Program-made: the position numbers and the translations under genes | In this document: in pieces, positions 1 to 64,000 of the stretch | How the letters are laid out: each line of letters starts with the position of its first letter | Numbering within the stretch: position 1 is the stretch's first letter | NCBI RefSeq assembly: GCF_029633915.1 | Contig: NZ_CP091092.1 | Span: 1,178,001 to 1,242,000, forward strand | Origin: Methanomicrobium antiquum | GTDB taxonomy: Archaea; Halobacteriota; Methanomicrobia; Methanomicrobiales; Methanomicrobiaceae | Reading direction: 5' to 3' | DNA length: 64,000 nt | The notes under the pieces: model-generated | Database searches by the model: none | Seen by the model: the letters and a program-made list of their open reading frames with translations, nothing else | What the model was told of the DNA's origin: nothing

Positions 1-476
1 ATAAAAATTGATATAGGTCACTTAATTTCTTATTCAGATGAATATTCAAGTGTAAAAGAACATGCAATATTAAATTTTGATGAGTTTCTTTCCTCATTGA
101 AAATCAATAAATTATTCCTTCAAAATACTCCAAAACATATAGCTGATTTACTTAATAATTCCTATTCGGAAATTACCACGGATGAAGTTTATTCCTATCC
201 ATCAATAGATGAGAGTAAAATATATGAGATCTACTCCAATTTTGAAAAGAGAATTATTGGGCAAGAAAAAGTAAAAAAAAATTGCTAAAAGTCTTAACCC
301 TTCTAACATATGGTAAAGTAGAAAAAACACTTGTAATTCTCTTTTATGGACCTTCTGGTGTTGGAAAAACAGAGACTGCAAAATATTTAGCAGAGATATT
401 AGGAGGGGAATTATATCGAAAAGAATTCTCAATGTTTCAGGGTAATGAATACCTTTCCTTTCTCTTCGGAGTGTAG
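1..476 (+). pseudogene. broken AAA+ ATPase gene (ClpA/B-like C-terminal ATPase module), 5' end outside window
   Basis: Frame 1 is open from base 1 to a stop at 286-288 and contains the run IIGQEKVKK, as seen just before the Walker A strand in ClpA/ClpB-type AAA+ modules. The continuation is in another frame (282-476), where GPSGVGKTETAKYLAEILGG is a textbook Walker A loop and helix. An A8-9 tract at 271-281 separates the two, and the intervening bases fit a third frame, so at least two frameshifts are needed. The reading ends at 474-476, before any Walker B, sensor or arginine-finger region. The piece is far more AT-rich than the gene that follows. I read it as a decaying remnant. What the original ATPase did cannot be told from this fragment. 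Confidence 0.7.
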
Positions 477-570
477 TATCCCGAAATAATTTTCCCGGAC
501 ACAGAAATTCTGGAATTGAGCCGGAATAATCGCCAAATGATACGGATTTATAAATCCGGAGGTTTTAGAT

Positions 571-1812
571 TTGAGTATGTACACCTGTGAGGCCTCGTCC
601 CTTGACCTTTTCACAGATTCAATCAGGCTCATTGGGGATGCCACACTTTGTGGTGTAATGGAGTTTGACAGAAGAATTGATCCCACCGCTCTTCAGGAGG
701 CTGCCCAGGCATGTCTCATGGCCCATCCTGTTCTTCGCAGCCGGCTTATCCGGGGAAATGGCCCGGCAATCTGGGAGACAGCCGAGGATGTCAGATATCC
801 TTTTGTGTCTGTGGAGGAGTGCACTGATAAATACTATTCCCATGTCATCGGGCCGGTTGATCCTTACGGTCCGCTGCAGTTTCGCGTACGACTGCTTAGA
901 AGACCTTTGGGAGATGTTATCATCGTCAACCTCGCTCATGCTGCCGCTGATGCGTTTGGTCTTCACACTCTTATGTCCCAGCTTCTGCAGGAATACCAAA
1001 AACCCGGCAGTATCTGTCCTGTAAATGGTGAGATTCCTGAGCGTGACACACTCTGGACCGGCAGAGCCGATCTGCACGGACAGCCGGTATCTCAGGATCT
1101 TAAAGTGGTTAATCCTTTGTGGCCCGATCCTTTTGGCACTTCCTCTGAGCCTTCAAATTTTCACAGGGAATGCGTAAACCCTCAGGTAATGGAGGCAATT
1201 CGTGTCCGGACCCGTGAGCTTAGCGGGAGTATTAATGATGTTGTGATGGCGGCATACTTCCTGTCAATGAGTGACTTAACAGGTCATATGGGGCCTGTTG
1301 ACGTTTTTTTCCCCGTCAACCTGCGTCAGTACTTAAAGGACGGATCGCGGGTGATGAGCAACCAGGCCGTCAATATCTCTTTTTCTCTTGATCGCAGGAT
1401 GGGAGAAGGGATGAAAGATACTCTTCCCCGTGTGATCAGAGAAACAACACTGCTAAAGGAGAAATCCATCGGCATCAGTGAACAGGCCATAATGGACAGG
1501 GCCTGCGACCCGGAGGGCAGGCATATTCACCAGATGGTCGAGGAGATAGCAACTCTGCAGAAATCAGGCTTTGCGGATATCTTCATCTCAAATCCCGGGA
1601 CTATAGCCCTGCCGGATATTAAAGGGCTTACCGATGCCTATGTCTGCTTCCCCGGATGTTACATGCCTTCCACATGTTTTATCACCAGTACTTTCCGGGG
1701 GCATATGACGGTCACAATAGGTTACCAGGATACTAAAAGGGCAAGGGAGGGAACACGAAAGGCACTGGATCAATTCATGCAGTATCTCCTTTCAGTGGTG
1801 GATGAATTTTGA
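571..1812 (+). CDS. condensation-domain / alcohol acetyltransferase-like protein
   Basis: The protein is 413 aa and resembles the acyl-CoA-dependent acyltransferase superfamily (NRPS condensation domains, WS/DGAT and alcohol acetyltransferases). NLAHAAADAFG near residue 120 carries the HxxxD active-site motif. VFFPVNLRQ and FISNPGTIALPD correspond to the latch and floor-loop regions of that fold. No adenylation or carrier domain is present, so it is a stand-alone acyltransferase-like protein of unknown substrate. TTG at 571 is chosen because GGAGG at 558-562 lies 8 nt upstream; ATG at 577 is the alternative. The gene is clearly more GC-rich than the fragment before it, which could mark a transfer boundary. 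Family assignment is fairly secure and function is not. Confidence 0.75.
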   Translation: MSMYTCEASSLDLFTDSIRLIGDATLCGVMEFDRRIDPTALQEAAQACLMAHPVLRSRLIRGNGPAIWETAEDVRYPFVSVEECTDKYYSHVIGPVDPYGPLQFRVRLLRRPLGDVIIVNLAHAAADAFGLHTLMSQLLQEYQKPGSICPVNGEIPERDTLWTGRADLHGQPVSQDLKVVNPLWPDPFGTSSEPSNFHRECVNPQVMEAIRVRTRELSGSINDVVMAAYFLSMSDLTGHMGPVDVFFPVNLRQYLKDGSRVMSNQAVNISFSLDRRMGEGMKDTLPRVIRETTLLKEKSIGISEQAIMDRACDPEGRHIHQMVEEIATLQKSGFADIFISNPGTIALPDIKGLTDAYVCFPGCYMPSTCFITSTFRGHMTVTIGYQDTKRAREGTRKALDQFMQYLLSVVDEF

Positions 1813-1936
1813 GATCGGATGCAGTATAAGTTTTGCATGAACATGTTTTTTTTCAATTTTATATCTTTCAGGTCAAATTCAGACAACAGAGGTTTAAACG
1901 GCGTAACTGCCCCCAATCATAACTGAGTGTAAATCC

Positions 1937-2944
1937 ATGAATAGAAAATACATTGTATTTTGCGTCATTATCGCGGCAGTCATTATTCCTGCAGTGTTAA
2001 TTTCGGCAAGCATAGTGCCGGGAGAACCCACAGCCGGGGCTGTATATATCGTGTACGGATCAGAAAAAGGCGATCTTTCATATACTGATGCGGCATATAA
2101 GGGCCTTTTGGAAGCACAGAACGACTTTGGCATTGTCATAAGGGAATTCACGCCGCTTGATTATGAGAGCCTTCCGGCGATTCTCAAAAACAGCAGCGGA
2201 GCTGAGAGGCCCGGTCTGATAATAACGGTTGGATTTCAGTATGCAGACTTTACCCGGGAGTTAGCCGATGAAAACAAAGATATTTTCTTCCTTGCAATTG
2301 ATCAGTCGGGAATAGGGTCTGAAAATCTCAGGTCGTATGAGATAACATCCTACGGAGACAGTTTCTTATCAGGTGTGCTTGCCGCATCGGCGACAAATAC
2401 AGGACGTGTTGGCATTATTATGGGGATGCAGTCTGATGTTTTGGATACATTTCTTAGAGGTTATAGTGACGGTGTCTTTTCAATAAACCCGGATGTGACT
2501 GTTGAAAATGCATATGTTAACCAAAACTCAACGGAAGGATTCAATGATCCTGAGAAGACCCGCCGGATTGCAGATTTGATGTACCAAAACGGGACAGATG
2601 TTCTCTTTATGTGTGCCGGTTACTCCAATATGGGTGCTTTTAATCTGGCTAATGACACTTTGTGTTTGTATATCATCGGCACAGACTCAGACCAGTCCCC
2701 ACTCGGCCCGGGATTTGTGCTTGCATCAGCGGTAAAGTGGGTGGATACGGTTGTTTATAATGGCATTTCAGAATATCTGGGCGGTTCTTTCACCGGCGGC
2801 AATGTTGTTGCCGGGTTAAAAGACGGTGTGAACGGCCTTTTATTCAACCCGAAGTTTGAAGAATATAATAAAACAGTTGGTGCATGGGAGATAACAGCAG
2901 AAGAAGAAGAGGCTAAGTATTTGCAGCAGAAGTTGTTTTCATGA
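1937..2944 (+). CDS. BMP family (PnrA/Med-like) substrate-binding protein
   Basis: This 335-aa protein begins with a hydrophobic segment (about residues 5-25) and continues with the BMP fold. Visible marks are GSEKGDLSYTDAAYKGL near the start of the mature domain and IITVGFQYAD and FFLAIDQ strands of the periplasmic-binding scaffold. In bacteria the family binds nucleosides or acts as lipoprotein ligand-binding subunits of ABC importers. No lipobox cysteine follows the hydrophobic segment, so it is probably membrane-anchored. No permease or ATPase gene is adjacent, so the transporter, if there is one, lies elsewhere. It is followed 58 bp later by the U32 gene on the same strand. The ligand is unknown. 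Confidence 0.75.
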   Translation: MNRKYIVFCVIIAAVIIPAVLISASIVPGEPTAGAVYIVYGSEKGDLSYTDAAYKGLLEAQNDFGIVIREFTPLDYESLPAILKNSSGAERPGLIITVGFQYADFTRELADENKDIFFLAIDQSGIGSENLRSYEITSYGDSFLSGVLAASATNTGRVGIIMGMQSDVLDTFLRGYSDGVFSINPDVTVENAYVNQNSTEGFNDPEKTRRIADLMYQNGTDVLFMCAGYSNMGAFNLANDTLCLYIIGTDSDQSPLGPGFVLASAVKWVDTVVYNGISEYLGGSFTGGNVVAGLKDGVNGLLFNPKFEEYNKTVGAWEITAEEEEAKYLQQKLFS

Positions 2945-3002
2945 ATAAAAGCATCACAAAAAATAGTTTAATGAGACAAAAAACCAAAATATCCACAACT
3001 CT

Positions 3003-4214
3003 ATGAAAGCTCCTGAACTTCTAGCACCTGCCGGAAACTGGTCAGCGATGAAAACCGCAGTTATTAGCGGCGCGGATGCTGTTTATTTTGGCGTAAAAAA
3101 TATGAACATGCGTGATAATGCCGGAAACTTTGAGATCAGCGAACTTGAAAAAGTAATGAATTATCTGCATGAGAATAAAAAAGCCGGATATCTGACGCTT
3201 AATACAATATATTACAATAACGAACTTCCAAAGTTAAAAACAGTGATTAATACCGCCAAAAACGCAGGAGTTGATGCAGTAATCTGCTGGGATATGGCAG
3301 TATTTGAGATGGCAAAAGAGGCGGGTTTGAAAATCCACATATCAACTCAGGCAGGCGTTTCAAATTATAAGGCATTTTCATTTTATGCAAAACTTGGTGC
3401 AAAAAGAATTATTCTTGCAAGAGAATGCTCAATTTCTGATATTTCAGAAATCAGTAAACAGTCTTTATCAGACGGGCTTGACTGTGAGATTGAAGCATTT
3501 ATCCATGGCGCAATGTGTGTGAGCATCTCAGGAAGGTGTTTTTTATCAGAAGCGGTGTTTCTAAAATCAGCCAACCGGGGCAGGTGTATCCAGCCATGCC
3601 GGAGGCTCTATAAGATTACAGATGTTGAGGATGAAGAGAATTCATACATTTTAGGGCATGATTATGTCTTAAGCCCAAAAGATCTGTGTTCTATTGAAAT
3701 ACTTCCTGAACTGATTAATGCAGGAATATCATCTTTTAAGATAGAGGGAAGAATAAGACCTCCTGAATATGTAAAAAAGACAGTATCCTGCTACAAAAAA
3801 GCATTATCTGCAATAGAGACAGGAACGTATACACCTCTTATGGCTGAAGAGCTAAAAGAGGAGCTGAAAACTGCATATAATCGCGGTTTTTCAAAAGGAT
3901 TTTACAAAGGCCTTGAAAAAGACTGGATAAGCCCCGGCCCTGATTCAAAAGAATCAAAAGAATATCTTGGCGATGTTGTTAATTATTACAAAAAGGCAGG
4001 TGTCGCAGAATTTCTGATACGCTCAGGAAGTCTGAAATTAAAGGATAAAATACTGATTTATGGAAAAACCACTCCTGCGCAGTACACAGTTGTAGAAGAG
4101 ATTCAGATTAATCATGAATCTGTTAAAGTGGTATCTAAAGGTGAGCGATGCGGTATAAAAATTCCCTCTTTGGTAAGGCCCGGAGATAAGCTGTTTTTAA
4201 TTAAGGATCTTTAA
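3003..4214 (+). CDS. U32 peptidase-family protein (probable RNA hydroxylation or related factor)
   Basis: The 403-aa protein opens with ELLAPAGNW and has the full U32 signature EAFIHGAMCVSISGRCFLS at about residues 164-182. SANRGRCIQPCR follows and adds two more cysteines. This cysteine set is typical of the family and suggests an iron-sulfur or metal site. Bacterial relatives (RlhA, TrhP/YegQ) are needed for hydroxylation of rRNA or tRNA. Older annotations as collagenase-like proteases rest on weak evidence. The C-terminal part (from about residue 320) looks like the beta-barrel extension found in longer members. What the archaeal protein does is not known, so I would not call it a protease. 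Confidence 0.85.
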   Translation: MKAPELLAPAGNWSAMKTAVISGADAVYFGVKNMNMRDNAGNFEISELEKVMNYLHENKKAGYLTLNTIYYNNELPKLKTVINTAKNAGVDAVICWDMAVFEMAKEAGLKIHISTQAGVSNYKAFSFYAKLGAKRIILARECSISDISEISKQSLSDGLDCEIEAFIHGAMCVSISGRCFLSEAVFLKSANRGRCIQPCRRLYKITDVEDEENSYILGHDYVLSPKDLCSIEILPELINAGISSFKIEGRIRPPEYVKKTVSCYKKALSAIETGTYTPLMAEELKEELKTAYNRGFSKGFYKGLEKDWISPGPDSKESKEYLGDVVNYYKKAGVAEFLIRSGSLKLKDKILIYGKTTPAQYTVVEEIQINHESVKVVSKGERCGIKIPSLVRPGDKLFLIKDL

Positions 4215-4450
4215 TTAAGATTCTTAAAAATATAAGTTTAGATATTTTACCTGAAGATCGTGGATAATTATCCTGATGATTAAATTAATTTTTTTTGTTA
4301 ATTGTGTATGAATACTGTGTTATCTCAAAATTATTTAGATGCATTTTTTTTTGTTTTTTTTAAATGTTTTAAAGCTATAAGAAAATTTTCGGTTGAAAAA
4401 ATTCTTTCTTTTTCAAAAGGAAGAAATATTAACAGACTTAATGAATTGGT

Positions 4451-5428
4451 ATGCAGTCTAAATCAACAGGATTTTTAAGAAACAGCCCAAATATCCGTGC
4501 ATATAGTGATCTTTTAAGACTGCATTTTGCAATAATCTGGCCTTTGCTTTTCTGTTCCGGAACAATGCTTGCTTTTACAACATATGGCTTTTTTTCATGG
4601 ACATATCTTATAATCGCCGCTCTCATTGGTCTTTTTGGTTTTGAAGCAGGAATGGTTCTAAACGACTATGTTGACAGATTTTATGACACAAAAGATATTG
4701 AAAATAGTATGACAAATTACTGGCGGCCTTTTAAAACACGACCTGTTGCTATGGGTTTAATTCCAGCCAGAAACGGACTCATACTTTTTGTCCTGCTTGC
4801 ATTAACTGCCTTTTTTCTGTCTCTTCTACTTCCCTTTCCGCATTCTCTGTTTGTTATTCTAATCATGGTTTATTGCAATACAGTAGAGGTTTTTTATCAG
4901 GTAAAGAAGCGAAATCAGAAATTTCCTGTTGCCCAGCTTGTAGGGCGGACTGATCTAGCCCTTTTTTTGGTTGCAGGTTATCTTGTTGCCGGAATGCCGG
5001 ATTTTACAGCCTTTATTTGCTTTCTTTTTTTGTACACATATGCTATCGGGCATCTTGTTGTAAATGATCTTGCGGATCTAAAAAACGATTTTGCCAGAGG
5101 TATGAAGACAATTCCAGTGCTTTATGGAGTTAAAAAAGCAGTTATCTGGGTTATAGTCTGCACAGTTCTTAACGGCATTACAATTATATTTTTAGCCTCT
5201 TTTCTTGGATTGTTAAGCCAGGCAGGTTTAATATTTGGTTTTATTTTCCTTTTAATTGCAAATCTGATAATTATCCGTGGAAAAGGAAAAGGAGAAAAAG
5301 AAAGAGAAGGAGAGGTAAAAGAAAAAGCGAAAGCAATAGCTATCGCAAAATCGGCAATGAAGGCACTGCCTTTATTCCATGTGGCAATGTTTGTTTACTC
5401 ACTGAGTCTTTTATTTTCATTTGTATAA
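4451..5428 (+). CDS. UbiA-family prenyltransferase
   Basis: The 325-aa integral membrane protein has both Asp-rich motifs of the UbiA superfamily: NDYVDRFYD (about residue 71) and NDLADLKND (about residue 205). They bind the Mg2+-prenyl diphosphate, and about eight hydrophobic helices surround them. Archaeal members attach isoprenoids in membrane lipid, menaquinone or heme pathways. This one is longer than geranylgeranylglyceryl-phosphate geranylgeranyltransferase and its acceptor cannot be named. A Lys/Glu-rich stretch, GKGKGEKEREGEVKEKAKA, lies between the last helices and looks like a cytoplasmic loop insertion. ATG 4451 puts the first helix at about residue 27. No operon partner is evident. 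Confidence 0.85.
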   Translation: MQSKSTGFLRNSPNIRAYSDLLRLHFAIIWPLLFCSGTMLAFTTYGFFSWTYLIIAALIGLFGFEAGMVLNDYVDRFYDTKDIENSMTNYWRPFKTRPVAMGLIPARNGLILFVLLALTAFFLSLLLPFPHSLFVILIMVYCNTVEVFYQVKKRNQKFPVAQLVGRTDLALFLVAGYLVAGMPDFTAFICFLFLYTYAIGHLVVNDLADLKNDFARGMKTIPVLYGVKKAVIWVIVCTVLNGITIIFLASFLGLLSQAGLIFGFIFLLIANLIIIRGKGKGEKEREGEVKEKAKAIAIAKSAMKALPLFHVAMFVYSLSLLFSFV

Positions 5429-5596
5429 CGTAAGTCTGCCCAGGTGTATCTGGTTGTAGTTAGGCGTGGCCGGATGCATCCTGATTACATATAGCTAATT
5501 AAAAAAATATCAAAATACTTCAATTTTAAAAGAAATATTCTGATTTTAACCTGAATATTCAATTTTTAAAAGAAATATTTCAATTTCAAAACAGAG

Positions 5597-5669
5597 TGCT
5601 GATACGGGGATTTGAACCCCGGTCGCCGGCGTGAAAGGCCGGCATGATTGGCCCCTACACTATATCAGC
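5597..5669 (-). tRNA. tRNA-Glu (UUC)
   Basis: Read on the minus strand, the acceptor stem is GCTGATA pairing with TATCAGC, with discriminator A. The anticodon stem is CCGGC/GCCGG around the loop CTTTCAC (anticodon TTC), and the T arm is CCCGG/CCGGG-type with GTTCAAATC. The total is 73 nt. CCA is not encoded. An AT box (AAATATAG, roughly 5702-5710) lies about 35-40 bp upstream on the minus strand and may be the promoter. Confidence 0.95.
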
Positions 5670-5960
5670 AGGTGAATCATTGCCTGAATGATTGCTCTAC
5701 TATATTTGCGAGTTTAGAATAAATACGTTTTGATTTGAATTTTTAAAATTAAAATAATGAAGACACCCTATTTTACATTAAATTTTCATTAAACGGCAAT
5801 CAAAAAAATTGTAAAAGACTCCATATCACCACTTAAAATCCTAAAATAAACAAATTTGCACCAACTGAAGATAAGACAAAAGCAAAATAATATACAAACA
5901 AAACTAAACCGAATAAAACTAAGCAGAATTAAACTAAAAAGAACAAAATAATGTCAAAAA

Positions 5961-6178
5961 CCGGATAAAAACTAAAAAGAAGACAATAAAAACAAAAAGA
6001 ATACAAAAAAACGGATAAGACAAAAGAAGAAGACAATAAAAAAAGAATACAAAAAAACCGGATGAGACAAAAGAAGAAGACAATAAAAAAAGAATCCAAA
6101 AACCGGATGAGACAAAAGAAGAAGACAATAAAAAAAGAATCCAAAAACCGGATGAGACAAAAGAAGAAGAGATAAAAT
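5961..6178 (+). repeat. purine-rich tandem repeat, 45-bp unit, in the leader of the MFS gene
   Basis: The core CCGGAT (or ACGGAT) starts at 5961, 6011, 6058, 6103 and 6148, giving spacings of 50, 47, 45 and 45. Units grow more regular toward the downstream gene. Each has CCGGATGAGACAAAAGAAG followed by an A/G run. On the + strand the last copies would encode a charged 15-residue repeat (KPDETKEEDNKKRIQ), ending at a stop 5 bp before the MFS ATG, but there is no start codon. I treat it as non-coding leader or intergenic DNA. Confidence 0.8.
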
Positions 6179-6185
6179 GAGATAA

Positions 6186-7436
6186 ATGTCAAAAAAAAGC
6201 ATCACTGATTTAAAATCAAAATCAAAACAAAAATACTTAGGCGATAAAGGGCTTCTTGCACTAATCATTCTTCTATCTGCATTTGTTCCTCTCTCAACCG
6301 ATCTTTACCTTCCGGCACTTCCTAAAATGTCAGACTTCTTTCAGGTTTCAGTAACCCTGACAAATCTGACACTGATTTTATTCTTCGTTTTTTTCAGCAT
6401 AGGGCTACTATTCTGGGGACCTTTAAGCGACAAATACGGCAGAAGGCCGGTTCTTATTGCAGGACTTTCAATCTATATCGCCGCAGGTTTTGCATGTGCG
6501 CTTTCATCAGATATCTGGCAATTAATAATTTCAAGAATATTTCAGGCAGTCGGCGGAAGCGCCGCGGCGGCTGTTGCAACAGCGATGGTAAAGGACGTAT
6601 ATGAAGGAAGAAAGCGAGAGTCGGTATTAGCAATAGTTCAGTCAATGGTTGTAATCTCACCTGCATTAGCACCGGTTCTGGGCGCTTTTATGCTTCCCTA
6701 CACATCATGGCCGGGACTATTTTATGCCCTTGCAGGAATAGGAATCATTTCAATCACCGGCGGAATTTTAATGGAAGAAACCCTTCCAAAATCTTCACGA
6801 TACAAAGGAACAGTTGCAAAATCAATAACACGACTTGGACATGTATTAAAAAATCCAGGATTTGCGTCACTATTAATTGTATTTTCTCTTGTAAGCACAG
6901 CATCGCTTGCATTCATCGCGGATTCTTCATATATATATGTAAATGAATTCGGCTTATCAGAACAATTATTCAGCTTTTATTTTGCAATAAACGCCCTGGC
7001 TCTTATAGCAGGGCCGTTTTTATACATCAGACTGTCACGATCATTTTCCAGAAAATCAATAATCAGTTCCGGCTTTATTATTCTTGCACTCGGAGGCACA
7101 CTTGTCGTAATATTTGGACATATAAGCCCGTTGATATTTACACTTGCCCTGTTTCCTGCATCTCTTATGGGAAGCTGTGTAAGACCATCAGGAGTTTACA
7201 TGATGCTTGAACAGCAAATGGAGGACAGCGGTTCTGCATCAGCTTTGATAAACTGCTTTGGCCTTGTCTTTGGCAGTTTAGGAATGATTCTTGTATCATT
7301 AAATGGAGATAATCTCATTTTAAGTGTTGGCTTAATCAATCTTGCTGTCGGAATTGCCTGTTTTTTTGGCTGGCATCTGATTGGAAGATTCAAAATTACA
7401 AAAGACACCGAAGGATTCTCCTGTAATATCAAATGA
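6186..7436 (+). CDS. MFS drug-resistance exporter, Bcr/CflA type
   Basis: The 416-aa, 12-helix major facilitator has DLYLPALPKM in the first helix, which is diagnostic of the Bcr/CflA (DHA1) group. GPLSDKYGRRPVL, the MFS motif A, lies between helices 2 and 3. The family exports drugs or small metabolites by proton antiport; the substrate here is unknown. The soluble N-terminus is short and basic. ATG 6186 directly follows the purine-rich repeat, so the repeat probably forms the mRNA leader. The gene ends in a gap rich in palindromes and converges with the F430/ilvE operon. Confidence 0.88.
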   Translation: MSKKSITDLKSKSKQKYLGDKGLLALIILLSAFVPLSTDLYLPALPKMSDFFQVSVTLTNLTLILFFVFFSIGLLFWGPLSDKYGRRPVLIAGLSIYIAAGFACALSSDIWQLIISRIFQAVGGSAAAAVATAMVKDVYEGRKRESVLAIVQSMVVISPALAPVLGAFMLPYTSWPGLFYALAGIGIISITGGILMEETLPKSSRYKGTVAKSITRLGHVLKNPGFASLLIVFSLVSTASLAFIADSSYIYVNEFGLSEQLFSFYFAINALALIAGPFLYIRLSRSFSRKSIISSGFIILALGGTLVVIFGHISPLIFTLALFPASLMGSCVRPSGVYMMLEQQMEDSGSASALINCFGLVFGSLGMILVSLNGDNLILSVGLINLAVGIACFFGWHLIGRFKITKDTEGFSCNIK

Positions 7437-7447
7437 ATCTGACCTTT

Positions 7448-7476
7448 ACATGAAAGTTACGAAGTAAATTTCATGT
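7448..7476. repeat. palindrome of the CATGAAA/TTTCATG family
   Basis: ACATGAAA (7448-7455) pairs with TTTCATGT (7469-7476). After one mismatch TTAC pairs with GTAA around a GAA loop. It lies 11 bp after the MFS stop codon, where a terminator hairpin would be expected. The same core recurs at 7933-7959 and 57265-57291. Confidence 0.7.
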
Positions 7477-7604
7477 TAAATCCAAATCCTCAAAATAAAA
7501 AACATTCTTAAACCAAAAGAATAACTCCTGAATAAAATTCATTTCTTAGGTTGAAAAAATACTTTTCAGAATAAAATTCATCTCTAAGATGAGAACTTAT
7601 TATC

Positions 7605-7852
7605 CAACCTGACTTTGCCACTTGGTCTTTTGAAGTGCATTATTCCCAAAAATATCAAAAATAATCTTTATTGAATTTGACAGTTGGGACATATTTGCAT
7701 ACAAAACATCAATTTATTTTTATAATGCAAAAGTCATTTAGAATTTAAGCCCAAAATGATGCTATTTTTGGTAAAATTTTCAAAAATTCCTGGAACTGTC
7801 AAATTTAATTCTTGCACAATACAATGAATTTTAGTGATGTGGCAAACTTAGG
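7605..7852. mobile_element. MITE-like relic related to the IS1634-type element at 17475
   Basis: The left end AACCTGACTTTGCCA (about 7606-7620) is shared with the sequence in front of the transposase fragment at 17479-17494. The right end, read on the minus strand, is GGATCCTAAGTTTGCCACA, an imperfect inverted copy. Inside is a second inverted pair, AATTTGACAGTT near 7674-7685 and AACTGTCAAATT near 7794-7805. No ORF is present. I infer a non-autonomous element or solo IS ends; target duplications were not identified. Confidence 0.5.
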
Positions 7853-7898
7853 ATCCAAATTAAAAAAATATTAAGATTTTAAAAATCCTTTCATTAAA

Positions 7899-7962
7899 AA
7901 CGTCCATGAAATTATATTTCATGCACCGGTTTCATGTAAGTTACGAAGTAACTTTCATGTAA
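7899..7962 (+). repeat. composite palindromic repeat module, copy 1
   Basis: Two adjacent palindromes make up the module. CATGAAAT-TAT-ATTTCATG (7905-7923) is perfect. CATGTAAGTTAC-GAA-GTAACTTTCATG (7933-7959) has one mismatch. The same pair in the same order, almost base for base, occurs at 57231-57295, and reverse-oriented relatives occur twice at 41388-41517. All three places lie between convergent genes. Confidence 0.8.
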
Positions 7963-8000
7963 AATTTCCTGTGAATAATATCCACAGATAAAGGATTTTT

Positions 8001-8870
8001 TCACTTATAAATTTCTTTGCCTTCATTCTGAGTCTTTGTCTGGAATGCGGCAATAAGCTGGGATGCAACAGGACCCGGCTTTCCAGTACCTATTTTTCTT
8101 CCGTCAATTAAAGTAACAGGTGCTATCTCAGCCGCAGAACCGCTTACCAAAACCTCATCAGCTGAGTATAAATCAAAGTACCCAAGGTTTTGTTCACGAA
8201 CAGGTATCCCAAGTTCTGCAGCAACTTCCAAAAGAACAAGCCTTGTAATGCCTCTTAAATTGTTTAAAGTATGCGGAGTCAGAATAACGCCGTTTTTAAC
8301 GATGAAGATATTATCTCCTGAACCTTCTGCGATATACCCGTTTGTATCAAAAAAGATTGCCTCATCCCCACCCTTGTAGTTTGCCTCAATCTTTGCAAGA
8401 ATGTTATTTAAATAATTCAGGCTTTTTACATTTGGCGGCAGTGCATCAGCAGGATTTCGCCTGACAGAAACTGTAATTGCCTTAAGACCTTTCTCATAAA
8501 GATCTCCATACATTGCTCCCCAACCGGTCGCAATTACGAATATTGTTGGTTTCTGACACTTTCGTGGATCAAGTCCGAGGTCTCCCACACCTCTTGTGAC
8601 AACAAGTCTTATATATGCATCTTTAAGTTCATTACGTCTCAGAGTCTCCAAAACAACCTCTTCCATCGCGGATTTGGTCATCCCAATATCCAAATCAATT
8701 GTCTTTGCAGAATCATAGAGTCTGTCTAAATGTTCGTTTAATCTGAAAACTCTTCCGTTATATGCTCTTATTCCCTCAAAAACACCGTCTCCATACAAAA
8801 GACCGTGATCAAAAACAGATACCTTCGCCTCTTCCTTTGGAAGGTATTCACCGTCCATATAAATTATCAT
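8001..8870 (-). CDS. ilvE: branched-chain amino acid aminotransferase
   Basis: The 289-aa fold-type IV PLP aminotransferase transfers the amino group between branched-chain 2-oxoacids and glutamate. Visible marks are [13 protein letters not shown] near residue 30, [10 protein letters not shown] with the PLP-lysine region near 150, [10 protein letters not shown] near 190 and the phosphate-binding LNNLRGITR. Length is normal. It lies 27 bp after cfbB on the same strand and is probably the last gene of the F430 operon. ATG at 8868-8870 gives the usual [11 protein letters not shown] start. D-amino-acid transaminase or aminodeoxychorismate lyase relatives are less likely given the length and EGIRAY motif. 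Confidence 0.9.
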
Positions 8871-8897
8871 GAAATTTATGTTATCTCTTAAAGATAA

Positions 8898-10274
8898 CTA
8901 ATTTTTGCTTCTGCAACCGGTTACAAAGTTTTTGATCATCTCAAACGATGCTGTCGGATGTAAGTGTGTGTATGATGCAAGTGTTTTATTTTTAAGCGCC
9001 CCGTCAAGATTCTCACGTATGCCAAGCCCGCGTGAGAGCCTGTATGAAAAATGAGTGTCAGAGGGAAGAATTACATCAGTGTGATGAAATTCATGCCCTG
9101 AAAACGAAGATTTGCCAAGCGGGCACTTTGAATCCGACTCTCCCTTAACATATCCGATGACACGACGTGTTGGCATTCTTGTCTCCCCGTCAAAAACGCC
9201 GGCCATCTCATAACTGACATCTGACTCCAGATTGTTCCAGCCCTTTTTAAGAGTCAGTTTTTTTGTGAGATAAATAAGGCCTCCGCATTCTGCATATATC
9301 GGCACATTGTTTTCTGAAACCTCAACAACCGCGTCACGCATCAATGTATTTTTCTCTAAAGCGTCTGCAAACATCTCAGGATAGCCGCCGCCGAAGATAT
9401 ATCCGTCAGCATCAGGCAGTCTGTCATGGACAGGGCTGAACCTTACCACTTCAGCCCCAAGCGCGGGGAGAATCTCAAAGAGGTCGTTATAATAAAAATT
9501 AAATGCCTCATCAACGGCAATTCCGATTTTTACATCAGAAGCACTCTTTTTTTCAAACATTAAAGGCTTATTTAAAGGCACAGACTCTTCTTTTGAAAGC
9601 TCCAGCAGAGCATCCATATCGATATTCCGCTCAATTATTTCTGCAACTTTATTAACACGGCTTAAAAATTCAGCATCATTTTTTCCCTCAAGAAACGGCA
9701 CAAGACCAAGATGGCGCATAGTAAGCTTCATCTCTTCACTTCGCGGAATTGCGCCTATAACAGGAATACCGGTTGTTGTCTCAATTGCAGTTTTTGCCTT
9801 TTCTTTGTGTTTTTCACTTATAATCTGGTTTAAAATAATACCTTTAATCTTAACATCAGGGTCAAATGCACAAAATCCTTTGACAATTGCGGCGGCACTT
9901 CTTGTAATGCTCTGGGCATTTACTACTAAAATCACATTCTGATCAAGCATCTTGGAAACACTTGCAGTCGAACCTGTATCCAGGATTGCATCAGAACCCT
10001 CATAAAGTCCCCTTACTCCCTCTATAACTGCAATATCAGCGCCAATACAGGCATTCTGATAAGAGCATAAGATCTGTTCAGGTGTCATTACAAAACTATC
10101 TAAGTTTCTGCACATCCTCCCGGTAACGCCTGTTAAATAAGAAGGATCAATATAGTCCATTGCAACCTTAAAAGGCTGGACAACATTATCACGTGATAGA
10201 GCGGCACATATTCCCAGAGTAATACTTGTTTTTCCGCTTCCTGATCTGTCACCAGATATCAGAAGACTTTTCAT
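8898..10274 (-). CDS. cfbB: Ni-sirohydrochlorin a,c-diamide synthase
   Basis: The 458-aa glutamine amidotransferase is related to cobyrinate a,c-diamide synthase. It amidates the a and c side chains of Ni-sirohydrochlorin in F430 synthesis, using ATP and glutamine. The N-terminal P-loop is SGDRSGSGKTS (residues 7-17). The C-terminal class-I-like glutaminase has AECGGLIYL with the nucleophile Cys, and GHEFHH near the end. CfbB and CbiA cannot be separated by motif alone; the flanking cfbD and cfbE decide for F430. ATG overlaps the cfbD stop as ATGA, and an AGGAG lies 6 nt upstream on the minus strand, so translation is probably coupled. Confidence 0.9.
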   Translation of the reverse strand: MKSLLISGDRSGSGKTSITLGICAALSRDNVVQPFKVAMDYIDPSYLTGVTGRMCRNLDSFVMTPEQILCSYQNACIGADIAVIEGVRGLYEGSDAILDTGSTASVSKMLDQNVILVVNAQSITRSAAAIVKGFCAFDPDVKIKGIILNQIISEKHKEKAKTAIETTTGIPVIGAIPRSEEMKLTMRHLGLVPFLEGKNDAEFLSRVNKVAEIIERNIDMDALLELSKEESVPLNKPLMFEKKSASDVKIGIAVDEAFNFYYNDLFEILPALGAEVVRFSPVHDRLPDADGYIFGGGYPEMFADALEKNTLMRDAVVEVSENNVPIYAECGGLIYLTKKLTLKKGWNNLESDVSYEMAGVFDGETRMPTRRVIGYVKGESDSKCPLGKSSFSGHEFHHTDVILPSDTHFSYRLSRGLGIRENLDGALKNKTLASYTHLHPTASFEMIKNFVTGCRSKN

Positions 10275-11335
10275 TTAAAACTCCTAAGAACATCACCAAA
10301 TTCACTTGGAACTATCTTTTTGACACCAAGTGTTTTTGGATGAAGATCCACTTCAACAACAACATGGGTATGCCCGAATTCCTTTAAAGGTTCAACCTGC
10401 CGGGGACCATTTGTAACCGAAAATACCTCAATTCCTTTTAAATACTCCGGCGGAATTGCATGAGGAACACCTGCTATAAGTGCAAAGTCAGGCTTTAATT
10501 CTTTTATTGCTTCACCAAGCCTTTCTCCGTTTGCACCGTATTCATCAAGAGCACCAATATACAAAGCATCCACTCCGGCGTTTTTTAACCCATCAGCAAT
10601 GTTTTTGGCATCTCTCCTGACCTTTAACAACCCTCTGTCAGAAAGATTTGCAATATATTTTATATCAGCGTCAGGGCAGGTCTCTTTAAGCGCTGTCAGA
10701 GCATCTGCAAACATATAGGCAGTCTCTTTTTTTGCATTCATTATAGCAATGCCCTTTTGTCCGGATTTTATACATTCAACAAGCCTTTTTGCAACAAGGT
10801 GTTTTAGATCACCTCTTTGCGGCTGTACATAGGGTTTGTATGCGGCGCCCCTTAGCCGCTCAACCATATTTGCGGCAGAAAGAAGCTCTTTTTGCCTGTC
10901 CAGTTCGGTTTCACTTATCCAGCCCGCATCAGCCGCGGGTTTTAATGCGGCTATAACACCGTCAATGTTTTCCCTAAATCCTGCATGAATATCAACTGCA
11001 ATTGTCGGTGTTTTAATTCCCGAATCCTCAATTGCCGCTTCCATATCCTCACCGATAATCATCGAAACACATGTTCCGACAACAGCCATTCTCTTTGGTT
11101 TAAACTCCTCTTCAGCATATTTCAAAACTTTTTCCAAAACAGCCTGTCCGCCGAAGATAAACTCATTATCACCAAGCGATGTTGTAAGGACTCGTAATCC
11201 GTCCTCTTCAAGAAGTCTTGCATGCTTAAAAGAGCATCCTGACGGTCCGTGCAGGATTGCGACCTCAACACCAAGGTCTCTTACTGTATAAAGACCTGCA
11301 ACAATGGAGCTTGGTCGCGGCTGAATATATTCCAT
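10271..11335 (-). CDS. cfbD: Ni-sirohydrochlorin a,c-diamide reductive cyclase, catalytic (NifD-like) subunit
   Basis: The 354-aa protein is related to nitrogenase component 1. With the NifH-like CfbC it performs the multi-electron ring reduction and lactam closure that gives 15,17(3)-seco-F430-17(3)-acid. It begins MEYIQPRPSSIVAGLYTVRD and has HGPSGCSFKH around residue 30, the conserved cysteine region of this family, plus AVVGTCVSMIIGED near 135. Length suits the small NifD homologues of methanogens. It lies 6 bp after cfbE and overlaps cfbB by 4 bp. Its reductase partner cfbC is not in this window. Confidence 0.92.
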   Translation of the reverse strand: MEYIQPRPSSIVAGLYTVRDLGVEVAILHGPSGCSFKHARLLEEDGLRVLTTSLGDNEFIFGGQAVLEKVLKYAEEEFKPKRMAVVGTCVSMIIGEDMEAAIEDSGIKTPTIAVDIHAGFRENIDGVIAALKPAADAGWISETELDRQKELLSAANMVERLRGAAYKPYVQPQRGDLKHLVAKRLVECIKSGQKGIAIMNAKKETAYMFADALTALKETCPDADIKYIANLSDRGLLKVRRDAKNIADGLKNAGVDALYIGALDEYGANGERLGEAIKELKPDFALIAGVPHAIPPEYLKGIEVFSVTNGPRQVEPLKEFGHTHVVVEVDLHPKTLGVKKIVPSEFGDVLRSFK

Positions 11336-11341
11336 ATCTTA

Positions 11342-12742
11342 TTACCTCCATGTTTTAACACAAAGAACTATGCTGTTTAAGTCAGAGTCCTCTGTTACAT
11401 CAATAGCTTTTTTTTTCCCGGATTTTAAGTCTTTTTCAAAATAAATGGGAATATCGCTGAAATTTTTATCATTTATATCTTTTAGAGAATCTCCAACAAT
11501 TATTGCACATTGTGGTTTTATCTCATTTATTGCAAAAGCCACATCGTCCAAACTAAATCCTTCACAGATATTTTCAGCTTCTATTCCTATGACAAGTGTC
11601 AGTTCTAATTTTTTTGATTTCTCATCTGATTTATCATCCGATATTTTATCTGATATTTGATTTGACTTTTTTCCGGATAATTTACGGGCATGAAGAGCCG
11701 CCATAACTGCAGTCATTTTGTTTGCGCCGCTGTTAGAATTGTCAATTATAAGCCTTTGTCCATCTTTTGAAACAGACATTCTGCCCTCGACCGGAATGAA
11801 ATTAAAAAGACGGGCAGGGTTTTTTCCAAGAATGCACCCTAAAGCCGCGGCAGTAATCAAAGCCTCTTTATAACCTTCAACCAATAAAAGCGGATTTGAA
11901 AAGGAGCCCTTGATATTAATCCCATCTTCGTCATAGTATGAATATGAACATTTATCTCCATCAAGACTTACAAAATCCTCAGCAGAAACAGCATTTTTCA
12001 TACAGGATTTCACGGTTTTGGAAACACCCGGGGCTAAAAGAACCTTTCTGCACTTCTTTAGTGATTTAATCTTTTCATCAAGAGCACTTTTCTTTTTGCC
12101 GGCAATCGGATAATCCTCAGAAGATGTCAATATGCAGATATCTGAAAATCCGGAGACTCCAAGTGATTCTTCACAAACAAGCCACCTTTCTTCATTAAAG
12201 GCAAGAAGTGCCGGGTTTATTGCTGATGCCGGAGTGATGCTTTTTTTGTATAAAATTTCATCCTCAGGAATTTTTACTGTTCCTTTTGATGTATGAAGAA
12301 TGCCTTTTTTGGGCAATACATATGTAAGTGCAAATGCAGTTGTAGTCTTTCCCCTTGCGCCTGTTATTTCAATGCTAAGATGCGGTTTTCTGCCTAAAAT
12401 TTTATTCTTACATTCGCTATCAGGGATTTTTTCAATAGCCTTTTTGTTGTTTTTATATTCAAAACCTCCACAAAATGAGCCATCAATAATCATTCCTACA
12501 GCTTTATGATGGGAAATTACAGGAGTATTTGAACAGTTTAAAAGAGTATAATCAGGAGAAGTGTGAACCGGTGCTATAATCAGATCATAAATTTTATTTT
12601 GGGCATTTTTTTTTGCAGTTTCTACTGAAATTCCACATTCATGCCTGTAAATGTCAACCACATCACACTTATGGCCTAAAATTTCAAGGTGATGTGCAAT
12701 CTCTAATCCGCCGTGAATTGCGTCAAGCACCAGTATGTACAT
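11342..12742 (-). CDS. cfbE: coenzyme F430 synthetase (Mur ligase family)
   Basis: The 466-aa Mur-ligase-like enzyme closes the final carbocyclic ring of F430 using ATP. The N-terminal part (MYILVLDAIHGGLEIAHHL) is the CfbE-specific domain. EITGARGKTTTAF near residue 128 is the Mur ATP-binding loop. A long Ser/Lys/Asp-rich stretch near residues 365-385 (KSNQISDKISDDKSDEKSKK) looks like a low-complexity loop insertion before LTLVIGIEAEN. It is transcribed between cfbA (16 bp upstream) and cfbD (6 bp downstream). Context and the P-loop make the call firm. Confidence 0.9.
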   Translation of the reverse strand: MYILVLDAIHGGLEIAHHLEILGHKCDVVDIYRHECGISVETAKKNAQNKIYDLIIAPVHTSPDYTLLNCSNTPVISHHKAVGMIIDGSFCGGFEYKNNKKAIEKIPDSECKNKILGRKPHLSIEITGARGKTTTAFALTYVLPKKGILHTSKGTVKIPEDEILYKKSITPASAINPALLAFNEERWLVCEESLGVSGFSDICILTSSEDYPIAGKKKSALDEKIKSLKKCRKVLLAPGVSKTVKSCMKNAVSAEDFVSLDGDKCSYSYYDEDGINIKGSFSNPLLLVEGYKEALITAAALGCILGKNPARLFNFIPVEGRMSVSKDGQRLIIDNSNSGANKMTAVMAALHARKLSGKKSNQISDKISDDKSDEKSKKLELTLVIGIEAENICEGFSLDDVAFAINEIKPQCAIIVGDSLKDINDKNFSDIPIYFEKDLKSGKKKAIDVTEDSDLNSIVLCVKTWR

Positions 12743-12758
12743 AAAAAAGATAATTTAA

Positions 12759-13163
12759 TCAGAGATATTCATCAAATGCCTGCTTTGCGCTGGCAATCAT
12801 CAAATCGGCAAGCATAGGGTTGTCGCCAATCGGGTTTGCAAACACAAGAGGGACAGTTCCGTTTTTGGCTTCAAATGTTCCTTTATGCCCGCCTTCCTCA
12901 ATTCCAAGAATGCCCGGGATATCAACATCAATATGAACACCTCTTGCAAGGAACAGAGGAACTACAACCATTGATTCAAGTTCATCTTTTTTGAACTCTT
13001 CAAGAATTTCCGGAATTGAAGGGGTGCTGTTCTCCATAAATCCGCATCTAACAATATAACCGCTTTCCTTTTCTGAAATTAACTTTGCAGTTTTTTCAAT
13101 AAGCTGTTTGTTGTATGGTTTTGTACTGCCGTGACCGACAAGTAAGAATCCAATCTTTGCCAT
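12759..13163 (-). CDS. cfbA: sirohydrochlorin cobalt/nickel chelatase (short CbiX type)
   Basis: The 134-aa short chelatase inserts Ni2+ into sirohydrochlorin, the first committed F430 step, and probably acts as a homodimer. LLVGHGSTKPYN near the N-terminus and ARGVHIDVDIPGILG near residue 85 supply the metal-binding histidines. ATG at 13161-13163 (MAKIGFLLVGHG) is preferred to a TTG 9 bp earlier because it matches the usual family start. It is the first gene of cfbA-E-D-B-ilvE and is divergent from the nuclease gene across a 79-bp spacer that must hold both promoters. Cobalt chelation for cobamides is also possible with this enzyme. Confidence 0.9.
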   Translation of the reverse strand: MAKIGFLLVGHGSTKPYNKQLIEKTAKLISEKESGYIVRCGFMENSTPSIPEILEEFKKDELESMVVVPLFLARGVHIDVDIPGILGIEEGGHKGTFEAKNGTVPLVFANPIGDNPMLADLMIASAKQAFDEYL

Positions 13164-13242
13164 ATCATACAATGTACAACAATTATCAATAAAATAATTA
13201 CCGATTCTTTTTTGACATTTAAAATGTTATAATTAATGGCTA

Positions 13243-13740
13243 ATGAGTGATTTTGAAAGAGATATAGTGCACTGCCTTAATGATTTTTTTGAAACCAAAA
13301 ATCTAAAAGGATATGCTTACAGACTGAAACAATCCAAATTCAACACACAATATGTGGATGTTTTGGTTGACTCTCTTGATCCGCGCTATTATCTTGCAAT
13401 AGAATGTAAATCAATAAAAGGAAAAAAAATTTATTTTTCACAGCATTTTCATCAGGACAAGGATAATGTCCACCAGATTGACGCCATTTGGGATTTTACC
13501 AATAAAACCGGCAGAAAAGGTTTTTTAGCAGTCGAATTTAAGGGAGGACGAGGATGTTCCAATCAGGCATACCTTTTATCCTGGTCTGAAATTATGAAAA
13601 TACGTGAAAGTAAACCGGGAATCTCATTTGATGATTTCCAGAAAGGTATCGAGCTTAAGAGATGTTCAGGAGGGTATGAGCTTTTAAATTTATACCCAAA
13701 GGAATTAGATAGTTTATTACAAACAGATACGGAAGAATGA
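13243..13740 (+). CDS. PD-(D/E)XK nuclease-like protein, RecU/Holliday-resolvase-like
   Basis: The 165-aa protein has the core of a PD-(D/E)XK nuclease: YVDVLVDS followed by YYLAIECKSIKGKK (about residues 38-64), giving D...ECK. HQIDAIWDFTNKTGRKGFLA resembles the later helix and strand of RecU-type resolvases. It is therefore likely a DNA endonuclease or resolvase, though substrate and activity are inferred. Its stop overlaps the start of the marker 9 gene (ATGA), which is an odd partnership. The ATG at 13243 lies 80 bp from the divergent cfbA start. Mrr-like or Hjc-like folds are alternatives. Confidence 0.65.
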   Translation: MSDFERDIVHCLNDFFETKNLKGYAYRLKQSKFNTQYVDVLVDSLDPRYYLAIECKSIKGKKIYFSQHFHQDKDNVHQIDAIWDFTNKTGRKGFLAVEFKGGRGCSNQAYLLSWSEIMKIRESKPGISFDDFQKGIELKRCSGGYELLNLYPKELDSLLQTDTEE

Positions 13741-14864
13741 TGGATTCAGATTCCAGGTACGAACTACGAATTAATAATCGTACAGTAAAAACACCAATCG
13801 CCCTTGCTTCAATGGCAGGTATAACAGATGCCTCTTATGCAATGTCTATAAAAGACTATATCGGCATTGCATTTATAGGAGGATATTCAATAGACGAGCC
13901 TTCTATGAATGCCAGTATTAAGATGGAAGAAGAAGGTCGTCAGGAATTTAAATATGACGATCCGGCAGAAGAATTAAAAAAACAGGTTTCAAAATTTACA
14001 GGAACCGATGTTATACCAGGCATTAATCTTCGCGGAACAAAACCTGAAGCTTTTTTAAGTATTTATTCTGCACTGGGAAACAGCGTAATATATGAAATAG
14101 ATGCACATTGCCGCCAGGAGCCTATGATAAACGCCGGTGCAGGAGAATACCTATTGAAAAACACCGACACCTTATCAGATATAATAAGGGCGCTTAAGGA
14201 AGCAGGTGCCACAGTCTCCGTTAAAATACGTGCCGGTGTCAATGACGATGATGCAGAATTATCACGTATTATCTGGAAGGCAGGCGCTGATATTATCCAT
14301 GTTGATTTGATGGATTTCGGGCATGAAAAAATCCGTCAGATAAGAAACAGTTGTCCTTTGATGATAATTGCCAATAATTCAATGGATACCTATGATAAGG
14401 TAAAGGACATGTTTTCTCACGGCGCTGATATGATTTCGCTTGCGAGAAATTCAGATCCTAAGACATTAGAGAGTCTTTTTGTCTCAATTGAAGATTATGC
14501 TGATGAGTCCGGCTGGTACAATTCACCAAAACAGCTGTGCCGCGGCGGAGACATCCGAAGCCTTACATTCTGCTGTATGCCTGTTAAGCAGTGTGCTTTA
14601 ATTCCGGCTCTGAAAAGAATAGGCATGTCTCCAAAGGAATTTAATGACTTAAAACTTTCACTTGTAAAAGATACTCCGCTTGCATCCGGCGACAGCACAT
14701 GCTTTGGAAGCCTTGCATGGTGCTGTAAGAGCTCGACTCCCTGTATGTTTCGCGACATGTCGCTAAAGCGTGTGGGCCTTTCACATTCAGAGTATATGCG
14801 GCTTAAACACCATCTCTCCAAAGAGATCATGAAAAAAGTATTTGATGAAAAAAATGAAGCATAA
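13737..14864 (+). CDS. methanogenesis marker 9 domain protein (TIM-barrel, Cys-rich C-terminus)
   Basis: The 375-aa protein has an N-terminal flavin-type TIM barrel reminiscent of dihydrouridine synthases: ALASMAGITDASYA, INLRGTKPEAF, VKIRAGVND and GADIIHVDLMD. About 110 C-terminal residues carry repeated cysteines (CRGGDIRSLTFCCMPVKQC, then a second set with CFGSLAWCCKSSTPC). That Cys-rich part is the methanogenesis marker 9 domain, found nearly only in methanogens and of unknown function. The cysteines suggest a metal or Fe-S site. It overlaps both neighbours and sits beside the F430 operon. Two ATG codons in a row (13737, 13740) are possible starts. Confidence 0.8.
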   Translation: MMDSDSRYELRINNRTVKTPIALASMAGITDASYAMSIKDYIGIAFIGGYSIDEPSMNASIKMEEEGRQEFKYDDPAEELKKQVSKFTGTDVIPGINLRGTKPEAFLSIYSALGNSVIYEIDAHCRQEPMINAGAGEYLLKNTDTLSDIIRALKEAGATVSVKIRAGVNDDDAELSRIIWKAGADIIHVDLMDFGHEKIRQIRNSCPLMIIANNSMDTYDKVKDMFSHGADMISLARNSDPKTLESLFVSIEDYADESGWYNSPKQLCRGGDIRSLTFCCMPVKQCALIPALKRIGMSPKEFNDLKLSLVKDTPLASGDSTCFGSLAWCCKSSTPCMFRDMSLKRVGLSHSEYMRLKHHLSKEIMKKVFDEKNEA

Positions 14865-15825
14865 ATGCCTTAGTGAGCTTGCACAGATTGCGATGATGCT
14901 TGAGGTCTGTGCAGAGACTAAGCCTGGTAATGTTGACAGACGTCATGATTATGACGATACCTGGCTTGAGCATTTTTTAGCTTCTGCAATTTTAGTTAAA
15001 CCTGCATTTGAAAAGGCTGAAAATTTTTACGAATACTCTGAAAATTTTTCTTCTGACTCATTATTTTTTTCAGATTCAGTATCTTATACCAGATCTGTTG
15101 ATGAAAAATCCCCTCATATTAAAACCGATAATACAATTAATGCTCCCTCTTTCAATATTCCCTCTCTTGCAGAGGATGAAAAAAAAGGAGGACTTGGCAG
15201 TCTTATATATGAGGCAGTCTCTCTTACAAATACTCACTCAGGTGGAAACACCCATTTTGGAGCTTTTATTTTACTGATTCCCTTAATAGCCGGAGGAGGA
15301 ATCACAGGTGCAACAGAGTTGGTTAAAAGTACATCTGTTTTTGATGCAGTTTTGTTTTATCAGGCATTTTCGCTTACAAGTGTTCGTATGAATGATTCTG
15401 ATGATATGGATGTCTCTGATCCAAAATCGGTTGAAATACTTCGCGAGAAAAAAATGACTCTTTATGATGTTATGGAATATTCATCAAAATGCGATATGGT
15501 TTCGAATGAGTGGATATCAGGATTTAAACTTACAAGAAAAACAGCAGACTTTTTATTAAACTCCGGCAGGGGAAAAAACGCAATTTCTGATGCTTACATG
15601 AAACTTTTAGCAGAAAATGAAGATACTTTTGTTGCGAAAAAATTAGGTGCTGATGCGTCTTTGTGGACAATGAAAACTGCAGGTAAAGTATTATCGGGTG
15701 AAATTTCGGTTGAAGAATTTGACCGGATATGTCTTTCAAAAGGTATAAATCCGGGCTCGACTGCTGATATTATTATCGCAGGAATATTTATCGCACTTAT
15801 TGAGGGCTGGAAATGGGACATTTAG
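14854..15825 (+). CDS. triphosphoribosyl-dephospho-CoA synthase-like (CitG family) protein
   Basis: The 323-aa protein is of the CitG/MdcB family: ETKPGNVDRRHDY near residue 25 and THSGGNTHFGAFILLIPL near 130 are the conserved blocks. Methanogens have no citrate lyase or malonate decarboxylase prosthetic group to make. Archaeal and methylotroph members, usually found beside DUF447 genes, have been linked by gene context to tetrahydromethanopterin metabolism. An extra Ser/Asp-rich stretch (about residues 50-105) separates the first two blocks. ATG 14854 is chosen by analogy with family N-termini; ATG 14845 and TTG 14842 are in frame. It overlaps marker 9 upstream and DUF447 downstream. Confidence 0.78.
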   Translation: MKHKCLSELAQIAMMLEVCAETKPGNVDRRHDYDDTWLEHFLASAILVKPAFEKAENFYEYSENFSSDSLFFSDSVSYTRSVDEKSPHIKTDNTINAPSFNIPSLAEDEKKGGLGSLIYEAVSLTNTHSGGNTHFGAFILLIPLIAGGGITGATELVKSTSVFDAVLFYQAFSLTSVRMNDSDDMDVSDPKSVEILREKKMTLYDVMEYSSKCDMVSNEWISGFKLTRKTADFLLNSGRGKNAISDAYMKLLAENEDTFVAKKLGADASLWTMKTAGKVLSGEISVEEFDRICLSKGINPGSTADIIIAGIFIALIEGWKWDI

Positions 15826-16454
15826 GCGAATATATTTTAGGAGAAGGCATAAACGAGATTATTGCAACGACATTTTCGGTTGAAAAAATCACGGAAAAAA
15901 ATTCTCCTGCCACTTCTCCCGACAATCCTAATATGGTTTACAGGCCAAATGCCGCTCCGATAGGAATTATCAGCCGCGGCGGGCCTTTGAAGACAGTTCT
16001 TTTCAGGGGGTCGCACACTCTGGAGAATGTGCTTGGGACAAAATTGCTGACGGCGAATTTTGTATTTGATCCGGTTTTGTATGTGAAGACTGCCTTTGAG
16101 GATTTATCAGATGATTTTTTTGTTAAAGAGTCATTTGAGGATATTTCTTTTTTCAGGCTTAAAGACGCCGAGGCCTGCATTCTTTTCAAGGCAGAGCTTT
16201 TAACGGCAACACATGAGTCCTGCATCTTTGAACTCTCACCCTTAACTGAGATGGTTTTTGATGTTATGCTCCATCCTGTAAACCGCGGCTTTAACTGCAT
16301 AATAGATGCAACTGTTCATGCAACACGCTATGTGATGAACCACTCTTCCGAGTTAAAGGCAATTATAGATTATGACATTGGAATTGCCAAGAAGTGCGGC
16401 GGCGATAAGGAGCGTGAGGCTGTTTCTCTTTTGAAAGAATATCTTGAACAGTAA
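15813..16454 (+). CDS. DUF447 family protein (flavin-reductase-like split barrel)
   Basis: The 213-aa protein fits DUF447: PNAAPIGIISRGG near residue 50 followed by FRGSHTLENVL and KLLTANFVFDPVLYV, a pattern like FMN-binding split-barrel proteins. The C-terminal half has NRGFNCIIDATVHATRY. Homologues in methanogens and methylotrophs occur next to the CitG-like gene and are associated with tetrahydromethanopterin-dependent C1 metabolism, biochemistry unproven as far as I know. It overlaps the upstream gene by 13 bp and ends the four-gene operon 13243-16454. Confidence 0.78.
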   Translation: MGHLGEYILGEGINEIIATTFSVEKITEKNSPATSPDNPNMVYRPNAAPIGIISRGGPLKTVLFRGSHTLENVLGTKLLTANFVFDPVLYVKTAFEDLSDDFFVKESFEDISFFRLKDAEACILFKAELLTATHESCIFELSPLTEMVFDVMLHPVNRGFNCIIDATVHATRYVMNHSSELKAIIDYDIGIAKKCGGDKEREAVSLLKEYLEQ

Positions 16455-16598
16455 AACAATTTTTTAAAACAGGAATTGGGTTTGGTTTTTTGAAGAAAAA
16501 TGTTAAATTCATGTATTTTCTTGATTTAGAACTTGTTATAATAGCTATGATAAATACTGATTAAAATTGCAAAAGCTAAAAATAAAAATTTATTTAAT

Positions 16599-17012
16599 TT
16601 AGTTGGTTGTTGCTACAACCTGTGATGAACCGTCAGTAAATATTGCTGTGAATGTCACAGGTCCGTCAGCTTTTGGAGCTGTTGTAGTTCCAAATGCACC
16701 TACTTTTATAATTACAGCAGGAGTTCCTGAAGGACCATCTGTGGAGTTGTCACCTTCAGATCCTACTCCATTTGTCCATTCAATTGCTGTTATTTTACTA
16801 ACATCTGCGCCGGCAAAGACAGTGTATGTGACATTTCCATCTGCATTTGTTCCTGTTTTTACTGTAACATCCTTCTGTGCGCTTGTTTCAAGATCGCCTG
16901 CAAGACCAAACACAAATACTGCAATTACTGCTGCTAAAATAACAGTGATTGCGACCATGAGGATAACACCGATAACCGGTGATACTGCCTCTTCATTTTC
17001 TGTAAATCTCAT
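16599..17012 (-). CDS. type IV pilin-like protein (archaeal Pilin_N)
   Basis: The 137-aa protein has a class III signal peptide. The short charged MRFTENEEA is followed by VSPVIGVILMVAITVILAAV, the hallmark of archaeal adhesion pilins and related surface proteins. A prepilin peptidase should cut just before this hydrophobic segment. The rest is a Thr/Gly/Asp-rich beta-type extracellular domain. AGGTGA lies 6 nt upstream of the ATG on the minus strand. Candidate TATA elements on the minus strand lie at 17095-17102 and about 17076-17082. No pilus assembly genes are adjacent. An ORF of almost the same length on the opposite strand is a shadow. Confidence 0.88.
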   Translation of the reverse strand: MRFTENEEAVSPVIGVILMVAITVILAAVIAVFVFGLAGDLETSAQKDVTVKTGTNADGNVTYTVFAGADVSKITAIEWTNGVGSEGDNSTDGPSGTPAVIIKVGAFGTTTAPKADGPVTFTAIFTDGSSQVVATTN

Positions 17013-17474
17013 TTAAATCACCTAAAATGCGTGTGTACCACTAAAAGGTCCACGCAATCTAATAAGTTTAACATCATTATATCCCATTCTCATATTTAAA
17101 TACATTGTGAGTCATTTTGAAAATATACTGATACAGATAATATAATGTATTTGCACGAAATATTATTTCAAAAATCACCCCCACGAGAAATAAAAGATTG
17201 CTGAATAATTTCTAAATAATTAATGAGATTTTACAAAAATATAAAAAAAACAGATGTCTGATGAAATTTTTCATCTAAATCATTCTTTTTTTGTAAATCA
17301 CAACGAGATTTTCATAATAAAACCTCATTAAAAACCTGCATGATGCCAACGATATCACATAGAAAGAATGAAAAATCGTTTTGGAATTCTGAATTTCATA
17401 ACATGCCCGAAAACCCAAATATTACCAATGGTCATCACACCAAAAACAATGAAAGTCCTAAGCTTTAATCTTAA
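17013..17474. other. AT-rich intergenic region without genes
   Basis: The proximal 90 bp hold the pilin leader and candidate TATA boxes. The remainder up to the IS end at 17475 is AT-rich and I see no ORF, RNA or clear repeat in it. It may include more decayed IS or genomic-island sequence. Confidence 0.5.
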
Positions 17475-17560
17475 ATCCTAACCTGACTTTGCCAGTGCAA
17501 AATAATAAGTGTGTTCTTAGTTAAGTTTGAATTGACCAAAATGCAGACCAAACTAAGAAC
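17475..17560 (+). mobile_element. left end of an IS1634-type insertion sequence
   Basis: ATCCTAACCTGACTTTGCCA (17475-17494) precedes the transposase fragment and recurs, partly inverted, at the ends of the element at 7605-7852. A perfect 10-bp inverted repeat, GTTCTTAGTT at 17513-17522 and AACTAAGAAC at 17551-17560, flanks the first codons of the transposase. No right end was found nearby. Confidence 0.55.
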
Positions 17561-17882
17561 CTATGAAATTGTGCCGAATGAAAATATATCCTTTCCTATT
17601 GGTACCATATCAGCAATTTATAGATTATACAACATCCTGAATTTCTCTGATATTATTGGAAAACATAAGCGCAATGGAATTGACATCAACAAATTAGTCA
17701 AAGCACTTGTTAGTTACAAACTGAGTAAGAACTTCAGTATTAAAAAAGCTCATGAATGGATTAACAGGGACGAAGTTCTTGAAATATTTGATCTGGAATC
17801 ATTTAGTGAAAGAACCCTTTACAGAGTACTTGAAGCAATTGGCGATAACAGGATCCTAAGTCTTAATTTTCTTGATTTTTGA
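17541..17882 (+). pseudogene. N-terminal fragment of an IS1634/IS4-type transposase
   Basis: About 113 residues remain from ATG 17541 (a GTG at 17511 is also in frame). FPIGTISAIYRLYNILN, LVKALVSYKLSKNFSIKKA and ERTLYRVLEAIGDN match the N-terminal region (DUF4277-like) of IS1634-group transposases, which are common in Methanosarcina and relatives. The full protein is about 500 aa. Here the frame stops at 17880-17882 before any DDE catalytic residue, so it is a dead remnant. The sequence after it (to 18025) has short A-rich direct repeats (AAATAAATAACAAC twice). Confidence 0.75.
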
Positions 17883-18025
17883 CTTTTAGAGCAAATAAAT
17901 AACAACAAATAAATAACAACAAATGAATTTAAAATCCAAAAAAATATAAGTATACTTTAAAAATATAAGTTTCTTTTTAACTAAGAGTTTACTTAAAAAT
18001 AGGAGTTTATTTTTGAATTATAAGG

Positions 18026-18463
18026 TTACTTTATAAATAATGTGAAATGATCTCCCTTATCAGTAATTTCTATATCAGGCACAAGTGCTTCTATGAAACT
18101 TTTAACATAAACAGCGCTTATTCCTGAATCTGAAATACCTTCTGAAAAACAACTCTTCATCTCTTTTTTAATCATTATTTTTTTCATACCATTTTCTTTC
18201 TCAGTCTCGTAAATCATACCCGAAACCAACAAAACACCCTCAAGAATTGTACTCATCTCCATCATGGAGTGCATTCTTCTTAAGATTTCCTCAGCATCCT
18301 TTTTCCCGATATCAGCAACTATTTTTTCTATCTTTTGAATTACAGAAGTATCGTGGTCCTGTATCAGCCGGTTTAATATTTCTCCAGACCTGTCTGCAGG
18401 CTTCCAGTCACGCGAAAGTTTTAAAAGCTGCCAGTCTCGTGCAAAGGAGCGGGTATCAGCCAT
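18026..18463 (-). CDS. hypothetical protein in the thiD-Lrp operon
   Basis: I do not recognise this 145-aa protein. The N-terminal half is helical and charged (ARDWQLLKLSRDWKPADRSG), followed by a helix with RRMHSMMEMS. The C-terminal half has an alternating pattern ending in IEITDKGDHFTLFIK. No signal peptide or membrane helix is visible, so it is probably cytoplasmic. It starts 6 bp after the small membrane protein gene and is the last member of the run thiD-Lrp-membrane-this gene, so it is probably co-expressed with them. Confidence 0.6.
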   Translation of the reverse strand: MADTRSFARDWQLLKLSRDWKPADRSGEILNRLIQDHDTSVIQKIEKIVADIGKKDAEEILRRMHSMMEMSTILEGVLLVSGMIYETEKENGMKKIMIKKEMKSCFSEGISDSGISAVYVKSFIEALVPDIEITDKGDHFTLFIK

Positions 18464-18469
18464 TAGCTC

Positions 18470-18748
18470 TTACCCCCTTACAATCGAATATATTATAACG
18501 CATATTCCTATGATGATTAAAAGTCGGGAGAAAAGCGCTGACCAGAACTGCCAGAATATATCTGCCGCTAAAATCCCTGTAATATCCGGAAGAACAACAC
18601 CTATAATCAGAATAAAAAGACCGTAAATCAAAAGAAGCAGGCTTTTTTGCTTAAGTGTTTTGTATGCATCAAAAAGATAAATTATAAGCGCCGCACCAAG
18701 TCCAAGAGTAATTATAGCAAGAATGTGCTGCAAAACTTCAATATCCAT
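18470..18748 (-). CDS. small three-helix membrane protein
   Basis: This 92-aa protein has three hydrophobic segments (about residues 8-26, 35-55 and 68-90). A short basic loop (DAYKTLKQKS) lies between the first two. Similar small membrane proteins are known beside HTH regulators in other archaea. Its start overlaps the Lrp gene by 11 bp, so the two are probably translated together. A role as membrane partner or sensor for the regulator is an inference from this overlap. Family not assigned. Confidence 0.65.
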   Translation of the reverse strand: MDIEVLQHILAIITLGLGAALIIYLFDAYKTLKQKSLLLLIYGLFILIIGVVLPDITGILAADIFWQFWSALFSRLLIIIGICVIIYSIVRG

Positions 18749-19205
18749 GTAAATCGTACTCCTCCATATTCCAAAACTGCTCTTTTACTTTCTTAACAGT
18801 CAAAATCGGTTTTATCTCTCTGACTCCTGAAAGCTCACTTAAAGGTATCAGAATATCAGATTTAAGCTCGGCAATCTCATGAACACGCACTTTCGCTATA
18901 AAATCACTTGGTTCAAGAGTTTCATAGACTTCCAACACATGATCCATTCTTAAAAGATAGTGCTCAACATCAGGTTTTTGAAGAGGATCAACAGCGATTG
19001 TCAAAAAAACAATAATTGAATTCTTGAAAAATTCGGGATTAACAACAATTGTAAAACGCTGAATAATACCACTGGATCTTAACTTTTCAATCCTCTTAAA
19101 AACTGTTGAGGGGGCAATATTAAGCTTCTTCCCCAACTCTGCCATAGACGTTCTGCCGTCTTTTGCAAGTTCACTCAAAATCGAATTATCAACTTTATCC
19201 AACAT
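18738..19205 (-). CDS. Lrp/AsnC family transcriptional regulator
   Basis: The 155-aa regulator has an N-terminal winged helix-turn-helix (LDKVDNSILSELAKDGRTSM, then AELGKKLNIAPSTVFKRIEK). A C-terminal RAM-like domain (about residues 65-140, VFLTIAVDPLQKPD...) probably binds a small ligand and mediates oligomerisation. It sits 13 bp after thiD and overlaps a small membrane protein. Targets and ligand cannot be read from the sequence; local regulation of the operon is possible. Confidence 0.88.
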   Translation of the reverse strand: MLDKVDNSILSELAKDGRTSMAELGKKLNIAPSTVFKRIEKLRSSGIIQRFTIVVNPEFFKNSIIVFLTIAVDPLQKPDVEHYLLRMDHVLEVYETLEPSDFIAKVRVHEIAELKSDILIPLSELSGVREIKPILTVKKVKEQFWNMEEYDLHGY

Positions 19206-19218
19206 CTTACCAGTTTTC

Positions 19219-20055
19219 TTAATTCTGATTTTTTGGGATATAATTGTTATTATTTGATAAAAATAGATTTATTGGAAGAGGATTTATGCTATGCCGCCCG
19301 CTTTTGGAAATAAAAGCATGTTTTATAGCCGAATTGATAAATATTTTAGCCTCCCTGCATGCATCCTCAATGCAAAGTCCCTTTGAAAGTCCGGCTGTCA
19401 CTGCTGAAGAAAGAGAACACCCCGAACCATGAACATCATAAGGCATCCTCTCAGCAGAAAATCTGATAATTCCTGATTCAGACAATAAAAGGTCTTCTGA
19501 GACTTTACCTCCCATATGTCCGCCTTTTAAAAGAACATTTCCGGCACCCATATCAAGGATAATTTTTCCCGCCGCTATCAGATCCTCAGTATCTTCGATT
19601 CTGTCAAATCCTGAAAGTGCACATGATTCAGGGATATTAGGAGTAATAAGCGTAGATTTGGAAACTAAAAAATTCTTTAACGCATTAAATGCGCTGTCAT
19701 CCGAAAGAGCTTTTCCGCTCGTTGAAACAATCACCGGATCAAGGACAAAAGGCACATCGTCCGGGAGGCAATCAGATACTACTTTTATGACATCAGATGA
19801 CGGAAGCATTCCGCACTTAAAAGCTGAAATATTAAAATCTTCCATTACTGCTTCCATCTGACAGGCTACAGCACTGTTGTTCATATTCCATATACCCTTA
19901 ACAGATTCGGGGTTTTGTGCCGTAACTGCGGTTATAACCGAACATCCCCATACACCAAGTGCCGCAAATGTCTTCAAATCAGCCTGAATCCCTGCGCCTC
20001 CACCCGAATCAGAACCGGCAATAGTGCATGCACAGGGCATATGTGAGAAATTCAT
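19219..20055 (-). CDS. thiD: hydroxymethylpyrimidine / phosphomethylpyrimidine kinase
   Basis: The 278-aa ribokinase-fold enzyme phosphorylates HMP and HMP-P for thiamine synthesis. CTIAGSDSGGGAGIQADLKT near the N-terminus and ALGVWGCSVITAVTAQN bind the substrate. VLLKGGHMGG and DVHGSGCSLSSAV near residue 220 form the ATP/anion-hole site with the catalytic GSGC. It lacks the ThiN domain fused in many archaeal ThiD proteins. It is the first gene of a four-gene minus-strand run. No TPP riboswitch features were seen in the 163-bp spacer shared with the divergent gene. Confidence 0.9.
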   Translation of the reverse strand: MNFSHMPCACTIAGSDSGGGAGIQADLKTFAALGVWGCSVITAVTAQNPESVKGIWNMNNSAVACQMEAVMEDFNISAFKCGMLPSSDVIKVVSDCLPDDVPFVLDPVIVSTSGKALSDDSAFNALKNFLVSKSTLITPNIPESCALSGFDRIEDTEDLIAAGKIILDMGAGNVLLKGGHMGGKVSEDLLLSESGIIRFSAERMPYDVHGSGCSLSSAVTAGLSKGLCIEDACREAKIFINSAIKHAFISKSGRHSINPLPINLFLSNNNNYIPKNQN

Positions 20056-20218
20056 ACCTCATCATATCTTCTTAATTCATGTTGAAATTAATCAAAGAAA
20101 TATTACAATATAAAAAAATCACAATTTGAAAATAAAAAATTAAAAAATACACAATATGAAAAAAATTTACAAACAAAATTCAGCACCTTTTTTTGTATAT
20201 GACAGGCAACAATAATGT

Positions 20219-21547
20219 ATGGATGTCGAAGAATTCGCACGGCGTGGTCTTGCTACAGGTGCGGATGAAGAAGCTGTAATAAAACGGCTTGTTGAAAATA
20301 TACTTGAAATAAAAAAATGTACTCCTGAATATGCATCCGAATTTGCAAAAGCTGTAATTTTGGAGGTCAAAAATTCTTCAGGACACACAGGCGACTACTT
20401 TGATTATCAAAAATCAGGTGTGCGAATGGGAGAATTCGGTGTAGGCTCAAGAGGAACAGGAGATTTTTTTGCCCACCGCCAGTTTCCAAAGATTATTGGC
20501 AAAAGCAATGCCAGTGTCGGTGTTGACGAGATGGATGACGCAGGTGTTGTAGAAGCAAACGGACAATATATCATAACAACTGTTGACGGAATGCACTCAA
20601 GGCTCTCAGACTTTCCATTTCTTGCAGGGTTTCATGTAACACGTGCTACACTAAGAGATGCATATGTAATGGGTGCTAAACCTGTTGCACTCATATCTGA
20701 CATTCATGTCGCAGATGACGGAGATGTCGCAAAGATATTTGATTATACCGCAGGAATCTCCGTTGTAAGTGATATGATGAACATCCCGCTCGTTTCAGGA
20801 TCAACTCTTAGGATCGGCGGCGACATGGTAATAGGAGAACGGATGACCGGCTGTGTCGGCTGTGTAGGTGTTGCAAATCATTTAACGAAAAGATCATCAA
20901 CAAAACCCGGCGATGTTCTTCTAATGACAACAGGTGCAGGCGGAGGAACGATTGCAACCGCTGCAATTTATTCAGGATTCTCCGAAGTTGTAGAAAAAAC
21001 AATCAATCTGTCATTTTTAAAAGCATGCGAAGCGCTTTTGATAAGTGATGTCCTAAACGAAATTCACTCAATGACAGATGTCACAAACGGAGGTCTTAGA
21101 GGTGATGTCTATGAGATGGCAGAAACAGCAAAATGCCGCATAGTAATCGAAGAGGAGAACTTAAGAAGTCTTGTAGAGCCTGAGGTCTTAAAAATGCTTG
21201 ATGCACTTGAGATTGACTACCTTGGAGTTTCACTTGATGCACTCCTTGTTGTAGCACCGCCTGATGTGGCAGAAGATATTATTAAAGTTGTCTCAGAAGC
21301 AGGCGTTTTAATGAAAAAAATAGGATATGTCACAGAAGGTCCTTCTGATTCAAAACTGCTTGTTAACGGAGAGTTAAAAGACTTTGTTCCGGCTTTCAGG
21401 GAGTCTGCATATACTCCGGTCAAAAAAGTGGCAGACAAACCTGAACTCAACTTCGAAGAGATGAAATTGCGTGTGCAAGCCGCGGCCGATGCCGCAGTAG
21501 AGAAGAAAATACGGGTAATTGAGCATTTAAAGAAGAATTTATCATAA
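20219..21547 (+). CDS. AIR synthase-related protein (PurM/HypE/SelD superfamily, COG1973-like)
   Basis: The 442-aa protein has the two-domain PurM-like fold: VGVDEMDDAGVV and ITTVDGMHSRLSDFPFLAG form the N-terminal ATP-binding edge. RDAYVMGAKPVALISDIHV and TGCVGCVGVANHL are typical superfamily blocks. SMTDVTNGGLRGDVYEM near residue 285 is the C-terminal glycine-rich motif. An N-terminal helical extension of about 100 residues distinguishes it from HypE and ThiL. Methanogen members have no settled function; HypE-like or phosphoryl-transfer chemistry is inferred. It is divergently placed from thiD and has no operon partner. Confidence 0.75.
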   Translation: MDVEEFARRGLATGADEEAVIKRLVENILEIKKCTPEYASEFAKAVILEVKNSSGHTGDYFDYQKSGVRMGEFGVGSRGTGDFFAHRQFPKIIGKSNASVGVDEMDDAGVVEANGQYIITTVDGMHSRLSDFPFLAGFHVTRATLRDAYVMGAKPVALISDIHVADDGDVAKIFDYTAGISVVSDMMNIPLVSGSTLRIGGDMVIGERMTGCVGCVGVANHLTKRSSTKPGDVLLMTTGAGGGTIATAAIYSGFSEVVEKTINLSFLKACEALLISDVLNEIHSMTDVTNGGLRGDVYEMAETAKCRIVIEEENLRSLVEPEVLKMLDALEIDYLGVSLDALLVVAPPDVAEDIIKVVSEAGVLMKKIGYVTEGPSDSKLLVNGELKDFVPAFRESAYTPVKKVADKPELNFEEMKLRVQAAADAAVEKKIRVIEHLKKNLS

Positions 21548-21609
21548 CAAAATAACTTTAATCAATAATCTATACTTTTAGAGAAAAACATGTTGGGATT
21601 TAGATGATA

Positions 21610-21652
21610 CTTTTACATGAGGCATTTTTTTTCATGAAAATTTTTGTAAAAG
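21610..21652. terminator. hairpin between convergent genes, CATGA...TTTCATG type
   Basis: The outer arms are CTTTTAC (21610-21616) and GTAAAAG (21646-21652). Inside are CATGA and TTTCATG with T-rich sequence. It lies 63 bp after the AIR-synthase-related stop and before the 3' end of the convergent methyltransferase, so a bidirectional terminator is plausible. Confidence 0.5.
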
Positions 21653-21756
21653 CAAAAAAATTTATTTAATAGATCTTTATTTCTGTTGTATGTGGGTTTT
21701 ATACCACATTTATATCATATTTATATCGTTTTTATACAGGTTTTATACAGGTTTTA

Positions 21757-22467
21757 TTATTCCGGCTTTTTTCCACTGGCACATATATTAAAAGCAAGAT
21801 AGGGAAATTTGTCCTCTACAATAGGCTCAATTTTTTTGGTTATCGAATAAAGAGGCGGTTTTAAATCAACATGGGCAAAAGAGCGTCTCTCTACAGAAAC
21901 GTCAACAAATCCTGCATCTGAAAAAAGCCCGTATAATTCATCCTCTGAGTAGTAATGCTCACCAAAACTGCCACAGCCAACTCTTGAAACCTTTAATTTC
22001 TCACCTATCTTATAAGCCGCAGGAACAATTGCCGTAAAGATATTTCTCCCAAGTGTACAAAGAGAAATTGCGCCGCCCGGCTTTAACACCCGAAATGCAT
22101 CCTCAAGCATATAATCCGGATTCTGAAGGTATGAAAATGCAAGAATGCTTGAAATGCAGTCAAATGACTCATCCCTAAATGGCAGTTTTTCAGCATTTCC
22201 CACAGCAACCTCAGAATCATTTCTTAATTTAGCTTTTTTAAGCATACCTGAACTGATATCAATCCCAATTACCTCACCGCCGGTTTTGAGATAATTACGC
22301 ATGAAAAGGCCGGTGCCACAACCAAGGTCAAGAAGTTTTGCACCTTTTGGAAGGTTTTTTGAAACATTTGTACATATATGGCCGTAATATATTCTGCCCT
22401 GTCTCTGATCATACTGGTTGTCATAAACATCAGCAACCTGATCGTAATGGGTCGCAACTTTAGTCAG
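21757..22467 (-). CDS. class I SAM-dependent methyltransferase, probable CTG start
   Basis: Reading upstream of the first ATG (22302) keeps the frame open and adds the essential motif I, KLLDLGCGTG. The only ATG-start version would therefore lack the SAM-binding loop. No ATG, GTG or TTG occurs in the extension. CTG at 22465-22467 overlaps the preceding stop as CTGA, and GGAGGT lies 6 nt upstream, so I take it as the start (236 aa, LTKVATHYDQVADVYD...). Later motifs are EVIGIDISSGML and FDCISSILAFSYL, a UbiE/COQ5-like pattern. The substrate is unknown. It is the last gene of the taw2-coaBC-pantoate kinase-PPS-RFC-like operon. Confidence 0.75.
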   Translation of the reverse strand: MTKVATHYDQVADVYDNQYDQRQGRIYYGHICTNVSKNLPKGAKLLDLGCGTGLFMRNYLKTGGEVIGIDISSGMLKKAKLRNDSEVAVGNAEKLPFRDESFDCISSILAFSYLQNPDYMLEDAFRVLKPGGAISLCTLGRNIFTAIVPAAYKIGEKLKVSRVGCGSFGEHYYSEDELYGLFSDAGFVDVSVERRSFAHVDLKPPLYSITKKIEPIVEDKFPYLAFNICASGKKPE

Positions 22468-23462
22468 TTAAATACCTCCGCAATAATTCTTGCAAGCAGT
22501 GCGTTAATCTGGATAAATTCATTACCTGCACTGCAAAGCTTATAGTCTGCATCTGAAAGAGCAATTGCAATGCGCTTATCATTATATTCGCGCCTTGCAG
22601 CTTTTGAGAGTTCTTTTATTACTTCATCTCCGGACAGACCGTAATCTATCATGAGCATCTCAGCAATTTCACAGGACTTTCTTAATTCATTTCGCATAAG
22701 AGATGAAAAAAGCGATGTCGAAATATCTGTAGTTTCAGAACCGGTAATTTCTGATGAATCAAGGACACCATCATTTAAAACTGTAATCTGAAGATATGTA
22801 ATGGCCTTTCTGCAGTCGCCCTTTGAGATTTCAGCAATTATTTCAAGATCATCATCAGATACAACTCCGGGCAGTACACCCTCTTTTTGAAGAATATCTT
22901 TTAAAATTAAAATAATATCTGAAGTTTCAACCGGCGCGAAGAACAGCGGGAGGCACCTTGATGCAATAGCAGGAATAATTGCAGTCTGTTGCCTTGAAAT
23001 AAGAATAAACCTGCAGGTACTACTGTACCTCTCCATTATCCTCCTTAGAGCCGCCTGTGCATCAAATGAAAGTTCACCTGCATCCTCAAAGACAATAATC
23101 TTGAAATCAGCATCAAACGGCTTCATAGAAGCATACCATTTCACAATATGCTTAAAATTGTTGATTACACTCTCATCCTTCTGGTATAAATGGCTGAATT
23201 TCTCCTCACTCTCAAGCCATGCCCTGCCCTGATTAAATAGTGTTCCTGCCGGAATTATGCTTAAATTAATTCCTGAATCTTCACTATAAAGCTCTCTTGC
23301 AAGGCATTCCATTGAAACACTCTTTCCTGTTCCATGAGGGCCAAAAAAAAGCATATGAGGTATGTTTTTATCCTCGGCAAATCTGCGGATATGATTAATT
23401 ACCTCTTTTTGCCCGTATATATCCTCAAACTTTTCAGGCCTGTACTTTTCTATCCAAAGCAT
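22464..23462 (-). CDS. RFC small-subunit-like AAA+ protein with degenerate Walker B and sensor 1
   Basis: The 332-aa protein aligns with RFC small subunits from WIEKYRPEKFEDIYGQ onward, with Walker A GPHGTGKS (41-48) and the arginine-finger motif ASRC. The Walker B region is IIVFEDAG where the canonical copy at 32644-33624 has ILFLDEAD, and sensor 1 is SRQ in place of SCN. It can probably bind ATP but hydrolysis may be impaired. Two different small subunits are reported for the Methanosarcina clamp loader, so this may be the second, arginine-finger-providing type. It is encoded inside the CoA operon, overlapping the gene before it by 29 bp and the methyltransferase by 4. Confidence 0.8.
   Translation of the reverse strand: MLWIEKYRPEKFEDIYGQKEVINHIRRFAEDKNIPHMLFFGPHGTGKSVSMECLARELYSEDSGINLSIIPAGTLFNQGRAWLESEEKFSHLYQKDESVINNFKHIVKWYASMKPFDADFKIIVFEDAGELSFDAQAALRRIMERYSSTCRFILISRQQTAIIPAIASRCLPLFFAPVETSDIILILKDILQKEGVLPGVVSDDDLEIIAEISKGDCRKAITYLQITVLNDGVLDSSEITGSETTDISTSLFSSLMRNELRKSCEIAEMLMIDYGLSGDEVIKELSKAARREYNDKRIAIALSDADYKLCSAGNEFIQINALLARIIAEVFN
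22474..22479 (-). promoter_or_regulatory. ribosome binding site deciding a CTG start
   Basis: On the minus strand GGAGGT is followed by six bases (ATTTAA) and then CTG. It is inside the 3' end of the RFC-like gene and has no other start codon to serve. Confidence 0.75.
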
Positions 23463-24195
23463 CTGACAGATTCTCCAAAATGTCTTTTACCGCATTATCC
23501 AGTATGTCTTTATTCTGTATTTTTTTATCTGAAAAATCACAGGCCAGTCTGTTTATCTCATCTTCACCGAGACTTTTGCAGGCATTTGTGATAGTTAAAA
23601 GGGCTCTTGTAAGTTCATCAACAATTGTAAGCGAAGCAGTTTTGGCAGTTCTTGAAAGCGGATTTAAATCAATCGCAATTACTGTCTTTCCCATACTGAC
23701 AAGAGCTTCGCACCTGTCGCCGTCTTCTAATGGAACCAAAATTACATCTGAAGAGTAAATCCCGTCAACACTGCAAAGCGCCCTGTCATGTGAGAGAGGC
23801 AAAAGGCGTTTAATCTCGCCCTTGTGAACCAAAACTCCCTTTTCTTCCAGAAGTCTTGTAATTTTTTCAATCCTCTCTTCTGTTCTGTGAAATAAATTTA
23901 CCTCAACAAGTGCACCTGTTGCCTGCTGAAAATCCTTAATTAAATCCGCCGCAAGTGCCGCTGTGTTTCCATTGACTGACAGAACAGGTTTTTTGGCAGT
24001 TAAAAATAAAGCGGCGGCAGTTTTTTCTGCTAATTCAGCGCTTTTTGTAGTCTTTTCACCAATAAGATAGTCAAACGCTTCTCCTCTCCCATGAGCTCCA
24101 ACGCCCTCCATTGCAACAATTCCGGCCAATGCCGCATTTGCAATATTTTCTCTTCTGACAAGCGAGTGATAACGGGGATGATCTTTAGGTATCAT
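23434..24195 (-). CDS. 4-phosphopantoate--beta-alanine ligase (archaeal phosphopantothenate synthetase)
   Basis: The 253-aa protein matches the archaeal PPS family (formerly DUF137): MIPKDHPRYHSLVRRE at the start, EGVGAHGRGEAFDYLIGE near 30, LSVNGNTAALAA near 95 and VIAIDLNPLSRTA near 190. It joins 4-phosphopantoate and beta-alanine with ATP, replacing bacterial pantothenate synthetase. It lies 1 bp after pantoate kinase, the enzyme that makes its substrate, and close to coaBC, which uses its product. Its end overlaps the RFC-like gene by 29 bp. Confidence 0.9.
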   Translation of the reverse strand: MIPKDHPRYHSLVRRENIANAALAGIVAMEGVGAHGRGEAFDYLIGEKTTKSAELAEKTAAALFLTAKKPVLSVNGNTAALAADLIKDFQQATGALVEVNLFHRTEERIEKITRLLEEKGVLVHKGEIKRLLPLSHDRALCSVDGIYSSDVILVPLEDGDRCEALVSMGKTVIAIDLNPLSRTAKTASLTIVDELTRALLTITNACKSLGEDEINRLACDFSDKKIQNKDILDNAVKDILENLSDALDRKVQA

Positions 24196-24196
24196 G

Positions 24197-25057
24197 TTAC
24201 TCTCTTCTGTTTCTGAATGAAAAACCTGAATCTGACATTTTCATCAGATATACTTCTCCAAATTTTGAAAGGATTGCAGGAGCTTTTTCTCCGTAGGCAA
24301 ACACTCCTTCACCAAGCATGGTCATAGAAGCAGGAATTTCTCTTAAACTGCATTCATTAAGAACTTCTCTTACCCTTTCTGATACAAGGCCTGATCTCTC
24401 TGCAAACTCACGGGATGCCTTAAAGAAATCCTCAGGAGTATCCGGACAGATTTCATTATATGCAGATGATATTTTTTCCATTATATATTTGTCTTTTAGA
24501 ATCTTATCAGTTGCCAGAGGACCAAAACTGATTGCAGAAATGGTCTTGTCCATATCATACCTTCTGATAATCTCACCGGCCATTCCCGGGCTTTTACGGC
24601 AGATATATCCGCCGCCGGTGCATGCCGAAACATCTCCAAGACCTGATTTGAATTTTATTTCGGTTTCATAAGCAATTTGTGCAATCTCCTCATCGCAGAT
24701 ATCAAGGCTGTAAAGTTCATTAACAGCCTTTATTGATGAAAGAAGCGAGGCCGCACTCAGTCCAAAACCCGCACCAACCGGAAGAATGGTTTTAGTTGTG
24801 ATTTGAGCAGAAATTCCTAATTTTAAAAGTGCATACTCAATCGGAGGAGAGCCGACATCACAAGAAATTAAATTCCCTGTCCTGTCAATTCTGCAAACAT
24901 TTATGACAGTTTCATCAGCTTTTATGGCTTCTGAAAAAACACCCTCACTTATTACAATCCCTCCGCCGATACTCCCGGAAAAACTGTTTTCACTCCCGGT
25001 TTTTTTAAACCACCCGGATATATGCCCGGGACAAAATGCTAAAGAAGTTTCATCCAT
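24197..25057 (-). CDS. pantoate kinase (GHMP family)
   Basis: The 286-aa GHMP kinase phosphorylates pantoate in the archaeal CoA route. It begins FCPGHISGWF and has the ATP loop PVGAGFGLSAASLLSS near residue 95, plus GLGDVSACTGGGYICR near 140. The C-terminal part is SMTMLGEGVFAYGE, the third GHMP motif. A homoserine or mevalonate kinase call is unlikely given the neighbours. It overlaps coaBC by 19 bp and precedes the ligase by 1 bp, so the two CoA enzymes and coaBC form one translational unit. Confidence 0.9.
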   Translation of the reverse strand: MDETSLAFCPGHISGWFKKTGSENSFSGSIGGGIVISEGVFSEAIKADETVINVCRIDRTGNLISCDVGSPPIEYALLKLGISAQITTKTILPVGAGFGLSAASLLSSIKAVNELYSLDICDEEIAQIAYETEIKFKSGLGDVSACTGGGYICRKSPGMAGEIIRRYDMDKTISAISFGPLATDKILKDKYIMEKISSAYNEICPDTPEDFFKASREFAERSGLVSERVREVLNECSLREIPASMTMLGEGVFAYGEKAPAILSKFGEVYLMKMSDSGFSFRNRRE

Positions 25058-26184
25058 ATCGCTTTTGCTACCTCTTCCTTATCCCCGCTGATTTCGGTTT
25101 TTTCCGCCTTTGTGCATAAAATATATTTTCCCGTCTTTGCACCCATTGTTTCAGGAGCATTTGCGGCTACCATAAAAACACCGCGATTAAGCATATCTTC
25201 TGCTTTTAAAACCGAATCCTCACCAAGTTTAAATGCCACAACAATGCCGCTGAAATTTAAAAGAACTTCATCAAGAATCTTTGGAAGAGGATTTAATTTT
25301 ATGCAGATCTCCTCTCCGCTTGGAATTTTTCCATCAGATGCATCGGGTTTGTAATCAGAAACCGCCGCGGCACTTATATAATAGTCGTATCTCTGAGATT
25401 TAATAGCAAAAAGAACAGCTTCTCTCATATCCTCTGCACTTTCAGTTTTAATGTTTTCAACCAGAGGCACATCATCCCCGCTGTGAACAAGTGTTACAAA
25501 AGCTCCAAGCCTGTATGCCTCAAGTGCAGTCAAAACACCCATTCTTCCTGATGAACGCGAAGTCATAATTCTCACATCATCAATCTTTTCCCTGCAGGGT
25601 CCGGCTGTCACCAGGACTTTTTTTCCAAAAAGAGGCTTATCCCCTGCCTCTCTTTCAACCGCGGCTACAATCTCGTCATTCGATGCAAACTTTGCCTTAT
25701 TCTCAGATAAATATGGATCTACAAAAACAATTCCCCATCGTTTCAGTTTTTCAATACTCTCTGTAACAGCAGGATGGCGGTACATGCTCTCATGCATTGC
25801 CGGCGCAATCACAACAGGCATGCCCCTTCCAATAGCAGTTGTCGCAAAGGTTGTAACCGGTGTGTCATCAATTCCTCCGGCAATTTTACAGATTGTATTT
25901 GCTGTTGCAGGCGCAATTAACAAAACATCTCCCAATCCTCCGATTCCGCAGAATTTCACATGCTCAATCATTCCGGAAATCTTTGTAATTGTCTCATTGT
26001 CGCATGCATACGTTAGAGCATCGGGATTTATTATTCCACACGCGGCACTGCTCATTACACCATATACCTCTGCCCCTTTTCTCCTAAGCGCTCTCGCAAG
26101 CTTAATATCCTCTACAGCGGCAATACTTCCTGTTACCGCAAGCACAATTTTTTTACCTTTTAAAGTCTGCATATTACCGCTCAT
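25039..26184 (-). CDS. coaBC: bifunctional phosphopantothenoylcysteine decarboxylase / phosphopantothenate-cysteine ligase
   Basis: This 381-aa Dfp protein has an N-terminal CoaC flavoprotein: GKKIVLAVTGSIAAVEDIKL, GDVLLIAPATANTICKIA and VIAPAMHESMYRHP. The C-terminal CoaB half has KKVLVTAGPCREKIDDVR, ISAAAVSDYKP and VVAFKLG. Together they turn phosphopantothenate into 4'-phosphopantetheine. ATG at 26182-26184 overlaps the stop of the upstream gene as ATGA and gives MSGNMQTLKGKK; a start 30 bp earlier is possible but would lengthen the overlap. It is followed directly by pantoate kinase. Confidence 0.93.
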   Translation of the reverse strand: MSGNMQTLKGKKIVLAVTGSIAAVEDIKLARALRRKGAEVYGVMSSAACGIINPDALTYACDNETITKISGMIEHVKFCGIGGLGDVLLIAPATANTICKIAGGIDDTPVTTFATTAIGRGMPVVIAPAMHESMYRHPAVTESIEKLKRWGIVFVDPYLSENKAKFASNDEIVAAVEREAGDKPLFGKKVLVTAGPCREKIDDVRIMTSRSSGRMGVLTALEAYRLGAFVTLVHSGDDVPLVENIKTESAEDMREAVLFAIKSQRYDYYISAAAVSDYKPDASDGKIPSGEEICIKLNPLPKILDEVLLNFSGIVVAFKLGEDSVLKAEDMLNRGVFMVAANAPETMGAKTGKYILCTKAEKTEISGDKEEVAKAIWMKLL

Positions 26185-27050
26185 AATAAAACCACATCCT
26201 GCACAACATGCCATTTATGAGGTGCATACTTTTTTACTCTGTGTAACGAAATATCCGGCTTAAACCCTGCTATTTTACATTCTTTTGATATTTTAGCAGA
26301 GATATCATTTATACTATGGACATGAAGAGTTGAATTTCTTTTCATGTGTGACAAAATATCCGGAAGCATAGAATATGACTCAAAATGACCCATAAAAGCC
26401 CTGTCATACTCCCCCTTCAAAAGATCCCTGCAGTCTCCACATTCAGAGATAACATTCTCTTCAACTCTGTTTTTTTCAATGTTTCTCTTAAGGAATAAAA
26501 AAGAATCCGGATTTATCTCCATTGCATGAATATCTGCTCCTGAAACAGCGGCAGGAATTGTAAAATATCCGATTCCGGCGAACATATCTGCAATACGTTC
26601 CCCTTTTTTCACAATTTCTGCAATCCGCCTCTTCTCCTCACGGTTTCCCATTGCAAACATAACTTTTGACGGATCGAAGATAAAGAAACACCCGTTCTCT
26701 TTTAAGCAAATTTCTTTGGGTTTTCCATAAAGCACATTTATCTTTGGAATTCTTCTGACACCCTCATAACTGTGGATATGAAGAATGCACGACGGGTTTT
26801 CCCAGCGGATAAGTTCATCCAAATCCTTCTTGTCAGGAACGTCACCATGAAAAATTGCGATATCACCGGCCATATGATAACCGCGCCCAAGGTAGCCCTT
26901 TTTTTTATCCAGTATGCAGTCAAAAAAAAAGCCATCCTTTACAGGAATCCATGCAGTATCTCCCTTAACATAAGGCCGCCTGTTTATGTCCACCCAGTCC
27001 TCTTTGGTTACGCTTTTCAAACATTCTTTTGGCATAACTCTCGTGCGCAT
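26181..27050 (-). CDS. Trm5/TYW2-family tRNA-modifying transferase, probable Taw2
   Basis: The 289-aa class I SAM-fold enzyme has FDPSKVMFAMGNREEKRR followed by IADMFAGIGYFTIPAA (motif I) and HAMEINPDSFLFLKRNIEKN. Where Trm5 methyltransferases have an NPP catalytic motif, this protein has DRAFMGHFESYSMLP. That is closer to TYW2/Taw2, which moves the aminocarboxypropyl group of SAM to 4-demethylwyosine in tRNA-Phe. The assignment to Taw2 rather than Trm5 rests on this motif and is an inference. It is the first gene of the CoA operon and shares ATGA with coaBC. Confidence 0.75.
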   Translation of the reverse strand: MRTRVMPKECLKSVTKEDWVDINRRPYVKGDTAWIPVKDGFFFDCILDKKKGYLGRGYHMAGDIAIFHGDVPDKKDLDELIRWENPSCILHIHSYEGVRRIPKINVLYGKPKEICLKENGCFFIFDPSKVMFAMGNREEKRRIAEIVKKGERIADMFAGIGYFTIPAAVSGADIHAMEINPDSFLFLKRNIEKNRVEENVISECGDCRDLLKGEYDRAFMGHFESYSMLPDILSHMKRNSTLHVHSINDISAKISKECKIAGFKPDISLHRVKKYAPHKWHVVQDVVLL

Positions 27051-27115
27051 TGAAACAAACTCCCGGTATATCAGATGACAGACATTTCTCTATAAACATT
27101 TCAATGAAACAGATA

Positions 27116-27154
27116 TTTCATGTAATTGTTTTATGTAATTGTTTTATGTAAATA
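27116..27154 (+). repeat. three direct 13-bp repeats
   Basis: TTTCATGTAATTG, TTTTATGTAATTG and TTTTATGTAAATA follow each other without gaps. They lie between the NMD3 stop and the start of the Taw2 operon (both minus strand), within reach of that operon's promoter. Confidence 0.7.
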
Positions 27155-27258
27155 TTTCAGATAAAATTTCATTTAAACCACAAAGTAATTTTTCCTGTTT
27201 ATTAAAAAGAAAAATCAGTCAGATGATAATAAATAAAGATTTATCTCTCATTCAGAGA

Positions 27259-28302
27259 TTATCCTATAAAGACAATTCTTTCTTTTTCATTATCCCTCAA
27301 AAAACGGACACTTTCGCCTTCTACAGCCTCAATCCAGGGATATATGATACACTCTTTTGTTTCGTATGTTTTAGGATCAAGAATACCTGCCGTATCTCCA
27401 GTTATGTAACTTATAAATGCTGATTCAGAATCCCTTACATTCCCAATAAACCTTCCTTTAGGCTCATCCTTTGTATTCTTGATGCCTGCATCCTGCAGGT
27501 CAAAATATTTGATAAGATTTGAATCAATGCCTCTTATCTCATAATATCGGTCTTTTTCTTCAAAAACATCACCTTTCTGGTATCTTGGCAGTCGCACAAG
27601 ATATGTCATACGGTAAATTGTCTTTCCGTCTTTTTCACCGGCAAGCTTTGGATGTCTTGTAATTTTCCCACCAAGCTCTTTTGTTATGCTTTTGGAGATA
27701 GCCTCGCCCAGATTATGACTTGAGATGATAATATCCACCCCATCCTTGTTCTCCTGGACTTCAGTTATGAATGAAAGCCGCTCACCCATCTCCTGGACCT
27801 CCTCCTCATGCCGGTGGGCAATAGCAAGTGCCCTGTCCTTTTCAAACTCATCAGGTTTTCGCCCATCTGCTCTTAGCTGAATTGTTCCGGCATAATATCC
27901 GCCTGAATAGCGGCTGCATCTGTCGCACTGCTCTTTTGACCAGAGAATAAGTATTCTGCAGTCCTCTTCAACCAAAACTCCATAGAGCTTTCCCTGAATA
28001 TTTACGTTAACTGATGTTCTGTTCGGACTTGGATCATATGAACGAAAGACTATACTTATAGCACATACATCTTCGTGAATATGAATTGCGTTTAAAGCAA
28101 TCTCTTCAATTAATTTTTCTCTCTCAAGATGACAGTCAGTCCACGTGTTTTGTTGTTTTAATGATCCACATGTCGGGCAGTGAATACACTGGACACGTTT
28201 ATCATATGTTACCCAGGAGAGCTCCTTTGCTTTGCAGATGTTGCAAAGGCCCGCCTCGCTTGGACCGCCGCATTTTGGACAAATATTTTGTTTTATATCC
28301 AT
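27259..28302 (-). CDS. NMD3-family protein
   Basis: The 347-aa protein begins with paired zinc-binding cysteines: CPKCGGPSEAGLCNIC and CIHCPTCGSLKQQ. More conserved sequence follows, with DRCSRYSGGYYAGTIQLR near residue 135. In eukaryotes NMD3 binds the 60S subunit for export; archaeal versions are thought to act in large-subunit biogenesis. ATG at 28300-28302 (MDIKQNICPKC) is preferred to a TTG 9 bp earlier. It is 24 bp downstream of the DUF424 gene, a linkage common in euryarchaea. Confidence 0.9.
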   Translation of the reverse strand: MDIKQNICPKCGGPSEAGLCNICKAKELSWVTYDKRVQCIHCPTCGSLKQQNTWTDCHLEREKLIEEIALNAIHIHEDVCAISIVFRSYDPSPNRTSVNVNIQGKLYGVLVEEDCRILILWSKEQCDRCSRYSGGYYAGTIQLRADGRKPDEFEKDRALAIAHRHEEEVQEMGERLSFITEVQENKDGVDIIISSHNLGEAISKSITKELGGKITRHPKLAGEKDGKTIYRMTYLVRLPRYQKGDVFEEKDRYYEIRGIDSNLIKYFDLQDAGIKNTKDEPKGRFIGNVRDSESAFISYITGDTAGILDPKTYETKECIIYPWIEAVEGESVRFLRDNEKERIVFIG

Positions 28303-28326
28303 AACAATCAAATTTTTAATTAAAAT

Positions 28327-28614
28327 TTACAGAATCTGTATATGGGGAATTCCATTTATGTACAAACAGTTCTCTTCTGATATCGCGCCACATTTTGACG
28401 CAATTGAAATAACACGTTTACCAACGAGGTTGGCGTTGTTTACTCTGTTTAAGGCACCTATCAGCTCATCTTCGGTTGCTATATCTGTGCCATAGAATTT
28501 ATCAGAGACTGTTATTTCAATATCGCCTTCGCTTATTGTTTTATTGATAAGTTCCTGATCACAGGCAGCAACAATTTTTTCTATCCCGTCTATCCTGTAA
28601 ATCTTAAGGTACAT
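28327..28614 (-). CDS. DUF424 family protein
   Basis: The 95-aa protein is a typical DUF424 member: IVAACDQELINKTISEGD, VSDKFYGTD and the C-terminal YINGIPHIQIL. It is small, soluble and conserved in archaea, with no established function. Linkage to the NMD3 gene, 24 bp downstream, points to translation or ribosome biogenesis. Confidence 0.85.
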   Translation of the reverse strand: MYLKIYRIDGIEKIVAACDQELINKTISEGDIEITVSDKFYGTDIATEDELIGALNRVNNANLVGKRVISIASKCGAISEENCLYINGIPHIQIL

Positions 28615-28696
28615 TGCCTATAATATTGGCTTTCATAGATAATACTAATGTATGTCTGTGCAGAAAAAAGTTTAAAAAAAGTGTTTAAAAAAGGTC

Positions 28697-28716
28697 CATG
28701 AAACTAATTTTTCATG
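28697..28716. repeat. palindrome of the CATGAAA/TTTCATG family
   Basis: CATGAAA and TTTCATG arms are separated by CTAATT and preceded by GGTC, as in the other family members. It lies between the end of the TatD-like gene and the DUF424 start. Confidence 0.65.
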
Positions 28717-28784
28717 CACGTTATTATGAAAATAAAATTTAATTTTTTGGATTAATGTTTCATCCAATAATTTTTTCATGGATT

Positions 28785-29609
28785 TTAGTCTATTTCAACG
28801 CCATAAACCTTCTCAGGAGTATCTTTGTGGATTCTGAATGCATCTTCTATAGTAATTTCTTCTGATTCAAGCATTCTTCTTGTAAATCTTGGAACAGATT
28901 TTGGACCGATTACAGAACCGGGACGGGAGAGATCGTCCATATAATCGCTCTCCATTGTAAATTCACGCTTCATTTTTGCAAGCTTTGGTATATCCTCGTG
29001 CTTTGCAATCAAAGATGGCATAAGAGGAGTGTCAGGCGTTGCGAAATGCTTTACAACCCTTGATGGATTTATGTTCATATCCTTTGCCAATTCATAAATA
29101 TCTGTGCACGGGCCTGATTCAGCGTGAATCTGAAGTGCGCAGTCAAGGTCTTTTGAAAGAGAAAGTGCATGCTTTAAAATCCGGTTTGATGCATCCCGGA
29201 TCTCATCAGAAACAGGATAATGTGGCCTTCCGCTCTTTAGTGCCACCGCTTTATTTGATTTTACATATTCAGAAGCAATAGTAAGTCCTTCTTTTAATAT
29301 CTCTTCAGCACGAAAAAGAGGCATTAATTCACAAAGTTTTGTAAGCTCTGCCGGATGAACACCCATTATTGGAAATGCACGCACTCCGGTTTCGTATGCA
29401 ATCTCTGATGCCCTGAGATTTATGTCAAAAACTTCTCTAAAATCACTACCTTTCAAAGGAACAATTCCAAAAGACCATGACGGAAGGGTAACGCAGAACA
29501 TATGAGTTCCTCCTGCATTCATAAAGTCTTTTACGGCTTTTGCTCCCCGTCCACTGACAGGATTTATGTGAATATGATCATCGGTTACAAAAAGGTCTTT
29601 TAAAATCAT
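28785..29609 (-). CDS. TatD-related metal-dependent hydrolase (archaeal COG1099 type)
   Basis: The 274-aa TIM-barrel hydrolase has VTDDHIHINPVSGRG at the start (HxH metal motif) and FPIMGVHPAEL near 100. CALQIHAESGP near 155 and KHFATPDTPLMP near 190 supply further ligands, and ESDYMDDLSRPG lies near 230. It resembles TatD DNases but the archaeal group has no proven substrate. ATG overlaps the mptD stop as ATGA, so the two are probably co-translated, which hints at a metabolic rather than a nuclease role. Confidence 0.8.
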   Translation of the reverse strand: MILKDLFVTDDHIHINPVSGRGAKAVKDFMNAGGTHMFCVTLPSWSFGIVPLKGSDFREVFDINLRASEIAYETGVRAFPIMGVHPAELTKLCELMPLFRAEEILKEGLTIASEYVKSNKAVALKSGRPHYPVSDEIRDASNRILKHALSLSKDLDCALQIHAESGPCTDIYELAKDMNINPSRVVKHFATPDTPLMPSLIAKHEDIPKLAKMKREFTMESDYMDDLSRPGSVIGPKSVPRFTRRMLESEEITIEDAFRIHKDTPEKVYGVEID

Positions 29610-29932
29610 CTGAGTTCCAGAATCTTCATCATAGGATATTCATTTTCAAGTTTTAAACCTGCAACACAGACCGAATCTTCAACCTGAGTTGTTATTTTAA
29701 CATCAAACATCTTTCCGGAAAGCTCACTATATCCAAAAGAATTCAAAACCATCAAATCTGTATTTATTAAAACCGTAATCTCTTTAACATAAGGCTGGAG
29801 GCTTACAGCTTCTTTTATTGTCTTTTCTACCAAAGGTGCAGTTTTGGGAGATATTGGTGTTCCAACAAACTGGTGATAAAGTGCGCCCAGTTTTATTCCT
29901 GCCTCAAATACTGCCTGTGCCTTGCTATCCAT
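29606..29932 (-). CDS. mptD: 7,8-dihydroneopterin aldolase, archaeal MptD type
   Basis: The 108-aa protein has FEAGIKLGALYHQFVGTPIS near the N-terminus, the conserved block of the archaeal MptD family (PF04038). It cleaves dihydroneopterin to 6-hydroxymethyl-dihydropterin for tetrahydromethanopterin synthesis. It is unrelated to bacterial FolB. A shared ATGA couples it to the TatD-like gene. The upstream 558 bp contain strong GC-rich hairpins. The family call is from memory of the motif. Confidence 0.72.
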   Translation of the reverse strand: MDSKAQAVFEAGIKLGALYHQFVGTPISPKTAPLVEKTIKEAVSLQPYVKEITVLINTDLMVLNSFGYSELSGKMFDVKITTQVEDSVCVAGLKLENEYPMMKILELR

Positions 29933-30147
29933 AGAGAAATTATTTGTGAGTTATAGATTATTTGTTTTGGTATCCTGACTTCTATATCTAAAATAATTTC
30001 AGGACATTATACTGGAATGCAACAGTGATAAAACTAAAAAAAATGAAACGGAAAAATAAATGAAACAAAAAAAATAGACTCTTCGCCATATTTCTGATCA
30101 CCCTAATTTGGAATTGATTTGTCGCGATGTACACAATATCCCCGGGA

Positions 30148-30224
30148 ACCGGAGGGGCCTAGCCCCCCTCCGGTGACCTATCGTAAGCGGGGTGGGTTTA
30201 AGGGAGGGGCCTGTCCCCTCCCTT
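30148..30224. other. twin GC-rich stem-loops
   Basis: ACCGGAGGGG (30148-30157) pairs with CCCCTCCGGT (30165-30174). AAGGGAGGGG (30200-30209) pairs with CCCCTCCCTT (30215-30224). Both stems have ten perfect pairs and share the core GGAGGGGCCT. The contrast with the AT-rich surroundings is striking. Confidence 0.7.
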
Positions 30225-30336
30225 GCTAATAATCGATTATCTTTGATTGTCTTCCAGTCAAGGCCAGTAACCTAAGAAACTGATGAAATCTTCCATATCA
30301 ATAATCTTAAAAGCCCACAAATGAGAACATAGATGT

Positions 30337-30354
30337 GAATGCAGAAATGCATTC
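30337..30354 (+). other. short hairpin with GAAA tetraloop
   Basis: GAATGCA pairs perfectly with TGCATTC around GAAA, a stable GNRA loop on the + strand. It may be part of a transcribed structured element or chance. Confidence 0.4.
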
Positions 30355-30490
30355 CCTCCATTTGTAATGTTTATTGGACATATCATCATATTTGGAGGTT
30401 ATTCTCTAAGTTGTTTCTCTTTTTGGATAGTCCTAACTTTCAGAAAAATGGAGAAGAACCAAAAAATATTTGCAAGTAATATTTAATCTA

Positions 30491-32638
30491 TCAGATGAGC
30501 TTGATTAAACCGTGACGCGGTTCCATTGCCTCACCGTTTCTTAACAGATCGTCAATTCTCTTTCTGATATCATCTCTTTCATGCCCTTTCTGGATTAATA
30601 CCTGAATTACATCGTCAATCTGGGCATAGCCGTTATCATCGGCACGGGATTTAACAGCCTCTTTTATCTCACGGATGATGTCACGCCTCTGCTTTGGAAT
30701 GCCGGTTACCAGTTTGTCAATATCAAAACTGCCGGTCTCAGGATCGTATGCAACATCGCGAAGACATCTGTCAACAATGCGTATGACCCTCTCGGCATCA
30801 GACTCATCAATCTCATCTGAAAGGCGGATTCTTGCACTGGCTTCCGCAAGTCTCACAAGCGCTTCAAGCTGTCTTGCAGTTACAGGAACGGGCTTACTGT
30901 TATCAGACGCCATGTCTCTTAAACTTAAGTAATACGCAATGAGTTTCTCTTTGGCTTCCTTTCTTAGAAGCGGGAAGCAGTTCCTCTTTGAATATGCAAT
31001 ATATTTTCTAAACAGCAGTGGATCAATTTCCGGAAGAACAGGGGCTAACTTCTCCTGGATAAAGTCGTCATCAACCTCTTCCATCGGATTTTTCTTGTTG
31101 TGCTCAATAATTTCTCCCACTTCATGAGCCTTTAAAATATGTTCACCAATTGCCCTGTCAAGAACGCTGTTTGGTTTATCTCTCATAACAAAGATAAGAT
31201 CAAAACGCGACAGAAGAGAAGGCGGCATATTAATCTGTTCAGCTATAGGGGCATACTCATCAAACCTTCCCATTTTAGGGTTTGCCGCTCCCAAAAGTGC
31301 ACAGCGCGACCTAAGAGTGGCGGTAATTCCTGCCTTTGCAATGGAAATTGTCTGCTGTTCCATTGCCTCATGCAGTGAACTCCGGTCATCCCTTGTCATC
31401 TTGTCCATCTCATCAACAGCCGCAATACCCATGTCTGCAAGAACAAGAGCACCTGCCTCAAGTGTCCAGCGTCCGTCACCAAATTCATCTTTTACAGCCG
31501 TTGCTGTAAGACCGGCAGATGTTGATGACTTGCCGCTTGTGTAAATTCCTCTTGGAGAGAGTTTTATGACATACCTTAGCATCTGCGACTTTGCAATACC
31601 GGGGTCTCCGACAAGGAGCATATGAATATCGCCTCTTAGATGACTTCCGTCAGGCAGGGACTTTACAATTCCTCCAAACAAAATTAAGGAGATTGCTTCT
31701 TTTACCTCATCGTTTCCATAGATAGAAGGTGCGATTGAGTGTGAGAACTTCCTGTAAAGTTCAGGATCACGACTTAGCTCAACAATACTCTGCTCATCCT
31801 CATCTGAGATTGCAACCTCCTCAAACTCTTTTTCACCAACCTCTAATGAGTTGGCCTCAAGATAAATATCAAAAAGAGAGCTTTTGCTGCCCTGGGAAAC
31901 CCTTTGAATTGAACGTAAAATTCCATTTATTACAACGCGGTCACCAGGCGATGCTGTTGCCACAAGATCGTCTTGCAAATCAACATCCAGTGTTTCAGGC
32001 TGTTCGCCGCCCCTTAGACCTTCCGGAGACTCCTGAATCCTTAGTTTTTGAACGTCAACGAACTTTGAAAGCTGTGGAACAAGCTCCATTTTGGTCTGAC
32101 GCTCACACTGTGCACAGTTTCTGTAAGGCTCCTGAAATTTGCCAAAACCCTGAGAATAAGGAGGTGTTAAAGTGCCGCAGTTTAAACATCTGAAAATTGC
32201 ATAGGTAAGACGCGGACGAACCTCAGTCGTCTTTCTGATAATTCCTTCGACTGAGAGGAAAGTGTTTATGTGATGCGCTCTTATGTCACGAACGTCAATT
32301 TTTTTTGGAAGCCTTATAAAGCGGACATTTACATCATCTGCCTTTTCTTCCTCATCCTTTGTAAAAATGAGATTATTCTGCTTTATTGCATCCTTTACGT
32401 CAGATAAAACTTTGCCGGGATTTTTCAAAAGCTCATCTGCGAGCAAAAGACCTCTTTTGCCCCATTTCTCAAGTTTCTGGTAATCAATAACCAGTGATCT
32501 GTTGTATGGAAACTCTCTTGCAATCTCCCCCAGTTCAGCTTTGTAGTGCTTTTTTAAGAATTTGCTCCAGTCGGCAGCCTTATCAGTAACGGTTGCCTCA
32601 GGTTCGGAATTTTCTGGAAATTGCGGAATTTCATCCAT
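30491..32638 (-). CDS. mcm: MCM replicative helicase
   Basis: The 715-aa AAA+ helicase unwinds DNA at replication forks as a ring hexamer. The N-terminal domain has an OB fold with a zinc site (CLNCGTLTPP and CAQCERQ). The ATPase has GDPGIAKSQ (Walker A, about 343-351), LADMGIAAVDEMDKM (Walker B) and LLSRFDLIFV (arginine-finger region). A C-terminal winged helix follows, ending HGLIKLI. It starts 5 bp after the rfcS stop on the same strand, so clamp loader and helicase are co-transcribed. Confidence 0.97.
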   Translation of the reverse strand: MDEIPQFPENSEPEATVTDKAADWSKFLKKHYKAELGEIAREFPYNRSLVIDYQKLEKWGKRGLLLADELLKNPGKVLSDVKDAIKQNNLIFTKDEEEKADDVNVRFIRLPKKIDVRDIRAHHINTFLSVEGIIRKTTEVRPRLTYAIFRCLNCGTLTPPYSQGFGKFQEPYRNCAQCERQTKMELVPQLSKFVDVQKLRIQESPEGLRGGEQPETLDVDLQDDLVATASPGDRVVINGILRSIQRVSQGSKSSLFDIYLEANSLEVGEKEFEEVAISDEDEQSIVELSRDPELYRKFSHSIAPSIYGNDEVKEAISLILFGGIVKSLPDGSHLRGDIHMLLVGDPGIAKSQMLRYVIKLSPRGIYTSGKSSTSAGLTATAVKDEFGDGRWTLEAGALVLADMGIAAVDEMDKMTRDDRSSLHEAMEQQTISIAKAGITATLRSRCALLGAANPKMGRFDEYAPIAEQINMPPSLLSRFDLIFVMRDKPNSVLDRAIGEHILKAHEVGEIIEHNKKNPMEEVDDDFIQEKLAPVLPEIDPLLFRKYIAYSKRNCFPLLRKEAKEKLIAYYLSLRDMASDNSKPVPVTARQLEALVRLAEASARIRLSDEIDESDAERVIRIVDRCLRDVAYDPETGSFDIDKLVTGIPKQRRDIIREIKEAVKSRADDNGYAQIDDVIQVLIQKGHERDDIRKRIDDLLRNGEAMEPRHGLIKLI

Positions 32639-32643
32639 ATATA

Positions 32644-33624
32644 TTATACCGTATTTTTGTATTTTTCAGCGCTCATAATACAGCGGGCCAAAAGTGCCTC
32701 CATCTGAATATTCTGGTTTGCACCTTCGCTGATTCTAAAGTCAGTTTCTCCAAGATTATTTATGAGTTCAACTTTTAGCTTTCTATTAATTGTTTTATCA
32801 TAGACAAGCGTTCTGTAAAGCTGATTTATAAGTTCATTTGGGGCAATTCCCCGCTTTATTGTCAATTCCGAAAGCCGATTTTCAGAAGCTTCAAAATCGC
32901 AGTCAAGAATTATCTGTAAAAGCTCAAGTATTTCATCAGGTCTTGCAGTGGATGTAATCTCATAGATCATATCCTCTGATATCTCACTTTTTATGATTGC
33001 CGCACCCTGAAGTGCGTTTATTGCCTTTCTCATATCACCCTGGGCAATATATATTATAGCACTCATTGCATCATCTGATATTGTAAGGCCTTCATTTTTA
33101 CAGATTCGGCTTATTTCTTCTGTTATTGCCTCACGATCCAGAGGCTTAAACCTGTATATTGCACATCTGCTCTGAATAGGATCAATTATTTTTGATGAGT
33201 AGTTGCAGGATAAAATGAATCTGCATGTCTGTGCGTAGTTTTCCATTGTGCGCCTAAGAGCTGATTGTGCATCGTTTGTTAAAGCATCAGCCTCATCCAA
33301 AAAGAGAATCTTAAACGTTGCATCTCCCATTGGTGCAGTGCGCGCAAACTGCTTTATCTGGTTTCTGACAACATCAATTCCTCTTTCATCAGATGCATTT
33401 AATTCCCTGAAATTAACCTGCCAGTCATCTCCAAAAAATTCCCTTGCAAGCGCAACCGCAGAGGTCGTCTTTCCAATTCCTGCAGTTCCGGTAAAAAGAA
33501 GATGCGGCAGACTTTTTGCGGCCACATAATTTTTAAGGCGTTCTACAATGCCTGTTTGACCGACAACATCGTCAAGCGTCCTCGGCCTGTACTTTTCTAT
33601 CCATATTGTATTGTTTCCGTCCAT
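32644..33624 (-). CDS. rfcS: replication factor C small subunit
   Basis: The 326-aa clamp-loader ATPase has [16 protein letters not shown], Walker A GTAGIGKT (46-53), Walker [10 protein letters not shown], sensor 1 SCNYSSK and the SRC arginine finger. It loads PCNA onto DNA with the large subunit. All catalytic residues are intact, unlike the paralogue at 22464-23462. Its leader is strongly purine-rich on the coding strand. Confidence 0.95.
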
Positions 33625-33679
33625 TTTATCAGCCCTGCATTGAATTTTATTGTTGAATTATCATTTATGGTTACTTTTA

Positions 33680-33741
33680 ATTTTTTTAAATCTCTTTTTT
33701 CTTTTTTTCTCTCTATTTTTCTTTCTTTTATTCTCTTTTAA
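33680..33741. other. polypyrimidine tract in the rfcS leader
   Basis: The + strand here is almost only T and C, so the rfcS transcript would have an A/G-rich leader, like the purine-rich leader of the MFS gene at 6186. The rest of the 325-bp gap to 33949 is AT-rich and contains the promoter elements of the divergent + strand operon. Confidence 0.6.
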
Positions 33742-33860
33742 TAACTCATCAGGTCTATTACATACTTATCAGATCTTCTTATGAAGCAGACTATATGATT
33801 TGTTATTCTTTTATTTTCAGGTGTTATATTGATCACTATTTTGTCTGCAAAAGACAAACA

Positions 33861-33934
33861 TATTTTAAATCAATATATTTTAAAAGAGAACGATTACTGA
33901 TTAAACCGAATATTGATCAACCGTAGATTAACCG
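33861..33934 (+). promoter_or_regulatory. candidate promoter with three direct repeats, RPA-associated operon
   Basis: Two TATA-like boxes, ATATTTTAAA near 33861 and again near 33875, precede three copies of GATYAA(A)CCG at 33899-33908, 33915-33923 and 33926-33934. With TSS about 25 bp after a TATA box the repeats would overlap transcription start, a typical repressor position. The gene begins at 33950. Confidence 0.5.
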
Positions 33935-33949
33935 GATTAATTTTTAGAT

Positions 33950-34786
33950 ATGGACGACTCCACATACAGACTCTTTGCAGGTGAACTTGAGCTTCTGGAT
34001 AGACTAAATCAGAATAATGGAGATTTACTTTTGCTACCGGATGGTAAAACTGTAAATAATCTTTATTTATGCGGTGCTTTAACTGAAGTAAAAAAAGGAC
34101 CCGGGGGATATGTCTCATCAGTAAGAATTGCAGACCCCACAGGTGTTTTTGTACTTTACTGCCGGAAGAATCGCTCATACTGCTCTTCAGAATTTTTAAA
34201 AGTTGGGATTCCATCATTTGTCAGCGTATTTGGAGAGGTAAAAACATCTAAAAGAATTTTCAAATCTGAAAAAACTCGGTTTTTCATAAATCCACAGGCA
34301 GTCAGAGAAATTACAAAAGAAGAAAGAGACAGGTGGATATTGTCTGCTGCAGACTTTGCACTTGAAAGACTTAAAAAATCAGTTGAATCCTTCGAAAACA
34401 AAAATCCTGAAATGACTGATAATTCAGAAATTACCAATATTTTCGAAATATCAAATGATTCTAAAGAATTAATCAGGATAATTGAAACAGCAATCTCTAA
34501 TATTTATTCAAATGCATCTGAAGAGTCATTTGAAAATAAAAAGGATGATATAAGTAACACCAAAAAAACAGACTCACAGGACAAAACATCCTGCCCTGAT
34601 ATTGAACATATAATTCTTGAAATTATTAAAAAGAACAGTACAAAAAAAGGTCTTCTTCTAAAAGATTTCTACAGCTTTGCCGATTCTGCCGGCTTAAATC
34701 CTGATGATGTTAAATCATCGGCTGAAAAACTTATAAAAGAAGGAGAGCTTTACCTGCCACCCGGCGGTTACATAAAAATACTCTAA
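33950..34786 (+). CDS. RPA-associated OB-fold protein (COG3390-like)
   Basis: The 278-aa protein has an OB fold at about residues 25-85 (NLYLCGALTEVKKGPGG, VRIADPTGVFVLYCRK). A Glu/Asn/Ser-rich middle part and a C-terminal winged helix (KGLLLKDFYSFADSAGLNPD to LPPGGYIKIL) follow. This arrangement fits the RPA-associated proteins that haloarchaea encode beside RPA and a phosphoesterase. The next gene here is just that phosphoesterase, while RPA itself is absent. It probably acts in single-strand DNA binding during replication and repair. Assignment relies on motif order and context. Confidence 0.75.
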   Translation: MDDSTYRLFAGELELLDRLNQNNGDLLLLPDGKTVNNLYLCGALTEVKKGPGGYVSSVRIADPTGVFVLYCRKNRSYCSSEFLKVGIPSFVSVFGEVKTSKRIFKSEKTRFFINPQAVREITKEERDRWILSAADFALERLKKSVESFENKNPEMTDNSEITNIFEISNDSKELIRIIETAISNIYSNASEESFENKKDDISNTKKTDSQDKTSCPDIEHIILEIIKKNSTKKGLLLKDFYSFADSAGLNPDDVKSSAEKLIKEGELYLPPGGYIKIL

Positions 34787-34838
34787 AAAGGTTTAAAATT
34801 AATCTAAAAAACTCTAAATTATCTGAAATAACTAAAAA

Positions 34839-35609
34839 ATGATACCTGAATTTCTGCCTGAGGGTCCTGCACTTGTTATCGAAAATAAATCACGCATATT
34901 AATAGCGGCAGACACTCATTTCGGCGCTGAAACACAGCTTGCAAAAAACGGCCTTCATATAAAAAGCAGTAGCGAAGATAGATTAAAAAGACTTCTTATG
35001 TGTATTGATAAATCCGGATGCGACCAGCTATTGCTTCTTGGTGATGTTAAGCATTCAATTCCCCTGACATCAAAGCAGGAATATTTTGAGATGCCAAAGA
35101 TCTTTAAAGAAATCCGAAAAAAAATTCCATTTCAGATTCTTCCCGGAAATCATGACGCAGGAATTGACAGATTTTTGAAAGAAGATGAACTCCTGCCAAA
35201 GGATGGCTGTGTTATTGACGGAACAGGATACCTTCACGGCCATACTTATCCGGCAAAAGAGCTTCTTGGAAGACTGATTGTAACAGGACATGTCCACCCG
35301 GTAATATGTCTTTATGATGATGTCGGATGTTCACTTAAATCCCAGCCTGCCTATGTATTAACAAAAATTGATAAAGACTCCTTTAAAATGAAAAATTCAT
35401 CAGATGTTTCCGGTACACGTGTTTTGTTTGTACCGGCATTTTTTGAACTTGCCGGCGGAATTGATGTAAGAGAGCTTAAAAAAAGCGGCATGGGGCCGCT
35501 TTCAAAAGGAATAGATGAAGACCAGGCCGAGGTTTTCTTAAGTGACGGAACATACATAAACAGCCTTTCCAGTCTGATGAATGATGAGTGCAATAGAACT
35601 TTTAGATAA
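34839..35609 (+). CDS. calcineurin-like metallophosphoesterase (RPA-associated / Lhr-associated type, COG1407)
   Basis: The 256-aa enzyme carries the full metal-site series: AADTHFG (DxH), LLLGDVKHS (GDxxH), LPGNHDAGID (GNHD), LHGHTYP and TGHVHP (GHxH). COG1407 members are found with RPA and RPA-associated genes in haloarchaea and with Lhr helicases in bacteria. This locus has both kinds of partner, so a nuclease or phosphodiesterase role in DNA repair is likely. Its end overlaps lhr by 29 bp. The first ATG, 34839, gives a 256-aa protein, normal for the group. Confidence 0.85.
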   Translation: MIPEFLPEGPALVIENKSRILIAADTHFGAETQLAKNGLHIKSSSEDRLKRLLMCIDKSGCDQLLLLGDVKHSIPLTSKQEYFEMPKIFKEIRKKIPFQILPGNHDAGIDRFLKEDELLPKDGCVIDGTGYLHGHTYPAKELLGRLIVTGHVHPVICLYDDVGCSLKSQPAYVLTKIDKDSFKMKNSSDVSGTRVLFVPAFFELAGGIDVRELKKSGMGPLSKGIDEDQAEVFLSDGTYINSLSSLMNDECNRTFR

Positions 35610-38277
35610 ACAAATACGAAACCTTCTAAAAAGAAGAAATTTCATAGAACTCTCCGACACTCAGGAAGAGACAATTCCTCCTATAATGCGTGGCAGTCAC
35701 ACATTATGTATTGCACCGACCGGCACAGGAAAAACTGAAAGCGCCATGCTTCCCGTATTTCACAATCTTTTGAATATCGAAGGGAGCGGATTTAAAGCTC
35801 TTTATGTAACACCTCTTCGATCTTTAAACCGCGATATACTAGGAAGGCTTGAATGGTGGGCAAATGAACTTTCTCTGACAGTCGGCGTCCGCCACGGAGA
35901 TACAACCCAGTATGAGAGACGAAAACAAACTTTAAAGCCCCCCGATCTTTTAATTACAACTCCTGAGACTCTACAGGCGATGTTTACAGGAAAAAAATTA
36001 AGAGAGCATCTCAAAAATGTCAGATATGTAATAATTGATGAAATCCACGAACTTGCAGGAAACAAACGCGGAGCTCAGCTTTCTGTTGCACTTGAAAGAA
36101 TTAGAGAATACTCAGGAGAATTTCAAAGAATTGCTCTTTCTGCAACAGTTGGAAACCCGGATGATGTTGCACGCTATCTCTGCGGAGAAAGACCATATGA
36201 AATTGTAAACATTCCTGTTGCACCTCTTCTTTTGGTAGATGTAAAATATGCCGGCGAATCTTTTCCTGAACAGACAAAGGGGGTAGAAAAAGAGATCAAC
36301 ACAAAAGACTCAACTCTTGTTTTTGTAAACACAAGAGTTACTGCAGAGGCACTTGGTCATCAGCTTTACGAGAGAGGTGATGTCGATGTTCATCACGGTT
36401 CACTTTCAAGAGAGGTCAGAATCGATGCAGAAGAAAAATTCAAACGCGGAGATTTAAAAGCACTTATCTGTACATCCTCAATGGAGCTTGGACTTGATAT
36501 TGGCCATATAGGGCAGGTTATTCAGTTTGGCTCACCCCGTGAAGTCTCAAGACTTTTGCAAAGAATCGGAAGGGCCGGACACCGTTTAGATACAGTATCA
36601 AGGGGAAGAATCCTTGCAACCGGATTTGATGATCTACTGGAATCCCTTGTAATTGTCAGAAAAGGGCTTTCAAATGAATGTGAAAATCTCGAACTGATAA
36701 TAAATGCCGCAGATGTTCTTGCAAACCAAATCTCTGCCATTGCTGTTGAATATGGAGAAATCAGCACTGAAAGGTTAAAATCAATTATAAAGAGATCAGC
36801 ATGCTTTTCAGACTGTGATGAACTATTACCGGAGGTTTGTCGCCAGATGGCAGAGCACCGGCTTATCAGAATAGAATCAGACATGATAATCCGGACAGGA
36901 AGAAGCAGAAATTACCTGTACTCGAATCTCTCAATGATTCATGACGAAAAAAAAGTGAAAGTATTTGACATAATTACAAGGCGATATGTCGGAACACTAG
37001 ATGAATCGTTCGTTGTCGGATTTATATTTACAGGCGCTGTTTTTATAACAAAAGGTCAGCTCTGGCAGGTAATTGCAATCGAAGACAAAATGATAAAAGT
37101 CGAACCTGCACACAGAGCAAGTGGCGAACTTCCATCATGGGAGGGCGAGCAGATACCTGTACCTTTTGAGGTTGCAAGAGAAGCAGGAAGACTTCGCCGT
37201 ACGAGAAATTTTAAGGGTTATAAAACAGATTCACAATCAGTTAAATTTGCAAAAGAATTCCTTTCCGGGATGGATAATTCCAAATCGCCGGTCCCGTCAG
37301 ACAAACTGATAACTATCGAACACTATGATGAAGGTGTTATTATGAATGTCTGCGGCGGCCATAAAGCAAACGAAGCTTTGGGAAGGGTTGTATCAGTACT
37401 TCTGGCGGCAAGATTCGGAACATCAGTTGGAATAGAAGTTGGTGCATACAGAATTTTATTCAGGCTTTCCCGTGAGATTAAAGCATACGAGGTAATGGAA
37501 GTTCTAAAATCAGTTGATCCGGCCCTTCTTCGCGGAATTTTACAGCTCGCACTCAAAAGGACTGCAATATACAAATGGAAACTGGTTCAGATTGCAAAAA
37601 AGTTTGGTGCTATTGATGCAGATGCAGATTACGAACGAATAAGCATTAACCGCCTTACAGAACTCTTTGATGGAACTATCATTCAAAAAGAAGCATACCG
37701 GGAGCTTTTCTCACTGAATATGGATGTGTCATCTGCGGAGAAAATAATTAAAGAAATTCAGTCGAATCATACAGAAATATCAATTGGTCCCTTAAGTGCG
37801 ATTGGAAAAGAAGGTCTTTCTTCGTCACGTGATGTGATACCTCCGGAATCTGTTTCCCAGGCTGTCATTACAGCTCTAAAAAAACGCCTTGAAAACGATA
37901 ATATAATTCTCTTCTGTATGAACTGTCGGAAATGGAAGAGCAAAACCACAGTCAGCAGAGTCCCTGATGACATCGTCTGTCCAAAGTGCGGTGCAAGACT
38001 TATTGCGGCACTTAAGCCATATGAGGAAGAAAATATAAGACTTTTGTCAAAAAAAGAAAAAAACGCTGAGGAAAGAGCACTGGAGGTTCGTTATCTTAGA
38101 AATGCAAACATTGTTCTTTCAAGCAAAAAGCCGGCAGTAACTGCCTTTGCCGCGAGAGGAGTCGGGCCGGACACTGCATCAAGAATTATTGCAACATTTG
38201 CAAAAGGTGATGATTTTTACAGAGAAATTTTAAAAGCCGAGAGAAATTATATCAAAACGCACCGCTTCTGGCAGTAA
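35581..38277 (+). CDS. lhr: Lhr-type superfamily 2 DNA helicase
   Basis: The 898-aa ATP-dependent helicase has motif I APTGTGKTES (about 45-54) and Ia TPLRSLNRD. The DEIH box (about 153), SATVGNPDD (motif III) and RIGRAGHR (motif VI) follow. A winged-helix and Lhr-core domain continue, and a C-terminal zinc finger (CMNC about 779, then CPKC) ends the conserved part. Archaeal Lhr enzymes act on branched DNA and RNA-DNA hybrids in repair. It overlaps the phosphoesterase gene, giving a run OB protein-phosphoesterase-helicase. Two adjacent ATGs (35581, 35584) could start it. Confidence 0.93.
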   Translation: MMSAIELLDKQIRNLLKRRNFIELSDTQEETIPPIMRGSHTLCIAPTGTGKTESAMLPVFHNLLNIEGSGFKALYVTPLRSLNRDILGRLEWWANELSLTVGVRHGDTTQYERRKQTLKPPDLLITTPETLQAMFTGKKLREHLKNVRYVIIDEIHELAGNKRGAQLSVALERIREYSGEFQRIALSATVGNPDDVARYLCGERPYEIVNIPVAPLLLVDVKYAGESFPEQTKGVEKEINTKDSTLVFVNTRVTAEALGHQLYERGDVDVHHGSLSREVRIDAEEKFKRGDLKALICTSSMELGLDIGHIGQVIQFGSPREVSRLLQRIGRAGHRLDTVSRGRILATGFDDLLESLVIVRKGLSNECENLELIINAADVLANQISAIAVEYGEISTERLKSIIKRSACFSDCDELLPEVCRQMAEHRLIRIESDMIIRTGRSRNYLYSNLSMIHDEKKVKVFDIITRRYVGTLDESFVVGFIFTGAVFITKGQLWQVIAIEDKMIKVEPAHRASGELPSWEGEQIPVPFEVAREAGRLRRTRNFKGYKTDSQSVKFAKEFLSGMDNSKSPVPSDKLITIEHYDEGVIMNVCGGHKANEALGRVVSVLLAARFGTSVGIEVGAYRILFRLSREIKAYEVMEVLKSVDPALLRGILQLALKRTAIYKWKLVQIAKKFGAIDADADYERISINRLTELFDGTIIQKEAYRELFSLNMDVSSAEKIIKEIQSNHTEISIGPLSAIGKEGLSSSRDVIPPESVSQAVITALKKRLENDNIILFCMNCRKWKSKTTVSRVPDDIVCPKCGARLIAALKPYEEENIRLLSKKEKNAEERALEVRYLRNANIVLSSKKPAVTAFAARGVGPDTASRIIATFAKGDDFYREILKAERNYIKTHRFWQ

Positions 38278-38397
38278 AAAAAAAGTTGAAAAGGATTTAT
38301 AATATTATAAATTGTGGTCTCTTAGAGCATTCAATCTCTTATACTCTTTAATTAAACATTTTTTATCAGATTATGCTTTCATAATAATATTCTCTTA

Positions 38398-38952
38398 TTA
38401 CATTATTGATTCAAGCTTTTGTTCCAGGACATCAAGTCCGCCTTTGACATCATCAAGATTTTTTCCTCCTGTAAGAATTATTTTTCCTGATGAAAAAATC
38501 AGTGCCACAATTTTTGGATCATCTATTCTGTAAACAAGTCCCGGAAACTGTTCCGGTTCGTACTCGATATTTTCAAGATCCAAAGTTACGACAATCCTGT
38601 TTAAATTAACCGGTTTTTTCATATCATACGAGCAAACTATGTTTGTTATCGAAACATCATTTTTCTCAAATGTTTTTACATTGATTTTTTTAAGCGAATT
38701 TATTATAATATCAAGACCGGTTTTTAAGTCTTCTTTTCTTCGGATGCCGGTAAGCACTATTTTTCCTGACGAAAATATAAGAGATGCAACTTTAGGGTCT
38801 TCAACTCTGAAGACAGCTCCCGGGAAACGTTTTTTATTTAATTCACAATTTGGAATCTGACGAGATACTTCTTCTAAATTTATTGAATCTGCAATCTGAC
38901 CAGAAGCTACAATATTCTCAATTTTTAAGGATTCGTATTTTTTCCCATCCAT
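38398..38952 (-). CDS. tbp: TATA-binding protein, copy 1
   Basis: The 184-aa TBP is the saddle-shaped general transcription factor. Two direct repeats of about 90 residues are visible, each with the FPG(A/L)V(F/Y)R..DPK block and SSGKI(V/I)LTG. ATG at 38950-38952 is chosen because MDGKKYESLKIENIVASG aligns residue for residue with the start of the second TBP at 49597; a start 21 bp earlier is possible. It is divergent from the HTH-synthetase gene over a 530-bp region rich in dyads. Confidence 0.95.
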   Translation of the reverse strand: MDGKKYESLKIENIVASGQIADSINLEEVSRQIPNCELNKKRFPGAVFRVEDPKVASLIFSSGKIVLTGIRRKEDLKTGLDIIINSLKKINVKTFEKNDVSITNIVCSYDMKKPVNLNRIVVTLDLENIEYEPEQFPGLVYRIDDPKIVALIFSSGKIILTGGKNLDDVKGGLDVLEQKLESIM

Positions 38953-39108
38953 TGTATTATAATTTCCAGCCATTTGAGCATAATATTAACTATCTGATTG
39001 TCCCCTGCCAGACAGTGCCAGAGATTAATAATCGCGAATCAGGAATCATATCACAGTTGATACCATCAGGTGAATTCTTTTTTTTAGTAATATCATTTAC
39101 CATCTAAA

Positions 39109-39156
39109 ACCAAATCTGATTTGGTATGAAAGTCAAAATCCCTGATAGACTTTCAT
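39109..39156. promoter_or_regulatory. two adjacent dyads upstream of tbp
   Basis: ACCAAAT-CTG-ATTTGGT (39109-39125) is a perfect hairpin. ATGAAAGTC (39126-39134) pairs with GACTTTCAT (39148-39156) directly after it, followed by T-rich sequence on the + strand. They lie in the tbp/synthetase divergent region and could be operators or an RNA structure. Confidence 0.5.
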
Positions 39157-39198
39157 CAGTTTTTGTGTGATGAAAAAAGCTCATCATGGGGATTTTAC

Positions 39199-39241
39199 AT
39201 GAAACACTGCATGAAAAATTAGTTGAAAAATTAGTTTCATG
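39199..39241. repeat. CATGAAA/TTTCATG palindrome in a divergent region
   Basis: CATGAAA at 39199 and 39210 and TTTCATG at 39235-39241 enclose a repeated AAAATTAG. This copy is unusual because it lies between divergent genes. Confidence 0.55.
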
Positions 39242-39411
39242 AATGTTTTTTGAATAAATATCAATCTATGATGGATTACAACCTTTTTTACACTTTTTAG
39301 CCTCATCATCAGTTTGTATTTTGGATTTTTTTTGATTTACATTTTAAAATATTTACAAAGTCCGTCACAACATACATAAACATACATCAATTGTCAGAAA
39401 TAATGTTTTAA

Positions 39412-39450
39412 TGTCATTAACTGACTATCGGCAATGACAATTTTAAATAC
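39412..39450 (+). promoter_or_regulatory. candidate operator and TATA box of the HTH-synthetase gene
   Basis: TGTCATT (39412-39418) and AATGACA (39433-39439) form a perfect 7-bp dyad with a 14-bp spacer. It ends one base before TTTTAAATAC (39441-39450), a good archaeal TATA box for a short-leader transcript of the gene starting at 39483. Autoregulation by the encoded HTH domain is an inference. Confidence 0.55.
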
Positions 39451-39482
39451 ATTAAAATACATTGTGTGTAAAAAATGTAGTT

Positions 39483-41348
39483 ATGAATTCTGATGAAGAA
39501 AAATACTACACACCACAGGAGGTAGCTGACGAACTTAAAGTAGAGGCAAGAACAATTCACTCATGGCTAAGGGAAGGTCAGATAAAGGGTGTAAAAGTAG
39601 GAAGACTCTGGAGAATTCCCCATAGCGAGATAGAAAGATCCAAAGGAAGTGACAAATCTTCATTTGATAAGGAATGCAGTATTCCTGTTGAAAAATCTCA
39701 TAATATGAAAGATTATGATTCAACATACAAAAAATATAAAATAGAAGTTCCGGAATACTTCAATTTTGGATATGATATAATTGACAAGTGGTCAGAAACA
39801 GACAGAAACAAACTTGCAATGATCTGGGTTAACCAAAAGGGTCTTGAAAAAAAATACTCCTTCAGAGATTTAAAAAATCTATCTAATCAGGTCGCAAATA
39901 TCCTTTTAAAGTACAATATAAACAAAGGCGACAGGGTTTTAATCATGCTTCCACGTATTCCGGAATGGTGGATATTTGTAATCGGTCTGATAAAACTTGG
40001 TGCGGTTGTATGCCCATGCCCCGTATTATTAACACCAAAAGATCTTAAATACAGAATTAACGCCGGAAAATTCAAGATGGTTATCACAGATCTTGAAAAC
40101 GCTCCAAAAATAAATGAAATCTGCAACTTCTGCCCTACTTTAAGAGCAAGAATGATAGTTGACGGTGAAATGGAAGGCTGGGCAAGTTATCCTTTTGAAC
40201 TTTTATACCCGGCTCCTGTATCTCACAGATCTGTAAGCATGCCGGCTGAATTTAAAACACGCTCCAAAGATCCAATGCTTATCTACTTCACATCAGGAAC
40301 CACAGGCGAAGCAAAAATGGTTCTTCACAATCATGCTCATCCTCTTGGACATAAAGTGACAGCAGAACTCTGGCATGATTTAACTCCAAATGATGTCCAC
40401 TTCACATCTTCTGACACAGGCTGGGCAAAATGCGGATGGGGGAAAATCTTTGGCCAGTGGATCGCCGGCGCATGCCTTCTTGTTATAGATTTCAGAGGCA
40501 GATTTGAGGCAACACAGCTACTTCCATTTATTGAAAAATACGAGGTAACGAGTTTTTGCTGTCCGCCAACAATATACAGAATGCTGATTCTTGCGGATTT
40601 AAGCAAATTTGACTTGTCAGAACTTCGTCACTGCACAAGTGCCGGAGAACCCCTGAATCCTGAAGTTATCAGAATCTGGGAGGAAGGAACAGGTCTTACA
40701 ATCCATGAAGGATACGGTCAGACTGAAACATGCTGTGCAATTGCATCTTATACCTGTATAAAAAACAAACCAGGTTCAATGGGAAAACCTGCACCGGGCT
40801 GGAATATTGAGCTTCACGATGATGACGGAAATCCTGTGGGCAACTTTGAGGAAGGAAGAATTGCAATCTCACTAAATCCCCGCCCAATCGGACTTATTGT
40901 TGAATATGTAGAAAACCCTGAAGCAAACACAGAGTCGTTTGTAAACGGTTTTTATTATACAGGAGATAAAGCATACCGTGACGATGACGGCTATTTCTGG
41001 TTTGTAGGCAGAAATGATGATGTTATAAAAAGTTCCGGATACAGGATTGGTCCTTTTGAAGTTGAATCAGCACTTCTCGAACATCCTGCTGTGAAAGAGT
41101 CCGCAGTTGTAGGCTCACCTGACAGAATAAGAGGAATGGTTGTAAAGGCATTTATAGTCTTAAATGAAGGCTTTGAACCAAGCGAATCACTAATAAACGA
41201 GATTCAGAGATTTGTCAAGAACAACACCGCACCATATAAATACCCGCGTTCAATTGAATTTGTAGAAGAGCTTCCAAAAACAATATCAGGAAAAATAAAA
41301 AGAAACCTGCTTCGCGAACAGGAATTAAAAAAATACAGAGGAGAATAA
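39483..41348 (+). CDS. AMP-forming acyl-CoA synthetase with N-terminal excisionase/MerR-type HTH domain
   Basis: The 621-aa protein joins two parts. Residues 8-53 form a helix-turn-helix of the excisionase/MerR type: YYTPQEVADELKVEARTIHS, with VGRLWRIP as wing and strand. After a polar linker the enzyme begins at Met75 (MKDYDSTYKKYK). It has A3 YFTSGTTGEAKM (about 268), A5 GYGQTE (about 410) and the catalytic-lysine motif PKTISGKIKR near 600. It is closest to medium-chain/branched acyl-CoA synthetases of the MacsMa kind. The fatty acid substrate is not known. ATG 39483 is used instead of TTG 39462 because it suits the TATA box. A DNA-bound, acyl- or CoA-sensing enzyme is proposed. Confidence 0.88.
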   Translation: MNSDEEKYYTPQEVADELKVEARTIHSWLREGQIKGVKVGRLWRIPHSEIERSKGSDKSSFDKECSIPVEKSHNMKDYDSTYKKYKIEVPEYFNFGYDIIDKWSETDRNKLAMIWVNQKGLEKKYSFRDLKNLSNQVANILLKYNINKGDRVLIMLPRIPEWWIFVIGLIKLGAVVCPCPVLLTPKDLKYRINAGKFKMVITDLENAPKINEICNFCPTLRARMIVDGEMEGWASYPFELLYPAPVSHRSVSMPAEFKTRSKDPMLIYFTSGTTGEAKMVLHNHAHPLGHKVTAELWHDLTPNDVHFTSSDTGWAKCGWGKIFGQWIAGACLLVIDFRGRFEATQLLPFIEKYEVTSFCCPPTIYRMLILADLSKFDLSELRHCTSAGEPLNPEVIRIWEEGTGLTIHEGYGQTETCCAIASYTCIKNKPGSMGKPAPGWNIELHDDDGNPVGNFEEGRIAISLNPRPIGLIVEYVENPEANTESFVNGFYYTGDKAYRDDDGYFWFVGRNDDVIKSSGYRIGPFEVESALLEHPAVKESAVVGSPDRIRGMVVKAFIVLNEGFEPSESLINEIQRFVKNNTAPYKYPRSIEFVEELPKTISGKIKRNLLREQELKKYRGE

Positions 41349-41387
41349 TTTCTAAAAAGAATAAATTTCTTTTTGATTTTTAAATCA

Positions 41388-41517
41388 ATTTTACTTCGTA
41401 ACTTACATGAAGATGTTGTATGAAATAAAATTTCATGAACGTTTTTAAATCAAAATTACTTCATAACTTACATGAAACTTTTGCATTCAATAAAATTTCA
41501 TGAACTTGTTTTAAATC
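41388..41517 (-). repeat. two tandem copies of the composite palindromic module, reversed
   Basis: TTACTTCGTAACTTACATGAA (about 41391-41411) followed by TGAAATAAAATTTCATGAAC is the reverse-complement form of the modules at 7899 and 57231. About 64 bp later it is repeated with changes (TTACTTCATAACTTACATGAA from about 41456). The tandem pair separates the convergent synthetase and response regulator genes. Confidence 0.75.
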
Positions 41518-41537
41518 CTTTTACAAATTTGACAGTA

Positions 41538-42926
41538 TTACCAGTTATCAGCAGTCTTACTCATATACACAATGTGATCTATTCCTTCCTCATACTTTAT
41601 TTTGTAGATATTGAATCTTTCAAGAATTTGTTCAATTTCATGGGCAGATTCCACAATTTTTTCATATTCAGGAGAGCTTTTATTCCCGATTACCTTTATT
41701 ATATTCATTAACGGCTTATTTATCTCAAAAACAACAGAATGTGCATTAGAGAGACTGTTTTTTATATCTTCAAGATTCTGGGAGATATACTCATCATGCT
41801 CTTTTTGATTAACAAGCGAGGTTATATCCTCAATTATTGTTGTAACATGAGTCACCTGGTTGTTTTTTGAGCTAGGGATAAGAGAAACTCTAAAATAGTT
41901 TATCTCTCTTCCTTTCGATTTTAATTTCTTGGTCTTTACAATTGAATGATTTGTGCGGAATACTTCAACATATTCACTTCCCGAAACAAAGATGGAGAAC
42001 TCTTTTAGCTCATAAATAGTCTTTGTAAGCTGAAATGAACTCACCCCAAGTCTCTTTGAGAATTCAAGAAAACTGTTGTTGTAGTATACAAATTTCATGG
42101 AAATATCAGTTATAAATATAACCTCACTAAAAGAGTCAATTAAACCGGTAAATTCATCAAAAGGAATATCTTTTCCGGGTTCTTTTTTAATATCATTATC
42201 AACAGAAAAAATAAAATTCTGAATATCTCTTGATTCATCAAGTATGAATCCTGCTCTTAGATATACAAGACTGGTTGAATCAGGATTTTCAATCTCTATA
42301 GAATCCGGCCAAAAATAAATCATGTCCTTATAGCCGTTAATCTTTTCGGGCTTTGCAGGTGTTGAGAATATGTCATGGAGTTTTCTGCCGACAATTTTGT
42401 TATCCTCACCCACTAACTCAATAAAAGAAGTATTTGCATGAGTAATTACTCCGTTTTTGTCAGTCGCAATAAGAGGCTTTTTAAGTGATGAAATTTTCTT
42501 TGAAAGATTTTCTTTTGCCTTGTTAGTCTCCAAAGAGTCTATTTTGCTTTTGACACGGGTTTTGTGAATCGCCATCTCAATATTTCCAAAAAGCTCACGC
42601 TCTTTGAAAGGTTTTATTAAAAATCCGGCAGGTTTTATAGAAACAGCCCTTTCAACTGTTGTTTTATCAGAATTGCCTGTAAGAAATATAACTGGAATGT
42701 CATAAAGATCCATAATTTTTTTTGCGGCTTCTATACCATCCATATCACCTTTCAGGCGAATATCCATCAGAACAAGATCAGGATGTTTCTCTCCACATAC
42801 CTGTATCGCGTCAAAACCGCTGATAACAGTGCCTGCAATATTATATCCAAGTTTTTTCAATGTTGCCCGGATTTCCATTGCAATTATCATCTCATCTTCA
42901 ACAATCAGTATACTACTACCTTTCAT
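41538..42926 (-). CDS. response regulator with PAS domains
   Basis: The 462-aa protein starts with a receiver domain: ILIVEDE (acidic pocket), LVLMDIRL with phospho-acceptor Asp55, FLTGNSD and FLIKPF (Lys). Two PAS-like segments follow at about 150-200 (LIATDKNGVITHANTSF) and 260-320 (VIFITDISMKFVYYNNSF), then a C-terminal coiled region. No DNA-binding or kinase domain is present. This REC-PAS layout is common in methanogens, whose output is usually unclear. It begins 29 bp after the histidine kinase and is its likely partner. Confidence 0.88.
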   Translation of the reverse strand: MKGSSILIVEDEMIIAMEIRATLKKLGYNIAGTVISGFDAIQVCGEKHPDLVLMDIRLKGDMDGIEAAKKIMDLYDIPVIFLTGNSDKTTVERAVSIKPAGFLIKPFKERELFGNIEMAIHKTRVKSKIDSLETNKAKENLSKKISSLKKPLIATDKNGVITHANTSFIELVGEDNKIVGRKLHDIFSTPAKPEKINGYKDMIYFWPDSIEIENPDSTSLVYLRAGFILDESRDIQNFIFSVDNDIKKEPGKDIPFDEFTGLIDSFSEVIFITDISMKFVYYNNSFLEFSKRLGVSSFQLTKTIYELKEFSIFVSGSEYVEVFRTNHSIVKTKKLKSKGREINYFRVSLIPSSKNNQVTHVTTIIEDITSLVNQKEHDEYISQNLEDIKNSLSNAHSVVFEINKPLMNIIKVIGNKSSPEYEKIVESAHEIEQILERFNIYKIKYEEGIDHIVYMSKTADNW

Positions 42927-42955
42927 TTAATCAACCTGATAATTTTGATTATTTT

Positions 42956-45151
42956 TTAAAATTTTACTGATTTTTGTATTCCTGCAGGAATAGTAATTAT
43001 ATATTCCGCACCGGGATTGTTTCTTACTTCAATTTCTCCTTCAAGCTGGGCTGTAAGATTGTAAATCAACTGCATCCCAAGTGATTCTGAGTTTTCATAA
43101 TCATAATACTCTGAAAATCCCTTCCCGGAATCTTTGACTCTTAAGACATACCTGTCATCTTCTTTTCTATGGAAATCAATTTTTATTTCTCCGCCCGATT
43201 CGTCAAAAGCATATTTTAGTGAATTTGTAAGGATTTCATTGATGATAAGACCACAAGGTATTGCTGTATCAATATCCAGTGTAATATCCTCATCACAATC
43301 ACAGACAATAATAATTTTTTCATCATCCGCACCATATTCATCTGAAAGGTGCATGTAAAGTGTTGTAATATAATCTTTAAGATTTATTCTCGCAAGATTT
43401 TCTGATCGGTATAATTTTTCATGTATCATCGCCATTGAAAAAACCCTGCTTCTGCAGTCCAGCAATATATCATGTATCCCTTCATCATCAGACTGGAGAT
43501 CTTTTAGCTTCAGAATGCTTGCAATAATCTGCAGATTATTTTTAACTCTGTGGTGAATCTCTTTTAAAAGAATCTCTTTTTCTTTTAATGCTTCAAATGT
43601 CTCCAGCTGTTTTTGCTTTTCAAATTCCTTCAATTCATTTTCAGTTTTAACAAGCTCTGTTATGTTTGAAATTACACCCTCCACTGCAATTATCAGACCA
43701 TTATCATCCTTTATTCCCCATCCCTGATTCCATACCCATTTCTCCTCGCCTTTTGCTGTCAGTATCCTGTAGCGTGCCTCAAAAATATTGTCTTTTCCAA
43801 GTGATTTCAAAACATTTTCTTTAAATATTTCAAAATCATCAGGATGAATTATTGATTTTAGGTTTATTGGCTTTCCTTTAATTATATCTGACTGCGAATA
43901 TCCGGACAACTCATAAAAGCCATCGCTTAGGTATTCAGCAGATAAATGTTCATCAATTCTACACCTGTAAGCCATTCCGGAAAAATTCTGCATCAACCGG
44001 GATAGTTTTTTTTCAGTTGCATCAAGGGCTTTTTCAGCTTCTTTTATCTTTGTCAGATCAACGACTGCAAATCTGATTCCGACAGGTACATCCTTGTCTT
44101 TTATTGGGTTTGTGTAGAGAATTATTGGAAATTTTGATCCATCTTTCTTTTGAGCAAAACAATCTTCAAATGAATGTTCATCAATTTCGCCCTTCATTAA
44201 TTTTTCAAAAATTTTCTGACATTCTTTAAAATTATCAGTGCAGATGAAATCTTTAGCATAAATTTCATTTTTCATATCTTCTTTTGTCAGGCCAAAGCTT
44301 TGAAGCCCTTTTTTATTGATGAATGTTATCTTATAATCACTGTCTGTTTCAATTACAGTTAATGGAAGGAAGTTTGAAAGATCATAATATTTTTTCTCTC
44401 TCTCTTTTATCCCCTCATAGGCTTTAACATACTTGGTTGCATCAGCAAATGCCGCAATTGTAATATTTGAAATTTTAGCATCTGATGAAGAATTATCTAT
44501 ACAGCCACTGCTAGTTAAAAAGGTAAGAAGATAATGAATTTTTTCTTCTTTTTTTTCAGGATTTTTTAATTCCACTAAAAAAGGCTTATTAAATTTTTCA
44601 GTACTTTTACTATTAATGATGTCCTGAATTTTTTCTTTTGATTCATCAGAATAAATCCCAACTTTTCCGATGTTTTTTCCTATAATTAATTCTTTTTTGC
44701 ATCCGGATTTTTTTTCAAACATATAATTTACATCAGTGATAATTCCATCATTATCAAAAGCGACAAGAGGTCTTGTATTATAATCAAAAAGAGTTTTAAA
44801 TTTGAATCTGTTTGTCATCAACTCCTTTTCTTTAACAGATAGAATCAGTGCAATAATTCCCATTACAAAAACCATCAAAAGAGTAATTCCCCAATCAGGA
44901 TTTTGTCTATTTAAAAGAACAGTAAATAGTAATGCTATGAGTAAAAGAATACCCGATATTAAAAGACCTTTTTTTTGGAAATAAAACACTGCAAAAATAA
45001 TCGGTAATAAATACAACTGCATTGCAGGAATTACAGCCGCATTTGTAAAAAGAGAATATGAATGGACAAAAATTACTGCTGTTGAAAGAATTAAAGTAAT
45101 TATTATCTTTTTATTATATGATAAATCACTGGTTGTCAATGAATGCTTCAT
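42956..45151 (-). CDS. PAS-domain sensor histidine kinase (HisKA_2 type)
   Basis: The 731-aa kinase has four or so N-terminal membrane helices (about residues 15-105) with almost no external loop. Three PAS domains follow (FDNDGIITDVNYMFEKKSG, then ETDSDYKITFINKKG, then a PAS with YELSGYSQSDI). The H-box is LKEIHHRVKNNLQIIASILK near 530, of the HWE/HisKA_2 family. A C-terminal ATPase has INEILTNSLKYAF and DSGKGF. Signals are probably intramembrane or cytoplasmic. ATG 45151 is preferred to TTG 45166 because AGGA lies 7 nt upstream of it. It forms a two-gene unit with the response regulator. Confidence 0.9.
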   Translation of the reverse strand: MKHSLTTSDLSYNKKIIITLILSTAVIFVHSYSLFTNAAVIPAMQLYLLPIIFAVFYFQKKGLLISGILLLIALLFTVLLNRQNPDWGITLLMVFVMGIIALILSVKEKELMTNRFKFKTLFDYNTRPLVAFDNDGIITDVNYMFEKKSGCKKELIIGKNIGKVGIYSDESKEKIQDIINSKSTEKFNKPFLVELKNPEKKEEKIHYLLTFLTSSGCIDNSSSDAKISNITIAAFADATKYVKAYEGIKEREKKYYDLSNFLPLTVIETDSDYKITFINKKGLQSFGLTKEDMKNEIYAKDFICTDNFKECQKIFEKLMKGEIDEHSFEDCFAQKKDGSKFPIILYTNPIKDKDVPVGIRFAVVDLTKIKEAEKALDATEKKLSRLMQNFSGMAYRCRIDEHLSAEYLSDGFYELSGYSQSDIIKGKPINLKSIIHPDDFEIFKENVLKSLGKDNIFEARYRILTAKGEEKWVWNQGWGIKDDNGLIIAVEGVISNITELVKTENELKEFEKQKQLETFEALKEKEILLKEIHHRVKNNLQIIASILKLKDLQSDDEGIHDILLDCRSRVFSMAMIHEKLYRSENLARINLKDYITTLYMHLSDEYGADDEKIIIVCDCDEDITLDIDTAIPCGLIINEILTNSLKYAFDESGGEIKIDFHRKEDDRYVLRVKDSGKGFSEYYDYENSESLGMQLIYNLTAQLEGEIEVRNNPGAEYIITIPAGIQKSVKF

Positions 45152-45367
45152 GAAATATCCTGCCAATTAGACCTTTTTTATTGTTTTAATATTGCTTTAC
45201 AGAGATTAAGTACATCTGGACTATAAATTCTTTTTCATCATTACACTAAAAAAATAATAAATTTATACCCAAAATGTGATAATGAATCAATATTTTTTCT
45301 TCTACTTTTTATTATCCTCATTTTCTGATTAAATTCTGTAACTGGCATCCGGTTCATATGAATTTGC

Positions 45368-45424
45368 CTCATCCATATAATTTACAAATTTGATATGGTT
45401 CATAACAAAGATGAGATTTATATT
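45368..45424 (+). promoter_or_regulatory. candidate operator and TATA box of the RHH-synthetase gene
   Basis: Two nested dyads lie here: CTCATC (45368-45373) with GATGAG (45410-45415), and CCATAT (45373-45378) with ATATGG (45393-45398). TTTATATT (45417-45424) follows at once. Its centre is about 30 bp before ATG 45450, as expected for a leaderless transcript. The short dyads suit a ribbon-helix-helix dimer. Confidence 0.6.
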
Positions 45425-45449
45425 CTTTGCACCACAAAGTTAGTATTAC

Positions 45450-47354
45450 ATGGTGCGATTTTCAGTCACAATGGATGATGAACTTGTCGATAAAATCGAC
45501 AGAACCACCTCTTCTTTGGGGAAATCCAGATCAGAATGGATAAATGAGATCTGCGAATCAGGCATATCAGGTGCAGTTCTTCCCGGCGGCGGCCAGTGTG
45601 TTGAGGATCTTTTGAACTTAAGTGCAAGGATTCCAAAAAACCAGCCAAATATGACAGATTATGAAACCCTTTACAAGAATTTTAAAATTGACGTTCCCGA
45701 ATATTTCAATTTTGGATTTGATGTAATTGACACCTGGGCTAAGATTGACAGGAACAAAAGGGCAATGATCTGGATTAATCAAAGTGGTTATGAGAAAACA
45801 TATTCCTTCAGACAGCTCATGACAAAATCCAATCAGGCCGCCAATATGCTTTTAAAATACGGCATTAAAAAAGGCGACAGGGTTGCATTAATGCTTCCAA
45901 AAATTCCGGAATGGTGGTTTTTTGCCATTGCATGCATCAAGCTTGGTGCAGTATTTGTCCCATGCCCGACAATGCTAACTTCTAAAGATCTTTTATACAG
46001 GACGCACGTTGCCGGATTTAAAATGATAATAACCGACATGGAAAATGCACCAAAAGTAGAGGAGATATGTCCGGAATGTCCTACACTAAGAGGGCGTCTT
46101 GTTGTTGATGGTGTAAAAGAGGGCTGGATAAGCTACATCGTTGAACTTGATTATCCTGCACCAGTCTCAGGCAAACTGGTGACAAGCGGACTTGAGAGGA
46201 CACGCTCTTCAGATCCAATGGTTATTTATTTCACATCCGGAACAACCGGAGAGGCAAAAATGGCTGTCCATAACCATGCACTTCCTCTTGGCCATATCAC
46301 AACCGGTGCATACTGGCTTGATGTTAAAGCAAACGATGTTCATCTGACACTTTCGGATACAGGCTGGGCAAAATCATCCTGGGGCAAATTTTTTGGCCCG
46401 TGGATTCAGGGAGCATGCAGTATTGTATATGATTTCAGAGGTAAATTTAATGCAACAGAAATTCTGCCCATACTTGAAAAATATGAAGTCACAACCTTTT
46501 GCTGTCCGCCGACAATATACAGAATGCTTATAATGGCAGATCTGGATAAATTTGATCTGTCATCACTTCGTCATTGTGTCAGTGCAGGCGAACCACTAAA
46601 CCCTGAGGTCATCAAAGTCTGGAAAGAAGGTACAGGACTTACAATATACGAAGGATACGGGCAAACTGAACTTGTATTATGCATAGGAACATTTCCGTGT
46701 ATGCAGGCAAAGCCCGGTTCTATGGGAAAGCCATCTCCCGGGTGGAAGATAGAGCTTCACGATGATGACGGAAAGCCGGTAAAAGCCTGTGAGGTTGGAA
46801 GGCTGGCTGTCTCTGTAAACCCAAGGCCTGTTGGAATGTTTGTTGAATACTTCAATAATCCTGAAGCCAATGAAGAGGCGTTTTCCGGTGATTTCTACTA
46901 TACCGGCGATAAGGCCTATATGGATAACGACGGTTATTTCTGGTTTGTTGGAAGATCTGATGACGTAATTAAAAGTTCCGGCTACAGGATAGGTCCGTTT
47001 GAAGTGGAATCTGCAATTATGGAGCATCCTTCAGTAAAAGAGGTAGCTGTTGTCGGATCACCTGATCCAATACGCGGAATGGTTGTAAAGGCATTTGTCA
47101 TCCTAAAAGACGGATATGAACCTTCAGAAATTCTTGTAAGACAGATTCAAAAACATGTTCAGACAACAACTGCACCATATAAATATCCGCGAATTATTGA
47201 GTTTGTTGAAGACCTGCCAAAGACAATTTCCGGAAAAATCAGACGAAATGTGCTTCGTGATGCAGAGATAAAAAAGCATGTTGAAAATATGTCACTTGAT
47301 TCTAAAGAAAAAACAGAAAAAAATGCAAAAAAGACTGAGAGAAAATCCAAATAA
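45450..47354 (+). CDS. AMP-forming acyl-CoA synthetase with N-terminal ribbon-helix-helix domain
   Basis: The 634-aa protein starts with a CopG/NikR-like RHH domain: RFSVTMDDELVDKIDRTTSS and GKSRSEWINEICESG (residues 3-43). A linker leads to the enzyme, which begins at Met68 (MTDYETLYKNFK). A3 is YFTSGTTGEAKM (about 260), followed by A5 GYGQTE and PKTISGKIRR. The catalytic part is a close paralogue of the enzyme at 39483, while the DNA-binding parts are unrelated. A Lys/Glu-rich C-terminal tail of about 25 residues is extra. The transcript seems leaderless. A role as enzyme and repressor, responding to acyl substrate, acyl-AMP or CoA, is inferred. Confidence 0.9.
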   Translation: MVRFSVTMDDELVDKIDRTTSSLGKSRSEWINEICESGISGAVLPGGGQCVEDLLNLSARIPKNQPNMTDYETLYKNFKIDVPEYFNFGFDVIDTWAKIDRNKRAMIWINQSGYEKTYSFRQLMTKSNQAANMLLKYGIKKGDRVALMLPKIPEWWFFAIACIKLGAVFVPCPTMLTSKDLLYRTHVAGFKMIITDMENAPKVEEICPECPTLRGRLVVDGVKEGWISYIVELDYPAPVSGKLVTSGLERTRSSDPMVIYFTSGTTGEAKMAVHNHALPLGHITTGAYWLDVKANDVHLTLSDTGWAKSSWGKFFGPWIQGACSIVYDFRGKFNATEILPILEKYEVTTFCCPPTIYRMLIMADLDKFDLSSLRHCVSAGEPLNPEVIKVWKEGTGLTIYEGYGQTELVLCIGTFPCMQAKPGSMGKPSPGWKIELHDDDGKPVKACEVGRLAVSVNPRPVGMFVEYFNNPEANEEAFSGDFYYTGDKAYMDNDGYFWFVGRSDDVIKSSGYRIGPFEVESAIMEHPSVKEVAVVGSPDPIRGMVVKAFVILKDGYEPSEILVRQIQKHVQTTTAPYKYPRIIEFVEDLPKTISGKIRRNVLRDAEIKKHVENMSLDSKEKTEKNAKKTERKSK

Positions 47355-47636
47355 AAAATTCAAATAACCCCCCCCGGTTTTTTTATAATTACCATATTTA
47401 ATAAAAAAAATCAGAGATATTTGTTAATTTTTTTATATTCAATTAAAATGAAGAATTAAATTGAAGAATTGAATTAAAATCGAAAAAAAATTAAAATGGA
47501 ATATTAAATTCTCTTAAATTACTGAATTTATAGTCATGTATTTATCCGGTAATAAAAACCAAAGTTTATGTTCTAAAAAGGTTAACTGAATAAGGCAGGC
47601 GAATCACGCCGGGCCATATTTTAAAAAATTATTAGA

Positions 47637-47721
47637 GCGAGGGTTGCCGAGCCAGGTCAAAGGCGTTAGGTTCAGGGCCTAATCTTGTAGGAGTTCGAGG
47701 GTTCGAATCCCTTCCCTCGCA
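47637..47721 (+). tRNA. tRNA-Leu (CAG)
   Basis: The acceptor stem is GCGAGGG with CCCTCGC, discriminator A. The anticodon stem is TTAGG/CCTAA around TTCAGGG (anticodon CAG). A long variable arm (about 47690-47696) and T loop GTTCGAATC make 85 nt, a class II tRNA. CCA is not encoded. T-rich tracts follow as terminator. Confidence 0.95.
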
Positions 47722-48135
47722 TTTTTGAAATTTTATTATTTTTTTTAGCTTTTTTTGATTTAAACTTGGTTTTGGAATAATTTACCATGAAAACGTCCAT
47801 GAAAAATTTTTTTCATGAACGTTTTTTTAAAATTTAATTTTAAAGATTTAGATTTTAAATCTGGTTTTTTGATTTAATTTTTAAAATTTGAGTTGTTTCT
47901 CTTTTTTGATTTTTAAATGCAAAATTCTCTTAAATTTGCAATAGTTAAATTTGTTGAATTGAATTTTAAAAAAGTCTTTAAAACTAATTTTTCATGCACC
48001 GTTATAATAAAATCAAAACAAGGTTTTCATCAGACCCGGGTTTTCATAGTTTTCATTTTAAAAAAACAGGCATAAAGAATTTTTTATCTTTATGCTATTA
48101 TGCTATTATACAATTCATTATGCTATTATACACCA
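47722..48135. other. AT-rich intergenic region with terminator-like palindromes
   Basis: Between tRNA-Leu and the convergent Yip1 gene I see no ORF with coding character. The region contains the 32-bp palindrome at 47792-47823, a half-copy near 47987-48004 (ACTAATTTTTCATGCACCGT) and T-rich tracts. Confidence 0.6.
47792..47823. terminator. 32-bp palindrome, CATGAAA/TTTCATG family
   Basis: AACGTCCATGAAAAA and TTTTTCATGAACGTT pair with a single mismatch around TT, and T7 follows on the + strand. It lies between the tRNA-Leu and Yip1 gene 3' ends and would terminate either transcript. Confidence 0.65.
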
Positions 48136-48687
48136 TTATGCCATTGTTTCTGTAATGCTCATAAAAGAAATCATAAAAAATGCGGCAACCATTACCAAAA
48201 GAATCACAGGAATCAAAACAGCAATAACATAGACAATAACAGCCTTTGAAGTGCTTATGTCCTGAAGCTCCCTTAATCCTAAAATACCAAGAACAATCGA
48301 CCATAATGAAAAAATCAGACCAATTACAGGTAACCATCCCAAAAGAAGTTCAGGAGTGCTTGCATAAATAACAGATTTGATAGTCGCCATTATGCCATTT
48401 TTCCCTCCAAGCAGGTATACCCAGAGATGAAGCCATACTGCAAATACAAGTGTCAGAATGAGTGTACCTAAAAGACTGCTTATCAACACCATGACAATGC
48501 TCTGGCCGCCGGGCATAACTCCTCCAAACCCTATTACGGACATAATTGCAACAAGGACTGAATAAACTACCAATAAAACGCCAAAATAAATGAATACTTC
48601 ATTTACATCATCTTTTTTTGACTGTTGAAATGCTTCAACAGGGTTTAGAATAAAACCCTTGACCTTTGAAATAATGCTCTCTATCAT
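48136..48687 (-). CDS. Yip1-domain membrane protein
   Basis: The 183-aa protein has an N-terminal amphipathic piece (KVKGFILNPVEAFQQSKKDD) typical of Yip1 proteins, then five or so hydrophobic helices with YASTPELLLGWLPVIG between helices. Yip1 proteins of prokaryotes have no settled function. It has no obvious operon partner and lies 150 bp from the Cache lipoprotein gene downstream of that gene's end. A second Yip1 protein is at 55234. Confidence 0.75.
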   Translation of the reverse strand: MIESIISKVKGFILNPVEAFQQSKKDDVNEVFIYFGVLLVVYSVLVAIMSVIGFGGVMPGGQSIVMVLISSLLGTLILTLVFAVWLHLWVYLLGGKNGIMATIKSVIYASTPELLLGWLPVIGLIFSLWSIVLGILGLRELQDISTSKAVIVYVIAVLIPVILLVMVAAFFMISFMSITETMA

Positions 48688-48837
48688 AGCAGTGAATTAT
48701 ATTCCTCTGTATAGGATATAATACCACACTGTTTAAAACGAAACTAAAAATTAAAAGAAGAAATAATTTTTTCTTCTGTTTAACACTCAAATTATCGTTT
48801 AATTATTATTGTCCAAATCATCCTCAGTCGCAAATGA

Positions 48838-49356
48838 TTAAATATAGATTCCTGAACCTAACCACCAGTCATCATCAACTTTTGCGACATAACCGAGCTT
48901 TGACTCAACAACACGGTCATGAGCAGGATTAATATAATAAAATCTTACAAATCCGCTTTCATTCAATGCCATATCACGTAAATCTTTAATGAAAAGCCCA
49001 CCGGACGCGTCAGTTTCATCTAAACGGTTTACACCAATTTTTTCAGGATTAAACGGATGTGCAATTGTTGTTCCGTTAAAATCGTAGGCATAGATGTATA
49101 ACTCTCCTTTGACAAAAGAACCGTTCGGATTAGAAAATTCTGCCAAAGCCTTTTCTTTTCCGTTCTCACGGGCATAAGATACAGCGCTGTCAACAAAAGC
49201 TACCAAAGTCTCATTTGTTGTATATTCAGTTGCAGAATTGTCTGTCAGCTGAGGCGTCGAATCTGTATTTTCCGAATCGTTTTGCATACATCCGGCAACT
49301 CCCATAAAAAAGCCAAGCATTAAAATTAAAACAACCAGACAGGAAATTCCTTTCAT
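48838..49356 (-). CDS. lipoprotein with single Cache-type sensor domain
   Basis: The 172-aa protein has a signal peptide with lipobox GVAGC (Cys about 23), a Thr/Asn/Asp-rich spacer and a Cache-like domain: SAVSYARENGKEKALAEF, GELYIYAYDFNGTTIAHP, FVRFYYINP and LGYVAKVDDDWWLGSGIYI. This domain binds small ligands outside the cell in chemoreceptors and kinases; here it is free on a lipid anchor. A partner kinase is not encoded next to it. The ligand is unknown. Confidence 0.85.
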   Translation of the reverse strand: MKGISCLVVLILMLGFFMGVAGCMQNDSENTDSTPQLTDNSATEYTTNETLVAFVDSAVSYARENGKEKALAEFSNPNGSFVKGELYIYAYDFNGTTIAHPFNPEKIGVNRLDETDASGGLFIKDLRDMALNESGFVRFYYINPAHDRVVESKLGYVAKVDDDWWLGSGIYI

Positions 49357-49596
49357 ATATATTTCTTAGATCTTATCTCTTTTAAAAACTACACTCTTTT
49401 TAAATTGCACCCTATAAACTTTTTCTCCCCTTTAAAATATCTGTCATAAGTCCGGGAGAATGAGATCTTTTTTCAGCGCTTTTCTGTACTGACCCTATAA
49501 AAAATTGCATTTTACCGCTCTTTCAGATACTTCCATATGAACACTATAAAGTTTGTCCATTAGTCTTATGGTTTTAAGAATTTCATTAAAATGTAG

Positions 49597-50151
49597 ATGG
49601 TTGAAAAAGATTACGAGTCGCTGAAAATTGAGAACATGGTTGCATCTGGTGTCATCGCTGAATCCATTGATCTTTTTGAATTTACAGAAAAGGTTGAAAA
49701 CTGCGAATTTAACAAAAAGCGCTTCCCGGGAGCTGTCTTTAGGATTGAAGATCCTAAAATCGCATGCCTGATTTTCTCATCTGGAAAGATTGTGATTACC
49801 GGTGTCAGAGACAATAAATCCCTTGAAATAGGAATTGAAAAAGTTTTGAAAGCTCTTAATGACGCTGGTATCAAACCTCTCGACAAACCTGACATTGCTG
49901 TTACCAATATGGTCTGTTCATATAACCTTGAAAGAAAAATTAACCTGAACAAAATGGCTGTAACTTTGAATATCGAAAATGTCGAGTATGAACCGGAACA
50001 GTTCCCGGGTCTTGTATACCGCATATTTGATCCAAAAATTGTCTGTTTGATATTCTCATCAGGAAAGACAATTCTTACAGGCGGTAAGAATCTTGAGGAT
50101 GTTAAAAGAGGAGTAGATGTCCTTGAAAAGACTCTTGACAATATTCTGTAA
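49597..50151 (+). CDS. tbp: TATA-binding protein, copy 2
   Basis: The 184-aa TBP has the two saddle repeats with FPGAVFRIEDPK and FPGLVYRIFDPK. It aligns over the full length with copy 1 at 38398-38952 and without gaps at the start. Differences cluster in the first helix (LFEFTEKVENCEF) and between the repeats, away from the blocks expected to touch DNA. Having two TBPs allows promoter choice, as in other multi-TBP archaea. It is convergent with glutamine synthetase across a CATGAAA hairpin. Confidence 0.95.
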   Translation: MVEKDYESLKIENMVASGVIAESIDLFEFTEKVENCEFNKKRFPGAVFRIEDPKIACLIFSSGKIVITGVRDNKSLEIGIEKVLKALNDAGIKPLDKPDIAVTNMVCSYNLERKINLNKMAVTLNIENVEYEPEQFPGLVYRIFDPKIVCLIFSSGKTILTGGKNLEDVKRGVDVLEKTLDNIL

Positions 50152-50180
50152 AGTTGTATAAAAAAAAAGTATAAAAAAAT

Positions 50181-50200
50181 CATGAAAAAAAAGTTTCATG
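50181..50200. terminator. hairpin between convergent tbp and glnA
   Basis: CATGAAA and TTTCATG enclose AAAAAG, followed on the + strand by AACC and T7. It lies 29 bp after the tbp stop. Confidence 0.6.
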
Positions 50201-50318
50201 AACCTTTTTTTAAAAACTAATGAATCAAAAATTTATTTAATAAATTTTTAATCGTTTTTACCTGGTTTTACACCAGGTTTTGTATCCGTTTTCATAACCT
50301 TTTTTTTGACAACCGGTT

Positions 50319-51824
50319 TTATGCTACATGGATATAATCTGCAACAAGTTCTTCAATTGCTTCATTGTTGCCGTAGAGCTTCTCACTTAGACCTTTGTCA
50401 TTGAATCCCTTTAACTTCCTGATTGTTGAATCAATCATGCCGGAAGGAAATATTCCATTCTTCTCAAAGTAGCTTCGCTTTTCTTCCAGCACATCTGCAG
50501 ATTCAAAGCATGAAAGCGGGAGCTGTTTTAGCTGTAAAAGGCGCTCTTTATACTCCGGACTGAAGATGTTTCCGCTGACGTAAAGCTCCTCTGCTCTTTT
50601 AAGTCCGTCCTCCATGTTAATTCCATGAAGTGATGCAGTAATAAGACCTGCAACAAGGAGATAAATATCTGCAGAACCATCGCCGACACGGTATTCATAA
50701 GTCTGCTTTGAAGGCCTGTCTGCTGTTAATGACTTGTCGTTTGGATTTGCATCCTGTGTCATGTGATTGGCACCGGTCCATCCAAGAGGAACACGGACTA
50801 CAACAGATCTGTTTCTGTCGCCCCAGCAGACATTTGTAGGTGCTTCCTGGTGCGGAACCAAACGAAGGTATGATGTCGGTACTGTGTTTCCAAACGCTGT
50901 CAGAGCATCGCCGAGATCTAAAACACCGGCAATCATTTTGCGTGCCATCGGACTTAATTTGTCATTTTCAACAAGAAGGTTTTTGCCGTCCTTTTCTGCC
51001 ATCATATGGAAATGAAGACCTGAACCAGCCTTTCCAACTACAATCTTTGGAGCGAAACTTACTTCAACACCATATCTGTATCCAAGCATTCTTACTATCC
51101 ACTTTGCAACAAGAAGCTGTTCTACTGCCTCTTCGGCAGGCATAGGGAGAAACTCAATCTCATGCTGTTCATAATATTTATTCTCCTGTGTAAAGCACCC
51201 GACCTCTGAGTGTCCGTACTTTATCTTTCCGCCGGCCTTTGCAATAAGAGTCATTGCCTCAACGCGAAGAGCCTCGTATTTAACAAAAGGCTCGGCTGAA
51301 TGGTAGCCTTTCTGGTCAATTGCTGGATATGAGTCCTCTGCATCTCCGATTACGTAGTACTCAAGCTCTCCAAGTGTCTTGAAAACTGCACCGGTCTCCT
51401 TTGTAAATTCTGCGTCTGCCTTTTTCAAGACATATTCAGGTGAGCTTTCAAGAGGTTTTCCCTCGTTGTCATAATAAGAACAGAGAATTTCAAGAGTTGG
51501 CACTTCTGCAAAGGGATTTACAAAAGCTGTTCTGTAACGCGGAATCACATACAGATCACTGCTTCCTGCTTCAATAAATGAAAAAATATTGCTCCCGTCA
51601 ACCCTTTCACCGTCAGAGAGGATTGTATCAAGATATTCCTTAGAAGAAATAATAAAATTCAAGGTTTTTAATTTTCCGTCATCCGCAACATAGCGGAAGT
51701 TTATCATTTCAATCTCTTTTGCTTCACAAAACCTGATTATGTCCTCTTTTGTAAAATCAGCAGGACTTTTTTTTATAAATTTCACCAGATCATTTGGATT
51801 CATCAAAATATCTGAACCAGTCAT
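50319..51824 (-). CDS. glnA: glutamine synthetase (type I-like)
   Basis: The 501-aa enzyme makes glutamine from glutamate, ammonia and ATP. VDGSNIFSF takes the place of the beta-grasp DGSSI loop. EVGCFTQENKYYEQHEIEF covers the metal glutamates, GKAGSGLHFHM the ATP/metal histidine, and HQEAPTNVCWGDRNRSVVVR the substrate and arginine site. Motifs deviate somewhat from standard GSI, for example PHQEAP where PGYEAP is usual and GLHFHM for GMHVHQ, so a divergent GS-family ligase is possible. AGGTGA lies just upstream of the ATG. Confidence 0.8.
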   Translation of the reverse strand: MTGSDILMNPNDLVKFIKKSPADFTKEDIIRFCEAKEIEMINFRYVADDGKLKTLNFIISSKEYLDTILSDGERVDGSNIFSFIEAGSSDLYVIPRYRTAFVNPFAEVPTLEILCSYYDNEGKPLESSPEYVLKKADAEFTKETGAVFKTLGELEYYVIGDAEDSYPAIDQKGYHSAEPFVKYEALRVEAMTLIAKAGGKIKYGHSEVGCFTQENKYYEQHEIEFLPMPAEEAVEQLLVAKWIVRMLGYRYGVEVSFAPKIVVGKAGSGLHFHMMAEKDGKNLLVENDKLSPMARKMIAGVLDLGDALTAFGNTVPTSYLRLVPHQEAPTNVCWGDRNRSVVVRVPLGWTGANHMTQDANPNDKSLTADRPSKQTYEYRVGDGSADIYLLVAGLITASLHGINMEDGLKRAEELYVSGNIFSPEYKERLLQLKQLPLSCFESADVLEEKRSYFEKNGIFPSGMIDSTIRKLKGFNDKGLSEKLYGNNEAIEELVADYIHVA

Positions 51825-52147
51825 TATATCACCTATCTATTTTTTTATAATAAATGATAATTCTGTTTATTTTTCAAAAATAGCCAGATTAATAATTTAT
51901 TTACTTCAATAGATGGAAATATCCTTCCCTCCTTATTCTATATATAATAGTTTAAGTATGAATCCTAAAAAACAAAACTGTAGATGTCAGGTGTAAAAAA
52001 TACTTCTAAATATTAATTTTTAAATGATCAGAAATACTAAAAACAAGGATTCCTCCAAAAAGAGGTTTTCATTTTTATCAGTTTTTCCAAATCATTTTTT
52101 GAATGGTTAAAATGAAAAATTAAAAAATGATTGCTTTTTTATCTGAT
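51825..52147. other. AT-rich intergenic region
   Basis: This 323-bp gap contains the glnA promoter on the minus strand (an AT-rich candidate around 51938-51955) and the 3' flank of the DUF1294 gene. No further gene or repeat was found. Confidence 0.5.
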
Positions 52148-52372
52148 TCAAAAATTTCCGGTCAAATACAAGAACATTACTGCGAGATGTATTAACAAAA
52201 AGAGATAAACAAGCAGGAATTTTTTCTTATGTGTTTTGTGATGCGCTACCTTCATTGCAAAAAGTGCACCGAACGGACCGAAAAATGCAAAAATTAAAAG
52301 ATTATTTTCTGAAATTCTCCACTTTCCTTTAACTGCTTTAATCTTATCAGCCGCAAACACCAGAAATGACAC
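52148..52372 (-). CDS. DUF1294 small membrane protein, start uncertain
   Basis: The sequence AADKIKAVKGKWRISENNLL, then AMKVAHHKTHKKKF, is the DUF1294 pattern (DK..A.. RISE ... HKT), with two hydrophobic helices after GTG 52372. Upstream the frame stays open to about 52450 and encodes a further hydrophobic segment, IIDIFIIVAAFYIAFNLVSF, which is the first helix of the family. No ATG, GTG or TTG lies in that part; CTG 52427-52429 is the best non-standard start (93 aa). I list the GTG form but expect the longer protein. Function unknown. Confidence 0.65.
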   Translation of the reverse strand: MSFLVFAADKIKAVKGKWRISENNLLIFAFFGPFGALFAMKVAHHKTHKKKFLLVYLFLLIHLAVMFLYLTGNF

Positions 52373-52736
52373 TAAATTAAAGGCAATATAAAATGCCGCT
52401 ACAATGATAAATATGTCTATAATAACCAGCTCTTTAAATATCCTGGTTTAATTTAGGAATTACAGATATTTATCAAATCTGATTCTATAAGGATTATTAC
52501 AATCATAAAATACAAATGATATAAATGAGTGAAAAGGGTACTAATAAAATAAAAGATTGCCTAATAAGTTCTAAATCTAAATTTTGTTAGAATTTTGTTA
52601 GTCTTCCTAAAATACTGCCAAAATAAAAGTTGGCTATAATTAAATAAAAAAACATGTTGTTTTTTAAGCAACAATCAATTTATCACTCTTTACGAAAAAG
52701 ATAAATTGTTACTATAAATTAGGGAGGATAATTTTT
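52373..52736. promoter_or_regulatory. intergenic region with dyad before the RND exporter
   Basis: CAATTTATC (52676-52684) and GATAAATTG (52700-52708) form a perfect 9-bp dyad with a 15-bp spacer, 28 bp before the exporter start. An operator for a local regulator is possible. Purine-rich GGGAGG at 52722-52727 is the ribosome binding site. The rest is AT-rich, with the N-terminal extension of the DUF1294 gene at its left edge. Confidence 0.55.
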
Positions 52737-54953
52737 TTGAAAACACCTTATCAGCATATTGCCGGATTTGTGTCAAAAAATCCCAAAATAATTACAGCAA
52801 TTGTTCTAATCTGGTTTTTTATATCTCTTTACGGAATGACCCAGGTCACAATGAAAACCGGAGATGAAACATATATTGACAAAACAACCCCAAGAGGCAT
52901 TTTACTAGATGATTATAAAGAACTTTTCAGTTCAGATTCAATAATGGTCATATTTGAATCAGATTCAATAACAAATCCTGATTTTCTTAATTTTATGAAC
53001 AGAATCATGACTGACTTTTCAAATGAAAGAGGAGTTAGTAGTGTTTCAGGCATAGTAAATCTGATGAAATCTGCAAATAATGGAAAAATACCCGAATCAG
53101 TTGCCGAAATAAATGAAGTAAAATCTAAAATAGATTCAGATGTACTTGAAAGGTACCTGCCTTCCAATATGCTTACAATAGGTATAATTTCTCTTGAAAC
53201 CGGGATTTCATCCTCAAACCAGGAAGCACTTTTAACAAACCTTGAAACAATAATAGAAATTTCAGACACACCTCCGGGAACATCTGTAACTCTCTCCGGA
53301 AATCCGGCATTCCAGAAACAGATGGGAGAGGAGATGGGAAAATCCACAGGAATTTTAATTTTTGCGGCAATGCTTCTAATGATTATAGCTGTCGGGATAT
53401 TATTCGGACAGGTAAGTTATCGTTTTCTTCCTGTCGGTGTTGTGTTTGTAGGTCTAATAAACACCTTCGGAGTAATGGGGCTTTTTGGAATTCCAGTAAG
53501 TATGGTTGTCATAGCGGCTTTTCCTGTATTAATAGGAATTGGAATAGACTATGCAATCCAGCTTCATTCGCGTTATGATGACGAGGTTAATTCAACAAAA
53601 GATCCTGTAAAAGCGGCATATAATACAATAAAAAATTCAGGGCCTTCCGTTTTATATGCAATGATTGCAACCTCACTCGGATTTGTTGCTATGTATATTA
53701 CTCCTATTCCCATGGTCTTTGACTTTGGAGTTACATGCATTATAGGCGTAATATCCTGTTACATCGCCGCTTTATTAATTGTCCCGACATTTGGAATTCT
53801 TATTGACTATAAAGCAAAACAAACATCTAAAAGTGGTATTTCCAAAAAGATGATGAAATATAACAACTTCATCGGAAACATATCATATAAAATTGCAAAA
53901 AAACCTGTTTTTATTCTTCTTATTTTAGGACTTGTGGCAATTGTCGGCGTCCAGCTTGATGATAAAGTGCCGATAAGTTACGATGAAGAAACTTTTGTTC
54001 CCCCGGATATGCCCGCCCTTGTTGACATGAAAAAAGTAACAAGGACAATGGGTTCAACTTCGACACTGACAGTTTATTTAAAAGGCGACAATCTTCTGAC
54101 TCCCGATGTTTTAAAATGGATTGATGAATTTGGAGAATATGAAACCGAAAACAGAAACGAATTAACATCAGTTACAAGTGTTGCAACACTTCTAAAGCAG
54201 TATAATGGCGGCATAATTCCTGATACAAAAGGAAAAGTAAACGAAGTTTTAACAAAAATTCCTACATCCGGCCTTAATTCGTATTTGAATGGTCAGATGA
54301 ACGGTGTTATTGAATTTGGAATGCTTGAACTGGAGGTTGATCCAACAAAATCCCTTGTTGAAAATGTAAACCGTGACCTTGAATGGAATTACCCCCCACC
54401 CGGAATTACAGCCACTCTGACAGGAAGTACTGAAATGGGCATAAACCTTGTTGATGAGATTGCAAACGGCAAACTTCTAATGACACTGCTTGGTTTTGGC
54501 CTGATTTTTATCTGGCTGATTTTTGTCTACCGAAGATTTTCAGCAATATCACCTCTTATTCCAATCATCATGATTGTTGGATGGAACGGCGCTATTATGT
54601 ATATTCTCGGAATTGACTACACACCAATGACTGCAGTATTAGGCTCCATGACCATTGGTGTTGCATCAGAGTATACAATTCTTATAATGGAGCGCTACAA
54701 TGAGGAAAGAAGGCGTGGCAGGGATAAATATGAAGCAATCAGAACAGGTGTTGAAAAGATTGGTGCGGCAATCACAGTGTCAGGTCTAACAACAGTATTT
54801 GGATTCTCGGCGCTCCTGCTTTCAACATTCAATATAATCAAAAATTTTGGAACAGTTACAGTAATTACTGTTGGATTTTCACTTATCGGAGCAATTGTTG
54901 TAATGCCTGCTGTTTTATCTGTCATGTCAAAATTTGAACAGAAAATTGAATGA
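52737..54953 (+). CDS. RND superfamily exporter, MMPL/HAE3 type
   Basis: The 738-aa membrane protein has 12 predicted helices in two halves, each with one helix, a large external loop and five helices. FPVLIGIGIDYAIQLHSRY and the second-half equivalent ASEYTILIMERYNEERRRG are typical HAE3 motifs. SSTSTL-type external domains lie between. Substrates of archaeal HAE3 proteins are thought to be lipids or hydrophobic compounds. TTG 52737 is the start because GGGAGG (52722-52727) lies 9 nt upstream. No membrane-fusion partner is expected in archaea. Confidence 0.9.
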   Translation: MKTPYQHIAGFVSKNPKIITAIVLIWFFISLYGMTQVTMKTGDETYIDKTTPRGILLDDYKELFSSDSIMVIFESDSITNPDFLNFMNRIMTDFSNERGVSSVSGIVNLMKSANNGKIPESVAEINEVKSKIDSDVLERYLPSNMLTIGIISLETGISSSNQEALLTNLETIIEISDTPPGTSVTLSGNPAFQKQMGEEMGKSTGILIFAAMLLMIIAVGILFGQVSYRFLPVGVVFVGLINTFGVMGLFGIPVSMVVIAAFPVLIGIGIDYAIQLHSRYDDEVNSTKDPVKAAYNTIKNSGPSVLYAMIATSLGFVAMYITPIPMVFDFGVTCIIGVISCYIAALLIVPTFGILIDYKAKQTSKSGISKKMMKYNNFIGNISYKIAKKPVFILLILGLVAIVGVQLDDKVPISYDEETFVPPDMPALVDMKKVTRTMGSTSTLTVYLKGDNLLTPDVLKWIDEFGEYETENRNELTSVTSVATLLKQYNGGIIPDTKGKVNEVLTKIPTSGLNSYLNGQMNGVIEFGMLELEVDPTKSLVENVNRDLEWNYPPPGITATLTGSTEMGINLVDEIANGKLLMTLLGFGLIFIWLIFVYRRFSAISPLIPIIMIVGWNGAIMYILGIDYTPMTAVLGSMTIGVASEYTILIMERYNEERRRGRDKYEAIRTGVEKIGAAITVSGLTTVFGFSALLLSTFNIIKNFGTVTVITVGFSLIGAIVVMPAVLSVMSKFEQKIE

Positions 54954-55233
54954 ACAGTGGAAGAAGAATAAAATTTAAATTTCATTTTTTTTGCTTTTTT
55001 TGCTTTTTTCGCCATTTTTGCCATGCAATCAAATCTGATTATAATGACATATATTGAAAAATCCATAAAAAATGTTCATAAACGTTTTTGTCTTAAAAAA
55101 GTGCAGAGAATATTTACTCAGGAACATTTTCATAACAGTTTTATAGAGTCTTTTATAATAATAAATCATTTATTTAATGAACCTGCAAATGCATTTTCAT
55201 GTCAGATTTATTTTAGATGCAGTATAACAAATA

Positions 55234-56508
55234 ATGAGTGATATTGTGCAGCCTTATGACAACAACTATGAAAGAAGGGGATTGAACCAGTCAAAAGTGC
55301 GGGTGGGGGGTCAGTTGTACTATCTCATCATGGACACAGAGAGCATGACATTAAAACAGGTTTCAGGACCTCAAAGCTCTCCATATGTTTATCCATATAA
55401 CATAGTATCCGGCATATCTTTGGTCTCAAATGAATATTTTGAACCATGCCTTGAGATAACTATAAGCTATGAAACCATGGAAACCGCCGGCATGACTCTT
55501 GTTTTTGAGACAAGTGAAGAAAGAGACTCAGCTTTCTCTTCACTCAATCAGATGGTTTCAAACCCTGCATTCGTACCTCCGGTAACTCCGGAACAAAAAG
55601 ATTATTCAGATAAAACATCACAAACAGGACACTTTACAGAAAATAATCTACATAATCATAATTTTGAAGATCAAAACATACAAAAACACGGTTATGACTC
55701 ATATGAAACTGAAAAACCATATGTTTCAGGATATAATTCCGGATATGAATCAGTAGATGAATATAGGTCAGGAGATTATCCGACAGGTTATGAAAACTTT
55801 GAAAATTACACAGGATATGATAGATCTCAGGCAGGTTACGATGAATATGACCGAGGCAGACATCAATCCTATGAATCTGAAAAGAAATATGACTCATATG
55901 GAGGGGGTTTTACAAAATCATTTGATGAATACAAATATTCACAGAGTGATCTGACAATAATTGAAAAAATCACAGGATTTTTAAGATATCCTTCAGAAAC
56001 ATTTGAATCAGTATCATCTGAGGATTTAAAATCCGGAATTTTATATGCCGGTCTTATGCTTTGTTTGTTTTCAGTTGTAAGTGTTTTATTCTCTGCAATT
56101 ATTGCATCAGCAATTGCGCCTGAAAGTACAATATATAATAATCTTTTATCTGATATTCCCGAACTGATAAGACTTATTCTTGAATATCTTATATTTGGAG
56201 TGTTCTGTGTTTTGATATACGGAATACTTGTATTTCTGCTTACAAAAATTACAGGTCAGGAGCTTTTCTTCACAGAATCGTTCATAACAACCCTGTATTC
56301 TGTAACTGCAATTGGAACAATCGGTCTTATTCCTCTGTTTGGAATATTCCTAGCACCACTATGGATGATATTTCTGCAGATAAAAGGGCTTTGCAGTGCC
56401 TATGACATAGAAGTTAAATTTGCGGCAGTATCCGCTGTCATACCTGCAGTAATAATGTTTGCAGTCTTTTATTATCTTATAATAAGTGGCGAGGTGGCAT
56501 TTATATGA
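55234..56508 (+). CDS. Yip1-domain membrane protein with N-terminal PH-like domain and Tyr-rich linker
   Basis: The 424-aa protein has three parts. Residues 10-110 look like a small PH/GRAM-type beta domain (KVRVGGQLYYLIMDTESMTL, then LEITISYETMETAGM). Residues 115-245 are a disordered linker rich in Tyr, Gly, Ser, Asp and Asn (YDEYDRGRHQSYESEKKYDS). The C-terminal 180 residues form a Yip1 domain with five helices and FLRYPSETFESVSSEDLKSG in front of them. It overlaps the PKD-domain gene by 4 bp (ATGA), so the two may form a membrane-surface pair. Function unknown. Confidence 0.75.
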   Translation: MSDIVQPYDNNYERRGLNQSKVRVGGQLYYLIMDTESMTLKQVSGPQSSPYVYPYNIVSGISLVSNEYFEPCLEITISYETMETAGMTLVFETSEERDSAFSSLNQMVSNPAFVPPVTPEQKDYSDKTSQTGHFTENNLHNHNFEDQNIQKHGYDSYETEKPYVSGYNSGYESVDEYRSGDYPTGYENFENYTGYDRSQAGYDEYDRGRHQSYESEKKYDSYGGGFTKSFDEYKYSQSDLTIIEKITGFLRYPSETFESVSSEDLKSGILYAGLMLCLFSVVSVLFSAIIASAIAPESTIYNNLLSDIPELIRLILEYLIFGVFCVLIYGILVFLLTKITGQELFFTESFITTLYSVTAIGTIGLIPLFGIFLAPLWMIFLQIKGLCSAYDIEVKFAAVSAVIPAVIMFAVFYYLIISGEVAFI

Positions 56509-57170
56509 AATTTATCCATTACGAAAATAACAAAAATTTAAAAATTTCCAAAAAGACTTTTAACATATCTACTTTAATTCTCCTCCTGACAGCAGTATTC
56601 TTTATATCTCCGGCCGCGGCAGAACCTGCGTTTGAATGGGAGATATATATTATCAATACAGAAGACTGGGAAGATACAAACGAATATCTCGCATATGACG
56701 GAACTATCTACGAAGTCCATTTCTTTGACAAATCCTCTGATTCCAAAAGCTGGAGCTGGGAGTTTGGCGATGATGACTGGTGGGGCTCAACAGAAAAAAA
56801 TCCTGTCCACATCTTTACAGAAGAAGAAGTTCTGGATGGGAATTACATGATTAAAGTTAAGCTTTCTATTGTTGACAGTTCAGGTTCCGGAGATACAGTT
56901 TCAAACACTTTATTTTTTGATCCTGATGATCCATGGACTCCAAGAAATACTATCTTTGAACTGACTCCAAAACCAACCAGTACACCAACACCCGTTCCAA
57001 CAACTGTTGCACCAACTCCTGTACCAACAACTACTGCTCCGACAGCACAACCAACACAGAAAGCTTCTCAATCCCTTGAGATACCCGGAATTTCACAAGA
57101 GTTGAAAAAGCTTCAGGACACATATCAGGATTTAATAGTTGTTATAAAATCAATGTTTGGAATAAGTTAA
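56505..57170 (+). CDS. secreted PKD-domain protein
   Basis: The 221-aa protein has a signal peptide (hydrophobic about 22-40, ending ISPAAAEP). One PKD-like domain follows (FFDKSSDSKSWSWEFGDDDW, then TEKNPVHIF). A Pro/Thr linker of repeated PTPVPTT units leads to a C-terminal amphipathic helix. PKD domains mediate adhesion or protein contacts on archaeal surfaces. No C-terminal membrane anchor or sortase-type motif is seen. The short final helix may attach to the Yip1 partner encoded just before it, which is speculation. Confidence 0.8.
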   Translation: MKFIHYENNKNLKISKKTFNISTLILLLTAVFFISPAAAEPAFEWEIYIINTEDWEDTNEYLAYDGTIYEVHFFDKSSDSKSWSWEFGDDDWWGSTEKNPVHIFTEEEVLDGNYMIKVKLSIVDSSGSGDTVSNTLFFDPDDPWTPRNTIFELTPKPTSTPTPVPTTVAPTPVPTTTAPTAQPTQKASQSLEIPGISQELKKLQDTYQDLIVVIKSMFGIS

Positions 57171-57230
57171 TCATGATTAAGATAATCCGGGCTGATTAAA
57201 CAAAATCAGCTGATTATTTTTGTTTTAAAT

Positions 57231-57295
57231 ACGTCCATGAAATTATATTTCATGCTAACTGTTTCATGTAAGTTACGAAGTAACTTTCATGTAAA
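57231..57295 (+). repeat. composite palindromic repeat module, copy 2
   Basis: CATGAAAT-TAT-ATTTCATG (57236-57254) and CATGTAAGTTAC-GAA-GTAACTTTCATG (57265-57291) repeat the 7899-7962 module, differing mainly in the 8-10 bp between the two palindromes. It lies between convergent genes (PKD protein and MFS transporter). Confidence 0.8.
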
Positions 57296-57534
57296 TTATA
57301 ATCAAAAAATAAACAATAATTAAAAAAAGTAACAAAATCAAAAAATCAGGAAAAATTTATTGTTTCACAAATATCTGCCAGAAAATCTCTATTTTTTATT
57401 GTGTTCATCTTTGGCACACATCTTTTTCTAATTTTTTTCTTGTCTTTTTTCTAATTGTAGTTTTATTTTTTATTACCTGTATTTGTTTACTAATAGCCTA
57501 TAACATCAGTAATCCATCTATAACCTGCAATGTG

Positions 57535-58629
57535 TTATAACCTGCAATGTGTGCACCGGTCTATGAATAATGCGATTATTACACAAAGAGCGGAAACAAA
57601 TAAAAAAGCAGGCATATAACCTGAAAACTGAACAATAAGTCCTGCGAAAAAAGGCAGAAATGTCATTCCTGCATACCCTGATGTGTTAAAAAGACCCATG
57701 ACTGTTCCCTGTCTGTAATTAGAATCAGCAAGAAAATCCATCTGACTTACCATGATAAAACCGGCAATTGCACCAATGACTGCAAAGATAAACAATTTCA
57801 CAATCTCTTCAGATAAAATAAGTGAATAGCTTAGAAATACAAAAAAAGCCATTAACAATGCGCCGGTCTTAATAGCCGGAACAGATTTTAAATTTAACTT
57901 AGGTGCAAGGAGTGAAGCGGCAATTGTTGCAACATTCATAGCTCCAATCTGAATGCTGAGAAGCATAGGCTCGCCATCTGTTAATTCAGGATACAGTGAA
58001 GTTACAACTCCTGTTGCACCAGTCAGGATTATAATCGATAAAAAGAGCCATTTAAAATCGATTAAAACCGCTTTTGGATCTCCTGTTTTTTCATGACCGG
58101 AGGTGAAATCAGGTGCTGAAGTCCTCATCCCAAATAAAAAAGGAAGAAAAGAGATAATTGTGAATAACAAAAGACCTCCGCCGGCACCCAGAAACTGATT
58201 TAGAAATCCGGACATTAAAAGACCCAGTACCAAACCGAGATTTAAAGATGCAAAAAAATATCCGGATAAAATTTTGTGGTTATACTGTTCATTTACCCAT
58301 GACATCGCACATGAAACAAATAATCCTGCAGCAATTCCTTCAGCCAGTCTTGCAGAAATTATAAGGAAAGGATTTTGAAGCAGAACCATTGCAATTCCGG
58401 TTATTATCGTTAAGAAAAGCCCGGTTCTTATCAGCGGCATTTTTCCGATTCTGTCAGAAAGCATTCCTGCAGGAAGAACAGTTAAAAAAGCACCAAAAAA
58501 GTATGCAGAAAAAATAGCACCCTGAATAGCAGGCATTTCATCTGCAAAAGAAGGGAGAACAGGAACAACTGCATTAGAAAGCGCCATTACTACAAATACG
58601 CCTAAAAATACAGTTATTTTCATCTTCAT
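57535..58629 (-). CDS. MFS transporter
   Basis: The 364-aa major facilitator has about 11-12 helices and a conserved loop PAGMLSDRIGKMPLIRTG after helix 2 (motif A). It is on the short side for the family, mainly in the middle loop. Substrate cannot be named; drug or sugar-type exporters are similar. It is transcribed alone, convergent with the PKD gene, and starts at ATG 58629. Confidence 0.8.
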   Translation of the reverse strand: MKMKITVFLGVFVVMALSNAVVPVLPSFADEMPAIQGAIFSAYFFGAFLTVLPAGMLSDRIGKMPLIRTGLFLTIITGIAMVLLQNPFLIISARLAEGIAAGLFVSCAMSWVNEQYNHKILSGYFFASLNLGLVLGLLMSGFLNQFLGAGGGLLLFTIISFLPFLFGMRTSAPDFTSGHEKTGDPKAVLIDFKWLFLSIIILTGATGVVTSLYPELTDGEPMLLSIQIGAMNVATIAASLLAPKLNLKSVPAIKTGALLMAFFVFLSYSLILSEEIVKLFIFAVIGAIAGFIMVSQMDFLADSNYRQGTVMGLFNTSGYAGMTFLPFFAGLIVQFSGYMPAFLFVSALCVIIALFIDRCTHCRL

Positions 58630-58891
58630 ATTCTGCTCAGCTACTCATTTTTAATACTTTTTTTAAACAGTATTTTTTTGTTTCAGAACTAATAATAATT
58701 CATCTGATTTTTTCCGGAGATTTCAGGTGAAATCTGTTTTTGTCCTGAAATTATTTCGCATAAATAATCGTAGGAAAATAATCAGAATTTATCATTAAAT
58801 AATTCTGATAAAATTTGATGAAAGTCTTTCTCTAATTTTGACTCTCATAACTAATTATATTTAAAGTAAAGATTCAAACTTGAACCTTTTC

Positions 58892-60781
58892 TTACAACAT
58901 ACGATAGGTTTCTAAATTCTTTGGAGAATGTGTCTCAATTCTAAAGCGCTTGTATATCGAACTTGCAAGATCAATAGTGTTCTTTTCATCTCCATGAATT
59001 GTAAAAATTTTCTCAGGTCTCGGATTTAAATGATTTACATATGCCATAAGCTGACGTCTGTCAGAATGACCTGAAAATCCATCAACGGTTTCTATCTGAA
59101 GATTTAAAACAATAGTTTCACGTCTTCCCATTGGAACTTCTTTCCACCCCTTCTGTATTCTGCGCCCTATTGTGCCGTCAGCCTGATATCCGACAAATAT
59201 AAGAGTGTTTTTCTCATATGGCGCAAGTGCATATAAATACTCCATTACAGGACCACCGTTTAGCATACCGCTTGTTGTAATGATAATACAGGGGTCACTT
59301 CCGATGACTTCCTCTCTGATTTTTGGAGAATCAACCTGTACGAAGCATTCAGAAAGGAACGGATTCATTCCCTCCTGGAAAATCTGTTTCCTTAAATCAG
59401 GGTTTAAATATTCAGGATATGTTGTATGAATCGCAGTCGCCTCTTTGATCATTCCGTCAAGGTAAACTTTTACCTTTGGAATCTTTTCAAGACGCATACC
59501 CTCTTCCAGTGCAAGCATAACCTCCTGCGATCTTCCAACAGCAAACGCAGGAATGATTATCTTTCCACCACGATTTATGGTTTCATTAACAATTTCATAA
59601 AGTCTTGACTCAGCATCATTCTTTGATGGCTGATTATCCTCAGAACCTCCATATGTACTCTCCATGAAAACTGCTTCAAGACGTGGAAACTGCGAAGTTG
59701 CAGGCCCAAAAAGCCTTGTTTTACCATAATTAAAGTCACCTGTAAATGCAATATTATACTGGCCGTCTCCTATATGGAAATGTGCAATAGCAGATCCCAG
59801 AATATGTCCGGCATTATGATAAGTAAGTTTAATGTCCGGCGCAATATCAGTTACACTGCCATAATTAAGAGTTATTGAACGCTTGATATATTCCTGAACT
59901 TCTTTTGAAGAGTACGGTACCTGGTTGACTTCATTTGCTACAACATCCAGATAATCCAGCTGAAGCATTACAGCAAGATCCCTGGTTGCCGGAGTGCTGT
60001 AAACAGGACCTTCAAATCCATATTTGTAAAGCATAGGAACAAGTGCACAGTGATCAAGGTGTGCGTGAGTTAAAACAACCGCATCAAGACTTTTCAGCGG
60101 GAAAATCTCAGGGACATAAAGATACGGAAATCCGTCTGAACTTCCGGGCTTATCGCCACAGTCGATTAATATTTTGCTTTCCGGAGTTGAAAGTAAAAAT
60201 GCCGCTCTTCCAACTTCCCTGCAACACCCAAGTGTTGTTACACGAACCCATTTATCTTTACTTGTCAGGTCACGGTGAATTCTTCTCCCGATAGACCTTA
60301 AAAATGCTTTTCTCTCATCTTTCACAGCACGTAAAAACTGACGTGTCTGCTTTACAGTCGAACTTTCTATTGGCGGTGTTCTTACAACCTTTGGTGTCCA
60401 TCCAATCTCTTTTGTTATATCACGCAGGGTTGTTCCGTTCTTTCCTATGACAACGCCTGGTTTTTCTGCCTCTATTAAGACCTCGCCTGTATCAGGATCA
60501 AAAAACATATCGGTTATCCCTGCGCCTTCCGAAACAACTGCTTTTATTTTAGTTGCCGCAATCTCAGGGTCTTCCAGGACATTAGGTCTGACTACTATTC
60601 TTTTGCGAAGATCTCTTGCAAGGACTTTTATTAAATCTGCTTCGTCTGCAAATTTCTTCGGGTCATCTGTATAGATTACAAGTTCCGGGCCTTCGAATTC
60701 AACTTCTGATACATTAATACCGGCCGGTACTTTAGCGTTAATCTTCTCTTTAAGCTCTTTGAGCCTGTCTTCAATCAACAT
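58892..60781 (-). CDS. beta-CASP ribonuclease / transcription termination factor aCPSF1
   Basis: The 629-aa protein has N-terminal KH domains (KPGVVIGKNGTTLRDITKEI near 140), a metallo-beta-lactamase fold with THAHLDHCALVP and the beta-CASP module (IIIPAFAVGRSQEVM, DPCIIITTSGMLNGGP). The final ETVDGFSGHSDRRQL and FTIHGDEKN carry more metal ligands. aCPSF1/FttA cleaves nascent RNA after U-rich tracts and terminates transcription in archaea. It lies 39 bp after psmB, a conserved euryarchaeal pairing. It may use the T-rich palindromes noted in this window, which is an inference. Confidence 0.95.
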   Translation of the reverse strand: MLIEDRLKELKEKINAKVPAGINVSEVEFEGPELVIYTDDPKKFADEADLIKVLARDLRKRIVVRPNVLEDPEIAATKIKAVVSEGAGITDMFFDPDTGEVLIEAEKPGVVIGKNGTTLRDITKEIGWTPKVVRTPPIESSTVKQTRQFLRAVKDERKAFLRSIGRRIHRDLTSKDKWVRVTTLGCCREVGRAAFLLSTPESKILIDCGDKPGSSDGFPYLYVPEIFPLKSLDAVVLTHAHLDHCALVPMLYKYGFEGPVYSTPATRDLAVMLQLDYLDVVANEVNQVPYSSKEVQEYIKRSITLNYGSVTDIAPDIKLTYHNAGHILGSAIAHFHIGDGQYNIAFTGDFNYGKTRLFGPATSQFPRLEAVFMESTYGGSEDNQPSKNDAESRLYEIVNETINRGGKIIIPAFAVGRSQEVMLALEEGMRLEKIPKVKVYLDGMIKEATAIHTTYPEYLNPDLRKQIFQEGMNPFLSECFVQVDSPKIREEVIGSDPCIIITTSGMLNGGPVMEYLYALAPYEKNTLIFVGYQADGTIGRRIQKGWKEVPMGRRETIVLNLQIETVDGFSGHSDRRQLMAYVNHLNPRPEKIFTIHGDEKNTIDLASSIYKRFRIETHSPKNLETYRML

Positions 60782-60820
60782 AAAAAAACGTCCTAAAAAA
60801 GAAAAAAAGGGTAATATTGA

Positions 60821-61438
60821 CTAATTAGTGATTCCTTTCTTACTGGACTCTTCATATTTGTCTTTAGTTATAACAACGATACTAATATCTTCACCTGATG
60901 CGGAATCTCTTCTCATCGCAGATGTGAGAGCTCTTGTGGCGAGATCGACTGCTTCTTTCTCATTAAATCCTTTTTTATAACGGTCTTCCAAAACTCCATA
61001 TGCAAAAGGAGAGCCTGAACCTGTCGCAACAATATCATCTTCAGGTGAAGCACCTCCCATTGCATCTACAGAGAATATTGACGGGCCGTTTTTGTCAACG
61101 CCGCCGACAAGAAGTTGTACATAATAAGGCATCATTCGATGCTGATTTAGTACATTACTCAGGAGTGAAGCTGATGCTGTTACAGTCATCGGCTTTCCTC
61201 TTCTTATATGATAAAGACTGCATTCCACCTGCATCAGACGTGCAAGCTGTTGTGCATCACCTACACCTCCGGCTGTTGTCATGCCGATTCTTTCTGCTAT
61301 CTGGTACACTTTTTTGGCTTTTTTGCTGGCAATCATATTGCCCATCGTAGCTCTTCTCTCGGTTGCCAAAACTACACCGTCATCGAAAACGAGCCCTACC
61401 GTAGTTGTTCCTTTTAATATATCGGAGCTCTGCTGCAT
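60821..61438 (-). CDS. psmB: proteasome beta subunit
   Basis: The 205-aa protein is the catalytic subunit of the 20S proteasome. The propeptide [10 protein letters not shown] is cut to expose Thr11 ([20 protein letters not shown]). Lys43-type and Asp residues are in place, as are [18 protein letters not shown] and [14 protein letters not shown] near 125. It precedes the aCPSF1 gene by 39 bp on the same strand. Confidence 0.96.
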
Positions 61439-61703
61439 AATAGTAATACTCCCAGAGTTTAATTTAAAATTTTAAAGAGTATAAAAACGCTTCAGATATA
61501 CAGTTGCTATTATCTGCCTTAAATGTTTTTGTATATCCAAAGCAGACCATCATTGAATCTGACAAGTCTGATTATACTTTATTTCTCTATTTACCTGGAA
61601 AAATTTATATTGTCTGGATTTTTATCATTCCATTATGAATTTTTCATATTCATATGAATGAATCATCCAAATAATGTCATAATTTCTGATAATTTCAGCA
61701 ATT

Positions 61704-62537
61704 TTAAGCTGAAATTTTGCTGTCAAGAAGAACTTTTATCAGTTCACGGTCAAAGAGCATTGAAACCATCTTCTTATCCCCATTGATTACCGGAAGCTGA
61801 TCTACTCTTGAGCGCTTCATTTTGAGTGCACATTCACTTATCTCTGCATTTTGCGGTACTGCAACAACCTCTTTTACCATTGCATCCTTAACAAGTTTAT
61901 CTGGAAGCTGGACTTTTGAAATTCCAAAAGAGATTGTGTGCATATCTCTGATACTCTCCCATGTCCAGTCATCGTCATCTGTACCATTTGAGAGATCGCT
62001 TACTTCAACACTGTCCTCTATCATTGCATGTTTTATTAAATCACGCTCAGATATGATTCCTGTAAGCATTGAGTCCTTATTAAGAATAGGTATTGCATCA
62101 TATCCGGAGATTTCCATGATTCTTCCGACAAGCGGCAAAGGAGTATTTTCCCATAGCGCAAATGTTGGTTTTGTATATCCCATTTTAATCTCTGATTTAA
62201 ACTTCATCTGCGCAATTGCGCCTACTAAATCGGCAATACTAATAATTCCAAGTAGTTTTCCTTTTTCAACAACAGGAAGCCTTCTGAACTTATTCTTATC
62301 CATTATCCGGGCAGCTTCAATAATAGATGCCTCCGGTCCGATTGTTACAGGGTTTGATGTCATTAAAAGACTAAGCTGCGTCTCATCAGCCTTTCTTAAG
62401 AGATCTTTTCGGGTTATGATTCCTACAAGTTCACCTTTATTTGTAACAGGTACACCACTTATACCGGTTCTTTTTAAAATTCTTAAAACATCATCCCTGT
62501 TTCCGGGTGTTTCAACAGAAACAACATCATCAACCAT
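61704..62537 (-). CDS. protein with four CBS domains
   Basis: The 277-aa protein consists of four CBS motifs in two Bateman pairs. They include SGVPVTNKGELVGIITRKDL, RRLPVVEKGKLLGIISIADL, DAIPILNKDSMLTGIISERD and a last one with RVDQLPVINGDKKMVSMLFD. Such modules bind adenine nucleotides or SAM and regulate a partner. No enzyme domain is attached. ATG 62537 is used; the frame is open a little further up with no usual start codon. It follows the UspA gene by 23 bp, pairing a stress protein with a nucleotide sensor. Confidence 0.85.
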   Translation of the reverse strand: MVDDVVSVETPGNRDDVLRILKRTGISGVPVTNKGELVGIITRKDLLRKADETQLSLLMTSNPVTIGPEASIIEAARIMDKNKFRRLPVVEKGKLLGIISIADLVGAIAQMKFKSEIKMGYTKPTFALWENTPLPLVGRIMEISGYDAIPILNKDSMLTGIISERDLIKHAMIEDSVEVSDLSNGTDDDDWTWESIRDMHTISFGISKVQLPDKLVKDAMVKEVVAVPQNAEISECALKMKRSRVDQLPVINGDKKMVSMLFDRELIKVLLDSKISA

Positions 62538-62560
62538 ACAATCCCGGACGAGTCTTTCTT

Positions 62561-62989
62561 CTATGATCTCACCACCATTGTTGATACTTTGCTGTTTCTA
62601 ATCACATATTCCGTGACACTGCCAAGAAACAGTTTGTCAACGTTGCTTTTTCCGGTTGAACCCATGACTATAAGATCAGCGTTTAATTCATCAGCAAGTT
62701 TGAGTATTTCTTCCCCCGCATGCCCTTTTTTGACATGTGAGACAAATTCGACATTGCTCTTTTTGGCAATATTCTCCCCCAATTCAAATGCATCTGTTCC
62801 GATAGCCTCAAATCTGCTGTATAAAAGCTCCATTGTGCTGTCAGTAGGAATGTCTTTGAACATACCTGTCTCAATTACATAAACTGCATTGACGACAGAA
62901 TCTCTTATTTTTGACTCGTTGATGGCCGCCTCAAGCGCCTTCTCACTGGCTTTTGAGCCGTCCACTGCTACGAGGATGGTTTTAAACAT
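62561..62989 (-). CDS. universal stress protein, UspA family
   Basis: The 142-aa Usp starts MFKTILVAVDGSKASEKA and has the ATP-binding GSTGKSNVDKLFLGSVTEY near residue 110 (G2xG9xGS pattern). It probably binds ATP. It is located between the amidohydrolase gene (32 bp upstream) and the CBS gene. Confidence 0.9.
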   Translation of the reverse strand: MFKTILVAVDGSKASEKALEAAINESKIRDSVVNAVYVIETGMFKDIPTDSTMELLYSRFEAIGTDAFELGENIAKKSNVEFVSHVKKGHAGEEILKLADELNADLIVMGSTGKSNVDKLFLGSVTEYVIRNSKVSTMVVRS

Positions 62990-63021
62990 AAATTACCTAC
63001 CTCAAAATTGTGATTTATAAA

Positions 63022-64000
63022 TTATTTTTTTATGTGCTTAAAATAGGTTCTCTCTATTAAGCCGGAATTCATCCTTTTTACGATTGTTTTTAGTGGAGAA
63101 TGGCTGAAGCGCAGATTATATTCACCAGGTATTACTGAAAAAAAGGCCGCAACATTTCCTTTTTCTATAAAAAATGGATTTTTAAAGATTTCTGAACCAG
63201 ATACCGACATTTTCATGATTTCTTTAGGATCTGTCCCATACAGATATGACAAAAATGACATCTCAGAAAACATATCCGGCTGGACAAACATCACGTTATC
63301 GGTCCCCAGTAAAACCATGCATCCCATCTCAAGCATTTTTCCAACAGGAGGATGTGCGGATGAAGATGATACGCCAAGTATGTGATTTGATCTTGGGCAA
63401 ATCACAACAGGTATATTTTCATCAACACAGCGTTTTAGCTGTTTGTCTGTTGCATGCGTCATATGGACAAGCATGTCAGGCTTTAAGTCTATTGCCTGAT
63501 CAACATCACTGTTGTTCTTCTCACCCGCATGGATGGCAACAAAACCTCCTTTCTTTTTTGTTTCAGATGCCTCTGTGATTACATGTGTTCCTTCTTTAGT
63601 ACTTGAAATTCCAATACCGTCAGATATTTCCTCTCCCCCGTTGCGCCCAAGTATTATGCCAAATATTTCTTTTTTGTCCATCGCTTTTTTTATTGTCAGA
63701 ACACCTTCTTTTCCACCTTCGCGAAAATCACAGAATCCAAATATAGCAGAATTTAGCATATAGTCCATACTGGATGATACAGCATCTTTTAGCACTTCTT
63801 TGTCAGTTTCTCTTAGAATTTTGTGTTTTAACCCGTTCGGAGGCGCCACAAGCTCAGATAAACTGCCCTTTGCCTCTGCATCCATAGCCACAGTATCAGC
63901 AAGATGTGTATGTGAATTAAAAAATCCTGGAAATATCCATCTTTCAGGAACTTTTTTTTTCTCTTCGATTTCAGCAATAATTCCTTCTTCAACAACAATT
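63022..64000 (-). CDS. amidohydrolase family protein, partial (5' end beyond window)
   Basis: The frame is open from base 64000 and no start is needed inside. The N-terminal part visible at 63892-64000 has WIFPGFFNSHTHLADT with the HxH metal motif of amidohydrolases. VAIHAGEKNN and LLGTDNVMF supply more ligands. The pattern is close to cytosine/SAH-deaminase-like enzymes. About 325 residues are visible; a short N-terminal piece is missing. It lies 32 bp before the UspA gene and probably shares its transcript. The substrate is not certain. Confidence 0.85.
   Translation of the reverse strand, partial: IVVEEGIIAEIEEKKKVPERWIFPGFFNSHTHLADTVAMDAEAKGSLSELVAPPNGLKHKILRETDKEVLKDAVSSSMDYMLNSAIFGFCDFREGGKEGVLTIKKAMDKKEIFGIILGRNGGEEISDGIGISSTKEGTHVITEASETKKKGGFVAIHAGEKNNSDVDQAIDLKPDMLVHMTHATDKQLKRCVDENIPVVICPRSNHILGVSSSSAHPPVGKMLEMGCMVLLGTDNVMFVQPDMFSEMSFLSYLYGTDPKEIMKMSVSGSEIFKNPFFIEKGNVAAFFSVIPGEYNLRFSHSPLKTIVKRMNSGLIERTYFKHIKK

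Follow-up and report, generated by a model that had tools for sequence, protein, structure and literature searches.

Our analysis of a 64,000-nucleotide stretch of the Methanomicrobium antiquum chromosome (the window) suggests that positions 45396-45456 are probably the operator-promoter of a self-repressing acyl-CoA synthetase fused to a ribbon-helix-helix (RHH) domain, and that in many relatives the same protein would also repress a SatP permease. The protein, a presumed fatty-acid- or acetate-activating enzyme, is likely to govern the expression of its own gene and, in many relatives, that of the importer of acetate. This reading draws on a set of short, regularly spaced half-sites that flank the TATA box and reach into the start codon, on their co-occurrence with the RHH domain and on their recurrence upstream of permease genes.

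The RHH-fused synthetase

The gene at 45450-47354 on the forward strand encodes a protein of 634 amino acids, assigned from Pfam, NCBIfam and its nearest structure, in which an RHH domain (residues 1-45) and a linker (about 46-80) precede the AMP-binding (about 95-455) and AMP-binding_C (518-596) domains. The initial annotation had described an RHH-synthetase fusion, and this assignment holds. The enzyme part has the Pfam matches expected of an AMP-forming acyl-CoA synthetase of the ANL superfamily (AMP-binding, 8e-67; AMP-binding_C, 1e-24), and both the FTSGTTGEAK region and K596 are largely or fully invariant in 21 sequences. The RHH_1 match covers residues 3-31 and scores 19.7 bits, just under the Pfam cut-off of 20.5. 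R3 and S5 are invariant, and T7 nearly so, in a 16-sequence alignment spanning families; these polar residues, which alternate along the N-terminal strand, would face the DNA by analogy with known RHH proteins. An AF2 monomer model places helices at residues 10-23 and 27-39 with a pLDDT of about 75, residues 1-7 being of low confidence with the strand unassigned.

The scores against MbcS (NF047394; 518 bits, cut-off 850) and the acetate-CoA ligase equivalog (452 bits, cut-off 729) are below threshold. The fusion is present in about 115 of 232 genomes searched in its order, in at least four families, and a class- and phylum-wide search (a 393-genome sample of the phylum, the class set being the same as the order set) found none outside this order.

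Organization of the promoter

Three half-sites surround the start of the gene. Half-site A, TGGTTC, a variant of TGGTGC, lies upstream of the TATA box (45396-45401, forward strand). The TATA box itself, TTTATATT (45417-45424, forward strand), stands between A and half-site B, GCACCA, which is TGGTGC on the reverse strand and begins 4 bp past the TATA box (45429-45434). Half-site C, TGGTGC (45451-45456, forward strand), is embedded in ATG-GTG-CGA, that is, in the start codon and codons 2-3. The operator region overlaps the interval of the initial annotation (45368-45424) and extends downstream of it: the conserved GCACCA...TGGTGC pair sits just beyond that interval, and both the pair and the TGGTTC upstream of it had been missed.

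The distance from A to B is 33 bp in the window and 32-33 bp in 72 of 90 orthologues, near three helical turns, and that from B to C is 22 bp (20-22 bp in 89/106 orthologues), near two. With about three turns between A and B and about two between B and C, all three half-sites can share one face of the helix. In 33 divergent promoters, half-site B is preceded by an A/T peak whose distance from it is constant (-9 to -6).

The initial annotation had placed both the TATA box and the start codon (ATG, 45450) correctly, with 29-30 bp separating the TATA centre from the ATG, and its suggestion of a leaderless message is supported by our data. In the transcription start site (TSS) map of Methanolobus psychrophilus, where about 16% of transcripts are leaderless, promoter and TSS are separated by about 19-22 nt (PMC5378194). 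The 25 nt between the 3' end of the TATA box and the ATG would therefore leave a predicted leader of about 4-7 nt, and a Shine-Dalgarno (SD)-like word is present in just 2 of 111 orthologues. These two observations agree.

Conservation of the half-sites in orthologous promoters

The half-sites were defined on a discovery set of 31 RHH-fused orthologues and, to guard against circularity, assessed on a validation set of 80 further genomes found with the RHH profile. In the discovery set, B is exact in all 31 promoters, at -17 to -21, C is exact at +1 in 29, and a third TGGTGC/TGGTTC is present near -53 in most. In the validation set, B is exact in 75/80 and within one mismatch in all 80, C is exact in 68/80, and A matches TGGTGC with at most one mismatch in 71/80; the shuffled expectation for B is about 0.2 of the 111 orthologues, which are related by descent, so that these counts are not independent events. 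Of the 33 promoters that differ by more than 40% over -60 to -1, 31 still have an exact B and 28 an exact C.

Variants of the half-sites shift together. In one genus (g37), A and C both read TGGTTC; one locus (L248) has TGGTTCAT...ATGAACCA. TGGTTC at A is confined to proteins with Phe4 (13/25, vs 0/85 with Tyr4), a suggestive association with a residue of the RHH strand that is confounded by descent.

In the 2.44-Mb genome that contains the window, this promoter holds the only exact copy of the B-C pair. The many exact pairs that fall inside coding sequence of GC-rich relatives, for example within the synthetase gene, were left out of the operator counts. A search for GCACCA-N15-TGGTGC with two mismatches gave 28 matches, vs 4 for the reversed control; all of them carried two mismatches and the spacing in the window is N16, and this pattern was dropped.

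The operator follows the RHH domain rather than the enzyme

The B/C arrangement was found in none of 31 paralogues devoid of the RHH domain (11 with an HTH_17 domain and 20 without an extra domain), many of which adjoin the fused gene. A tree of the enzymes requires three or more changes of the RHH label, and the operator accompanies the RHH domain each time. Three or more distinct enzyme clades thus carry the RHH-operator module, with the caveat that the operator and the RHH codons are contiguous and that one recombination could move both without functional coupling.

One such paralogue is encoded in the window at 39480-41348 on the forward strand, 6 kb upstream of the fused gene. It is 69% identical to the RHH-fused protein over the enzyme part, an N-terminal HTH_17 (excisionase-like) domain replacing the RHH domain. 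Its promoter is devoid of the TGGTGC operator, which was found at none of the 11 promoters of HTH_17 paralogues. In relatives, ACATT/AATGT words are present near the TATA box of this gene; only in M. mobile-like species do they form a long inverted repeat, AATGTTATTTTGTGTC/GACATAAAATAACATT. The HTH_17 paralogue could be another synthetase that regulates itself. The two synthetase genes are separated by genes on the reverse strand (41538-45166) for a response regulator with PAS domains and a PAS-containing HisKA_2 histidine kinase. Two genes for TATA-binding proteins (38398-38973, reverse strand; 49597-50151, forward strand) flank the synthetase region within 11 kb.

Recurrence at SatP-type permease genes

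A genome of the same genus has just one further exact pair, and this precedes a gene for a 196-amino-acid GPR1/FUN34/YaaH protein (PF01184). We take this family to be the same as AceTr. The acetate transporter of Methanosarcina belongs to AceTr (PMC7746861). Across the order, unlinked SatP-type genes with a placeable start have at least two GGTGC/GCACC words within 200 bp upstream in 30 of 31 cases from RHH-fusion genomes, vs about 0.1-0.4 expected. SatP genes of genomes without the fusion have fewer half-sites (P = 0.0015), and SatP subfamily B has nearly none. The order TATA-B-C is retained at many SatP promoters, although no start codon overlaps C there. The one exception among the fusion genomes is that of the window, whose own SatP gene has no half-site; the operator described here therefore appears to serve its own gene only.

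Other candidate targets were noticed. In one genome (G011, L266 1501-1528), a GCACCA/TGGTGC pair resembling the operator precedes a LeuA/citramalate-synthase-like gene by about 100 bp; a related genome (G016, C1:1160007-1160034) has a similar pair, and this gene is a possible further target. Several intergenic GGTGC/GCACC words near a cofH-like gene (G021, L261 1501-1527) make that region another possible one.

Alternative readings of the region

The initial annotation had proposed autorepression through two nested dyads, CTCATC/GATGAG enclosing CCATAT/ATATGG. All four words are present, and autoregulation by the RHH domain is among the best-supported readings, but we consider it close to excluded that these dyads are the RHH operator. 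CTCATC (45368-45373) and GATGAG (45410-45415) are centred at 45391.5, and CCATAT (45373-45378) and ATATGG (45393-45398) at 45385.5. The dyads are indeed nested; their centres, however, lie 6 bp apart, so that they do not form a single symmetric operator. They also occur at a chance-level frequency: the 57 bp contain three exact 6-bp inverted repeats against 1.16 expected from dinucleotide shuffles (P = 0.16), and a nested pair arises in 27% of such shuffles of the whole intergenic region. Neither dyad was found in any of the 110 other orthologous promoters (1/111 for each, the window itself). A genome-wide search for CTCATC-N0..30-GATGAG, the window's own spacing being N36, gave six other sites with no pattern. 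The two dyads are best treated as chance; the ATATGG word overlaps the start of half-site A (ATATGGTTC). The conservation of C could in turn be merely that of a Met-Val-Arg N-terminus, with GCACCA/TGGTGC forming an mRNA hairpin, as C falls within codons 1-3 and only one of the 111 proteins starts with anything other than MVR. The synonymous choice at these codons is extreme, however: Val2 is GTG in 97/111 and Arg3 is CGA in 71/111, vs 29% of Val codons and 2% of Arg codons elsewhere in 31 fully read genes, an excess that shows selection on ATGGTGCGA as DNA. Moreover, B lies upstream of the predicted start and hence would be outside the transcript, the pair recurs in noncoding DNA at SatP, and the region has no Rfam match. 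A coding or hairpin origin is accordingly very improbable.

Somewhat more room exists for two readings in which the half-sites are a genuine operator. TGGTGC could be recognized by another regulator of carboxylate metabolism, either a stand-alone RHH protein or a regulator of another type, with the RHH domain of the synthetase serving, for instance, in oligomerization. Stand-alone RHH proteins with weaker profile matches are encoded in some genomes, and one genome (G052, L135) has an intact SatP operator array and no detectable RHH-synthetase gene, which recent transfer would explain. Against this, the promoter site tracks the RHH domain and not the enzyme (31/31 vs 0/31), no second RHH-profile match of comparable score is common to these genomes, and the SatP sites are fewer or decayed where the fusion is missing, as in a relative of G052 (G073, L267) whose family is without RHH synthetase. 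We regard this explanation as unlikely. It is similarly doubtful that the synthetase binds the operator and activates its promoter. Half-site A, which precedes the TATA box by a nearly constant number of base pairs, would be suitably located for an activator; B is immediately adjacent to the TATA box and C lies over the predicted start site, positions at which a bound protein blocks initiation, and the permease promoters retain the order TATA-B-C in many genomes.

A model of a self-regulating enzyme

In the autorepression model that we favour, the N-terminal RHH domain of the synthetase would bind the TGGTGC half-sites. B immediately follows the TATA box, and C coincides with the predicted start of transcription and with the start codon; occupation of A, B and C would block TBP/TFB or RNA polymerase and so repress the leaderless mRNA of the enzyme's own gene. 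In relatives, the protein could act in trans on the promoter of the unlinked SatP-type acetate permease gene, which has like half-sites, and thereby limit both its own supply and that of the permease. Presumably, the substrate or the acyl-AMP/CoA state of the enzyme would set DNA binding.

Self-regulating RHH enzymes are already known, the example being PutA of enteric bacteria, in which an N-terminal RHH domain is likewise fused to a metabolic enzyme (proline dehydrogenase/P5C dehydrogenase). PutA binds only the putA-putP spacer and has a very small target set, its own gene and the substrate transporter gene putP (PMC8249747); a comparable transporter control may exist in relatives, where the operator recurs at SatP-type genes, though not in the genome of the window. 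In contrast to PutA, the present protein is an AMP-forming acyl-CoA synthetase from an archaeon, the enzyme parts have no homology, the operator consists of TGGTGC with spacings of about 21 and 33 bp at an archaeal TATA promoter, and the transporter gene is unlinked. By analogy with PutA, plentiful substrate could cause DNA binding to yield to catalysis. The corepressor of BirA is its acyl-adenylate, which makes BirA the obvious sensing model for the synthetase, and by this analogy the acyl-adenylate could be the signal. BirA (HTH and biotin ligase) has been named as a trigger enzyme (PMC8249747) and is similarly an adenylate-forming ligase bearing its own DNA-binding domain, but it differs in DNA-binding fold, enzyme fold and targets.

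The RHH domain itself has a weak match to NikR (PDB 1q5v, E 0.24). The half-sites of Escherichia coli NikR, GTATGA, form the two ends of a long inverted repeat (PMC4486848); two RHH dimers occupy them, about two turns apart, a spacing similar to that of B and C. Unlike NikR, the synthetase has no nickel-binding domain, the B-C half-sites are everted and there is a third site, A. The closest solved enzyme is MacsMa, an acyl-CoA synthetase of Methanosarcina acetivorans (3etc; E 2e-172 over residues 66-606); the match excludes the RHH domain and implies no self-regulation. The acyl pocket of MacsMa takes small branched substrates, going by the title of its structure paper (cited in PMC7746861).

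The synthetase combines an enzyme fused to a DNA-binding domain with a conserved operator at its own promoter, as expected of a trigger enzyme. It is tempting to go one step further, although here we are in some doubt, and to suggest a group of archaeal trigger enzymes in which the synthetase would read its own acyl-AMP/acyl-CoA state and so set how far the operator at the TATA box and start codon is occupied, and likewise the promoter of the carboxylate permease gene; in some genera, the tandem paralogue would have independently gained HTH_17, placing two self-reading synthetases side by side. No description of an RHH-acyl-CoA synthetase fusion came up in a literature search conducted largely outside subscription papers. 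The model lends itself to direct testing: the operator is short, and one polypeptide holds both a DNA-binding domain of 50 residues and an enzyme whose activity can be measured. If it is correct, the regulator, the operator and the two-gene target set of short-chain carboxylate assimilation would be identified for a large part of one methanogen order, and archaea would have evolved the logic of PutA independently, around an unrelated enzyme.
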